Shown piece after piece: positions 1 to 44,589 of a stretch of 44,589 bases of DNA (position 1 is the first letter of the stretch; every line of letters starts with the position of its first letter). Made by a program: the position numbers and the translations under genes. This stretch comes from Oscillospiraceae bacterium. Lineage in GTDB: Bacteria; Bacillota; Clostridia; Oscillospirales; Acutalibacteraceae. The stretch is from positions 1 through 44,589 of the forward strand of contig SVPD01000019.1 in the NCBI GenBank assembly GCA_015066045.1, in the 5' to 3' direction. The notes under the pieces are model-generated. The model was not told the DNA's origin, made no database searches, and worked only from the letters and a program-made list of their open reading frames with translations.

Positions 1-393
1 GAGGTATTCTCTTAAATCGTCCTCCCATTTCATACGGTAGTCGAGTCTTTTCAGACCGTCCTGTGCATTGGGTGTGTAGCAGCATACGAAGTAAAAGTCG
101 GGGAACTCGAGGGTGATAAGTCTTCCCTCGGTGTCGTGTTCAGCCTTGTCCATTCCGTAAAAAACCGAAATCGGCTCCTCTTTGGTAAATACGGCAGTGC
201 CCGAGTAGCCCTTTTTTTCAGCGTAGTTCCAGTACTGATGATAGCCCTCCAGAGGGAGGTCTATCTGTCCCTGCTGCAGCTTGGTTTCCTGAAGACAGAA
301 AATGTCTGCATTGAGTTCACGGAAGGAGTCGGGAAAGCCTTTCGTTACACAGGCACGCAGACCGTTTACGTTCCATGATATAAATTTTTTCAT
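1..393 (-). CDS. exoA: Exodeoxyribonuclease III, N-terminal part (cut by window edge)
   Basis: The minus strand reads openly from an ATG at 393 to the window edge, giving 131 residues of a family normally about 250 long. The start (MKKFISWNVNGLRA) and the LQETKL motif match the exodeoxyribonuclease III / AP endonuclease fold; Asn8 and Glu36 are the expected metal-site residues. The enzyme cuts the backbone at abasic sites and removes nucleotides from 3' ends in base-excision repair. A good ribosome binding site (AAGGAG) lies 6-7 bases before the ATG. The gene is divergent from the giant gene at 621, so the 394-620 spacer holds regulatory signals for both. Family identity is secure; exoA versus xth naming is convention. 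Confidence 0.93.
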   Translation of the reverse strand, partial: MKKFISWNVNGLRACVTKGFPDSFRELNADIFCLQETKLQQGQIDLPLEGYHQYWNYAEKKGYSGTAVFTKEEPISVFYGMDKAEHDTEGRLITLEFPDFYFVCCYTPNAQDGLKRLDYRMKWEDDLREYL

Positions 394-482
394 AATAAAG
401 CTCCTTAAAGTGGTTTTGCGATTAATTCGTTAAGTATTTTAGCATAAATTGTAAATTTTTTCAATACAATCCTCACTCACTG

Positions 483-511
483 TTGACAAGGGGGAGTGTT
501 TACTCTATAAT
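483..511 (+). promoter_or_regulatory. Sigma-A type promoter for the giant Big_2 gene
   Basis: TTGACA (483-488), a 17-base spacer and TATAAT (506-511) form a perfect consensus promoter. Transcription should begin near 518, leaving a leader of about 100 bases before the ATG at 621. Confidence 0.85.
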
Positions 512-546
512 GGCATTACTTATAATGGGTTTTCGTGCCATTATAG
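505..546. repeat. 11-bp perfect inverted repeat overlapping the -10 box (candidate operator)
   Basis: CTATAATGGCA at 505-515 is repeated in inverse at 536-546 (TGCCATTATAG), centre to centre about 31 bases, i.e. three helical turns. The left arm contains the -10 hexamer and the right arm lies in the early transcribed region. This layout fits a repressor operator better than an RNA hairpin, because the left arm lies mostly upstream of the expected start site. No regulator gene is next to it. Confidence 0.55.
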
Positions 547-620
547 TATTATATATAGTTATGAATAATATCAAGATTTATATTTATAAAGAGAATTTTG
601 AAGAATTGAGGTAACTGACT

Positions 621-3600
621 ATGACTAAAAGAGTTCTGGCTTTCCTGATGTGTGCGCTGATGATTTTTTCATCGGCACCCTTTTCGCCCCTGGCGGAGTA
701 TACGGACTTCGCTCTGTCTGCTGCGGCGGTGACAGGTCTGGACGTTGAGTTCGACGAAATAACCGTTCTCGTAAACGGGGAGGGTACTCTCGTTCCTGCA
801 GTAACCTTTAACGGTGAGCCTGTAACCGAGGGCTATACCTGCACGTGGAGCTCGGACGATACCTCCGTAGCCACCGTCGATGCGAACGGTAAGGTAAAGG
901 GTGTTAAGGCAGGCAGGGTAAAGATTGAGCTCGAGGTTGCCTATGTCTATGACGATATTGTCTACAGAGACACCTACGGTACCAGAATCGAGATAGTAGA
1001 TTTCATTCCCGTAAAAAATCTCAGACCTATAGACGATACGAGCATTTCCATTATGGAAAAAGGTACTCAGAGACTCAATGTAAGCATCGAGCCCGCTACT
1101 GCCACTAAAAAGGAGCTCAGCTGGAAATCCTCAAACGAAAATGTAGTGAAGATATCTTCTTCAGGTCTGGTTTCAAACAACCCTTACGCTTACGCAGAAA
1201 TCATAGGTGTGGGAGAGGGTACGGCTACCGTAACCTACACCACCACCGACGAAACTAACCTGTCAGGCTCCTTTACCGTTACAGTCAAGCCTCTCGTAGC
1301 TGCCATCTCTCTTCCTCCCTATGTAGTAGTTACCACCACTACCTCCGGCTATGTAATCGACCGTCAGGTTACCCCTGCAGGTGCCACACAAAAGCTCGAC
1401 TGGTCCTCTGATAACAGAAATGTCTGCATCGTGGACTCTCTCGGTGTGCTCACACCGACAGGTGCAGGTGTTACCTATGTTTATGCCAAAGCTACTGACG
1501 GAAGCACCGTTTCACCGGCCAAAACAACTGTAGTAGTTTCCGACGGAACGAAAAGCATAAAGCTGGACAAAACCTCTCTGGCTATGAAGGTCGGAGATAA
1601 AAATATCGATCTTACGGCTACCTGTGTGATGGGTAACAATATTACCTATACAGATGCCGTTTCATGGAAATCCTCGAATACCTCTGTAGCCACCGTCACC
1701 TCTCTCGGTGTGGTCAAGGCAGTAGGTCCCGGTACGGCGAAAATCATCGCCACTACTGCCGACGGAACAAACCTTAAGGCTGAATGCAGTGTAACTGTAA
1801 CCCAGCCCGTGAATGGCGTTTCTCTTCCTCAGACCGCAGTATGCTGGGTAGGCGGTACAGCGGTTCTTACACCCACCTTTAATCCTCCGAATGCTTCGGA
1901 CAAAAAGGTTACCTGGACCTCTGACAATACCTCAGTGGCCACCGTTTCCGACAAGGGTGTGGTTACGGGTAAAACCGAAGGCACGGCTAAAATCACCGTA
2001 AAAACCAATGACGGAAATTACACGGCAGAATGTGTGGTAAGCGTAGAATATCCTCCCACGAGCATAACTCTGTCAAAGACCTCTCTTTCGCTGCATGTGG
2101 GCAGCAGCATAAACGGCAGTGCGGTTCTTACCGCCACCGTCAATCCCTCAAACGCCACAAATAAAAGCGTAAGCTGGACCTCGGATAATCCGTCTGTAGC
2201 CACCGTCGATTCCAACGGTAAGGTTACGGCAGTAGCGGGCGGCAGCGCCACCATAACCTGTACTGCGAAAAGCGGCGGTGTCAAGACCGCCTGTAAGGTC
2301 ACCGTTTCAGAGGATGCCACGAGCATCCGTATAACAGATGTCCCCACGGCCAAGCTTTACGAGGGACAGACTCATCAGCTCAGAATAGAGTTTAATTCAC
2401 CCACCGTTACAAATAAATCTGTCGTCTGGTCCTCAGATAACAAAGGTGCCGTTTCCGTAAATGAAAACGGTCTGCTCAGGGCAAATCTTGCCAATGTAGG
2501 TGCGACCATTACCGCCACTTATACCTGCTCTGACGGCAAAACACTTACTGCTTACTGTAATGTTTCCACTATGCCTAAAACCGACGTAACGGGTGTCAGC
2601 CTTAATATGAGCGGCACCGTTTACACCAAGGTAGGCTTACCCGTTTATCTTTATGAAAAAATCACTCCCTCTAATGCCAGTGATAAGTCTGTCAGCTGGA
2701 GCAGCAGTAACTCCTCGGTAGCCTCTGTTTCCGGCGGTACTGTTACGGCTAAAGCTCCCGGTAAGGCAAAAATAACAGTAACGACAAATGACGGAAAAAA
2801 GACGGCTTATTGCGAAATTTATGTAGTAGGTCCGATGGAGTTTTACACCTCCTCGGTCAAGGTGCCTGTGGGTACCACCTATAAGCTGGTTTTAGCTGAA
2901 AATAAAAACCCCTCAGATATGCCCATAACATGGAGCTCCTCTGATACCGGCATCGCTACCGTGGATAAAAACGGTGTAGTGACAGGTAAAAAGGCAGGTA
3001 CCGTTACCGTTACCGCCACTGCTCCGAATAATCTTTACAGCACCACCTGTAAGGTGAATGTGGTTATCCCCGTTACGGGCGTCAAAATCAACGCCACATC
3101 CATAACTGTGCCCAAGGGTGAAAAAAGAAGTGTTACCGCCTCTGTTTTACCCGCCGATGCCACAGACCGTAAGGTAACATGGTCAGCGGGCTCAACGGTT
3201 ATTTCCGTAAGCGGTACGGGGCAGATAGAGGGTAAGAGAGTGGGCTCCACCACCCTTACAGTTACTACAAATGACGGCAGATTCGTCGATATTATCGATG
3301 TAGAGGTTATTCAGCCCGTTACCTCTGTAGCCTTTGATTATTCCAGCATCACTCTCGATGCAGGAAAGAAAAAGACTCTTTCTCCCGAAATAAGGCCCAT
3401 AAGCGCCACAGATAAAACCGTCAAATGGTCTTCGAGCAATAAGAAAATAGCCAAGGTTGACTCCAAGGGTGTCGTTACCGCCGTGGCAGCAGGTACTGCA
3501 ACCATCACCTGTACCTCCTCTGACGGATACGCAAAAGCCACAGTAAAGGTAACCGTTACCCAGCCGCCCACGGGCATTAAATTCAAATCAAAGAAAACCA

Positions 3601-6600
3601 CCGTCAAGATAGGTACACCGAAAAAGCTTACGCCTACCGTCCTTCCCGAGACGGCCACCAATAAAAATGTTATCTGGTCCTCCTCTGACGAAAAGATAGC
3701 CAAGGTAGCTGCCGACGGTACGGTAACAGGTCTCAAAAAGGGTACGGTAAAAATTACCGCCACCACTGCCAACAGTCTTTACAGTGCAACCATCAAGGTA
3801 GAGGTTATAAAGCCCGTAAAGAAGGTCAAGCTGAATAAAACCTCTGTCACCATTGCCGTAGGTAAAACCACTACCATCACTCCTACACTTACTCCGAAGA
3901 GTGCCTCGAACAAAGAGGTGACCTGGAAATCAAGTGATAACGATGTAGTAAAGGTTAAAAACGGTAAAATCACTGCTAAGGCACCGGGCTATGCAGTAAT
4001 TACCTGCACATCTGTGGAAAGCGGAAAGAGTGCAGAGTGTACCGTGTTCGTAAATCAGCCCGTAAAGAGTGTCAAGCTGAATAAAACCAAGGCTGTTATC
4101 GACATAGACGAAAAGCTCACTCTGAAGGCCACAATCAAGCCCTCAGATGCAAGTAATAAGGCCCTTAAGTGGACCTCCAGCAATAAAAAGGTAGTCAAGG
4201 TAACATCAAAGGGTGTCCTTAAGCCCGTTTCCACCGGCACGGCTACCGTAACCGTTACCACTAAGGACGGCGGACTCAAGGCAACCTGTAAGGTTACCGT
4301 GGTAAAGAGAGTAAAGAGCGTAAGTCTGCCTAAAACTCTCACCGTTTATCTGGATGAAAAGGCTGAGCTGGATGCAGTTCTCACTCCCGCAAAGCCCAGC
4401 AATCCCGACGTTAAATGGAAGTCAAGCAAAAAGAGTGTAGCCACCGTTTCGAAAAAGGGTGTTATCACTCCTAAAAAGACAGGTACCACCAATATAACCG
4501 TTACCACAGATGACGGCGGACTCAAGGCTACCTGTAAGGTTTCCGTAAAGAAAAAGCTGAAAAGCTTCACTCTTAATAAAAAGAAGCTTACTCTCGATGC
4601 AGGTAAGACCTATACTCTGAAAGTAAGCAGAAAGCCGTCAGATGCTACCGAGGGTATTACCTTCACCACCAGCAATAAAAAGGTAGCCACCGTTTCCTCA
4701 AAGGGTGTTATCACCGCCAAGGGTAAGGGTACCGCTACCATCACTGCAAAGAGCGAAAGAGGTATCACCGTAAAATGTAAGGTTACCGTAAAGCAGCCCG
4801 TAACCTCCATGTATATCAGTAAGACCTCTGCAGCGGTATATATGGGTGAAGCACTCACTCTGAAGGCCAATGTGCTTCCCGCTGATGCAAATAACCAGAG
4901 CTTTACCTGGTCCAGCTCCGACACATCTGTAGCTACCGTCAGCGGCGGTAAGGTGACACCTAAAAAGGTGGGTACTGCCGTCATTACCGCTAAGAGCGAA
5001 AACGGCAAAAAGGCCACCTGCACCGTTACCGTGAAGCAGCACGTTACGGGTATCTCCGTGGATAAGACCGCCCTTTCTCTGGAAAGCGGAGCCACGGCTA
5101 CGCTTAAGGTTACTGTAAATCCCGCCAATGCTACGGAAAAGGGCTACACCTTCACTTCTTCGAATACGGGCATCGCTACCGTTTCTGCCTCGGGCGTAAT
5201 TACCGCCAAAGCTCCCGGTACCGCTACGGTTACCGTCACCTCCAAAGAAAACAGTAAGACGGCTACCTGTAAGGTAACGGTAATTCAGAGAGTATCAGGC
5301 GTATCAATAAGTAAAACCGCTGAAACACTTTATATCAATAAATTCGGTGTAGGAGACACAATGCAGCTTTCAGCATCTGTTTATCCCGCCAATGCCACCA
5401 ATAAGGCAGTTACATGGACCACCTCCGACTCCTCTGTAGCGAAGGTTTCATCAAACGGTCTGGTCACTGCAGTGAAATCAGGTGTGGCACTCATCACCGT
5501 AATCACTGCTGACGGCAAAAAGACTGCTAACTGCACTGTTACCGTCCTGCAGCACGTGACGGGCATCACTCTCGAAAAAACTGAAATCACCGTCAACAGA
5601 GGCGCAGAGATGTGGCTCAGTGCTACGGTTGAGCCTGCAGATGCCTTTAATAAAAACATCACATGGACTCCCGAAAATCCCGATATTGCTACCGTGGACG
5701 AATACGGTAAGCTGGTCGGAGTGAATTTCGGCAGAACCACTGTTTATGCCGTTACCGATGACGGCGGCTTCGTAGCCAGCTGCCTGGTAAAGGTCAATGA
5801 GCCCGTAACAGGTGTAGCTCTCGACATAACAGAGGTAGCCTCTCTCTACAGAGGTCAGCAGGTCAAGCTCACTCCCACCGTATATCCCGATTCACCCAAT
5901 ATCGGCGAATATATGAACAGAGAGGTCATATTCACCTCATCAGATGAAAGCATCGCCACCGTAGACGAAAACGGTACCGTTACTGCCACGGGTGCAGGTG
6001 AAGCGGTTATTACCGCCACCACCGCTGACGGAGGATATGAGGCTACCTGCACGGTTAACTGCTTTATCCCCGTAGAGGAAATTGCTGCACCTGACGATGT
6101 TTATATCAAAATAGGTGCTGAGGATGCACAGATAATCGAGGCTCAGATAATTCCCGAAAATGCCTCCTTCCCCGACGTGACATGGGAAATCCTTTCAGGC
6201 AGTGAGTATTTCACCTGTGAAAACGGCCTTATTACAGGTCTTGTCAAAGGCAGCGGCCGTGTAAGAATTACGAGCGTCGATAACCCCGAGGTAATAAAAG
6301 AGGTCAATGTTCACATAATCAACAGGGTTGAAGGCATAACAATCAAAAGCTTTACCGGAACACTCAATAAGGGCGAAACGGGCACTGTTGTTTACAGTGT
6401 GACACCCTTTGATGCACACAATAAGAAGGTTATCTTCACCTCCTCCGATGAGAGCGTTCTGACAGTGAGTGAGGACGGAACGGTAACTGCTACAGGCAGA
6501 GGTACCGCCACAGTGACGGTTATTTCTGAGGATGAGCCTGAAATCAAGGCAGAATGTGAAATCACTGTAGAGCAGCTCGTGGAGGAGATTACCTTCCCCG

Positions 6601-9122
6601 AAAGCGAATATACCGTAGCAATAGGTGAAAACAAGAAAATTACTCTCAATCCCACAGTGCTTCCCGACAATGCAAATAATTCGTCTCTTATATGGGCATC
6701 GTCGGATTCGAATATAGCCACTGTATCAGACGGTGTGATTACCGGTATCAGACAGGGTGAGGTTACCGTTACCGCTACGGCAGCCGACTCGGGTGAGATT
6801 TCCGCTTCTGTCAGGGTTACCGTCGTAAGACACGCCACGGACATAGAGCTTACCGCAGAAGCAGATATTCTCTGGGTAGGTGACAGTGTTACACTCGGCA
6901 CTGCGGTTCTTCCCGAGGACACTACAGATAAAGCTCTTACCTTCACCTCCTCCGACGAAAGCATAGCCACCGTAGACAGTGACGGAGTGGTAACGGCCCT
7001 TTCAGCCGATGCTACAGGAGCCTCCGAAGTGATTATTACTGCAGTTTCCGCCTGCGGCAGTGCTTCGGCTGAGTATACCTTCACCGTCAGGCAGCAGGTG
7101 ACAGACATAGAAATTCCCGAGGACAGAGTGGTTCTCAAGCTCGGTGACACTTATACCTTCGAGCCTACGGTTCTTCCCGTAAACGCTTTTGACAAGACAG
7201 TTATCTATGCCTCCTCCGATGAGGGCGTAATCACGGTAGAGGACGGTGTGGTAACCACTGCAGGCACAGGCTCGGCCACAGTGACACTCAGCTCGGTATG
7301 CGGCAGAGACAGAGTAGAAAAGCAGTGCAGCATCACTGTTATCGTTCTTCCTGCAGGCATAGAGATGGACAGAGAGGTTCCCATAGAAAAGAACGGAACC
7401 TATCAGCTCACTCCCGTGCTTTCTCCCGATAATGTCACAGAGGCAGAAATCACTTACACCTCCTCCGATGAGGGCGTGGCCACAGTCGATGAAAACGGCC
7501 TCATAACTGCTCTTAAGGCGGGTACCGCAGTTATCCGCGCACAGAGTGAGGTAGAAGACGTATATGCAGAATGTACCGTAACGGTTTATGTTCTCAGCGA
7601 AAGAATAAAGCTTAGCCAAGAAAAGCACGAGCTTTACATCGGTGAGGAATTTACTCTCGGTGCCACAGTCCTTCCCGAGGACACCACAGATAAATCACTT
7701 GCCTTCACCTCCTCTGACGATGATGTTATAACAGTGGACGGTGACGGTAACATAAAAGCCGTAGGTAAGGGTAAGGCTACCGTTACCGTGAAGACCGAGG
7801 ATACAGGTATCACCTCTCAGTGCGAGGTTACCGTAAGAAAGCACGCTGAAGGAATTTATGTCGTTTCGGATGCAGTAGCTTATGTGGGCAGAAGCCTTAA
7901 GATAGAGGCAGATGTTCTTCCTGCCGATGCAGATAACAGAAGCATAATCTGGAAGGTAAGCGATAAGAGAATGGCTTCGGTAGATGAAAACGGCGTTCTC
8001 AGTGCTTATGAGCCCGGCTTCGTATTCGTAACGGGCGAGACAGAGGACGGAGGCTTCAAGGGTGGATGTCTGGTGGAAATCAGGACAGGCATCGACTCCG
8101 TTTCACTTGACAGGAACAGTATGATGCTGGACAGAGGAGCATCGGAAACACTCAGCTTCTCTGTTCTTCCCGAAAACGCAGATGTCAAAAAGGTTATCTG
8201 GACCACCTCTGATGCTACGGTAGCTACCGTAGACAGTAAGGGTAAGGTTACTGCCACCGATAAATCCGGCACTGCCGTAATCAGAGCTACTGCCGTGGAT
8301 AATCCTGAGGCCTATGCCGAATGTACCGTTACAGTCAAGGTTCCTCTGGTAACCGTGTATCTTCAGCAGGAGCAAATCGGTCTGAGAAAGGGCGACACTG
8401 CTGAGCTTAAGGTGGTATATCAGCCTGAAAATGCCACGGTCAAGGAGGTAAGCTTCCTGAGTGCAGATGCTTCTGTGGCATCTGTAGATGAAAAGGGTGT
8501 AATCACCGCTCATAAGGAAGGCACCACAGACATCACCGTCACCTCACTCGAGGGCGGATACACCGCAGTATGTAAGGTAAAGGTATATAAGGAAATAGAA
8601 AGCTTTATTACCCTTCCTCAGCCTCTGGTAATGAATCGTGGCGATGTGCTTGATATCTTTACGGTCTTTGCTGCTGAGCCGGCAGACCACGATGAAAAGC
8701 TCATCTTTGTCTGCGATAATGCGGATGTGGCTGAGATAAGCGAAAGCGGCATCATTACCGCCAAAGCCAAGGGCGCAGCAAGCATCACCGTGACAGGCAG
8801 CATTTCGGGGAAAGTCTACACCTTGCCCTTTACCGTCCTTGAGCCCGTTACAGGTGTCAGCTTCGTAAACAAGTCTGCTACGGTGGTTCAGAGCGGAAGC
8901 ATAATATTGGAATACATTATCACTCCTGCAGGAGCAGATAACATCGAAAGCATAGAGTTTGTTTCGTCTGACGAGAATATAGCGAAAATTTTCGATAAGA
9001 GTGTCGCAGATGTTCAGGGTATGGATACGGGCACGGCAGAAATAACCGTAACCGTTACTACCGTTGACGGTCAGGTATTTACGGATGTATGCATTCTTAC
9101 GGTAGTGGAAAGTATAATGTAA
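621..9122 (+). CDS. Giant secreted protein with about 33 Big_2 (bacterial Ig-like) repeats
   Basis: This 2833-residue protein starts with a signal peptide (MTKRVLAFLMCALMIFSSA, residues 1-25 or so). From about residue 37 to the end it is a chain of Big_2 domains of about 80-90 residues. I count 33 by the recurring pattern V-T-x-[IV] ... P-x-[ND]-A-[ST] ... W-[ST]-S-[SD]-[ND] ... [IV]-A-x-V ... G-x-[VI]-x-A ... G-x-[AG]-x-[IV]-T. No catalytic domain, LPXTG sorting signal, transmembrane anchor, SLH or cell-wall binding module is visible; the last repeat ends nearly at the C-terminus. Such chains serve as extended stalks or adhesins on the cell surface. Repeats at about residues 900-1390 are strongly Lys-rich, whereas those at about 1730-2400 are Asp/Glu-rich. 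It has its own promoter and terminator, so it appears monocistronic. Start chosen for GAGG at 608 and the signal peptide. Binding partner unknown. Confidence 0.93.
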   Translation: MTKRVLAFLMCALMIFSSAPFSPLAEYTDFALSAAAVTGLDVEFDEITVLVNGEGTLVPAVTFNGEPVTEGYTCTWSSDDTSVATVDANGKVKGVKAGRVKIELEVAYVYDDIVYRDTYGTRIEIVDFIPVKNLRPIDDTSISIMEKGTQRLNVSIEPATATKKELSWKSSNENVVKISSSGLVSNNPYAYAEIIGVGEGTATVTYTTTDETNLSGSFTVTVKPLVAAISLPPYVVVTTTTSGYVIDRQVTPAGATQKLDWSSDNRNVCIVDSLGVLTPTGAGVTYVYAKATDGSTVSPAKTTVVVSDGTKSIKLDKTSLAMKVGDKNIDLTATCVMGNNITYTDAVSWKSSNTSVATVTSLGVVKAVGPGTAKIIATTADGTNLKAECSVTVTQPVNGVSLPQTAVCWVGGTAVLTPTFNPPNASDKKVTWTSDNTSVATVSDKGVVTGKTEGTAKITVKTNDGNYTAECVVSVEYPPTSITLSKTSLSLHVGSSINGSAVLTATVNPSNATNKSVSWTSDNPSVATVDSNGKVTAVAGGSATITCTAKSGGVKTACKVTVSEDATSIRITDVPTAKLYEGQTHQLRIEFNSPTVTNKSVVWSSDNKGAVSVNENGLLRANLANVGATITATYTCSDGKTLTAYCNVSTMPKTDVTGVSLNMSGTVYTKVGLPVYLYEKITPSNASDKSVSWSSSNSSVASVSGGTVTAKAPGKAKITVTTNDGKKTAYCEIYVVGPMEFYTSSVKVPVGTTYKLVLAENKNPSDMPITWSSSDTGIATVDKNGVVTGKKAGTVTVTATAPNNLYSTTCKVNVVIPVTGVKINATSITVPKGEKRSVTASVLPADATDRKVTWSAGSTVISVSGTGQIEGKRVGSTTLTVTTNDGRFVDIIDVEVIQPVTSVAFDYSSITLDAGKKKTLSPEIRPISATDKTVKWSSSNKKIAKVDSKGVVTAVAAGTATITCTSSDGYAKATVKVTVTQPPTGIKFKSKKTTVKIGTPKKLTPTVLPETATNKNVIWSSSDEKIAKVAADGTVTGLKKGTVKITATTANSLYSATIKVEVIKPVKKVKLNKTSVTIAVGKTTTITPTLTPKSASNKEVTWKSSDNDVVKVKNGKITAKAPGYAVITCTSVESGKSAECTVFVNQPVKSVKLNKTKAVIDIDEKLTLKATIKPSDASNKALKWTSSNKKVVKVTSKGVLKPVSTGTATVTVTTKDGGLKATCKVTVVKRVKSVSLPKTLTVYLDEKAELDAVLTPAKPSNPDVKWKSSKKSVATVSKKGVITPKKTGTTNITVTTDDGGLKATCKVSVKKKLKSFTLNKKKLTLDAGKTYTLKVSRKPSDATEGITFTTSNKKVATVSSKGVITAKGKGTATITAKSERGITVKCKVTVKQPVTSMYISKTSAAVYMGEALTLKANVLPADANNQSFTWSSSDTSVATVSGGKVTPKKVGTAVITAKSENGKKATCTVTVKQHVTGISVDKTALSLESGATATLKVTVNPANATEKGYTFTSSNTGIATVSASGVITAKAPGTATVTVTSKENSKTATCKVTVIQRVSGVSISKTAETLYINKFGVGDTMQLSASVYPANATNKAVTWTTSDSSVAKVSSNGLVTAVKSGVALITVITADGKKTANCTVTVLQHVTGITLEKTEITVNRGAEMWLSATVEPADAFNKNITWTPENPDIATVDEYGKLVGVNFGRTTVYAVTDDGGFVASCLVKVNEPVTGVALDITEVASLYRGQQVKLTPTVYPDSPNIGEYMNREVIFTSSDESIATVDENGTVTATGAGEAVITATTADGGYEATCTVNCFIPVEEIAAPDDVYIKIGAEDAQIIEAQIIPENASFPDVTWEILSGSEYFTCENGLITGLVKGSGRVRITSVDNPEVIKEVNVHIINRVEGITIKSFTGTLNKGETGTVVYSVTPFDAHNKKVIFTSSDESVLTVSEDGTVTATGRGTATVTVISEDEPEIKAECEITVEQLVEEITFPESEYTVAIGENKKITLNPTVLPDNANNSSLIWASSDSNIATVSDGVITGIRQGEVTVTATAADSGEISASVRVTVVRHATDIELTAEADILWVGDSVTLGTAVLPEDTTDKALTFTSSDESIATVDSDGVVTALSADATGASEVIITAVSACGSASAEYTFTVRQQVTDIEIPEDRVVLKLGDTYTFEPTVLPVNAFDKTVIYASSDEGVITVEDGVVTTAGTGSATVTLSSVCGRDRVEKQCSITVIVLPAGIEMDREVPIEKNGTYQLTPVLSPDNVTEAEITYTSSDEGVATVDENGLITALKAGTAVIRAQSEVEDVYAECTVTVYVLSERIKLSQEKHELYIGEEFTLGATVLPEDTTDKSLAFTSSDDDVITVDGDGNIKAVGKGKATVTVKTEDTGITSQCEVTVRKHAEGIYVVSDAVAYVGRSLKIEADVLPADADNRSIIWKVSDKRMASVDENGVLSAYEPGFVFVTGETEDGGFKGGCLVEIRTGIDSVSLDRNSMMLDRGASETLSFSVLPENADVKKVIWTTSDATVATVDSKGKVTATDKSGTAVIRATAVDNPEAYAECTVTVKVPLVTVYLQQEQIGLRKGDTAELKVVYQPENATVKEVSFLSADASVASVDEKGVITAHKEGTTDITVTSLEGGYTAVCKVKVYKEIESFITLPQPLVMNRGDVLDIFTVFAAEPADHDEKLIFVCDNADVAEISESGIITAKAKGAASITVTGSISGKVYTLPFTVLEPVTGVSFVNKSATVVQSGSIILEYIITPAGADNIESIEFVSSDENIAKIFDKSVADVQGMDTGTAEITVTVTTVDGQVFTDVCILTVVESIM

Positions 9123-9152
9123 TAAAACTAAATAGCTTTACGCTGATTAAAG

Positions 9153-9196
9153 GGGCTGTAAAAAACTTGCGTTTTTTACAGCCCTTATTTTCTTTG
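9153..9196 (+). terminator. Intrinsic terminator after the giant Big_2 gene
   Basis: A perfect 14-bp stem, GGGCTGTAAAAAAC (9153-9166) with GTTTTTTACAGCCC (9171-9184), closes a TTGC loop and is followed by a T-rich run. The outer sequence GGGGCTGTAAAAAA recurs at the right end of the MITE-like element at 21151-21401. Confidence 0.8.
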
Positions 9197-9242
9197 TTTA
9201 TATATTATAATGTAATAGCGCAGGCTTTTTTATTTTTAGTTC

Positions 9243-9271
9243 TTGACAATAGCTCTCAGCGGTGGTATAGT
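9243..9271 (+). promoter_or_regulatory. Promoter of folT
   Basis: TTGACA (9243-9248), 17-base spacer, TATAGT (9266-9271). Transcription would start near 9278, about ten bases before the riboswitch aptamer. Confidence 0.85.
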
Positions 9272-9288
9272 TTCCTTAATAAGAAAAA

Positions 9289-9385
9289 ACAGAGTAGGCC
9301 TTAATGCGTTCAGTGCTCTGAAGACGGGGAGTTGCTTCAGGGACGAAAGGATTTTTCTGCGATATTCAGGCCGCATCCCGCTGTG
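9289..9385 (+). promoter_or_regulatory. Tetrahydrofolate (THF) riboswitch aptamer
   Basis: The leader carries the conserved blocks of the THF riboswitch in order: AGAGTAGG (9291-9298), GCGTTCAGTG (9306-9315), a P3 hairpin CTGAAG...CTTCAG enclosing GGGGAGTTG, then GACGAAAGG, GCGAT, and CCGCATCCCGCTGT (9371-9384). P1 pairs ACAG (9289-9292) with CTGT (9381-9384), and P2 pairs GGCCT with AGGCC. It lies between a promoter and a folate transporter gene, the classic position for this RNA class. It should reduce folT expression when reduced folates are plentiful. Confidence 0.9.
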
Positions 9386-9400
9386 AGAAATCGAGATATA

Positions 9401-9442
9401 CTTTCTTTGTTTATTCATTTGCGGGGCAAAAAACAAAGGAAG
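9401..9442 (+). promoter_or_regulatory. Ribosome-binding-site sequestering hairpin (riboswitch expression platform)
   Basis: CTTTCTTTGTTT (9401-9412) can pair over 12 bp, with one G-U pair, with AAACAAAGGAAG (9431-9442), which holds the AAAGGA ribosome binding site of folT. No T-tract follows. This suggests control of translation initiation rather than transcription termination. Confidence 0.6.
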
Positions 9443-9450
9443 TGTTTTTT

Positions 9451-9981
9451 ATGTCAAAAAGAAAAAACGAAGAGAAAATCTTCAAACTTGTTTGTCTTGC
9501 CCTACTGACTGCCATGCAGATAGTAATAGCGAGAATATTGGTTATCCCCTTAAGTGAAAGCCTTCGCATCTCCTTTTCCTTTATTCCCGTGGTTATAGCG
9601 GCCAGAAGCTTCGGAGTGGTCGGCGCCGTTACGGTTTACGGTCTGGGAGATTTCATAGGTGCCGTGGCTTTTCCCACTACGGGAGCCTACTTTCCGGGCT
9701 TCACCCTCACTGCGGTGGTCAGCGGTCTTATCTACGGACTTTTTCTGCGCAAGAAAACGAGTGGGGTGCGTATCGTTCTGTCGGTGGTACTGTCTCAGCT
9801 TCTGTGTACGGTTCTGATGAACAGCTACTGGATTTCTACCCTTTACGGAGCACCCTTTGCCGCTACGGCGCTGTCACGTCTCGGGCAGGCGGCAGTTATG
9901 GGAACCGTGCAGATAGTCTTTATGCTTCTGTGTCTGGAGAGAATATGCTCGAGAATCAGCTTCGGCAGAAAAGATAATTAA
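9451..9981 (+). CDS. folT: Folate ECF transporter, substrate-specific S component FolT
   Basis: FolT is the membrane S component that binds folate; it works with the shared EcfA/EcfA'/EcfT energising module, which is not in this window. The 176-residue protein has about six hydrophobic segments. The FolT-like stretches AMQIVIARIL, SFIPVVIAARSFG, GDFIGAVAFPTTGAYFPG and GLIYGLFL are recognisable, as is the C-terminal N-x-x-W-x-x-x-L-Y-G-x-P block. I chose the ATG at 9451 rather than the GTG at 9442, because the AAAGGA site (9435-9440) is ten bases before 9451 and would abut the GTG. The THF riboswitch directly upstream independently supports folate as the substrate. Confidence 0.92.
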   Translation: MSKRKNEEKIFKLVCLALLTAMQIVIARILVIPLSESLRISFSFIPVVIAARSFGVVGAVTVYGLGDFIGAVAFPTTGAYFPGFTLTAVVSGLIYGLFLRKKTSGVRIVLSVVLSQLLCTVLMNSYWISTLYGAPFAATALSRLGQAAVMGTVQIVFMLLCLERICSRISFGRKDN

Positions 9982-9996
9982 AATTAATTATCTGTA

Positions 9997-10024
9997 TTGA
10001 CAAAATGACAAAATATGTTATCAT
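9997..10024 (+). promoter_or_regulatory. Promoter of the ABC exporter pair
   Basis: TTGACA (9997-10002), 16-base spacer, TATCAT (10019-10024). It begins 16 bases after folT ends, so the ABC genes are transcribed separately from folT. Confidence 0.6.
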
Positions 10025-10081
10025 AAAAAAGCGGTTGTACTCACAAGCGTTGCACTCAAAAAACTTAAACAATAGCTATAT

Positions 10082-10112
10082 AGCCTTCGGATGAAAGTCC
10101 GTAGGCTTTTTT
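10082..10112 (+). terminator. Terminator-like hairpin in the ABC gene leader (possible attenuator)
   Basis: AGCCTTCGGA (10082-10091) pairs with TCCGTAGGCT (10098-10107) with one T-T mismatch, loop TGAAAG, followed by six T. It lies downstream of the promoter at 9997 and only 17 bases before the ABC start codon. It may therefore be an attenuator of the ABC genes, or simply the terminator of folT transcripts. The 55 bases before it contain an imperfect repeat (TTGTACTCA / TTGCACTCA) but no riboswitch class I recognise. Confidence 0.6.
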
Positions 10113-10128
10113 AGAATGAGGTGATAAA

Positions 10129-11961
10129 ATGAGACGGATTCCTCTGGAGGAGGCGAGAAGTGTACCGGTTTTTAAAAACATCGTCTACGCTCTTAAAACC
10201 GTCTGGAAATGCGATAAAAAGCTGATGATAGGCCATTTGCTTAACAGTCTCACGGCTTTTCTTTTCGGAAATTTCATTCAGAACATCCTTTTTCTTAAGG
10301 TGCTTTTAGGCATTCTCGACAGTGACGGTGATTTCAGAGAGTATTTTCTGACTCTGGTCGCTTTTTTAGTCGTGTGCATTCTGGTAAACGGCACTCAGTG
10401 GATTTCGAGCTATATGGTCAGCGCATCGAATAAATATGTGCTCAAGGTGCTTAATAATCAGATTTTCGAAAAGGCACTCACTTTAGATGTGGACTGCTAT
10501 GAAAATCCGGAGTTTTACGACAAATATCAGAGAGCAACCAATGTTTTAGCCTGGAGCTATTTCGATCAGGTTTGCGGCTCTGTATCCTCCATAATAGGCA
10601 GCGTGGTTACTCTGTGTATGGTTATCGGTACGGTAACGGCTATCGATCCCGTTTATCTTCTTTTCCTGCTTCCCGTGGCTTTGGTTTTTCTGGTGGAGAC
10701 TATGAAAAGCAAGCTCGTTTTTAAGCGTGACATAGAAATGACTAAAAATAACCGAATCAAGGCATACATACAGAGAACGGTATTCCTTAAGGATTTCTCA
10801 AAGGATATGAGAACATCAAACATTTTTGCCGTGCTTATGTACCGCTTTAAGGGTGCTATAGATGCTAATGTAGGAATACTGAAAAAATACGGAATGAAGC
10901 TTTTCCTTTATTCCACCGTAAGCTCACTTTTCAGCGAGTTTATTCCTGTCATCGGAACCTATGCTTATGCGGCCTATCAGTTCGTATTCGGCAGCACGCT
11001 GACTGTTTCGGGCTTTTCCGTGGTTCTTTCCGCCATTAATTCAGTCAAGGAGGGAACCTTGTCCGTGGCGCGAAACTTCGACGGATTGGTTCAGATGGCT
11101 CTGTATTTTCAGAATCTCCGTGAGTTTTTCGAATATGAGCCGAAAATCAGATCGGGAGAAAAAATGCCCGAAGCCTTCGAAAGCCTCGAGTTCAGAAACG
11201 TGACCTTCCGCTATCCTTCGGCTGAAAAGAACTCTCTCGAAAGGGTTTCCTTTGAGATAAAAAAGGGTGAAACGCTCGCTCTCGTGGGTGTAAACGGTGC
11301 GGGTAAATCTACTCTCGTAAAGCTGCTTCTCCGCTTTTATGATCCCACGGAGGGTGAGATACTTTATAACGGAGTCAATATAAAGGAGTATAATCTCAGT
11401 GCTTACCGGAATAGCTTCGGAGCCGTTTTTCAGGATTATAAAAACTTCGCTCTTTCCGTTTTCGAAAATGTAATCGGCCATGAATGTGATCAGGAGGATA
11501 AGAAAAAAGCCGAAAAGGCACTCGTGCAGAGCGGAATATGGGAAAAGATTTCTGCTCTTCCCGACGGCGGTGACACGGTAATTACCAAAGAGTTCCGAAA
11601 GGACGGCATCGGTCTTTCAGGCGGTGAAAATCAGAAGGTTTCCGCAGCCCGTCTTTTCGCCAAGGATTTTCAGTTTGCCGTGCTGGATGAGCCGTCATCG
11701 GCACTGGACCCCATAGCGGAATATAAGATGTATGAGGAGCTTATCAAGGCTACGGAGAACAAAACGGTAATGTATATTTCACACCGTCTTTCTTCTGCGG
11801 TTCTTTCCGACAGGATTATAGTTATCGGTGAAGGAAAAATCCTGCAGCAGGGCACTCACGCAGAGCTGATGCAGCAGGAGGGTAAATACAGAGAAATGTT
11901 TACTTTACAGGCGTCAAGCTATATGGGAGCAGAGGAGGCGGATGAAAATGACGAGCAGTAA
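10129..11961 (+). CDS. ABC exporter half-transporter (TMD-NBD fusion), first partner
   Basis: This 610-residue protein is a fused membrane and ATPase half of an ABC exporter. The N-terminal ~330 residues carry about six hydrophobic helices. The ATPase domain shows Walker A GVNGAGKST near residue 387, a Q-loop QDYKNF, the signature LSGGENQK near 497, Walker B FAVLDEPSSALD with the catalytic Glu, and the H-loop ISHRLS. All ATPase motifs look intact. The next gene overlaps its end and encodes a similar protein, so the two probably form a heterodimer in the cytoplasmic membrane. Ribosome binding site GAGGTG lies before the ATG. No precursor peptide, peptidase or lantibiotic gene is adjacent, so the cargo (drug, lipid or peptide) cannot be named. 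Confidence 0.9.
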   Translation: MRRIPLEEARSVPVFKNIVYALKTVWKCDKKLMIGHLLNSLTAFLFGNFIQNILFLKVLLGILDSDGDFREYFLTLVAFLVVCILVNGTQWISSYMVSASNKYVLKVLNNQIFEKALTLDVDCYENPEFYDKYQRATNVLAWSYFDQVCGSVSSIIGSVVTLCMVIGTVTAIDPVYLLFLLPVALVFLVETMKSKLVFKRDIEMTKNNRIKAYIQRTVFLKDFSKDMRTSNIFAVLMYRFKGAIDANVGILKKYGMKLFLYSTVSSLFSEFIPVIGTYAYAAYQFVFGSTLTVSGFSVVLSAINSVKEGTLSVARNFDGLVQMALYFQNLREFFEYEPKIRSGEKMPEAFESLEFRNVTFRYPSAEKNSLERVSFEIKKGETLALVGVNGAGKSTLVKLLLRFYDPTEGEILYNGVNIKEYNLSAYRNSFGAVFQDYKNFALSVFENVIGHECDQEDKKKAEKALVQSGIWEKISALPDGGDTVITKEFRKDGIGLSGGENQKVSAARLFAKDFQFAVLDEPSSALDPIAEYKMYEELIKATENKTVMYISHRLSSAVLSDRIIVIGEGKILQQGTHAELMQQEGKYREMFTLQASSYMGAEEADENDEQ

Positions 11962-13744
11962 AAAAAGAGAAACCGCCCACTCGACCTTTTCAAACATTTT
12001 CTTTTTCGTAAGACTTCTGTTTAAAATTTCACCCGTACTGGTTATGGGAGACTTCCTTATGGGCATTCTGACCACTTTGCCTACACGTCTTATCAGTGTG
12101 GTCGGTCTCAAATACATCATTGATGTGGTTACTGAGGGCGAGAGACTCGAAAGAATTTTCACGGCGGTAGGTCTTATTGCGGTGATTTTAGTCGGCAGCA
12201 AGGTTTTCAGCTGGCTTTTTCAGGAGTTTTACTGGAATGCGGCCAGAGAAAGGGTTTATTACGGACTGAATAAAACTCTTTATGAAAAGGCCAAATCCGT
12301 TGACCTTTCTAATTATGATAACCCCGAATTTTATAACAGCTTCATTCTCACCATCGAGTCCTCGTCGGATAATATTGCTAATCTGCTGGGCTTGGTGAGA
12401 AACTATGTGGGTAATCTTGTTTCCTTCGTTACCATAGGCGGTGTTCTCGTTACCATAGATCCCGTATGCTTAGTGATAATCCTCGGCATAATCGGTGTAT
12501 TTCTGCCTCTGAGTAAAAAGAGGGGAGACCTGCAGATGGCACGAAGGAGAGATAACACGGAATATCACCGCAGAAGCGATTATTTCCAGCGTATTTTCTA
12601 CCTTCAGGACTATGCCAAGGAGGTCAGGATGAATAACATCCATCCTATTCTTATGGACCGCTATAACGAGGCGGCAGATGATGTTATCGATAATCAGAGG
12701 CGCTACTGGAAAAAAATTTCCCTCGTCTCCTTCGTGCAGGATGCGGGCATACAGATATTGGGCTTTATGTTTATACTGCCTCTTTATCTCGGTTACTGTG
12801 TGCTGGTAAAGGAAACTCTTTCGGCGGGCGATTTCGTCGCAGCCTTTAACGGTGCTTATTCCATAGCCGTATCCGTAAATTTCCTTACGGTGTGGGCCGT
12901 GGCTATTTTCTCCGAGAGGGGAAAGATGATAGAGAAATACCGTGAGTTTCTGAAGTACGAGCCTGAAATAAAGGACGGCGCAGGCACTGCCGAATGCAAA
13001 GAGCCTGAGGAAATAGTGATTAAAAACCTCGATTTTACCTATGAGGGGAACGAGGAGCCTACCCTCAGAAGCATAAATCTCACCATAAAGCCCTATGAAA
13101 AAATCGCCCTCGTAGGCTATAACGGAGCAGGCAAGACCACTCTGACAAATCTTTTGCTCAGACTTTATGATGTGACTGACGGACAGATTCTCATCGGCGG
13201 TGAGGATATAAGGGATGTCACCGTTTCCTCTCACCGTGACAGGTTTGCGGCGGTTTTTCAGGATTTTCAGCTTTTCGCCTGTAAGACGGGTGAAAATGTG
13301 GCTCTCAGCGATAAATATGATGAGGAAAGAGTAAAAGAGGCTCTCCGTCACAGTGGCTTTGACAAAAAGCTGGAGAAGGGTACGGACACAGAGCTGCTGC
13401 GTGAGTTCGAAAGTGACGGAAAAATGCTTTCGGGCGGTGAGTCGCAGAAGGTAGCCATAGCCAGAGCCTTTTATAAAAACTGCCCCTATATAATACTGGA
13501 TGAGCCTTCGGCAAATCTCGATCCCATAGCGGAATATAATCTTAATCAGGCTATGATAGAGGCAGCGAAAAACAAAACGGTTATCTTCATTTCTCACAGA
13601 CTGTCCACCACTGTCGGTGCTGACAGGATTTATGTGATGGAAAAGGGCAGGATTGTAGAAAGCGGAAGTCACGCTGAGCTGATGAAGCTGAACGGGACTT
13701 ATGCATATATGTTTAATCTGCAGGCAGAGAAGTATAAAAAATAA
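11948..13744 (+). CDS. ABC exporter half-transporter (TMD-NBD fusion), second partner
   Basis: This is the second half-transporter, with the same architecture as its upstream neighbour: about six membrane helices in the first ~330 residues, then Walker A GYNGAGKTT near residue 389, Q-loop QDFQLF, signature LSGGESQK near 494, Walker B YIILDEPSANLD and H-loop ISHRLS. It overlaps the end of the first ABC gene by 14 bases, consistent with translational coupling and a heterodimer. The ribosome binding site AGGAGG (11933-11938) gives nine bases of spacing to the ATG at 11948. An in-frame ATG at 11942 (600 residues) is possible but only three bases away. Both ATP sites appear to have consensus residues. 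Substrate unknown. Confidence 0.9.
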   Translation: MTSSKKRETAHSTFSNIFFFVRLLFKISPVLVMGDFLMGILTTLPTRLISVVGLKYIIDVVTEGERLERIFTAVGLIAVILVGSKVFSWLFQEFYWNAARERVYYGLNKTLYEKAKSVDLSNYDNPEFYNSFILTIESSSDNIANLLGLVRNYVGNLVSFVTIGGVLVTIDPVCLVIILGIIGVFLPLSKKRGDLQMARRRDNTEYHRRSDYFQRIFYLQDYAKEVRMNNIHPILMDRYNEAADDVIDNQRRYWKKISLVSFVQDAGIQILGFMFILPLYLGYCVLVKETLSAGDFVAAFNGAYSIAVSVNFLTVWAVAIFSERGKMIEKYREFLKYEPEIKDGAGTAECKEPEEIVIKNLDFTYEGNEEPTLRSINLTIKPYEKIALVGYNGAGKTTLTNLLLRLYDVTDGQILIGGEDIRDVTVSSHRDRFAAVFQDFQLFACKTGENVALSDKYDEERVKEALRHSGFDKKLEKGTDTELLREFESDGKMLSGGESQKVAIARAFYKNCPYIILDEPSANLDPIAEYNLNQAMIEAAKNKTVIFISHRLSTTVGADRIYVMEKGRIVESGSHAELMKLNGTYAYMFNLQAEKYKK

Positions 13745-13754
13745 TATGGGCGGT

Positions 13755-13800
13755 ACTTCATAAGGCATTTAAACCTTATGAAGTGTCCCTTTTCGTGTAT
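13755..13800 (+). terminator. Hairpin terminator after the ABC pair
   Basis: ACTTCATAAGG (13755-13765) pairs perfectly with CCTTATGAAGT (13774-13784), followed by a T-rich stretch. The sequence GGGCGG-T-ACTTCATAAGG is almost identical to the left end of the MITE-like element at 44327, so this terminator may be a shortened copy of that repeat family. Confidence 0.65.
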
Positions 13801-13848
13801 TTTTTCCTTTTTTAAGTAAAAAATATAAACTGAAAGGCAGGAGAAAAA

Positions 13849-14838
13849 ATGAAAATACTATTTTATGACACGAAACCCTATGACAGAGACTCTTTCGAAA
13901 AAACACTTCACAAATATGACGGTATAACCGTGGATTTTCTGAAAACCGACATTTCATCTTACACGGTAAATCTCAGCAGGGGCTATGATGCAGTCTGCGT
14001 TTTTGTAGCCTCGCAGGTAAACGGAAAAATCATAGAGAAACTGGCGGAAAACGGTGTAAGGCTTATTCTTCTGCGATGTGCCGGCTTTAACAATGTGGAC
14101 ATAGCTGCCGCCAAGGAGAAGGGCATAACTGTTATGCACGTGCCCGCATATTCTCCCGAGGCCGTGGCTGAGCACGCCATAGCCTTGGCCTTTGCGGTAA
14201 ACAGGCGCATACACAAGGCTTATATAAAGGTAAGGGAAAATAATTTCAGTCTGGTGGGGCTCACAGGTATGAATTTCCGCGGTAAAACTGCAGGCATCAT
14301 CGGTGCAGGCAAGATAGGCTCAGCCATGGCGGAAATATGTCACGGTATCGGTATGAGGGTGCTTTGTTATGATAAGGGCAAAAAAAGCGGTCTTGACTTT
14401 GCAGAGTATGTCAGCATCGATGAGCTTTTAAGAGAAAGCGACCTTATTTCCCTTCACTGTCCTCTCACAGAGGAAACCTACCATATTATTGACCTTGAAG
14501 CTATAGAGAAGATGAAGGATGGCGTTATCCTCGTAAACACATCGAGAGGAGCACTTATAAGCACGGAGGACCTTATCAAGGGCATAAGAAAGCATAAGTT
14601 TGCAGGTGTAGGTCTCGACGTTTATGAGGAAGAGGGGGAAAATGTTTTCGAAAACAGAGAGGATGATATCCTCGAAACCAGTGTTACTGCGAGACTGCTA
14701 TCCTTTCCCAATGTTATAGTAACCTCACATCAGGGATTTCTCACGGGCGAGGCACTCGAAGCCATAAGCATCACGACTCTGGAAAATGCGAGAAGCTTTC
14801 ACGAGGGCAGGATAATAGAAAACAATGTGGTGAATTAA
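13849..14838 (+). CDS. ldhA: D-lactate dehydrogenase (D-2-hydroxyacid dehydrogenase family)
   Basis: It reduces pyruvate to D-lactate with NADH, regenerating NAD+ during fermentation in the cytoplasm. The 329-residue length is typical. The NAD-binding Rossmann loop GAGKIG is near residue 152. The catalytic Arg lies in NTSRGAL (about 231), the Glu in the VYEEE region (about 260), and the His in SHQGFL (about 293), the standard triad of the family. Ribosome binding site AGGAG precedes the ATG by about eight bases. It stands alone between terminators and converges on gtrA. Other 2-hydroxyacids are possible substrates, but overall similarity favours D-lactate dehydrogenase. Confidence 0.88.
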   Translation: MKILFYDTKPYDRDSFEKTLHKYDGITVDFLKTDISSYTVNLSRGYDAVCVFVASQVNGKIIEKLAENGVRLILLRCAGFNNVDIAAAKEKGITVMHVPAYSPEAVAEHAIALAFAVNRRIHKAYIKVRENNFSLVGLTGMNFRGKTAGIIGAGKIGSAMAEICHGIGMRVLCYDKGKKSGLDFAEYVSIDELLRESDLISLHCPLTEETYHIIDLEAIEKMKDGVILVNTSRGALISTEDLIKGIRKHKFAGVGLDVYEEEGENVFENREDDILETSVTARLLSFPNVIVTSHQGFLTGEALEAISITTLENARSFHEGRIIENNVVN

Positions 14839-14847
14839 GTCATTATA

Positions 14848-14891
14848 AAAAAAGGCGTTGTAAAAACTTCCGTTTTTACAACGCCTTTTTT
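14848..14891. terminator. Bidirectional terminator between convergent genes
   Basis: AAGGCGTTGTAAAAAC (ending 14867) pairs with GTTTTTACAACGCCTT (from 14872) around a TTCC loop. It is flanked by A-runs on the left and T-runs on the right, so it can stop transcription from both sides. The minus-strand stop codon at 14890 lies at its edge. Confidence 0.85.
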
Positions 14892-15330
14892 ATCTGGTGT
14901 TTTCCTGATTCTTGTAAACAACAAACTTACAGAAAAGATATTCGAGAATCATATTTGAAAGCATGGTAACTGCCAGCACGATGTATTCGTTTATGCCTTT
15001 GGCAGTGGACGTGTTTCCCAGCCAGGTGGAAAGGGGAGTGAAAACCAGATAGAAGCCGAACACCTTTGCCATAGCGATGGGAATGTTAGCGGCAGATTTA
15101 AAGGTGAAGCGACGGTTAAAGGTGAAATTCCATAAAACCGAAAGGGTGAGGGCCACGAGATAGCATACACCGTATTCCGCACTGAGCAGATTCATTATCT
15201 TTTCGTTTTCGATGCTGATGTTAGGAAGAACTACTTCATTGAGAAGAGTGAAGGAGACTATCTGAATAATACCTGCCGAAGCGGAAAACAGAGCAAATTT
15301 TACTGCCTGTAAGGCATCACTTTTTTTCAT
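14890..15330 (-). CDS. GtrA-like four-helix membrane protein
   Basis: The 146-residue protein has four hydrophobic segments and the N-terminal K-F-x-x-x-[GS] pattern, plus the central LWNFTFNRRFTF motif of the GtrA/DPMS accessory family. Members are thought to help flip or use polyprenyl-phosphate-linked sugars for cell-surface glycans. AAGGAG lies in the 19-base gap after the upstream peptidase gene, so the two are probably co-transcribed. There is no adjacent glycosyltransferase, so the partner sugar pathway cannot be named. Confidence 0.85.
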   Translation of the reverse strand: MKKSDALQAVKFALFSASAGIIQIVSFTLLNEVVLPNISIENEKIMNLLSAEYGVCYLVALTLSVLWNFTFNRRFTFKSAANIPIAMAKVFGFYLVFTPLSTWLGNTSTAKGINEYIVLAVTMLSNMILEYLFCKFVVYKNQENTR

Positions 15331-15349
15331 TTTTTTATTCTCCTTTAAA

Positions 15350-16582
15350 TTATTTTAAGCCGTTTTCATCGAAGTCGCATACTGCCTGAAGGACTATACC
15401 CAAAACCTTGTCTATTACCTCGGGGATGAGAATGTCGGCAGTGTCGAGACGGGTGTGATAATACTGAGCGGGAGCGGGATCCATAGCCACGAGAGAGGCT
15501 GCCTTGATACCTGCCTGAGACGCAGCGGCAGCATCGGTGGAGCCGAGGGGGATAGCACCTACGGGGATGTCCTCACCCTGCTTGAGAGCTGCGTTTTTGA
15601 GAAGAGTGCACACATCCTTGTCGTTTCTGACCATACCGGTCATATCCTTTTCGTAAATCATCATAAAGTCACCGTCACGGATGTTATCCAGACCGATGAA
15701 TACAGTTTCCACTCCGTCGTTTTTAAACTCAGGATGAGCCTCGAAGTATGCCTTGGCGCCACGGAGACCGCACTCCTCACCGCCTGTGAGAATGGCCACG
15801 ACCTCTGTGTTTTCGAAGCGTATATCGTTTTCACTGAGATATTTCATCACGGCTGAGGAAATGTAGCAGCCTGTAAGGTCATCATTGGCACCGTCTACAT
15901 AGTTGTTATGGTCTACGAATTTGAAAAGACCGGCATAGGCAGGCAGGAAGGCAAGCTGACCGAGAGCCATTTTCTTCGCCTTTTTACCTGCTAAAAGAGC
16001 AGCGGTGGTGGCGGCAGTGTAGCCGAGACCTGCTACCGCATAGCCTGCTACGGCCAATACACCGTGAGAGCCTAATTTATATGTATAGGTCCATTCGGGA
16101 GCGGAGTCACTGTGTCCCGAGATAATGATTCTTCTTTTGGTTTCACCGGCTGCTTTTCTGACGGCGATAACATTACCTGATGTTTCCTCTTTGAAAAGGG
16201 GATCGTACATTTTTTTATAGAGAAGGAATTCTCCCACGATGCCCGCTAAAGCACCGCCCATAAGTGCGGCTGAGCCAAGAGCGGCTTTTTTCGGGATTTT
16301 ACCGAGGGATGAGGCCAGGTTGATGGCGGTGGAGCCCATAAGACAGGCACCCGCATGTGGAACGAAGGACATAAAGGCCTTTGGATTTACCTTGAAGGTT
16401 TCTCTTTTAACCGAGTCGCAGAAGGGCTCGAGCTCTTTCATCATCTGCTCCTGCGCATTTTTTTCACTGTCGCTGCCGCAGGGACGGGGACCGAAGGTTT
16501 TACAGATGTTTGTGATGCCCTGTGTAATGAACTCAGTGCAGTCAGCGGTGGTGGTTTTATGGCTTTCGGGTGAATAAATCAT
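15350..16582 (-). CDS. M28-family zinc aminopeptidase-like protein with hydrophobic insertion
   Basis: The 410-residue protein carries M28 metal ligands: His157 and Asp159 in SGHSDS, bridging Asp234 in GANDDLTG, Glu269/Glu270 in TGGEECG, a later Asp in GLDNIRDG, and the final His in YYHTRLD. The family removes N-terminal residues from peptides using two zinc ions. In ordinary members the first His-Asp pair and the bridging Asp are about a dozen residues apart. Here about 75 residues intervene, including hydrophobic stretches at 173-198 and 206-222; another hydrophobic block lies at 77-122. No signal peptide is obvious, so it may be membrane-embedded or hairpin-anchored. AAGGAGG precedes the ATG. 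Confidence 0.85.
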   Translation of the reverse strand: MIYSPESHKTTTADCTEFITQGITNICKTFGPRPCGSDSEKNAQEQMMKELEPFCDSVKRETFKVNPKAFMSFVPHAGACLMGSTAINLASSLGKIPKKAALGSAALMGGALAGIVGEFLLYKKMYDPLFKEETSGNVIAVRKAAGETKRRIIISGHSDSAPEWTYTYKLGSHGVLAVAGYAVAGLGYTAATTAALLAGKKAKKMALGQLAFLPAYAGLFKFVDHNNYVDGANDDLTGCYISSAVMKYLSENDIRFENTEVVAILTGGEECGLRGAKAYFEAHPEFKNDGVETVFIGLDNIRDGDFMMIYEKDMTGMVRNDKDVCTLLKNAALKQGEDIPVGAIPLGSTDAAAASQAGIKAASLVAMDPAPAQYYHTRLDTADILIPEVIDKVLGIVLQAVCDFDENGLK

Positions 16583-16613
16583 ATTTTCTCCTCCTTGATT
16601 TTCTCTACTTTTA

Positions 16614-16642
16614 AATATAGCACATCGGTACGGCTAAGTCAA
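16614..16642 (-). promoter_or_regulatory. Promoter of the peptidase-gtrA pair
   Basis: On the minus strand TTGACT, a 17-base spacer and TATATT, with TGC just before the -10 (extended -10). The same layout, TTGACT-N17-TATATTTAAA, recurs before the surface-protein gene at 21034-21062. Confidence 0.75.
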
Positions 16643-16652
16643 TTGAAAAAGG

Positions 16653-16690
16653 TAAAAAGATACCCTCCGCTTCACGGAAAGCAGAGGGTA
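16653..16690 (-). terminator. Intrinsic terminator after the BspA/Big_2 surface protein
   Basis: On the minus strand TACCCTCTGCTT pairs with AAGCGGAGGGTA (12 bp with one G-U) around TCCGTG and is followed by TCTTTTT. Confidence 0.85.
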
Positions 16691-16697
16691 AGAGAAG

Positions 16698-19600
16698 TTA
16701 AAAGATTTTATTGAACCATTCCTTTATTCTGGCGAAGAAATCAATAATACCGTCCAGCAAGCGTTTGAACAGGTTTGTGGATTCCTCCACATCGGGAACA
16801 GGCACATCCATGGAAAGAGCGCCGATGAGCATATAGCCGTCTACTACCACGGTGATGGTGTTGGCAGGATCAAGGGGAACCTTTTTGCCGTTTACGTAGA
16901 AGTCGAATTCATCGTCTATCCACATATCCTGCACTCTTATGACGAGAACGGAGCCTTCGGTTACCTCTAATGTGGAATTGGGACCCTGAATGATGGTGTC
17001 GCCGCCGTTTACGGACACCTCATACCAACCTATACCGTCTGTTTTGCCGAAGCAGACGTGGTGCTTGACGGGTACGGTGAGAACTGTGACGGGGATAAGC
17101 TTTACATAGCCACCGCCGAAGTCTGCGGTAATTACTGCGATACCTACACCCACGGCTCTGATGTTTCCGTGAGCGTCTACCTTTACCACGGATTCGTCGC
17201 TGCTGGTAAAGGTGGGAGTGATGCTTCCGTCGTCCGGAGTGATTACTATGCCGAGAGGCTTGGTTTCGCCCTTATACATATTTATGCCGTCGGGTACCTC
17301 GATAGTATAACCGGGCTTTTCGGGCTCTGTGGGCTCTTCGGGATCGGTGGGCTCTTCGGGCTCAGTAGGATCTTCGGGATCTGTTGGATCTTCGGGCTCT
17401 GTGGGCTTTGCAGTAACGGTAACTGTTACTGTAGCTTTCGTTCCGTCGGGGCCTGTGACTGTGATTTCGGCTTCACCCTCACCTATGGCAGTGACGTTAC
17501 CGTTTTCGTCCACCTTAACGACGGTTTCATCATCGGAAGAGAAGGTGAGCTTTTTATCGGTAGCATTTTCGGGAGTGACGGTAGCTGTAATCTTATCCGT
17601 TTTGCCCTCCTCGAGGCTGATTTCCGTTTTGTTTAATCGGATATCTTCTGCCGGAATGTACGGCTTTTTAACGGTAACGGAAATCTTTTCCTCGGCTTTG
17701 CCGTCCTCTGACCTGACAGTGATAATAGCCTCGCCTTCACCCTTGGCTATGATTTTGCCGTCCTCTGTGACCTCCGCCACGTCGGGATTGTCTGATTCAT
17801 ATGTAAGTCCGTAATCGGCATCCTCGGGTTTTACCGTGGCACCGATTTCTTTTTCGTCACCCTCGTCGAGAGTGATGCTTTTGTTTTCTTCGGGGATAAG
17901 GATGTCACTTACGGGCTTTCCGCTTACGGTGACGGGAATAGTAATTTTAAGATTAGGATTATCCTTCGAAGTAACGGTGATGGTGGCGGTTCCCTTGCCT
18001 ACGGCAGTGACGGTACCGTTTTCATCGATGGTTACCACATCCTCATCGTCGGAGCTGATTTCCACCTCTTTGTTTGTCGCATTTTCGGGACCTACGGTAA
18101 CGGTAAGCTCGTCGGTTTCGCCACGGGTGAGATTGATAATAAGCTTATTTACCGAAATTCCGCTTACGGGAATATGGGGCTTTTTAACCGTGACGGTAAC
18201 CTTTTTCTCTATACCGCCGTCCTCTGATTTAACGGTGATAGTAGCTTCGCCTTCGCCTACTGCGATGATGTTGCCGTCCTCGTCTACCTTGACCACGGCT
18301 TCATCATCTGATTCGAAGATAACCTTTTTATTAGCGGCATCATCGGGAGTAACGGTAACAGTGATTCTGTCGGTTTCGCCCTCTTCGAGCTCGATTTCAG
18401 TTTTATCGACTGTGATATCGGCTACATTCTTCGTAAAGGAGCCGACGAAGTGGACATTATTATTTATGATAAAGGAGTTATCGGTTATATCTGCATCTTC
18501 CGTAGACCAGCCTGAGAAGGTGTAGCCCTGAGCTTCGGGCTTTTCTTCGACGGTAACGGTTGAACCGTTTCTGTATTCCTTCATTTCGGGAGCGATCACA
18601 TTTTCGGGAATAACGTCGCCGATAAATTCGTAGGTTACCTTGTAACTTTTATATACTGTAACGGTAACTGTTTCGGTAATACTATCGTTATCCGCAGATT
18701 TAACGGTGACCGTAGCGGTTCCTTCACCTACTGCGATGATGTTGCCGTACTTGTCTACCTTGGCTACACCGGGGTTATCCGAATGATAGGTGAGCTCTTT
18801 ATTTGTGGCGTCTTCGTTTACCTTGGCGCCTGCATTCTTTTCATCACCGATTTCGAGAGTGATTTCCTTTTCGGGAACCGTGATGTCGGTCACGGGATTT
18901 TTAACGGTAACCGTAATTTCTTCCTTCAGAGAGGGGTTATCCTCGGGGTAAACAATGACTGTAGTCGTGCCTTCATTTACGGCCTTGATATTGCCGTCTT
19001 TATCTACGGTTACGATTTCTTCATCCTTTGATTCGTAAATAATCTTTTTGTTGGTTGCCGTCTCATTTACCGTAGCGTTAATTTTATCTTCCTCGCCCTT
19101 ATCGAGAGTGAAATCCTTTTTATCTACGGTTAATTCCGTAACGGGCTTTTTAACGGTAACAGTGACAGTGTCGGATTTGGTTTCGTCGTCTGCTGATTTC
19201 ACTGTAATGACGGCAGTGCCTTCGCCTACTGCAATGATGTTGCCGTATTTGTCTACGGTTGCGACGGTTTCGTCGCTTGATTCGTAAATTATATCCTTTA
19301 TTGTGGCATCCTCCGGCTTGACATATACATTCAGACGGACTGTTTCATCCTCGTTTATAACGAGATCCTCGTCCATCATAATTTCGATGCTTTCGACGGG
19401 GATTTTAAAATAGCCGTAGAGAACCACATCATTCTCGGGCATTATAAACATATCTCCGGACACATCCGCATCCTCGGTGGTCCAGCCGATGAAAAGATAT
19501 CTGTCCACATAAGGAACACCGAATACGTCTACCCATTCTCCTGCTTCATATTCTGCGGTCAGTCCGTCCAGAGCGGGAGCACCCTCGGGTACATCAAAGC

Positions 19601-20984
19601 CTTCCTTATATTTGTAGGTTACTGTGTACAGCTTACTCCAGGAGCCGACGAAGTGTACATCGTTATTTATGATAAAGGAGTTATCGGTTACGGATGCGTC
19701 CTCTGTAGTCCAGCCGGAAAAGATATATCCGTCAGCGGAGGCTTTGTCTGCCACATATACCTGTGAGCCTTCCTCGTAGACTGCGGCACCGGGGGCGGTC
19801 ACACCGTCAGGGATAACATCACCGATGAATTCATAGGTGACCTTGTATTCCTTTTTTTCGGGCTCGGGCTTCTGGCTTACATCGGTCAGATAGCCGTTTT
19901 CTTCTTTGGTTTTGGCATAGCTTACATCGGGAGGATAATAAGCGCTGGGATGCTTGTCGTTATATATGTCCTGATTTGTCTGGGGATCGTCCGTGCCGCC
20001 GACGAGGGCATAGCAGCAGTTGAACACACCGTCGTTTATATTGGCGATAGCCTCTGTGGTCCAGCCTTCACCCACATAGATGTTTTTAAGAGACTTACAG
20101 TAATAGAACATAAATCTCATAGTTGTAACCTTTGATGTGTCAAAGCTGCTCAGGTCAAGCTCTGTCAGTGCCTCGCAGTTTTTGAACATATTTTCCATTG
20201 TGGTTACATTGCTTGTGTCCCAGTCGGTCAGGTCGATGCTTTTCAGAGAATAATCGGGGCTCATTCCGGTGGGGGGTGTCATTTCGAAAACACCCTTCAT
20301 ATTTGTGACTTTACTTGTATCCCATCCGCTGAGATCTGCACTTTCGAGAGCATAGCATCTGTAAAACATCTGCTGAAGAGTGGTGACATTTGACGTGTTC
20401 CACGAGCTGAGCTCAGCCTTTTTAAGAGCATTACAGTTATAAAAGAAATATTGGAAGCTGGTTGCCGAGGAGGTGTCGAGACTGCTTAAATCTATACTTT
20501 CCAGAACGTTACAGTTGCCGAACCAGTAAAGGAAGCTTTTTACCTTTCCCGTATGGAGATTTTCCATACCATTTACTTCTTTGAGGCTCGAGAAAACATA
20601 AAACATATGAGTGGTGCTTTCGTGAGCCTCTACACCGCCCTCGCCGGCGACATAAACATCATATCTGTTTTCGCCTGCCGCTGCGGTGGCTTCTTCATTG
20701 AGATACATCCATGACATAACCTCACCGCTGTCGGGGGTAGCAGAGATATCCCATTTTTCGAGAGCTCCCTCCATAGCAGCAGTGTCGATTTCATCAAGGA
20801 AGGTGACAGTGTAAACCTGCTTGTAATATTTGTGGAAATCATCGCCGGAGGCGGCATTGAAGGATTTCATCACAGGTAAATCGTCACCTGTCGCAAAGGT
20901 GAAAATCGTGGTAGGTATCATAGTGAAAAGCATAATGATTGCTAACACAAATGATAAGCTTTTTCTGGCTTTTGAGGTTTCCAT
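16698..20984 (-). CDS. Secreted surface protein: BspA/DUF285 repeats, InlB-type repeats, Big_2 repeats
   Basis: The 1428-residue protein has a signal peptide (SLSFVLAIIMLFTMIPTTIF). Residues ~140-345 hold DUF285/BspA-type leucine-rich repeats, recognised by recurring L-x-x-x-D-L-S-x-[WF]-D-T-S-x-V-T-x-[ML]-x-x-M-F. Residues ~380-530 hold two InlB-type beta-grasp repeats (VTYEFIGDVIPDG ... GYIFSGWTTEDA). Several Big_2 domains follow, a third InlB-type repeat at ~780-865, more Big_2 domains, a Pro/Glu/Thr/Asp spacer at ~1195-1225, and a last Big_2-like domain. The C-terminus is an amphipathic, aromatic-rich helix (FKRLLDGIIDFFARIKEWF) instead of LPXTG. DUF285 and InlB modules suggest adhesion to host or food polymers. 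AAGGAG precedes the ATG. The gene stands alone between a promoter and a terminator. Confidence 0.92.
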   Translation of the reverse strand: METSKARKSLSFVLAIIMLFTMIPTTIFTFATGDDLPVMKSFNAASGDDFHKYYKQVYTVTFLDEIDTAAMEGALEKWDISATPDSGEVMSWMYLNEEATAAAGENRYDVYVAGEGGVEAHESTTHMFYVFSSLKEVNGMENLHTGKVKSFLYWFGNCNVLESIDLSSLDTSSATSFQYFFYNCNALKKAELSSWNTSNVTTLQQMFYRCYALESADLSGWDTSKVTNMKGVFEMTPPTGMSPDYSLKSIDLTDWDTSNVTTMENMFKNCEALTELDLSSFDTSKVTTMRFMFYYCKSLKNIYVGEGWTTEAIANINDGVFNCCYALVGGTDDPQTNQDIYNDKHPSAYYPPDVSYAKTKEENGYLTDVSQKPEPEKKEYKVTYEFIGDVIPDGVTAPGAAVYEEGSQVYVADKASADGYIFSGWTTEDASVTDNSFIINNDVHFVGSWSKLYTVTYKYKEGFDVPEGAPALDGLTAEYEAGEWVDVFGVPYVDRYLFIGWTTEDADVSGDMFIMPENDVVLYGYFKIPVESIEIMMDEDLVINEDETVRLNVYVKPEDATIKDIIYESSDETVATVDKYGNIIAVGEGTAVITVKSADDETKSDTVTVTVKKPVTELTVDKKDFTLDKGEEDKINATVNETATNKKIIYESKDEEIVTVDKDGNIKAVNEGTTTVIVYPEDNPSLKEEITVTVKNPVTDITVPEKEITLEIGDEKNAGAKVNEDATNKELTYHSDNPGVAKVDKYGNIIAVGEGTATVTVKSADNDSITETVTVTVYKSYKVTYEFIGDVIPENVIAPEMKEYRNGSTVTVEEKPEAQGYTFSGWSTEDADITDNSFIINNNVHFVGSFTKNVADITVDKTEIELEEGETDRITVTVTPDDAANKKVIFESDDEAVVKVDEDGNIIAVGEGEATITVKSEDGGIEKKVTVTVKKPHIPVSGISVNKLIINLTRGETDELTVTVGPENATNKEVEISSDDEDVVTIDENGTVTAVGKGTATITVTSKDNPNLKITIPVTVSGKPVSDILIPEENKSITLDEGDEKEIGATVKPEDADYGLTYESDNPDVAEVTEDGKIIAKGEGEAIITVRSEDGKAEEKISVTVKKPYIPAEDIRLNKTEISLEEGKTDKITATVTPENATDKKLTFSSDDETVVKVDENGNVTAIGEGEAEITVTGPDGTKATVTVTVTAKPTEPEDPTDPEDPTEPEEPTDPEEPTEPEKPGYTIEVPDGINMYKGETKPLGIVITPDDGSITPTFTSSDESVVKVDAHGNIRAVGVGIAVITADFGGGYVKLIPVTVLTVPVKHHVCFGKTDGIGWYEVSVNGGDTIIQGPNSTLEVTEGSVLVIRVQDMWIDDEFDFYVNGKKVPLDPANTITVVVDGYMLIGALSMDVPVPDVEESTNLFKRLLDGIIDFFARIKEWFNKIF

Positions 20985-21033
20985 AACTTATTCTCCTTTT
21001 TTTGTATAATATTTGACATACTTATACAATTTA

Positions 21034-21062
21034 AATATAGCATAACAAAAATATTAAGTCAA
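21034..21062 (-). promoter_or_regulatory. Promoter of the BspA/Big_2 surface protein gene
   Basis: Minus strand TTGACT, 17-base spacer, TATATT preceded by TGC. It is almost the same as the promoter of the M28 peptidase gene, suggesting the same sigma factor and similar strength. Confidence 0.75.
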
Positions 21063-21150
21063 TCACACTCAGTTAAAAACCCTTTTTCATTATATACATT
21101 TAACTGTTTTTTCACAAGTTTAAAATTTTTTTACTATATTTACAGAAAAA

Positions 21151-21401
21151 GGGGCTAGGAAAAAATGCACAGAATGAACAAACCGAGCCAAAATAAAGCT
21201 GAAAGCTTTATTTTGGGTTACCCGACGGCGTACGAAGGTACTCCGAGGGCGAGGTTTGTTTATAGCATAAAACACAAAAACTCCGTTTTTGTCTGCTTTT
21301 TCTGATTTTTATAGTTTTAAAGGGTTTCTTTGGTGGTTCAAGACCGAAAGAAACCCTTTATTTATCTTGTTTTATGCGGTCTGCGCTTTTTTTACAGCCC
21401 C
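21151..21401. mobile_element. MITE-like non-coding element with imperfect terminal inverted repeats
   Basis: The ends GGGGCTAGGAAAAAATGCAC and (reverse) GGGGCTGTAAAAAAAGCGCA are imperfect inverted repeats of about 20-24 bp. Inside are an 11-bp perfect hairpin (21190-21200 with 21204-21214, loop GAA), an outer stem AACAAACC/GGTTTGTT (21177-21184 with 21253-21260), and a 12-bp hairpin AAGGGTTTCTTT/AAAGAAACCCTT (21320-21331 with 21347-21358). No ORF of interest is present. The rest of the 20985-21423 spacer holds the promoter at 21034. It also may act as the terminator for the gene ending at 21424. Confidence 0.5.
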
Positions 21402-21423
21402 TAGCTATGATCAAATGTTTTCG

Positions 21424-23580
21424 TTAGGCGGGTATGCCGAAAATATCGATATCGGCTATTCTGGCTATGCCGTCAGCTCCTGCATCTGTAACGGTTACCC
21501 TTACATAGGCACCCTTTACTGCGCCAAAGCGGAGGTTAGTGAAGCGGTCGGTGTTATCGGAGAGTGAGGCAGCCTCTGTCCAGCTTCTTCCGTCCGTGCT
21601 GATTTCTACCTTGAATGATTTTGTATTGAGAGAAGCATCGAGGCCTGCTGCTTCTGCGTGGTAGAGAGTGATTTCATTTACCGAGCAGACCTTACCGAGA
21701 GAGTAGGTGATGCTCTGCTGACCTTCACTGTCAGCCGTCCAGATGCTTTCACCGTAACAGGTGCCGTCTGCAGTGAGCATCGCATCGGCACTGTTTGAGG
21801 TGGCTTCGGCAGTAAGTGCTGAGGAAAGAGTCATATCCTGAGGAAGCTTATTTGCCTCATAGTAGAGATTATAGAAATGGTCGGCTCTGACGAATTCTAC
21901 CACGTCTCTGCCGTAGATGCTCTCATAATAATCGGAGAGATGCTTTTCGAGGTTTACTACCTCACCTATATTATTGAAGGCCCACACACTTACCTGTGTG
22001 GCTACGAATACGGGAGAGCTGCCGTCATATTTGAGATAGCTTACGGCATCCTTTATGTGATTTTCCAGCTCTGTGAGGGGAAGGTTGCCTTCGGCGTTCT
22101 GTGCGAAATAGCCGGGAGTCATCTGAATAATGAGAGTATCATTGGTTATGCCTGTCATCTTCTTTTTAAGAGAGCTGTCGGTGAAATTATGTACTGTAAG
22201 TCCGTAGAGGTATGTGCCGTTTTCTGTGTAAATTTCTCTCTGTGCCTTAGAAAGATTATCCCAGATGGTGACTGCACGCAGACCTGATCTCTGCAGGTAA
22301 CCGTTAGTCATATCCACATAGGAGGTGAAATCCTTTTCCGAGCGGAATTGATTGCCTCTGTTTGCACCGTAGGTATTCATGGGCATGGTGTAGCCGAGAC
22401 CTGAGGGGCCGCAGACGAAGCATTCTTTGTCCGTAGCCTGTGTATAGTAGTAGTTCATCATTCCGGGAGCCACATCGACCAGAGCAGGGCTGATGGTCCA
22501 GTTTACGGCTACCTTTCCTCTATGAGCGCTGCTATTATCCCAGTAGCCTCTCATAGCGTGCATATCGTACTGGATGTTATCTCCGTCGCTGAGATAGTAG
22601 GCTATGTATATCTTGTTCTCAAGGTCGGGTGTGTCGGGAACAGAGGGAACCTCGATGTCTGCCTTCTGTGCGAAGACCGTGGGATTACTGAAAAAGTCAG
22701 AGGGAACGCAGGAGAGACCGCACTGTGCGGCGACGGTCATAAGCTCTCTTTCCTGACCTGCATACCAGCCTGTGAGAATAGACTCACCGGGAATCATATC
22801 GTTAAGATATTTTTTGAAAAGCCAGGTTTCTTTACCTCCTGAGCAGGAAAGATATACCACGGCACCGCCTGTAGCCGAGGCCAGGTCTCTCATCTGGAAC
22901 GGAAGGTCGGGGCGCTGAACCACGAGGATTTTCCGGTTGCTTCTCTGCCAGTAGTTATCGTAGAAGTACTTATAAATATCATATGCTGATTTGTAGGGGA
23001 GACCGCGAATATCCTCTATAACGGGAAGGTCTACGCCGTTTTCAGTCCATTTGTCATAGGCTTCGGCAGTGAGGGGGATAGCATTCATCAGGTTGCCGAT
23101 GGATGAGGCGAGGTTTACATATTCACTGCTGAGCTCGTCTGAGTAAAGGATAACACCTGCCACTGCACCGTCACAGAGAGTGCTGATGTGCTCGAAGACA
23201 TTATCTCCGTTTACTGTGTCATAGCTGTAGCCGTAGGTATCAAGCCATTTAGAAACATCACTGTCTAAAATAACCGCTACGGTTTCCTGTGCGTTAGCGA
23301 AGCCCTGAAGACAGGCGAGGGCTGTCATTTCTCTTTCGGGAAGAATATCTGCGGGGAAGGCGATGAGGCTTTTCTGAGGCTCAGAGAATGAGGGGAAAAT
23401 CCTTTCCTCGGGCCAGAAAAGGTCGCTTTCCTCCACTATGGCAGGCTCCTGAAGGGGATATCTGTCGTCGGGAGGGACATTCGGACCGCCTTTGAAGCCG
23501 AAGGTGTTTGTAATCGATGCTATGACGGTCAGAATGATTAAGAAAATTTCTTTGACGAGATAAATAATGCTTTCACTCAT
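21424..23580 (-). CDS. GxGYxYP-type putative glycosidase with C-terminal F5/8C module
   Basis: The 718-residue protein begins with a hydrophobic segment (IFLIILTVIASITNTFGF), a signal peptide or anchor. The body to about residue 570 resembles the GxGYxYP family, linked to carbohydrate degradation in gut bacteria. It includes IAYYLSDGDNIQY and the name-giving motif at about 390-400, here GPSGLGYTMP, so the penultimate Tyr of GxGYxYP is Met. Residues ~585-718 form a discoidin/F5-8 type C (CBM32-like) fold: SITYSLGKVCSVNEITLYH, FKVEISTDGRSWT, GAYVRVTVTDAG. It likely acts outside the cell on glycans. It follows the lipase gene by 17 bases with AGGAG in the gap, so the two form an operon. The catalytic mechanism of this family is not settled to my knowledge. 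Confidence 0.82.
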   Translation of the reverse strand: MSESIIYLVKEIFLIILTVIASITNTFGFKGGPNVPPDDRYPLQEPAIVEESDLFWPEERIFPSFSEPQKSLIAFPADILPEREMTALACLQGFANAQETVAVILDSDVSKWLDTYGYSYDTVNGDNVFEHISTLCDGAVAGVILYSDELSSEYVNLASSIGNLMNAIPLTAEAYDKWTENGVDLPVIEDIRGLPYKSAYDIYKYFYDNYWQRSNRKILVVQRPDLPFQMRDLASATGGAVVYLSCSGGKETWLFKKYLNDMIPGESILTGWYAGQERELMTVAAQCGLSCVPSDFFSNPTVFAQKADIEVPSVPDTPDLENKIYIAYYLSDGDNIQYDMHAMRGYWDNSSAHRGKVAVNWTISPALVDVAPGMMNYYYTQATDKECFVCGPSGLGYTMPMNTYGANRGNQFRSEKDFTSYVDMTNGYLQRSGLRAVTIWDNLSKAQREIYTENGTYLYGLTVHNFTDSSLKKKMTGITNDTLIIQMTPGYFAQNAEGNLPLTELENHIKDAVSYLKYDGSSPVFVATQVSVWAFNNIGEVVNLEKHLSDYYESIYGRDVVEFVRADHFYNLYYEANKLPQDMTLSSALTAEATSNSADAMLTADGTCYGESIWTADSEGQQSITYSLGKVCSVNEITLYHAEAAGLDASLNTKSFKVEISTDGRSWTEAASLSDNTDRFTNLRFGAVKGAYVRVTVTDAGADGIARIADIDIFGIPA

Positions 23581-23597
23581 ATTTTACTCCTCTTTTA

Positions 23598-24794
23598 TTA
23601 CAGACTGTTTATCATCGAAAGATGCTCTACATAAAAGTCTCTCACATAGTTGGGCTTCATAAGTCCGCCCTGAAGTGACATATGGTCGCCGTCGTAGGTG
23701 GGCATAATGTTCCAGATTCCCTTTTCTATATTATTACTGTCGAAATCTACGGCGGGAGCACCGAAGGGTGCAGTGGCTGAAAGAGTGTTTACGAGACCGT
23801 CATTCTGCTGCCAGGATTCATCGATAACATAACCGCCCTCGGTTTCGCCCGTATATGCACCCATAGCCTTCGATGAGGCTACGAAAAGGGATTCCATCTT
23901 TTTCTCTACGGGAGCCCAGCTGCCGTCCTCTTTCTGCTCTGTGGCATTACAGGGGAAGGAGAAATAATAGGTATTCTCCAGCGTGAGAATAGTCCTGTTA
24001 AGCTCGAGAGCATTATCGATATACATATCATAGGAGGCGAAGTCTTTTTCGCTTCTGCCGTCGGTGTTGCTTCCGTTGGCGGCTCCCACGAGATTTGACA
24101 TAGCATACTGTATTTCATTGATAATGCCGTCAAATGCGCTTTCGCTTTCAGGCATATCTTTTTTGTCAACCATATAAGCAGTTGTTCCGTTATGAGGTGC
24201 GGCTAAAGCAGTTATACTGTAAATCCAGTCACCCTTTCCGCCCTTGAAGAAATCGGAAAGCTCTTCTGCAGGTGTGGCTGCGATTTCTGCCTCGGCACCC
24301 TTTTCCATTATACTGGCGAAAAGTCTCACAGTGGCACCGCCGAAGGAATGGCCTAAAAGGTTAATCTTGTCCTCGCTGCTGAAGGAGTCAATGAGGGCTC
24401 TGTCTGTAAAATCTGTGCCGTATCTTTCGTGACCGCACTGTTCACTGTGAGCCTTGCCGTAGTCTACTACATTACCCGTCAGCTGTGCATAAAGCTCGCA
24501 GGCTCTGTCCCATGCACTCGAAGAGGGTGCCACGGAAGCGGCATAGCAGTCGAAGCCCTTATCATTAAGATACTTCATAAGGTCGCCTCCGAACATACCC
24601 CAGTAGGGCATAACCTTGTAAGCGGCATCGTAGCTTCCCCAGCCGGAAAGACCGTGAACAAAAACATATTTGTAGTTTGTGTTCCAGTCGGTGCTGTCAG
24701 CCTTGAGACATTCACCCGAATAGCCGAAAAGCATAGCCACGGATACTATAAGGCTGATGAATTTGTATAAAATATTACTGATAAAGACCTGCAT
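23598..24794 (-). CDS. Secreted family I.5-like triacylglycerol lipase (alpha/beta hydrolase)
   Basis: The 398-residue protein has an N-terminal hydrophobic export segment (FISLIVSVAMLFGYSG). It shows the oxyanion loop VFVHGLSGWG, the nucleophile elbow GHSFGG near residue 148 (Ser), QNDGLVNT near 330 (acid) and GDHMSLQG near 368 (His). The order and the NDGLVNT ... DHM pattern match the staphylococcal/Geobacillus-type lipases of family I.5. These hydrolyse acylglycerols or esters outside the cell. It is first in an operon with the GxGYxYP protein. AGGAGG precedes the ATG. An esterase with another substrate is possible. Confidence 0.87.
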   Translation of the reverse strand: MQVFISNILYKFISLIVSVAMLFGYSGECLKADSTDWNTNYKYVFVHGLSGWGSYDAAYKVMPYWGMFGGDLMKYLNDKGFDCYAASVAPSSSAWDRACELYAQLTGNVVDYGKAHSEQCGHERYGTDFTDRALIDSFSSEDKINLLGHSFGGATVRLFASIMEKGAEAEIAATPAEELSDFFKGGKGDWIYSITALAAPHNGTTAYMVDKKDMPESESAFDGIINEIQYAMSNLVGAANGSNTDGRSEKDFASYDMYIDNALELNRTILTLENTYYFSFPCNATEQKEDGSWAPVEKKMESLFVASSKAMGAYTGETEGGYVIDESWQQNDGLVNTLSATAPFGAPAVDFDSNNIEKGIWNIMPTYDGDHMSLQGGLMKPNYVRDFYVEHLSMINSL

Positions 24795-24823
24795 AATAAT
24801 GCCTCCTTTGTTTTATTACTGCT

Positions 24824-24853
24824 ATAATATCACATATTATGCCTTTCACACAA
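24824..24853 (-). promoter_or_regulatory. Probable promoter of the lipase operon
   Basis: Minus strand TTGTGT, 18-base spacer, TATTAT, about 30 bases before the lipase start codon. The -35 box is poor, so the call is tentative. Confidence 0.4.
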
Positions 24854-24973
24854 TAGTTTTTTTTCTGTTTTAAACATTTATTTTTTCTTTTACGGTTTTT
24901 TATGCAAGAAAAAGTCTGCTATTACCTACAAAACAGTTTTAATTTTGCATATTTTTTGCTATCTATTCAAAAA

Positions 24974-24991
24974 AATGAATAAAAATGTAAT
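24974..24991 (+). promoter_or_regulatory. Arg box (ArgR/AhrC operator) upstream of argG
   Basis: AATGAATAAAAATGTAAT matches the Bacillus Arg box CATGAATAAAAATKCAAK at 15-16 of 18 positions. It overlaps an A/T palindrome TATTCA-N6-TGAATA (24964-24981) and sits 18 bases before the -35 box. It suggests arginine-dependent repression of argG by an ArgR-type regulator encoded elsewhere. Confidence 0.65.
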
Positions 24992-25008
24992 TATTATTGA
25001 AAAATCCC

Positions 25009-25036
25009 TTGACTTTTGCATAAATGGGTGTATAAT
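25009..25036 (+). promoter_or_regulatory. Promoter of argG
   Basis: TTGACT (25009-25014), 16-base spacer, TATAAT (25031-25036). Confidence 0.8.
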
Positions 25037-25072
25037 CGTATGCATACTTTCAAAAACAGAGGAGTTATAACT

Positions 25073-26293
25073 ATGAAACAGATTAAAAAAATTGTACTTG
25101 CTTATTCAGGCGGTCTTGATACATCCATCATCATTCCCTGGCTCAAGGAAAACTATGAGGGCTGCGAGGTTATCGCAGTTTCAGGTGACGTAGGACAGGG
25201 TACAGAGCTTGACGGACTCGAGGAAAAGGCCATCAAAACCGGTGCATCAAAGCTTTACATCGAAGACCTCAATAAGGAATTCGTAGAGGATTACATCTAT
25301 CCCACTCTTAAGGCAGGCGCAGTGTACGAGGGTATGTATCTTTTAGGTACCTCCTTTGCCCGTCCTCTTATCGCAAAGAGAATCGTGGAAATCGCATTAG
25401 CAGAGGGTGCAGATGCTATCTGCCACGGCTGCACGGGTAAGGGTAACGATCAGGTTCGTTTCGAGCTGGCTATCAAAGCCTTTGCTCCCGATATGGAAAT
25501 CATCGCTCCCTGGAGAGTATGGGAATTCAAAAGCCGTGAGGAAGAAATCGAATACGCTATCAAAAAGAACATTCCTCTCAAAATCACCAGAGAAACAAAC
25601 TACTCAAAGGATAAAAACCTCTGGCACCTTTCTCACGAAGGTCTCGATCTGGAGGATCCCGCTAACGAGCCCAAGTATGAGGAAATACTCGAAATGGGCG
25701 TTACACCCGAAAGTGCTCCCGATGCTCCCACCTACATCACCATCGGCTTCGAAAAGGGCGTTCCCACCACTCTTGACGGCGTAAAGCTTGACGGCCCCGC
25801 TATGGTCAAGGCTCTCAATAAGGTCGGCGGCGAAAACGGTATCGGTATTGCCGATATGGTTGAAAACCGTCTCGTAGGTATGAAGTCCAGAGGCGTTTAC
25901 GAAACACCGGGCGGAACCATTCTTTACAAGGCTCACGAAATGCTCGAGCAGCTTTGTCTTGACAAAGAAACCCAGCATCTTAAGAGTCAGCTCGCAGTTA
26001 AGTTCTCCGAGCTCGTTTATAACGGTCAGTGGTTCACCACCTGCCGTGAGGCTCTCTCCGCCTTCGTGGACAAAACACAGGAGACAGTTACAGGTGAAGT
26101 TAAGCTTAAGCTCTACAAGGGCAACATCATCGGTGCCGGTATGAAGTCACCCTATTCACTTTACAGTGAAGAAATGGCTACCTTTGATGAGGATGACTGC
26201 TACGACCAGATGGATTCACAGGGCTTTATAAATCTCTTCGGTCTTCCTCTTAAGGTTAAGGCTATGCTTTCAAAGGATTGGGACATCAAATAA
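25073..26293 (+). CDS. argG: Argininosuccinate synthase
   Basis: It joins citrulline and aspartate with ATP to form argininosuccinate in arginine synthesis, in the cytoplasm. The 406-residue protein begins with the PP-loop [10 protein letters not shown] that binds ATP, and carries [13 protein letters not shown] and the [19 protein letters not shown] region typical of the family. I place the start at the ATG at 25073 after AGAGGAG; a longer reading from 25016 would begin inside the promoter. An Arg box lies upstream. argH follows 189 bases later with its own promoter. Confidence 0.96.
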
Positions 26294-26307
26294 TTATCGC
26301 ATATTAC

Positions 26308-26337
26308 GGGGCTGTCAGATGATAGCCCCTTATGTAT
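26308..26337 (+). terminator. Terminator after argG
   Basis: GGGGCT (26308-26313) pairs with AGCCCC (26324-26329), extended by G-U/T-A/C-G pairs, followed by a short T-rich run. It separates argG and argH transcripts at least partly. Confidence 0.6.
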
Positions 26338-26355
26338 TTAATACTGTTTAATGTA

Positions 26356-26384
26356 TTGAATATGCTTATGCTTTGTGGTATAAT
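26356..26384 (+). promoter_or_regulatory. Promoter of argH
   Basis: TTGAAT (26356-26361), 17-base spacer, TATAAT (26379-26384). No Arg box as good as that of argG is visible here. Confidence 0.7.
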
Positions 26385-26399
26385 AACGGAAATTCTTGC

Positions 26400-26419
26400 G
26401 GACACGGCAAGCCATGTCC
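26400..26419. repeat. Short palindromic repeat in the argH leader
   Basis: GGACACGGC (26400-26408) and GCCATGTCC (26411-26419) form a near-perfect palindrome with one mismatch and a two-base centre. It resembles a REP-like dispersed repeat more than a terminator, as no T-tract follows. Only one copy is in the window, so family membership is a guess. Confidence 0.35.
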
Positions 26420-26482
26420 CTACAGAAACTAACCATTTTGATATTTCGGTAAACATATAACACTACCAAGGAGGAACACACC

Positions 26483-27859
26483 ATGCCGCTCTGGACAGGA
26501 CGCTTCAAAAAATCACTTGACAGTAAAACAAACGATTTCAATTCATCCATCTCCTTCGACAGTCGTATGTACGCTCAGGACATAAAGGGCTCCGTCGCTC
26601 ATGCCACTATGCTCGGTAAGCAGGGCATAATAGCAGGGGAGGAGAGCGAAAAAATCGTAAAAAATCTCAAAGAAATTCTTGCAGATCTGGATGAGGGCAG
26701 ACTTGAATTTGATATGACTGCTGAGGATATCCACACCTTCGTCGAGGGTGAGCTTACGAAAAGAATAGGCGACAGCGGTAAAAGACTTCACACCGCCAGA
26801 AGCCGTAACGATCAGGTGGCTCTCGATTTTAAGCTTTACCTTATCGACCAATATGAGAGAATCAGCGGTGCTGTCACCGAGCTTATTGAGGCCATTCTCG
26901 GTAAGGCAGAGGAAAACTATGATGCAGTTATGCCCGGCTACACCCATCTCCAGCGTGCTCAGCCCATCACCTTCGGACACCATCTTATGGCTTATGCGAG
27001 TATGTTCAGCCGTGATCTTGACCGTCTTTCCGACTGGCTGGAAAGAACCAGGGTTTCACCCTTAGGCTCGGGTGCTTTGGCAGGCACGACCTATCCTCTC
27101 GACAGAGAGTATGCCGCCTCACTTCTCGGTCTGGGCGGCAGGGTTACCGATAATTCTCTCGACGGTGTTTCTGACAGAGACTATGCTCTCGAGCTTTTAA
27201 GCGTTCTTTCCATTATAATGGTGCATCTTTCCCGCTTTTCCGAGGAGATTATAATGTGGTGCTCCTGGGAGTTCAAATTCATCGAGCTGGATGACGCCTT
27301 CTCCACGGGCAGCAGCATTATGCCCCAGAAGAAAAATCCGGACATTGCAGAGCTTGTACGAGGAAAGTCAGGCAGAGTATTCGGTGACCTTCAGACACTT
27401 TTAACTGTTATGAAAGGTCTTCCTTTGGCCTATAATAAGGATATGCAGGAGGATAAGGAGGCTGTTTTCGATGCCTTGGACACTGCTCTTATGTGTATCG
27501 AAACTTTCACTCCCATGCTCGCCACGGCTACGGTGCTTCCCGAAAATATGAGAAGAGCTGCCGCCAAGGGCTTTATAAATGCTACCGATGCTGCCGATTA
27601 TCTCGTTTATAAGGGACTTCCCTTCAGAGATGCCTACAAGGCTACCGGTCAGTTAGTGGCTCTGTGCATCGATAAGGAGCTTACTCTTGAAACCCTGCCT
27701 ATCTCGGAGTACAAGGCAGTGTGCGAGCTTTTCGATGAGGATGTTTATGCAGCTATCGATCTGGACGAATGTGTAAAAAAGAGAACGGTAAAGGGCGGAC
27801 CTTCCCCCGAATGTGTTATCAGTGAGATAAAAAATATGCGCCGTAGGCTCGGCCTGTAA
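26483..27859 (+). CDS. argH: Argininosuccinate lyase
   Basis: It splits argininosuccinate into arginine and fumarate, the last step of arginine synthesis after ArgG. The 458-residue protein has the normal length and order of the fumarase/aspartase superfamily: LWTGRFKK at the start, HTARSRNDQVALD, PGYTHLQRAQPITFGHH (catalytic His), and the signature GSSIMPQKKNPD with the catalytic Ser loop. AAGGAGG lies before the ATG. Confidence 0.96.
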   Translation: MPLWTGRFKKSLDSKTNDFNSSISFDSRMYAQDIKGSVAHATMLGKQGIIAGEESEKIVKNLKEILADLDEGRLEFDMTAEDIHTFVEGELTKRIGDSGKRLHTARSRNDQVALDFKLYLIDQYERISGAVTELIEAILGKAEENYDAVMPGYTHLQRAQPITFGHHLMAYASMFSRDLDRLSDWLERTRVSPLGSGALAGTTYPLDREYAASLLGLGGRVTDNSLDGVSDRDYALELLSVLSIIMVHLSRFSEEIIMWCSWEFKFIELDDAFSTGSSIMPQKKNPDIAELVRGKSGRVFGDLQTLLTVMKGLPLAYNKDMQEDKEAVFDALDTALMCIETFTPMLATATVLPENMRRAAAKGFINATDAADYLVYKGLPFRDAYKATGQLVALCIDKELTLETLPISEYKAVCELFDEDVYAAIDLDECVKKRTVKGGPSPECVISEIKNMRRRLGL

Positions 27860-27868
27860 TAAAAAAAG

Positions 27869-27925
27869 AAGCGATACTTTGAAAGAAAACGTAAATCTTG
27901 CAAAGTGTCGCTTTCTGACTTTTTG
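27869..27925 (+). terminator. Terminator after argH
   Basis: AAGCGATACTTTG (27869-27881) pairs with CAAAGTGTCGCTT (27901-27913), 13 bp with one G-U, followed by TCTGACTTTTT. Confidence 0.7.
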
Positions 27926-28069
27926 GGGCAGGAAAAAGAGACTTTTTTACTTTTGTTTTCAAAAAAAGACATTCGCTTTACCTTTTTCGACATAGTTTTC
28001 ACTGCGTAAGATGTAGAATAAGAGTGAAAGAAAACAATTCTTTACATATTTTAAGAAAAGAGGAAGATT

Positions 28070-28282
28070 ATGAAAGAAAAAATGCTTATCCTGTCAGATG
28101 CTTTTTATTTAACCCTACTGGGTGTAAGAATCGAATTTTATAACCGCCTTCTTACGGAGCTTTTCCGCAGAAGGAGACTGCTCTTTCTCTGCGCTCTTTT
28201 CGACAGACATCTTATGCAGCTGAGAAAAGAATTTCTTATGCTGGAAAAGAGACATCTTTCCATTATTTGCCTTGACATATAG
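28070..28282 (+). CDS. Possible small basic/hydrophobic protein, function unknown
   Basis: This is a 70-codon frame with an ATG eight to nine bases after a good ribosome binding site (AGAGGAAG). The product starts MKEKMLILSDAFYLTLLG and has an Arg-rich centre (LFRRRRLLFLCALFDRH) with amphipathic character. It lies between the argH terminator and the MFS gene; the MFS promoter overlaps its last codons, so it may be an upstream separate transcript or a leader. I recognise no family. It may be chance, but no larger gene competes for this stretch. Confidence 0.35.
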   Translation: MKEKMLILSDAFYLTLLGVRIEFYNRLLTELFRRRRLLFLCALFDRHLMQLRKEFLMLEKRHLSIICLDI

Positions 28283-28300
28283 ACAGAGGTGTTTTATAAT
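28272..28300 (+). promoter_or_regulatory. Promoter of the MFS-oxidoreductase pair
   Basis: TTGACA (28272-28277), 17-base spacer, TATAAT (28295-28300), a perfect consensus. It overlaps the end of the small frame at 28070. Confidence 0.85.
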
Positions 28301-28331
28301 TTCAGGTATAAAAGGTAAAGGAGAGAAAATA

Positions 28332-29786
28332 ATGAAAACAAAGGAAATTTCCGCTGAAAAGCTTTTACGGCAGCAGCAGAAAAGAGAAAAGGAAATAGCC
28401 AAATGGGAAAAGGAAAAGGCGAGACCTAAAAGAAATTACTATTTTGCCTATCTGGTGCTGATTATATGCATAATCTATGCCACCGACGAAATCGCTTCCC
28501 AGATAAGCACCCTTATGAAAACGGAGATAGCCAATGACCTTTTTTCAAAGTTCGGTGAAAGCTCTGTAGGTCTTTTGGATATTCTTTCTATCCTCGTCGT
28601 TCCCTTCCAGGCTCTCGGCTTGCTTTACCGCCCTCTGGCGGATAAATGGGGCAGAAAGAGATTTCTTATTATCAATACCTTCGGTATGAGCTTTGCGATG
28701 CTCGTGGTTTTCCTGTCGGGAAATCTCGTTATGTATTTCATCGGTGCCTGTATGGTGCAGTTTTTCATTCCTCACGATATGCACGTGGTTTACATTATGG
28801 AGTCCTCACCGGCTAAAAACAGAGCGAGAATATATTCGGTGATAAAGTTCTTCGCCAATATGTCGGTTATGCTCGTGCCTCTTCTCAGACGTTTGCTTAT
28901 GGCTGACTCCTCACAGTGGAGAAATGTTTATTTTATCCCCGCTATCGTGGGCATCATCACCAGCCTTATCGCTCTTCTTTTCGCCAGAGAGCCCGACACC
29001 TTTATCGATTCACGTCTGCGTTATCTTAAGCTGACAGACGAGGAAAGAGCCGCTCAGGAGGCTCAGAAAAAGGCTGAAAACGCTCAGGGAGGACTTATCC
29101 CTGCTCTTAAGTTTGCTATGAAGCACCGTCAGCTTAAATGGCTTTATATCACATCCGCTATCGCTAATTTAGGCTTTATCGGAACCATAAATTATCAGGT
29201 AATAATGTCCTACGGTTACGCACAGAATTACTTCGGAAATAATCTTTTCGATACCCTCGATGCCGCTCTTGAGGCAGTAAGCATAGGCGATGTCACCACC
29301 GCTCTGTTTATGTTCCCCGTAGGCTGCGCCGTTTCTCAGGTAATTATGGGCTTTATCTGTGACTCTAAGGGAAGAAAGGCCGCTGCAGTCACCACTGCTT
29401 TTAACGGACTGCTTTTCTTCGTTCTCTTTTCCGTAGGCTCCTCCATGGCCTTTAATCCTTATGTGGTGGGCTTCTGCTGCGGTGCATTTATCGGAAGCTA
29501 CTATTCAACCAATGACGTAATTATTATGATGATAGGTGAATCCTCACCCACAAATCTCCGCTCGTCCACTATGTCTGCTCAGTTTATCGTAACTGCAGTG
29601 GGTGTGGCAGTTTCTTACATAATAAGTCTGCCCCTTATCACTGTTCTGGGTAACAGTGTGACCGGCATCGTTTCCTTCGCACTGCTCGTTCCCGGCTTTA
29701 TAGCTGCTCTGGTCTGTCTTATCCGTAAGACTAACGAAACCAAGGGCATAGATATGGATACGGTAACAGGCTGTGAATGGGACTGA
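28332..29786 (+). CDS. Major facilitator superfamily (MFS) transporter
   Basis: The 484-residue protein has a charged N-terminal tail (about 35 residues rich in Lys/Glu/Arg) followed by about 12 hydrophobic segments. The MFS loop motif appears as RPLADKWGRKRFLI after helix 2, with a second copy-like FICDSKGRKAAA in the C-terminal half. I chose the ATG at 28332 after AAAGGAGA. A longer in-frame reading from 28272 would start inside the promoter. It is 12 bases from the FAD oxidoreductase and surely co-transcribed, so its cargo may be the substrate or product of that enzyme. The cargo cannot be named. Confidence 0.9.
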   Translation: MKTKEISAEKLLRQQQKREKEIAKWEKEKARPKRNYYFAYLVLIICIIYATDEIASQISTLMKTEIANDLFSKFGESSVGLLDILSILVVPFQALGLLYRPLADKWGRKRFLIINTFGMSFAMLVVFLSGNLVMYFIGACMVQFFIPHDMHVVYIMESSPAKNRARIYSVIKFFANMSVMLVPLLRRLLMADSSQWRNVYFIPAIVGIITSLIALLFAREPDTFIDSRLRYLKLTDEERAAQEAQKKAENAQGGLIPALKFAMKHRQLKWLYITSAIANLGFIGTINYQVIMSYGYAQNYFGNNLFDTLDAALEAVSIGDVTTALFMFPVGCAVSQVIMGFICDSKGRKAAAVTTAFNGLLFFVLFSVGSSMAFNPYVVGFCCGAFIGSYYSTNDVIIMMIGESSPTNLRSSTMSAQFIVTAVGVAVSYIISLPLITVLGNSVTGIVSFALLVPGFIAALVCLIRKTNETKGIDMDTVTGCEWD

Positions 29787-29798
29787 AAGGAGAAAAGT

Positions 29799-31109
29799 AT
29801 GAGTAAAATTTTAGTAGCAGGTGCAGGCCACGGCGGCCTCGTAGCCGCTATACATCTGGCTAAAGAGGGCTATGATGTGACGGTTATCGAAAAAGAAAAT
29901 CCGGACACCATCGGTCACGATTGGCACGACTGGCTCAGCTACGATGCCTTCGACCGCTCGGGAATAGACCGTCCCGAGGAGGGGACCTTTTTCGCAGGCA
30001 TACCCCAGGGCTTCCGTAACCCCAAGGCAACGGTTATGCTCCGTGTTCCGGTAGGTGAAAACTCCATTTGTATGGACAGAAAGCTCCTGATTGCTTATCT
30101 TATCTCACAGTGTGAAAAGGCAGGAGTAAAGTTTATCTTTAACACGGAAATTCTCTCTCCCGTAGCGGAGGGGGCAAAAGTAACAGGTCTTAATCTCAGA
30201 GACGGTGAAAGAATATATGCTCTTTACGGAGATCTTGTCATCGATGCGGCCGGTATGTATTCGCCTGTTCGCAGAGGTCTGCCGAAGCTTTGCGGTATAG
30301 AGAAGGAGCTGGAGAGCGCAGGAGTTTTCCACGTTTACAGAGCATATTTTAAAAATCTTACGGGCGAAAAGACAGATCCGCCCTATCTTATAAATCTCTT
30401 TAACCGTAATATTCCGGGTATAGGATGGACGGTTACGGATGAAGAATATGTAGACATCCTTATCGGTAAATTCGGTTCGGCAGGTCCGCTTACGGCAGAC
30501 GAGGTAAATTCCTCTCTTGACGCATTCAGAGCGGAGTTTCCGTTCATCGGTCAGGAAATACTCAGAGGCGGCGTTTTCATCGATCTGCCCATAAAGCGTA
30601 TGCTTCCCATGCTTGTGTGTGACGGCTATGCGGCCGTCGGTGACAGTGCGGGTATGACCGTTCCTTTGAACGGAAGCGGTATCGTTCTGAGCATGAATGC
30701 AGGCAAGATTTTGGCTGAAACCGTAAAAAAAGCCGTAGGCACCTACGATAAAAAAGCGCTCTGGCCCTATCAGTACGAGTATTTTCATCACTATGCAAAG
30801 GATCTTATCCTTATCGATAAGCTGAAGGATTTTTTCCGTTATGTAAAGGGGGAGCATGTGGATTATCTTTTAGAGAAGGAAATCCTCACACCCGAGCTTA
30901 TTGCTGTAGCTGACGGTGCGCCTGTGTCTCTTTCCCCGAAGCAGATAAGACATATCATATCTGTTTGTCCGCCCTTGCTGAAGCTTATTCCTCCTCTGGT
31001 GAAAAATTTCCGTACTCTTCCCTTTATGGATTCGGTCTGCCGTAAAATGCCCGAAATCTACAGTGAAGAGGCAGTAAGCAGCTGGGCAGAGAAGTATAAG
31101 GCTCTTTAA
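29799..31109 (+). CDS. FAD-dependent oxidoreductase (geranylgeranyl-reductase/monooxygenase-like)
   Basis: The 436-residue protein starts with an FAD-binding Rossmann fold, GAGHGGLVAAIHLAKEGYDVTVIEK. It has a second FAD motif GDSAGMTVPLNGSGI near residue 285, typical of the GR2/PHBH-like flavoprotein family that includes geranylgeranyl reductases and halogenase/hydroxylase relatives. It likely oxidises or reduces a small hydrophobic molecule in the cytoplasm. AAAGGAG lies 12 bases after the MFS stop. Pairing with a transporter suggests a dedicated substrate. Precise reaction unknown. Confidence 0.82.
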   Translation: MSKILVAGAGHGGLVAAIHLAKEGYDVTVIEKENPDTIGHDWHDWLSYDAFDRSGIDRPEEGTFFAGIPQGFRNPKATVMLRVPVGENSICMDRKLLIAYLISQCEKAGVKFIFNTEILSPVAEGAKVTGLNLRDGERIYALYGDLVIDAAGMYSPVRRGLPKLCGIEKELESAGVFHVYRAYFKNLTGEKTDPPYLINLFNRNIPGIGWTVTDEEYVDILIGKFGSAGPLTADEVNSSLDAFRAEFPFIGQEILRGGVFIDLPIKRMLPMLVCDGYAAVGDSAGMTVPLNGSGIVLSMNAGKILAETVKKAVGTYDKKALWPYQYEYFHHYAKDLILIDKLKDFFRYVKGEHVDYLLEKEILTPELIAVADGAPVSLSPKQIRHIISVCPPLLKLIPPLVKNFRTLPFMDSVCRKMPEIYSEEAVSSWAEKYKAL

Positions 31110-31118
31110 CAGCAGAAA

Positions 31119-31160
31119 ATTTGCCGTCGGATAAAAAATTCGGCGGCAAATAAAATTATT
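31119..31160 (+). terminator. Terminator after the FAD oxidoreductase
   Basis: ATTTGCCGTCG (31119-31129) pairs with CGGCGGCAAAT (31141-31151), 11 bp with one G-U, followed by AAAATTATTTTTA. Confidence 0.7.
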
Positions 31161-31172
31161 TTTAAAAAGCAC

Positions 31173-31201
31173 TTGATTTTTTAGTTTTAATAATGTATAA
31201 T
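31173..31201 (+). promoter_or_regulatory. Promoter of tRNA-Ser
   Basis: TTGATT (31173-31178), 17-base spacer, TATAAT (31196-31201), 15 bases before the tRNA 5' end. Confidence 0.8.
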
Positions 31202-31215
31202 ATCCGAGTTGTTAT

Positions 31216-31308
31216 GGAGAGTTGTCCGAGCTGGTCGAAGGAGCACGATTGGAAATCGTGTAAGTCGCTAAAACGGCTTCGAGGGTTCGAATCCCTTGCT
31301 CTCCGCCA
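31216..31308 (+). tRNA. tRNA-Ser(GGA)
   Basis: The acceptor stem GGAGAGT pairs with GCTCTCC, the D-arm starts TCCGAGCTGGTCGAAGG, the anticodon stem CGATT-GGA-AATCG places anticodon GGA at 31251-31253, a long type II variable arm follows, the T-arm is GAGGGTTCGAATCCC, and CCA is encoded at 31306-31308. The gene looks complete. Its 3' end is part of a 22-bp direct repeat. Confidence 0.96.
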
Positions 31309-31311
31309 AAA
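31290..31311 (+). repeat. Direct repeat copy 1 (tRNA-Ser 3' end, candidate att site)
   Basis: AATCCCTTGCTCTCCGCCAA plus AA, covering the 3' side of the T-arm, the acceptor strand, CCA and the next bases. The identical 22 bases recur at 31478-31499. Confidence 0.8.
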
Positions 31312-31315
31312 AATG

Positions 31316-31350
31316 AAAGGTAGTACCGTCAGGTGCTACCTTTTATTTTT
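31316..31350 (+). terminator. Terminator after tRNA-Ser
   Basis: AAAGGTAG (31316-31323) pairs with CTACCTTT (31336-31343), with an inner ACC/GGT pair, followed by TTTTATTTTTT. Confidence 0.85.
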
Positions 31351-31477
31351 TCGTTGAAATCAGAAGGAAGGGCTTCGAACAAGGAGGGAGCGAAGCGGAA
31401 GAAAACAGTCCGGTGGACTGTTTTCGCCGACGGGGCAACGAGCGAAAGCGAGGCGATAGTGCGGCAGCGCGAGACAA

Positions 31478-31499
31478 AATCCCTTGCTCTCCGCCAAAA
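31478..31499 (+). repeat. Direct repeat copy 2 (partial tRNA-Ser 3' end)
   Basis: A perfect 22-bp copy of the tRNA-Ser 3' end, without the rest of the tRNA. It is followed by a weak hairpin of its own (ATACCAC at 31503-31509 with GTGGTAT at 31532-31538). Between the copies is a GC-rich 166-bp stretch with a perfect hairpin GAAAACAGTCC-GGT-GGACTGTTTTC (31401-31425) and no convincing gene. It marks the likely left edge of the AT-rich accessory region. Confidence 0.75.
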
Positions 31500-31589
31500 T
31501 CAATACCACTGTTGATACAATCGTACCGACGGTGGTATCGTTATTTTAGAGCGGTTTTCCCTTGTAGTATAAGGGGTTATAATAGTAAC

Positions 31590-31612
31590 TCCCCGGCACA
31601 GCCGGGGGTTTT
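31590..31612 (+). terminator. Small terminator-like hairpin in the tRNA-cluster spacer
   Basis: CCCCGGC (31591-31597), loop ACA, GCCGGGG (31601-31607), then GTTTT. It lies in the 31500-32031 spacer, where I see no gene. Confidence 0.55.
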
Positions 31613-31626
31613 CAATTACAAAAATA

Positions 31627-31674
31627 AGCGTTGCAGTTTGGGTAGATGTGCTACCGTCTGCAACGCTGTTTTTA
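31627..31674 (+). terminator. Terminator-like hairpin before the accessory cluster
   Basis: AGCGTTGCAG (31627-31636) pairs perfectly with CTGCAACGCT (31658-31667), with an inner GGTAG/CTACC helix, followed by GTTTTT. It would insulate the cluster from read-through. Confidence 0.7.
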
Positions 31675-31861
31675 TGTGTGTGGGTGCGGAAGTGAGGATA
31701 TTCATAGATGTGTAATCGTTAAATTGTGGGGTATAGTTAAAAGGTTGAATTAAACCTTTTTAAACACGCATATAATTGTATCGTTGATGATTTTTTTTAC
31801 TATATATAGTCTGACCGATCTGTATATTTAATTGCTTGCGCATATTTATTAAAGATTTTTG

Positions 31862-31890
31862 TTGCAAAAAATCTGTATTTGTGATAAAAT
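31862..31890 (+). promoter_or_regulatory. Candidate promoter of the membrane-protein genes
   Basis: TTGCAA (31862-31867), 17-base spacer, TAAAAT (31885-31890). The surroundings are very AT-rich, which raises the chance of a false match. A leader of about 135 bases without recognised structure follows. Confidence 0.4.
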
Positions 31891-32031
31891 TATAAAATAT
31901 AGTAATATAAATCCCCTTGTAATATTTCCGTCTAAATCTGTTTTAAACTGTTCTTTTAAAAGGAAGCAAAAAAAGGGAAGACTTATATTTTATTGTTTGA
32001 CTTAAATGATATTTTGTGAAGGGTACACAGA

Positions 32032-33273
32032 GTGACAGATATGGAAAGTATTAAAAAGTTTTTTTGTCGTAATATGACATTTTTTGCTATTTTCTTATTT
32101 TTATCAGTATATGGCATAGGTTCTATTTTTATTTTAGATACTTGGACTATGCCCAGCTCAACTTATGTTTTCCACTTAGTTGATTTTTCTATGGGTTTTT
32201 GTTCTCGTTTTTTGCCCGGTGCTATTTATAATTTTCTTTTTGATAACACCAGTATTCACGCTGTATCTGTTTATAGCTTCGTTATGTATTTGTTTTTCCT
32301 TGCTTTAGTTGCCTTTTTAAGTCAGAAGTTAATAAATAAAGCAGATAAAGAAATTAAATCCTCCCTTATGATTACTTTGCTTTTCTTTTTTACAGGTCCC
32401 ACTATTTTTTCTATGCTTAATTTCGTAAGAGGATCATTGGACCACTATTGGATTTATTTTGCTGCTCTATCAGTTTTATTCCTTTCAAACAAGTATTGCT
32501 ACGGCTTAATTGCTGTTTTTTCTCTGCTTTGCGTAATGGTCAATGTAGGTGCGATGGTTACTTATGTGCCTTTTATTGTACTTTTGATGATGTATAAAAC
32601 AACAACTATAAGCAATAAAAAAGAAAAAAATTCTCTTTGGTTTATTATAATGCTTACAATATCTTTGTGTTTGTTGTTAACTGTATATTTTATGATTTTT
32701 GAAAGGTCCAACCTTGTTTACGATTTAGAAGATTTCAGTGCTATTCTTAAAAGTCGAGGATATGTAGAAGATAAATCTTATTACTTTTCAACCATATTAT
32801 ATTCTGAAGATTATTATGATGAAACCGAAGTAGCGGTTTTGAATTCGCTTAATGCTACTTACCCCGGTTCAATAGCACGACTTCTTTTCCGTATATGGTT
32901 GACTTTAAAATCCCTTAATTTCGAAGAGGCTTTTTATCCATTGCTTTTGATGTTTCCTGCTTTGGTAATTATTTTTTCATTTATATCAAAAGTTTTCAAA
33001 AGTAATAAAAACAAAATCAGAAAATTCACATTGTTTTGTATGTGTGGGATGTTTTTTATAACTATATTTTCAGGTCTGTTTCTTTCAACTGATACATGCA
33101 GATTCTTAGGACATTCATATACAATACTTTTCACTTGTGCATTATATATCTCTCAATATGAAAAAGAAAATACAGCTGATCTTTATAAAACTATTTCAAA
33201 AAAAGTCCCGTTATGTTTTATATTGATTTACTGTTTGTGTTATTGCTTTGTTTTGTTTGATCCGGTAGATTGA
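32032..33273 (+). CDS. Multi-pass membrane protein, function unknown
   Basis: The 413-residue protein has roughly nine or ten hydrophobic segments with few long loops. A conserved-looking patch SMGFCSRFLPGAIYNFLF follows the first segment, RGSLDHYWIY lies before the fourth, and a polar, acidic loop at about 225-285 (EDFSAILKSRG ... YSEDYYDETEV) probably faces outside. Size and layout recall glycan polymerases or GT-C type lipid-linked sugar transferases, but I see no diagnostic motif. I chose GTG at 32032, eight bases after GAAGGG; ATG at 32041 is the alternative. Strongly AT-rich codons differ from the genes left of 31 kb. Confidence 0.8.
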   Translation: MTDMESIKKFFCRNMTFFAIFLFLSVYGIGSIFILDTWTMPSSTYVFHLVDFSMGFCSRFLPGAIYNFLFDNTSIHAVSVYSFVMYLFFLALVAFLSQKLINKADKEIKSSLMITLLFFFTGPTIFSMLNFVRGSLDHYWIYFAALSVLFLSNKYCYGLIAVFSLLCVMVNVGAMVTYVPFIVLLMMYKTTTISNKKEKNSLWFIIMLTISLCLLLTVYFMIFERSNLVYDLEDFSAILKSRGYVEDKSYYFSTILYSEDYYDETEVAVLNSLNATYPGSIARLLFRIWLTLKSLNFEEAFYPLLLMFPALVIIFSFISKVFKSNKNKIRKFTLFCMCGMFFITIFSGLFLSTDTCRFLGHSYTILFTCALYISQYEKENTADLYKTISKKVPLCFILIYCLCYCFVLFDPVD

Positions 33274-33305
33274 TTTTAAAGTGGAGTTAGAAATGAGTTG
33301 TATTT

Positions 33306-34037
33306 ATGACAAATAAAAAAACTAATTTAATTATTATTTGCTATCTTTTTATCGCTTGGACCTTTCCTCTTTTAAAAAACGGCGAGTGGGAAAAATTTGC
33401 TTTTATAATTATTTACGGCGCATTCATATCAGTATTTAGTTTTGTAAAAGCAAAACATTTCCATTTCGTTTCGTGTATATGCATTGCTCTTATAGTTTGT
33501 TATTTGGTATATAATAACACTATGTTGTTTTTATTCATAAACCCATTGTTTATAACTGCTGAGTATATAAGTGTCTTTAAAGGCAGAAAAAGCGAAACAA
33601 GTACATACTTTGGTGCGAATATAAGTGCAACTATAGGGCTTTTTTGTTTGGTATATTTATATTTTAAAAATATAGGCGAAGAACTATCTTTTATTCACCT
33701 CTCATCTTTTCCGATTGTGTTCGCTATTTTCTTGTTTTTATTGTTGGTTGTTGCGATGGTATGTCTTAAAACGAATAAGGGAACAGTTGAACAATACCGT
33801 ATGTCAGCAGCGAGATTTCAACATATTAAATATCTTCATATTATGAACATCGTTTGTTATCTGGAAAGTATAATCTTTTTCTGTCTGTCTCACAGAGGTT
33901 TACAGGAATTTTATGAAAGAGCTTATTTCTTTCCGTGGCTTATATATATCGTAGTTATGTTAAGCGTAAAAGATCCTTTTGTTGACATTATGATAAAAAA
34001 ATCAATATCTGTCATTAACCGAAAGAGTATAAAATAA
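33306..34037 (+). CDS. Membrane protein, function unknown
   Basis: The 243-residue protein has about seven hydrophobic segments and a basic tail (IKKSISVINRKSIK). I recognise no family. It follows the previous gene by 32 bases and belongs to the same transcript. The nearest ribosome-binding-like site (TGGAG, 33282-33286) is set for another ATG at 33293 that opens a seven-codon frame (MSCIYDK) ending at 33316. That frame overlaps this start, so translation may be coupled through it. A role in glycan or lipid export is inferred only from the neighbours. Confidence 0.75.
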   Translation: MTNKKTNLIIICYLFIAWTFPLLKNGEWEKFAFIIIYGAFISVFSFVKAKHFHFVSCICIALIVCYLVYNNTMLFLFINPLFITAEYISVFKGRKSETSTYFGANISATIGLFCLVYLYFKNIGEELSFIHLSSFPIVFAIFLFLLLVVAMVCLKTNKGTVEQYRMSAARFQHIKYLHIMNIVCYLESIIFFCLSHRGLQEFYERAYFFPWLIYIVVMLSVKDPFVDIMIKKSISVINRKSIK

Positions 34038-34104
34038 GAAAACGAAAACAATCTATACATTCTATATAGTAATGCATTTAAAATTATATGTAAACTATAT
34101 TGAA

Positions 34105-34200
34105 CAAAAAAAGAAACTATACTTTTTTAAAGTCAACTATTCTTATGGCAAATCAGAGCAAATGTCTTGTATAGCAGGCGGTCTTGTTGTCTGCTGTATA
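34105..34200 (+). pseudogene. Remnant of a radical SAM gene N-terminus (fourth tandem copy)
   Basis: The translation reads KLYFFKVNYSYGK ... AGGLV, matching the start of the radical SAM protein encoded at 35428 (KLYFFQVNYPYGK ... AGQLV). The DNA is also visibly similar. After about 30 residues the similarity fades; a stretch near 34215-34255 (FYYGPFIKCYDI) faintly recalls the C-terminal part of the same family. It lacks B12 and radical SAM domains, so it is a decayed copy. It stays in frame with the sugar kinase but is probably not translated with it. Confidence 0.7.
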
Positions 34201-34272
34201 TATTGCTATGCTTTTTATTATGGGCCGTTTATAAAATGCTATGATATAAGAGTAAAAAAGGAGGTTGAAGAA

Positions 34273-35259
34273 ATGCTTATATCGAGAACGCCGTTCAGAA
34301 TATCTTTTTTTGGCGGCGGAACGGATTATTATGATTATTTTTCCGAATATGGCGGTTGTGTTTTATCGACAACCATAGATAAGTATTGCTATACAACTAT
34401 CCGCAATCTGCCTCCTTTTTTTGAATATAAAAACCAGTTTACATACTCGAAAATAGAGCGTTTTGATAATCCTGAAGAGCTGCAACATCCTCTTGTGCGT
34501 GCTGCTTTAAAGTATATTTCGACTGACAGAATTCAGATTGCATATGATGCGGATCTGCCTGCATGCTCCGGCATCGGATCAAGCTCTGCGTTTTCCGTGG
34601 GACTTTTGCAAGGACTCCATGCTTTGAGAGGGGAATTCCCGGATAAATTATCTATTGCCAAGGAAGCAATATATCTTGAAAGAGAAATGTGCGGGGAAGC
34701 CGGAGGTGTTCAGGATCAGATTGCTGCTGCCGTAGGAGGATTTAACCGCCTTTCTTTTGACAGTGACGGATTTAAAGTCTGTCCTGTTCAAATATCAGAT
34801 GTGACTAAAAGACGGTTGGAAGATAATTTACTGCTTATATTTACGGGCTTTACTCGGTTTTCAGGTGAAATTGCAGCTGCTCAGCAGCGTAACATTCGAT
34901 CAACAATTTCTCAGCTTAATGAAATGAAATCTTTAGTATATGATGCTGAGAGATTGCTTTCCGAGGGCAGACTGACAGATTTCGGACGTATGCTTGATCA
35001 TACATGGAAGCTGAAAAAAAACCTTTCAAGCAGCATTTCTAATTCTGAAATAGATGATATTTATGAAAGAGCAAAAGAAAACGGAGCTTTGGGCGGCAAG
35101 CTTCTGGGCGCAGGTGGTGGCGGTTTTATGCTTCTGTATGTACCTGAGGAACAACAGACAAGATTTAAAAAATCTGTTGAAGGATTGAAATACATTCCTT
35201 TTAAATTTGAAAATACTGGAACAAAGATAATTTATAATGACGGAAAAGTAAATGCATAA
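34273..35259 (+). CDS. GHMP-family sugar kinase, HddA-like
   Basis: The 328-residue protein has the three GHMP kinase motifs: RTPFRISFFGGGTDYYDYF at the start, the phosphate loop PACSGIGSSSAFS near residue 95, and KLLGAGGGGFMLLY near 280. The RxPxRIxxxGGGTD start is typical of D-glycero-alpha-D-manno-heptose-7-phosphate kinase (HddA) and fucose/heptose-type kinases, which put phosphate on a sugar before nucleotide activation. I start at ATG 34273, after AGGAGG. A longer open frame from 34072 includes the remnant of a different gene. No heptose isomerase, phosphatase or nucleotidyltransferase is nearby, so the sugar may not be heptose. It likely supplies the sugar for the cluster. Confidence 0.87.
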   Translation: MLISRTPFRISFFGGGTDYYDYFSEYGGCVLSTTIDKYCYTTIRNLPPFFEYKNQFTYSKIERFDNPEELQHPLVRAALKYISTDRIQIAYDADLPACSGIGSSSAFSVGLLQGLHALRGEFPDKLSIAKEAIYLEREMCGEAGGVQDQIAAAVGGFNRLSFDSDGFKVCPVQISDVTKRRLEDNLLLIFTGFTRFSGEIAAAQQRNIRSTISQLNEMKSLVYDAERLLSEGRLTDFGRMLDHTWKLKKNLSSSISNSEIDDIYERAKENGALGGKLLGAGGGGFMLLYVPEEQQTRFKKSVEGLKYIPFKFENTGTKIIYNDGKVNA

Positions 35260-35353
35260 TTTAAAATAGAACCAGATACAAGTTTATATTTTGCTATATT
35301 GCATTTGCAAAAGAGAACATATTTTACCCGGAAACGAAATTATATGTTTTTTG

Positions 35354-35382
35354 TTGACTTGAAAAACTAATGATGTTATAAT
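35354..35382 (+). promoter_or_regulatory. Promoter of the radical SAM operon
   Basis: TTGACT (35354-35359), 17-base spacer, TATAAT (35377-35382), followed by a leader of about 38 bases with AAAGGA. No cobalamin riboswitch is visible in this leader. Confidence 0.8.
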
Positions 35383-35427
35383 AATTCGTTGGATTGTAAT
35401 TTTTGATAGTTGAAAGGATGTGCTGAA

Positions 35428-37344
35428 ATGAAAAGGAAATTATATTTTTTTCAGGTGAATTATCCTTATGGAAAAGCTGCACATCTTCCCTATACTGCCG
35501 GTCAGCTTGTTGCTTATGCATTCGATTGTAAAGATATATCAGAAAATTATGAATTGGCAGACATATTTTTTCTAAGAGAAAGAATAGATGATGCATTTTC
35601 TAAGGTAAAAGAACCTTTTATAGTCGCATTTTCCACATATATATGGAATTGCAACTATAACAAGACTCTTGCAAAACTGATAAAGGAAAAATATCCTGAG
35701 TGTATCATTGTTTTTGGCGGACATCATGTTGCTCCGGGTGGTGCTATGCTCGCAGAGTGCCCTTATATAGATTATCTGCTTCACGGCGAAGGTGAAATAA
35801 TATTCAGGCGTCTTATGCGTGCACTCATCGGACTGGAAAAAGCTCAGGAGATACCCGGAATTTCAATGAGAACTGATGCAGGCATCATAACTAATGCTGA
35901 AATAATTTCGGAAGAATGCAATTTTCCTTCTCCGTATCTTAACGGTTACTTTGATAAAATAATCAGAGAAAACCCCGAAACAGAGTTTATGGGGCTTATA
36001 GAAACCTCAAGAGGCTGTCCTAATTCCTGTGCTTATTGTGACTGGAGCAATATGAAATCAAAAATTCGTATGTTTCCCATTGAACGTATTTACGGTGAAA
36101 TCGAATGGGTGATGAATAACAGAATTCATGTTCTCGGTTCTGCCGATTCTAACTTTGGAATGTTCCCACGTGATATAGAGATAACGGAGAGACTTGTAGA
36201 AGCCAAGAAAAAAACAGGTTATCCTATCAGATTTCAGACATCCTATGCCAAAAATAGCAGTAAAAGAGTTTTTGATATAGGTATGAAGCTGGAAGAAAGT
36301 GATATGAACAGAGGAGTAACGCTTTCATTTCAGTCTATGAGTAAGGAAGTTCTGAAAAATATCGGAAGAGCTAATATCAGTATTGATTATTATTCGGAAT
36401 TGATGAAGCTTTACGGAGAAGCAGGAGTAGCAACATATACTGAGCTCATATTAGGGTTACCCGGCGAAACAGTTGAAAGTCTTGTTGACGGAATAGACGA
36501 ATTACTAAATTTGGGACAGCATAATTCTATATATATTCATAACTGTGAATGGCTGCCCTGCTCTATAATGGGGCAGAAAGATTATGTTGATCGCTATAAA
36601 ATAAAAACCTCGCATATTCCTCTTAATCAGCCTCATCGCGAATATAGTCAAGAGGATGATATTCCTGAATGGTCCAGTGTTGTTACATCGACTTATTCAA
36701 TGGATACACAGGCGTGGAAGAAAATGAATTTATTTTCTTATGTAGTTCAGGCTTTTCATCATATGGGAATTCTGCAGTTTTTTGCATTGTACCTTTATAA
36801 TGAGGGCATCTGCTCATATAAAAAGTTCTATACGGATTTATTGGAGTATTTTCTTGAGGATTGTCAGTCTGTTGCCGGCAAAACCTTTAGGAAGATAACT
36901 GATTATTTGGATATGGTGCTCAGCGAAAAGGGAACTCTCAGCTGTACGGATGAAAGATTCGGTAGGGTACAGTGGCCTTTTGAGGAATATGCTTATCTTT
37001 GCATAATGTATGAGGCTGAGACCTTTTATGAAGAAATTACAGTTTTTTTAAAGAACTTCAATATAGATGCGCAAGTATTTTCAGAGTTGATGGCTTTTCA
37101 GAAAAACATAATGAAGAAGCCTTTTGAAAACAAAGTTGAATTTACAACCCACTATAATTTTCTTGAATATTTTTTTGGCATTCTCAGTGGCACCAAGCCT
37201 CTTTTAAAAAAGCAGGAAGAAGTAATTAGTTTTGAAACAAAAAAGTTTGAAAGTTGGGGAGATTTTGCCAGAATAATAGCTTGGTACGGCAGGAAAAATG
37301 GCGCTACTACTTATTTGAAGGATGTTTATTTTGAAGAGAGGTGA
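35428..37344 (+). CDS. Cobalamin-binding-type radical SAM enzyme, paralog 1
   Basis: The 638-residue protein has an N-terminal Rossmann-like cobalamin-binding domain (about 1-150; IIVFGGHHVAPGG, YLLHGEGE), a radical SAM barrel (about 185-420) and a C-terminal domain of about 220 residues. The 4Fe-4S cysteines are Cys197, Cys201 and Cys204 in RGCPNSCAYC; ELILGLPGE is a later barrel motif. The family is class B (B12-dependent) radical SAM, whose members methylate unactivated carbon or phosphorus or rearrange rings. The C-terminal domain has W-x(5)-[FY] ... QAFHHMGILQFFALY and ends with SWGDFARIIAWYG, both shared with the next two genes. First gene of a tight operon. Start chosen for AAAGGA at 35413. 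Reaction unknown. Confidence 0.88.
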   Translation: MKRKLYFFQVNYPYGKAAHLPYTAGQLVAYAFDCKDISENYELADIFFLRERIDDAFSKVKEPFIVAFSTYIWNCNYNKTLAKLIKEKYPECIIVFGGHHVAPGGAMLAECPYIDYLLHGEGEIIFRRLMRALIGLEKAQEIPGISMRTDAGIITNAEIISEECNFPSPYLNGYFDKIIRENPETEFMGLIETSRGCPNSCAYCDWSNMKSKIRMFPIERIYGEIEWVMNNRIHVLGSADSNFGMFPRDIEITERLVEAKKKTGYPIRFQTSYAKNSSKRVFDIGMKLEESDMNRGVTLSFQSMSKEVLKNIGRANISIDYYSELMKLYGEAGVATYTELILGLPGETVESLVDGIDELLNLGQHNSIYIHNCEWLPCSIMGQKDYVDRYKIKTSHIPLNQPHREYSQEDDIPEWSSVVTSTYSMDTQAWKKMNLFSYVVQAFHHMGILQFFALYLYNEGICSYKKFYTDLLEYFLEDCQSVAGKTFRKITDYLDMVLSEKGTLSCTDERFGRVQWPFEEYAYLCIMYEAETFYEEITVFLKNFNIDAQVFSELMAFQKNIMKKPFENKVEFTTHYNFLEYFFGILSGTKPLLKKQEEVISFETKKFESWGDFARIIAWYGRKNGATTYLKDVYFEER

Positions 37345-37351
37345 CTGCCAA

Positions 37352-39277
37352 ATGGATAAGAAAAATATATATTTCGTTCAGGTTGATGTTTCGGCCTCTT
37401 CAGGAACTCAGAATGCATATCTGCCTTATACGGCGGGAATTCTGGTTGCATCTGCATTTCAGAGTAAAACGGTAAAGGATAATTGCACTTTCAAGGAGTT
37501 TGTTTTCTTGCGTGAGGATATTGAAAAGGTGGTGTCCCGCCTTGATAATCCGGCATTCATAGGCTTTTCCTGTTATTGCTGGAGCACGGAATATAATAAA
37601 ACCCTGGCGGCGGCTGTCAAAAAGAAATTTCCGGAATGCCTTATTGTATTCGGAGGTCATAATGTGCCCGATGATTTCGATTTGCTTTCCGAAAACAGTT
37701 TCATTGATGTTCTGTGTCACGGTGAAGGCGAAGATACAATCAGAGATTTGCTTGAAGCATATATTCTAAATAAGCCTTTCAATGAAGTCAATAATATTTC
37801 ATACAGAAAAAAAGACGGTACTTTTTGCAGAACTAAAACGGTTTTGCAGACTACTCTTGATTATCCGTCTCCTTATTTGGAGGGCTGGTTTGATAATATA
37901 GTTTCATCTTATCCGGATATTACCTTTAACGCAATTCTTGAGACAAGTCGCGGGTGTCCTAATCAGTGTGCTTATTGCGACTGGGGGTTACTTAAGTCGA
38001 AAACCAGACTTTTCCCCTTTGACAGAATCAAAAAAGAAATACGCTGGATGTGTGAACACAAGATAGCTTTTGTATGGGGTGCTGATGCGAACTTCGGACT
38101 GTTTGACCGCGACCTTGAAATTGCCGATGAATTGGTAAAGGCGAAAAAAGAAACCGGTTATCCTGAAAGAATGCGAATGAATTATGCGAAAAACAATTTT
38201 AAAAATGTTTTTTCAATAGTTAAAAAATTTAAAGAGTGTGAATTTGACAGAGTCGGAGCAACATTGTCATTTCAGAGCATGTCACCGGTAGCGCTCAAGA
38301 ATATAGGAAGAACTAATTCTTCTTTGGATTTTTACAAGGAGCTTTTGATTGCCTATAACCGAGAGAACATGAAAACATATTCTGAGTTGATATTAGGCCT
38401 TCCGGGAGAAACCTATAAAAGCTTTACAGAGGGTGTCGGCAAACTTTTTGAGATAGGTCAGCACTTTGTTTTTGAGGCTTATAACTGTATATTGCTTCCT
38501 AATTCTGTAATGGGACAGAAAGAGTATATAAAGAAACACGGGATCAAAACAGTACATGTTGAGATTGTAAGACCTCATTTTAATAATGATTCGTTTAGTG
38601 TTCCGGAATATAACAGAATTATAATCGAAACGAATACAATGAGCCGTGAAATGTGGGTTCGTTCATCAGCTTTCATTTATATGGTTAAAGCTCTTCACGG
38701 CAATGGCTTCATAAGAGCCTTTGCAATTTATACGCATTATGTAAAGGGCATTCCTTATGAAGAATTTTACGATGGGATATTGAATTATTTTGAAGAAAAT
38801 CCGGAGCTTTTTATTTCTAAGCTTTATTTTGATGTTAAACATAAGGCTGACGAGCTTTCTCTGGGACATGAAAACAAGAGATTCCTTTTTGAACCGACGG
38901 GAGAAGTGGTCTGGGAGGATCATGAATATGTTGTATTGAATTCTCTTGCTAATTTTGACAGGTTTTATGACGAGGTTATACCGTACCTGAAGCGATACGG
39001 TATCGAAGAAGATATTTTTGAAGATCTGCTCAGTTATCAGAAGGCAATTATGCGCAAGCCTTGTGAGGAAACCGTTAAAATATCATTGAAATATGATATT
39101 CACAGATATATTACAGACATTTATGTCAATAAAGTTCATAATCTTGAAGAAAGAAGAAATACTCTTGTTCTGAGAGATAGTAAAGTACACGACAACTGGC
39201 CTGATTTTGCAAAATATGTTATATGGTATGAAAGAGTCGGCTGGTCATCATATAAGGATGATATATCAGAAGAATAA
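37352..39277 (+). CDS. Cobalamin-binding-type radical SAM enzyme, paralog 2
   Basis: The 641-residue protein is a paralog of its upstream neighbour with the same three-part layout. The N-terminal domain has NIYFVQVDV, AYLPYTAG and LIVFGGHNVPDD. The cluster cysteines are Cys202, Cys206 and Cys209 in RGCPNQCAYC, followed by SELILGLPGETY. The C-terminal domain contains TNTMSREMWVRSSAF and ends NWPDFAKYVIWYER. AGAGGTGA overlaps the preceding stop codon, with the ATG seven bases after the stop, so translation is coupled. Clear sequence divergence from copies 1 and 3 suggests a different substrate position or step rather than simple dosage. Confidence 0.88.
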   Translation: MDKKNIYFVQVDVSASSGTQNAYLPYTAGILVASAFQSKTVKDNCTFKEFVFLREDIEKVVSRLDNPAFIGFSCYCWSTEYNKTLAAAVKKKFPECLIVFGGHNVPDDFDLLSENSFIDVLCHGEGEDTIRDLLEAYILNKPFNEVNNISYRKKDGTFCRTKTVLQTTLDYPSPYLEGWFDNIVSSYPDITFNAILETSRGCPNQCAYCDWGLLKSKTRLFPFDRIKKEIRWMCEHKIAFVWGADANFGLFDRDLEIADELVKAKKETGYPERMRMNYAKNNFKNVFSIVKKFKECEFDRVGATLSFQSMSPVALKNIGRTNSSLDFYKELLIAYNRENMKTYSELILGLPGETYKSFTEGVGKLFEIGQHFVFEAYNCILLPNSVMGQKEYIKKHGIKTVHVEIVRPHFNNDSFSVPEYNRIIIETNTMSREMWVRSSAFIYMVKALHGNGFIRAFAIYTHYVKGIPYEEFYDGILNYFEENPELFISKLYFDVKHKADELSLGHENKRFLFEPTGEVVWEDHEYVVLNSLANFDRFYDEVIPYLKRYGIEEDIFEDLLSYQKAIMRKPCEETVKISLKYDIHRYITDIYVNKVHNLEERRNTLVLRDSKVHDNWPDFAKYVIWYERVGWSSYKDDISEE

Positions 39278-39289
39278 GAGGGTGAAGCG

Positions 39290-41206
39290 ATGAAGAATAT
39301 TTATTTTGTGCAGATTGCATTATCATATTCATCTCCTTGCTTTCTGCCGTATTCAATAGGTTGTATTGCAGCATACGTAAAAAATGATCCTGAAGTTGCA
39401 TCACATTATGAAATAAAAGATGTCATCGGTATGCGTGAAAAAATTGAAGATGTTTTAAAACGTTTTGATAATCCGTATATGGTTGCCTTCACTAATTTCG
39501 TCTGGAATCTTGAATATAACAAGAAACTTGCTATTGAGCTTAAAAGACTTTATCCAGATGTCAAAATAGTTTTTGGCGGACACAGTGTGCCTAATAATGC
39601 CTCGTTTCTTGATAAATATGATTTCATCGATTATCTTATGCACAATGAGGGTGAAGAAACTACTGCAATGTTTTTGAAAGCATTGGAGGCCGGTTCAGAT
39701 CTTGCTGATGTTCCTAATCTTTCTTACAGAAGTGAAAATGGTAATATAACCACTAAAGCATATTATGCGACAGATTTTTCATCATATCCGTCTCCTTATA
39801 CGGAAGGCATTTTTGATAACCTTTTAAAGGAATATCCGGATGTTGAATTTCATGCAACACTTGAAACAAACAGGGGCTGCCCTTATAGCTGCTCTTATTG
39901 TGAGTGGTGCTTCACGAAAAAGATAAGACAGTTTCCTATGGAAAAAATAAAATCTGAAATTGAGTGGATAGCAAAGAATAAAATAAAGTATTGTTATTGC
40001 GCAGATGCCAACTTCGGTATTCTTAAAAGAGATGTAGAGATAGCCAAATATGTAGTAGAGCAAAACAAAAAATACGGTTATCCCAATGTTTTTAAGCCCT
40101 GTTATGCAAAGGATAGTGACGATACTGTTTTTGAAGCAGGATATATTTTAAATAAAAATCATATTGACAAGGGTGTAACGCTGGCTTATCAGACATTGGA
40201 TAAAACAGCATTGGAAAATATCGGCAGAAAAAATCTCACGCTTGAGCATTTTTCAGGCTTATATTCTCGTTATAGCGAGGCCGGAATTCCGACCTATACA
40301 GAGCTCATTATCGGCTTGCCGGGTGAAACCTACGAAAGCTTTTGCAAGGGTATGTGTGATCTGCTTGAATCCGGACAGAGTAATTCTATGACTGTTTATG
40401 AGTGTCAGGTTTATGATAATGCCAGAATGGGTGACCCCGAGTACCGCAAAAAGCATGGCATAAAGCTTTCAAGAATTCCTTCATTCGGAATTCATTATAA
40501 TCCTGATTTTAACGGTGTTCAGGAATATATGGATGTTATTACTGAGACTGCGACTATGTCAAGGGATGAGTGGGTAAGAGCATTTATGTTTTCTGTTGTT
40601 TTGCAGACCTTTCACCATTTAGGCTTTACGAGATTTTTTGCTGTGTATCTTAATAAAGAAAAAGGAATTTCTTATTATGATTTTTACAGCAGTTTGTTTA
40701 ATTACATTTACAATGAATGTGTCGGCTATCTTCATGAATTTTTTATTGATTTATATAACCGTAAATCTGATGCCGAAACAGCAGACTGGACATATCAGAG
40801 AGATGAATTCGGAAAAGTAGGTTGGTATTTCGAAGAAGGTGCTTTCCTTGAAATGGTATATCACAGTGATGAGTTCTGGAAAACTATAAAGCCGTTTCTT
40901 GAAAACTTCGACATAGAAGAATCTCTTTTTAATGATTTATACAAATATCAGAAAAGTCTTATCAGAACTTTGGATTCCGATGAAATCTGTATAACCTCAA
41001 ACTATAATTTTTATCCGTATTTTCAGGCGATTGAAGACAGAGGCTATATTGAACTCAGAAAGGTTGAAAGTGTCTTAAAGATAAAAACACATAAAACTGT
41101 TAGGTCTTGGGCAGAGTATGCGCGTGAGTTTGTTTGGTTTGGAAAACGTTACAGTGCAACATTGCTTATTAATTACAGAGAACATATAGAATATACTGAA
41201 AAATAA
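39290..41206 (+). CDS. Cobalamin-binding-type radical SAM enzyme, paralog 3
   Basis: The 638-residue protein is the third tandem paralog. The N-terminus has NIYFVQIALSYSS and FLPYSIG; the cobalamin domain has KIVFGGHSVPNN; the iron-sulphur cysteines are Cys197, Cys201 and Cys204 in RGCPYSCSYC; ELIIGLPGETYESF follows. The C-terminal domain has TATMSRDEWVRAFMF, QTFHHLGFTRFFAVYL and the end motif SWAEYAREFVWFGK. GAGGGTGA precedes the ATG, 12 bases after paralog 2. Extra cysteine in CEWC next to the cluster motif is unique to this copy. Confidence 0.88.
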   Translation: MKNIYFVQIALSYSSPCFLPYSIGCIAAYVKNDPEVASHYEIKDVIGMREKIEDVLKRFDNPYMVAFTNFVWNLEYNKKLAIELKRLYPDVKIVFGGHSVPNNASFLDKYDFIDYLMHNEGEETTAMFLKALEAGSDLADVPNLSYRSENGNITTKAYYATDFSSYPSPYTEGIFDNLLKEYPDVEFHATLETNRGCPYSCSYCEWCFTKKIRQFPMEKIKSEIEWIAKNKIKYCYCADANFGILKRDVEIAKYVVEQNKKYGYPNVFKPCYAKDSDDTVFEAGYILNKNHIDKGVTLAYQTLDKTALENIGRKNLTLEHFSGLYSRYSEAGIPTYTELIIGLPGETYESFCKGMCDLLESGQSNSMTVYECQVYDNARMGDPEYRKKHGIKLSRIPSFGIHYNPDFNGVQEYMDVITETATMSRDEWVRAFMFSVVLQTFHHLGFTRFFAVYLNKEKGISYYDFYSSLFNYIYNECVGYLHEFFIDLYNRKSDAETADWTYQRDEFGKVGWYFEEGAFLEMVYHSDEFWKTIKPFLENFDIEESLFNDLYKYQKSLIRTLDSDEICITSNYNFYPYFQAIEDRGYIELRKVESVLKIKTHKTVRSWAEYAREFVWFGKRYSATLLINYREHIEYTEK

Positions 41207-41244
41207 ACGCAATATGTGTTTTTCAGCAAGATACAGGTGAAAAA

Positions 41245-41979
41245 ATGGGTGAGTTTAAAAATCTCAGTATAATGATGGGAGCTGTTACTGAAACGGAAAC
41301 CTTAAGGGAAACCGTATATAAACTTCTTGATGTGTGTGATGCAGAAGATCTTAAGGAAATCATTATCAGTTATGCTGACAGAACAACTCCGGAAACACAT
41401 GCGGTTATAAACGAACTTCTGAATACAAAAACAGATGTTTCGATTGTTGCATTTAAACAGACAAGACCGTTTATGGGCTGCATTAAAGATATGATTGATT
41501 TTGCCTCCGGAAGTCACTGCATTTTAGTTGCCTCGGATATGGCTTTAGATTTAGAGCCTGTGGCAGAGCTTATAAAAAAGGCAAAAGCAGACCCGGAAAC
41601 AATCCATTCTTTATCACGATGGAAAAAAGGCTGTAGATTTCACGGGTACGGAAAAGTAAGATATATCATCAATTTTCTGGCACAGAAGTTTATTGCCGTG
41701 CTTTACATGACAAAAATGACTGATTTTACAATACCGGTTCAGATAGCTCCGTCCGAGCTGTATAAATCAATCAGGTTTGAAGAAACAGGTTTTCCTCTTT
41801 TACTTGAAATGGTTTTAAAACCGTTGAGATTAGGTTACAAATTCACTGAGATTCCTACCGATTGTTATTCGAGAAAAGAGGGGAAAACCAGCAACTCTGC
41901 CAAAGAGACCTTTTCATATCTCAGAGTAGCTTTACACATAAGATTTATGGATAAAAAAAATATATTGCTTTCAGAATAG
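41245..41979 (+). CDS. GT2-like (DPM1-type) glycosyltransferase-fold protein
   Basis: The 244-residue soluble protein follows the pattern of dolichyl/polyprenyl-phosphate sugar synthases: EIIISYADRTTPETH where VDDGS normally lies, ILVASDMALDLEP where the DxD lies, and a late LRLGYKFTEIPTDCYSR where these enzymes have the LRxGYxIxEVP...R block. The DxD position is S-D-M and the first acidic patch is altered, so the donor or metal use may differ, or activity may be lost. No membrane helix is seen. AGGTGA lies before the ATG. Its place between radical SAM genes suggests that it transfers the modified sugar to a lipid or polymer. Confidence 0.75.
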   Translation: MGEFKNLSIMMGAVTETETLRETVYKLLDVCDAEDLKEIIISYADRTTPETHAVINELLNTKTDVSIVAFKQTRPFMGCIKDMIDFASGSHCILVASDMALDLEPVAELIKKAKADPETIHSLSRWKKGCRFHGYGKVRYIINFLAQKFIAVLYMTKMTDFTIPVQIAPSELYKSIRFEETGFPLLLEMVLKPLRLGYKFTEIPTDCYSRKEGKTSNSAKETFSYLRVALHIRFMDKKNILLSE

Positions 41980-41989
41980 GAGTAAGAAT

Positions 41990-43816
41990 ATGAAAACTCT
42001 TTTTATAATTCCTCCACAATGGTATCCTATGAATGCCTATCTTTCTGCAGCTCAACTGGTTGGTCAGTTACAGGCGAAAGGTTTTGATGCTAAAACAAGG
42101 GACCTTAATATTGAATTTTTCAACGATATTCTGAAAAAAGAGAATGTTATCAGTGCCGTGCAAAAAGCAGAAGTATTTTATAAAGAATTTCGTTGCGAAT
42201 TTTTAAGCGAGGGGTACTGCGAGGAAAAGTTCTCAGGTTATTCACGTGAGTTGAAAACAAAAATTCTCCGTTATATTGCATATGAGGAGTTTTTGGAAAG
42301 TGGAATTAATGCCACAGAGGTAGCTGATAAGCTCGCAGATGCAATAGATGTTACCAAAAATAAAGAAAGATTTTATGATCCTGAGCAGCTTTTTGAGGCA
42401 AAGGAAGTTTTGAAGGATGCTCTCAGAATTATTTCTCTGCCTTATATGCCGAGCAAAATAATGCTTGAAAATTTCATTGCCAATCCTGTTTATTCTTATG
42501 ATTATGCCGATACGAAGCTTCAGGTGAGTAATCCGGATTTGAATATGTTTGTTGAGTATTTTGATAAGAAAATCAAAGCTGAAGATTTTAATGAATATTC
42601 AATCATTGGCATAAGCATTTTCGATTTAAGTCAGATTATACCCGGACTTACCTTAGCAAAATATCTTAAGGAAAGAACAGGAGCGCATATTACTCTCGGC
42701 GGAAACTATATATATAAAATAAGAGGTGCAATTAAGAATCTTCCTGAGTTTTTTGATATTTTTTGTGATTCTGTGCAGCTTGGCGACGGCGAGATTGCTG
42801 CAGTGAAGCTGGTGGAGCTTTTAAAAGACGATCTTCCTTTAGAGGGTGCTTATTCTTTGATGTATAAAGATTCTGACGGAACAATCAGAGAAACAGAAAC
42901 TGCACCGCTTCTTGATATGGATGCTCTTGCTCCTCCTTGTTTTGACGGCTATGATTTCGATTTATATTTTTCGGCAGATAAGGTTATTCCCGTGCAGCTT
43001 TCGAAAAGCTGCTATTGGGCTAAATGCACTTTCTGCGATTTCTATACGGGCCAACAGTGTTTTGATATAAAATCTGTTAAATCAGCTGTTGATGAAATTC
43101 AATATCTGGTAGAAAAATACGGTTTTGAACACTTCATTTTTGTTGATGAGGCGGTGCCGCCTAAATACTATAATCAATTAGCGACAGAAATAATCAAGCG
43201 TGGTATTAAGATTTACTTCTATTCCTTTGCGCGTATGGAAAGAGGCTTCACAAAAGAGGTTTTGCAGAATTTATATAATGCAGGCGCACGCTTCTTCTGT
43301 TGGGGATATGAGGCAGAGTCTGAACGTGTGATGAAGTTGCTGAATAAGGGTATAGATTGCAGCTATCGTAAAGAGTTGCTTGAAAACGCAAAAGAAGTAG
43401 GACTGTGGAATCATTGCACATTTCTTTTGGGATATCCGGGTGAATTGCCGGAAGAAACACAGGCAACAAAAGATGTTATCTGTAACAGAAATCTCGTTGA
43501 CAGTTGTACTCCTTCTAATTTTGCTCTAAAGAAAAATGCTATTATGATCGAAGAGGTTGATAAGGCAGGTCTTAACGATATAAAAGATAACGGCGATTTT
43601 CATATTTCGTGCAACTATATGTTGAACGGGAAAGAAACACGAAATATAAAAAAAGAGCGTATGGATTTTCAACTGGAATTTTTAAAGAAAACAGCTGACT
43701 CTCTTTGGTCGATTGAATTTACGGACACTGACCATATTTTGCTTTACACTTCAAAATACGGTGCAGAGTGGGTGCGTAATTATCGCCTGAAATATAAGAA
43801 GCATAACTTCGGTTAA
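41990..43816 (+). CDS. Divergent B12-binding/radical SAM protein with CX4CX2C motif
   Basis: The 608-residue protein opens with TLFIIPPQWYPMNAYLSAAQL, typical of B12-binding radical SAM enzymes. A long helical insertion follows (about 45-170). The cobalamin-like domain continues with IIGISIFDLSQIIPGLTLAKYL, ITLGGNYI and LGDGEIAAVKLVELL. The radical SAM domain has Cys341, Cys346 and Cys349 in SKSCYWAKCTFC, a CX4CX2C spacing instead of CX3CX2C. Later motifs include FIFVDEAVPP, FCWGYEAESERV and FLLGYPGELPEETQ. It is not close to the three tandem paralogs. It is last in the operon, ten bases after the GT2-like gene, with TAGGAG as ribosome binding site. Reaction unknown. Confidence 0.83.
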   Translation: MKTLFIIPPQWYPMNAYLSAAQLVGQLQAKGFDAKTRDLNIEFFNDILKKENVISAVQKAEVFYKEFRCEFLSEGYCEEKFSGYSRELKTKILRYIAYEEFLESGINATEVADKLADAIDVTKNKERFYDPEQLFEAKEVLKDALRIISLPYMPSKIMLENFIANPVYSYDYADTKLQVSNPDLNMFVEYFDKKIKAEDFNEYSIIGISIFDLSQIIPGLTLAKYLKERTGAHITLGGNYIYKIRGAIKNLPEFFDIFCDSVQLGDGEIAAVKLVELLKDDLPLEGAYSLMYKDSDGTIRETETAPLLDMDALAPPCFDGYDFDLYFSADKVIPVQLSKSCYWAKCTFCDFYTGQQCFDIKSVKSAVDEIQYLVEKYGFEHFIFVDEAVPPKYYNQLATEIIKRGIKIYFYSFARMERGFTKEVLQNLYNAGARFFCWGYEAESERVMKLLNKGIDCSYRKELLENAKEVGLWNHCTFLLGYPGELPEETQATKDVICNRNLVDSCTPSNFALKKNAIMIEEVDKAGLNDIKDNGDFHISCNYMLNGKETRNIKKERMDFQLEFLKKTADSLWSIEFTDTDHILLYTSKYGAEWVRNYRLKYKKHNFG

Positions 43817-43867
43817 TCTGCGATTTGTATTTTAGCAGAAGTATGACAACAAACTTATTATTTAAAT

Positions 43868-43916
43868 AACGACAAGCTCTTTGCTACCTGTTAGTGAAGT
43901 AGCTTGTCGTTTTTAT
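43868..43916 (+). terminator. Terminator of the radical SAM operon
   Basis: AACGACAAGCT (43868-43878) pairs with AGCTTGTCGTT (43901-43911), followed by TTTTAT. It ends the operon about 50 bases after the last stop codon. Confidence 0.8.
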
Positions 43917-44054
43917 AGGCTCTTTCCCAAAATTTTTGAAAACAGAGCCAAAATGTAAAACTGTCTTGATAAAGCGTTATGCCAAGACAACCTTTTATTG
44001 TTAGCAATTTTTGTATAATTTAATAAGTAAGATTTTTAACAGGCACTTTGTTAG

Positions 44055-44326
44055 CAAGCTAAAGATAGCTTTTCATTTAATTTAATAAGAGATATTCTAT
44101 TAGGAAAATTCGGTTTTCTGTGGCAGTATGATAGAAAGACAGATGGTGATACAGTACGGTCTGTTATTTATGATATTAAAAACAGTGAAATATATAGGGT
44201 TGAGGGTAATCCAAAAAGAAAAACATTCAAAAAAGATATAAGCCTAAAGTTTAAAGTTCAAGATAACTTCCAATGTATTGACTTGTTGCCATTTCACAAA
44301 AAACGATACCGATGCCTTGGGCGGCA
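44055..44326 (+). pseudogene. C-terminal gene remnant, possibly of a linear amide C-N hydrolase
   Basis: An open frame without start codon follows a TAG at 44052. It reads GKFGFLWQYDRKTDGDTVR, then SVIYDIKNSEIYRVEGNP and LKFKVQD, after which it runs into the MITE-like element. The S-V-x-Y-D-[IL]-x-N ... Y pattern near the end resembles the C-terminus of choloylglycine/linear amide C-N hydrolases, but this is a weak match by eye. The 5' part is missing and the 3' end is replaced by repeat DNA. The stretch 43930-44054 before it holds nothing I can support. Confidence 0.35.
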
Positions 44327-44589
44327 CTTCATAAGGAAGTTAAGGTTTTTATTGGCTATTTTCCGCTTTGACATTGCGAAAAACCACCGTAATACGCAAG
44401 TATTGCGGTGGTTTTGTCACTTCCTCAAACCAAAAAAATATCTCAATAAAAACTGCTTTGCGCCTTAAAATTCAGATAGTTTTGATGAAGAACAAGGCAA
44501 AAAGCGCAGTAATCCTTGCGGATTACGAGCATTTTTAACGCAGTTATTCGCAAAAATGGCGAATTTTAAGGCTTAAATTCCTTATGAAG
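44327..44589. mobile_element. MITE-like element with 18-bp terminal inverted repeats (reaches window end)
   Basis: The left end CTTCATAAGGAAGTTAAG (44327-44344) matches the inverse of the right end (44572-44589) at 17 of 18 positions. Inside lie a 16-bp hairpin with a GCAA loop (44380-44395 with 44400-44415, one G-U), a 7-bp hairpin GTAATCC-TTGC-GGATTAC (44509-44526), and the inner inverted repeat GCCTTAAAATTC/GAATTTTAAGGC (44462-44473 and 44561-44572). No transposase is encoded. The element may continue a few bases beyond the window. Confidence 0.7.

Follow-up and report, generated by a model that had tools for sequence, protein, structure and literature searches.

A tandem array of TokK/CysS-like radical SAM genes with a glycosyltransferase partner in an Oscillospiraceae genome: a possible route to C-methylated sugars for extracytoplasmic glycosylation

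The window, by which we mean the whole analysed stretch of 44,589 nucleotides from an Oscillospiraceae bacterium, contains eight open reading frames between positions 32032 and 43816, all on the + strand (Table 1). An earlier note on this DNA described eight co-directional genes in an AT-rich block behind a tRNA, with the last five genes tightly packed, and the description holds: the G+C content of the block is 35.3% vs 46.5% over the first 31 kb, a tRNA-Ser(gga) precedes it, and the gaps between the listed reading frames of RSa-RSb-RSc-GT2-RSd are −23, 12, 38 and 10 bp. In another genome (G007), tRNA-Ser(gga) likewise lies about 4.6 kb 5′ of the first RS gene of the cluster. A gene of the geranylgeranyl-reductase superfamily is located directly 5′ of the block, and a relative adjoins the kinase gene in genome G033. 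No cobalamin riboswitch was found at the gathering threshold in the window or in three other sequences (L074, L075 and L140), and no second copy of the contig-end segment 43821–44589 was found among the sequences compared.

Table 1. Features of the AT-rich block and its flank (positions of the window)
Feature	Coordinates	Strand	Assignment	Remarks
tRNA-Ser(gga)	31216..31308	+	tRNA	precedes the AT-rich block
MP1	32032..33273	+	polytopic membrane protein, possible GT-C-fold glycosyltransferase	8 TM-like segments
MP2	33306..34037	+	small polytopic membrane protein, partner of MP1	8 TM-like segments
RSa remnant	34105..34215	+	remnant of RSa gene 5′ end	5′ of kinase; 45 nt, 80% identity to RSa
KIN	34273..35259	+	HddA-like GHMP sugar kinase	start probably ATG 34273, preceded by a strong ribosome-binding site; the genome has no other match at E<=1e-15
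TTGACT-17-TATAAT	35354..35382	+	promoter-like site	before RSa; 11/12 matches; such sites about equally common in shuffled sequence (55 vs 49.5)
RSa	35428..37344	+	cobalamin-dependent radical SAM enzyme, TokK/CysS-like	probable true start; listed ORF from 35410
RSb	37352..39277	+	cobalamin-dependent radical SAM enzyme, TokK/CysS-like	probable true start; listed ORF from 37322
RSc	39290..41206	+	cobalamin-dependent radical SAM enzyme, TokK/CysS-like	
GT2	41245..41979	+	DPM1/ArnC-like glycosyltransferase	accompanies the RS array almost without exception
RSd	41990..43816	+	second kind of radical SAM protein	CX4CX2C motif

Orthologues of all five operon genes in L009 show 73–83% identity and dN of 0.12–0.21; dS is 2.0 for one gene and not computable (read as saturated) for the other four. 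In L010, dS for three genes is 2.99 or not computable. Because dN is low while dS in L009 is 2.0 or reads as saturated, the sequences point to purifying selection on the operon genes rather than to chance reading frames, and on these values, with those from L010, we also reject a view of the cluster as inactive debris.

The nearest solved structures to RSa, RSb and RSc are those of the C-methyltransferases TokK and CysS (RS profile: 2.4e-144 and 6.7e-82, respectively). The CxxxCxxC motif (C212, C216, C219) is invariant in 33/33 RS rows, as is Trp87 of RSb, which aligns with TokK Trp76, a residue that PMC12846815 places on the lower axial side of cobalamin. The Pfam B12-binding model recognises RSa and RSb above its cut-off and RSc just under it (30.0 vs 32.1), and scores against the KedN5 subfamily model NF033712 reach 234.4, 240.3 and 222.4 bits for RSa, RSb and RSc, all below the curated cut-off of 700. 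Judged by these similarities, the three enzymes would C-methylate unactivated carbons. Of the four B12/radical SAM enzymes proposed earlier, these three are TokK/CysS/KedN5-like; the fourth, RSd, has CX4CX2C and gave no match to Pfam B12-binding. RSd scored 109.6 bits against the RiPP maturation radical SAM model TIGR03975, below the cut-off of 281.85, and its structure model (pLDDT 45.7) is too poor for use. Two further RS relatives are encoded elsewhere in the genome, on contigs C65 and C48. Recent tandem duplication is ruled out as the origin of RSa, RSb and RSc, each of which groups with counterparts from other genomes in a separate clade.

GT2 passes the Pfam GT2 cut-off (26.5 vs 23.3), and its profile matches dolichol-phosphate-mannose synthase and ArnC, with 2.3e-14 for 5mlz. 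Its DxD motif is not intact, the second Asp (D98) alone being invariant, which counts against the reading that we favour below. The best 23 VIA-align rows for the low-confidence model of MP1 (pLDDT 58.5) are all chains that we take to be of the GT-C fold; nothing significant was returned for MP1 by Foldseek, and nothing by profile searches of the PDB. Possibly, then, to go by this model, MP1 is a GT-C-like glycosyltransferase. A polytopic gene encoding 200–380 amino acids follows 17 of the 33 distinct MP1 genes examined. MP2 itself gave no significant Pfam match and no family, and none of 15 MP2-like proteins matched GtrA; that it acts as a flippase or accessory protein is a guess. In related loci, a PgfS-like GT2 of another family (F10) adjoins MP1-type genes.

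Recurrence of the genes was analysed in 150 genomes of the family, 341 of the class and 33 genus mates. Strong RS matches are present in 14/150 family genomes, and the cluster in 6/33 genus mates. Strong GT2 matches occur in 13 family genomes, all of them within the 14 with RS (Fisher 8e-18), and in 12 family genomes GT2 and an RS gene are no more than 140 bp apart; in the class sample, both have strong matches in the same 2/341 genomes. One genome (G118) carries a GT2 gene in a 20 kb stretch without an RS gene. In the family sample, 10 of the 14 genomes with RS have MP1 relatives (E<=1e-15). Rare co-occurrence, named in the earlier note as grounds for refuting its reading, is not what these counts show: the association of RS with GT2 is nearly perfect, and that of the kinase and MP1 with RS is far above chance. 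In the open-access PMC literature, covered by titles and the beginnings of abstracts, we found neither a characterised pathway with these paralogues nor a paper in which such enzymes are connected with heptose or with surface glycans.

The kinase holds a different position in the locus. Its best solved relatives are a putative sugar kinase (4usk, 4usm) and two heptose-phosphate kinases (3k85, 4n3o), and it scores 150.3 bits against the HddA heptose 7-phosphate kinase model NF049969, below the curated cut-off of 600. The RSa remnant stands before it, and the best six protein matches of the remnant reading frame are all RSa orthologues. Furthermore, the kinase is absent from related operons in the stretches examined, and its usual neighbours are found at a second locus, on contig C65. 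The decayed RSa copy and the kinase-less operons rule out an ancestral place for the kinase; read from the sequences, it is a late insertion, and the core unit is the RS array with GT2. The idea that the radical enzymes are centred on the sugar kinase is therefore abandoned.

In the GDP-D-glycero-D-manno-heptose pathway, GmhA, HddA, GmhB and HddC act in this order. The HddA-like character of the kinase was borne out, and by homology the genome also encodes relatives of the other three enzymes, GmhB and HddC as a single fused protein. Contig C65 carries GmhA, the GmhB-HddC fusion, an epimerase, an RmlD-like reductase, a cupin and an RS relative, and in genome G015 a stretch of about 15 kb holds the kinase, GmhB-HddC, GmhA, RmlD-like protein, cupin, epimerase, four RS genes and GT2. 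The kinase and the fused GmhB-HddC protein occur in one identical set of 11/150 family genomes, nine of which have RS (p 1e-9). Since they share this set and GmhA is encoded in the same genome, the kinase probably supplies a pathway of the GDP-heptose type. The GmhB part of the G015 orthologue exceeds the TIGR00213 cut-off (152.8 vs 149.6); the G015 HddC and GmhA matches, like the kinase, remain under curated cut-offs, and therefore the sugar may be a heptose analogue. RS clades track the sugar module (HddA or fucokinase) in 38/38 cases (1 of 1001 label permutations), the loci with fucokinase in place of the kinase having different RS clades. This match could reflect co-inheritance, because the loci pass down as blocks.

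The sequence families, their co-occurrence, gene order, conserved cofactor residues and low dN are observed directly. The explanation that we favour, at a probability of about one half, is that a sugar linked to GDP or polyprenyl and destined for extracytoplasmic glycosylation undergoes radical C-methylation, the block being one arm of a dispersed pathway. GmhA, the HddA-like kinase and GmhB-HddC would convert sedoheptulose 7-phosphate to GDP-D-glycero-D-manno-heptose or a close analogue, which the epimerase, RmlD-like reductase and cupin might modify further. RSa, RSb and RSc, with their C65 and C48 relatives, would use methylcobalamin and the 5′-deoxyadenosyl radical to place methyl groups on unactivated sugar carbons, at the stage of the GDP-sugar or the polyprenyl-phosphate sugar, and RSd would contribute an additional radical step. 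The DPM1-like GT2 would load the sugar onto polyprenyl phosphate, MP2 may assist its transfer across the membrane, and MP1, as a GT-C enzyme, would pass it to an extracytoplasmic acceptor, either a glycan or a protein. The sugar substrate, the number and position of the methyl groups, the order of steps, the acceptor and the surface location are all parts that we infer. Besides the incomplete DxD motif, several results count against this explanation: the RS genomes with no strong kinase match, the kinase genomes with no RS, the scores under curated cut-offs, the low-confidence MP1 model and the RS-free stretch around GT2 in G118. The radically modified sugar or lipid-linked glycan of the earlier note survives in this form, favoured by the recurrence of the genes, the HddA-like kinase and the weakly modelled GT-C-like MP1, and stripped of the kinase as its centre.

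TokK and CysS, the nearest solved enzymes, are natural-product enzymes according to PMC12846815. The block might accordingly belong to a small-molecule pathway, whose secreted natural product, bearing heptose or fucose, is repeatedly alkylated, as in carbapenem and cystobactamid synthesis; the patchy occurrence noted above and the low G+C of the block agree with this. However, the annotated proteins (a subset of the neighbours) include no PKS, NRPS or precursor peptide, the operon gaps leave no room for a precursor gene, and the DPM1-like GT2 and the possibly GT-C-like MP1 point towards polyprenyl-phosphate chemistry, so that we regard it as unlikely. Quite unlikely, in our view, is a lipid pathway in which the methyl groups go onto the polyprenyl carrier or a different membrane lipid, which the sugar genes only cap. 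A CrtI-like oxidoreductase and a flavin/2Fe-2S reductase amid RS genes in three genomes, and the geranylgeranyl-reductase-type genes beside the block and the G033 kinase, would fit; yet the CrtI-like pair was not seen in the other RS loci examined, and a common lipid substrate does not require RS clades to split by sugar kinase type. Very unlikely is a chance landing of the kinase and membrane proteins beside a cooperating GT2 and RS array: the kinase does sit behind the decayed RSa copy, related operons lack it and 5/14 RS genomes have no strong kinase match (as 2/11 kinase genomes have no RS), but it lies <=2 kb from an RS gene in 5/8 other genomes with both, and MP1 accompanies RS in most RS genomes.

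A bolder version of the glycosylation reading, tentative and more doubtful than probable, is an undescribed system in which TokK-like arrays build branched alkyls (ethyl, isopropyl, tert-butyl-like) on sugars derived from GDP-heptose or GDP-fucose. These sugars would be loaded onto polyprenyl phosphate and then transferred to glycans or proteins on the far side of the membrane. Such a lipophilic, B12-dependent sugar coat would be a trait of gut Oscillospiraceae and of one or more genomes from another family in the class. More generally, the block looks built for an unusual seven-carbon sugar, its B12-radical methylation and its attachment outside the cytoplasm, and related gene sets recur in other bacteria. 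If true, this would link gut vitamin B12 supply to bacterial glycan chemistry and predict sugars of a kind seldom looked for, and the loci would be a rich natural source of diverged radical C-methylases that probably act on sugars. In genomes, such loci can be recognised simply by the RS + GT2 pair.

Among known systems, the GDP-D-glycero-D-manno-heptose pathway has relatives of all four enzymes here, dispersed over two contigs. Gram-positive three-component transmembrane glycosylation shares a polyprenyl-phosphate-type GT2, a small polytopic protein and, if the model of MP1 is right, a GT-C-like protein; the MP2-like proteins gave no GtrA/GtcA match, and the present loci add radical methylases. 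The Pgf protein modification of Streptococcus mutans (PgfS, PgfM1, PgfE, PgfM2; PMC5856776) also combines a GT2 with membrane proteins, whereas GT2 of the window comes from another, shorter family, and the Pgf operon, as named in the abstract of that paper, has no radical enzyme. The C-methyltransferases TokK, CysS and KedN5 share with RSa, RSb and RSc the cobalamin-binding and radical SAM domains, CxxxCxxC and the axial Trp, and RSb residues 31–581 of 651 align with TokK. KedN5, like TokK and CysS, is a natural-product enzyme. The RS proteins differ from all three in forming several diverged paralogues in tandem with glycosylation genes, and their 222–240 bits fall well short of the KedN5 cut-off of 700.

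The earlier note had described an eight-gene, one-direction block after a tRNA, and this layout was recovered as eight + strand open reading frames 3' of tRNA-Ser(gga). They encode two polytopic membrane proteins (MP1, MP2), an HddA-like kinase (KIN), three TokK/CysS-like cobalamin radical SAM enzymes (RSa, RSb, RSc; relatives are called RS genes), a GT2 protein and a different radical SAM protein (RSd). Our main reading, with a probability of about 0.5, is that the cluster C-methylates a heptose-type sugar linked to GDP or to a polyprenyl and attaches it outside the cytoplasm, with substrate, methyl positions, acceptor and location of the product all putative; what was observed directly is the protein families, the order of the genes, their co-occurrence and the cofactor residues. 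The block has a G+C content of 35.3% versus 46.5% over the window's first 31 kb, and the listed frames from RSa to RSd overlap by 23 bp or leave gaps of 10–38 bp. The frame stretch ahead of KIN carries a degraded copy of the RSa 5' end (45 nt, 80% identity), whose top six protein matches are all RSa orthologues. The tRNA-Ser(gga) site is possibly an insertion hot spot.

Features of the window, of two related stretches (L) and of two contigs (C) from the window's own genome, G000
Feature	Sequence	Position	Remark
Tetrahydrofolate riboswitch	window	9288-9385	84 bits
Geranylgeranyl-reductase-superfamily protein	window	29799-31109	directly 5' of tRNA; 134 bits vs NF041080 (cut-off 580)
tRNA-Ser(gga)	window	31216-31308	upstream of RS cluster
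Eight-gene block	window	32032-43816	+ strand
Probable KIN start	window	34273	ATG preceded by AAAGGAGG
RSd	window	41990-43816	
tRNA-Ser(gga)	L067	4901-4992	upstream of RS cluster
Relative of 29799-31109 protein	L076 (G033)	4479-5807	adjoins kinase
GmhB-HddC, epimerase, RS gene, MP1 and MP2 relatives, RmlD-like reductase, cupin	C65		
GmhA relative	C65		~21 kb from RS gene
One further RS gene	C48		

RSa, RSb and RSc contain Radical_SAM and B12-binding domains, RSc slightly below the B12-binding cut-off, and their top NCBIfam match is KedN5, at 222–240 bits versus a cut-off of 700. Among solved structures, a 33-row RS profile matched TokK (2.4e-144) and CysS (6.7e-82), both iterative methylases according to PMC12846815. 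The three cluster cysteines are invariant in all 33 rows, as is Trp87, which aligns with TokK Trp76, a residue whose role is taken from the same source. Production of a secreted natural product by the cluster appears unlikely. RSd is of another sort: CX4CX2C occurs in all 12 distinct relatives longer than 570 aa, RSd counted (13 rows, one gene present twice; L009, L067 and L069 are among the stretches), and CX3CX2C, the usual iron-sulfur motif, in 21/22 shorter ones, the exception having CX4CX2C in a gene truncated by the stretch end. TokK-like genes number at least seven in one very large locus (L118/L119, G157:C83), including a run of six; MP1 relatives, GT2 genes and further radical SAM genes are also present there. 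In three genomes (L069, L109, L127), a CrtI-like oxidoreductase and a flavin/2Fe-2S reductase lie amid RS genes.

The GT2 profile matches dolichol-phosphate-mannose synthase and ArnC, and the protein keeps only the second Asp of the DxD motif. KIN is a GHMP kinase with HddA as top NCBIfam match, under the cut-off; among solved structures it best matches a putative sugar kinase and two heptose-phosphate kinases. A lipid-modifying pathway seems rather improbable. KIN is the only kinase match at E<=1e-15 in G000, where a cupin occupies the kinase's place beside the RmlD-like gene; in G006, G015 and G033 the kinase adjoins that gene, with an RS gene in the same locus. We read this as relocation of the kinase into the window operon, which links the window and C65 loci. 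KIN is not required in cis, because the operons of L009, L010 and L011 lack a kinase. Elsewhere, six MP1-type genes cluster in L133 (G115:C102), where small membrane proteins and a GT2 relative from the PgfS-like F10 family also occur.

RS genes (>400 bits) occur in 6/33 genus mates (G006, G007, G015, G023, G024, G033), and the order RSa-RSb-RSc-GT2 is identical in the window, L009, L010 and L011. Among 150 family genomes, the window's own counted, RS exceeds 500 bits in 14 (two further genomes, at 144–146 bits, were excluded) and GT2 exceeds 100 bits in 13, all within those 14. GT2 matches of <=44 bits were excluded; at E 1e-3, 73/150 genomes match, as generic GT2s do. The sole RS genome without a strong GT2, G068, is 82% complete, with both RS genes at a contig end (from base 2). 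By match coordinates, GT2 lies within 140 bp of RS in 12 of the 13 genomes, the GT2 of G118 being on a separate contig. The HddA-like kinase (>290 bits) and the GmhB-HddC fusion (>240 bits) share the identical 11/150 genomes, nine with RS (exceptions G091, G121); three others match the kinase at 65–71 bits and four match only the first half of the fusion (141–170 bits). MP1, at an arbitrary threshold without a clear gap (E<=1e-15), occurs in 11/150 genomes, ten with RS. Fisher p values for co-occurrence with RS (GT2 8e-18, kinase 1e-9, fusion 1e-9, MP1 9e-12) overstate independence, owing to relatedness among the genomes and to queries derived in part from RS loci. In the class sample (341 genomes), G000 and G501 are the only two with strong RS and also the only two with strong GT2; weaker RS matches (140–174 bits) occur in 34 others and weaker GT2 matches (58–74 bits) in six others. 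RS copy numbers are lower bounds, with up to eight candidates per genome (family) or three (class) scored. It is very doubtful that the kinase and membrane proteins are chance neighbours of GT2 and the RS genes.

In some RS loci a fucokinase/GDP-fucose pyrophosphorylase protein replaces HddA; this was assigned by family search for L073 and L130, and for L115 and L121 because they cluster with those two. Ten loci were labelled heptose-type, nine by the kinase and L075, without it, by fusion, epimerase and reductase; four were labelled fucose-type. The test of RS clade against sugar covered the 38 of 83 RS rows in labelled loci, the other 45 being left out and two duplicates removed earlier. The nearest labelled RS from another genome carried the same sugar label in 38/38 rows, a result reached by one of 1001 label permutations, namely the true labelling. 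G128 holds both locus types, and its RS genes group by locus, not by genome. Sugar-specific RS enzymes are consistent with this agreement, yet whole-locus inheritance predicts the same.

Every annotated part falls in a known superfamily; the parts are not classed as KedN5, HddA or RiPP enzymes, because several score below curated cut-offs. Among listings of the open-access literature, we found no paper that connects cobalamin-dependent radical methylases with either heptose or surface glycosylation. We rate the cluster as putative transmembrane glycosylation with radical C-methylation added.
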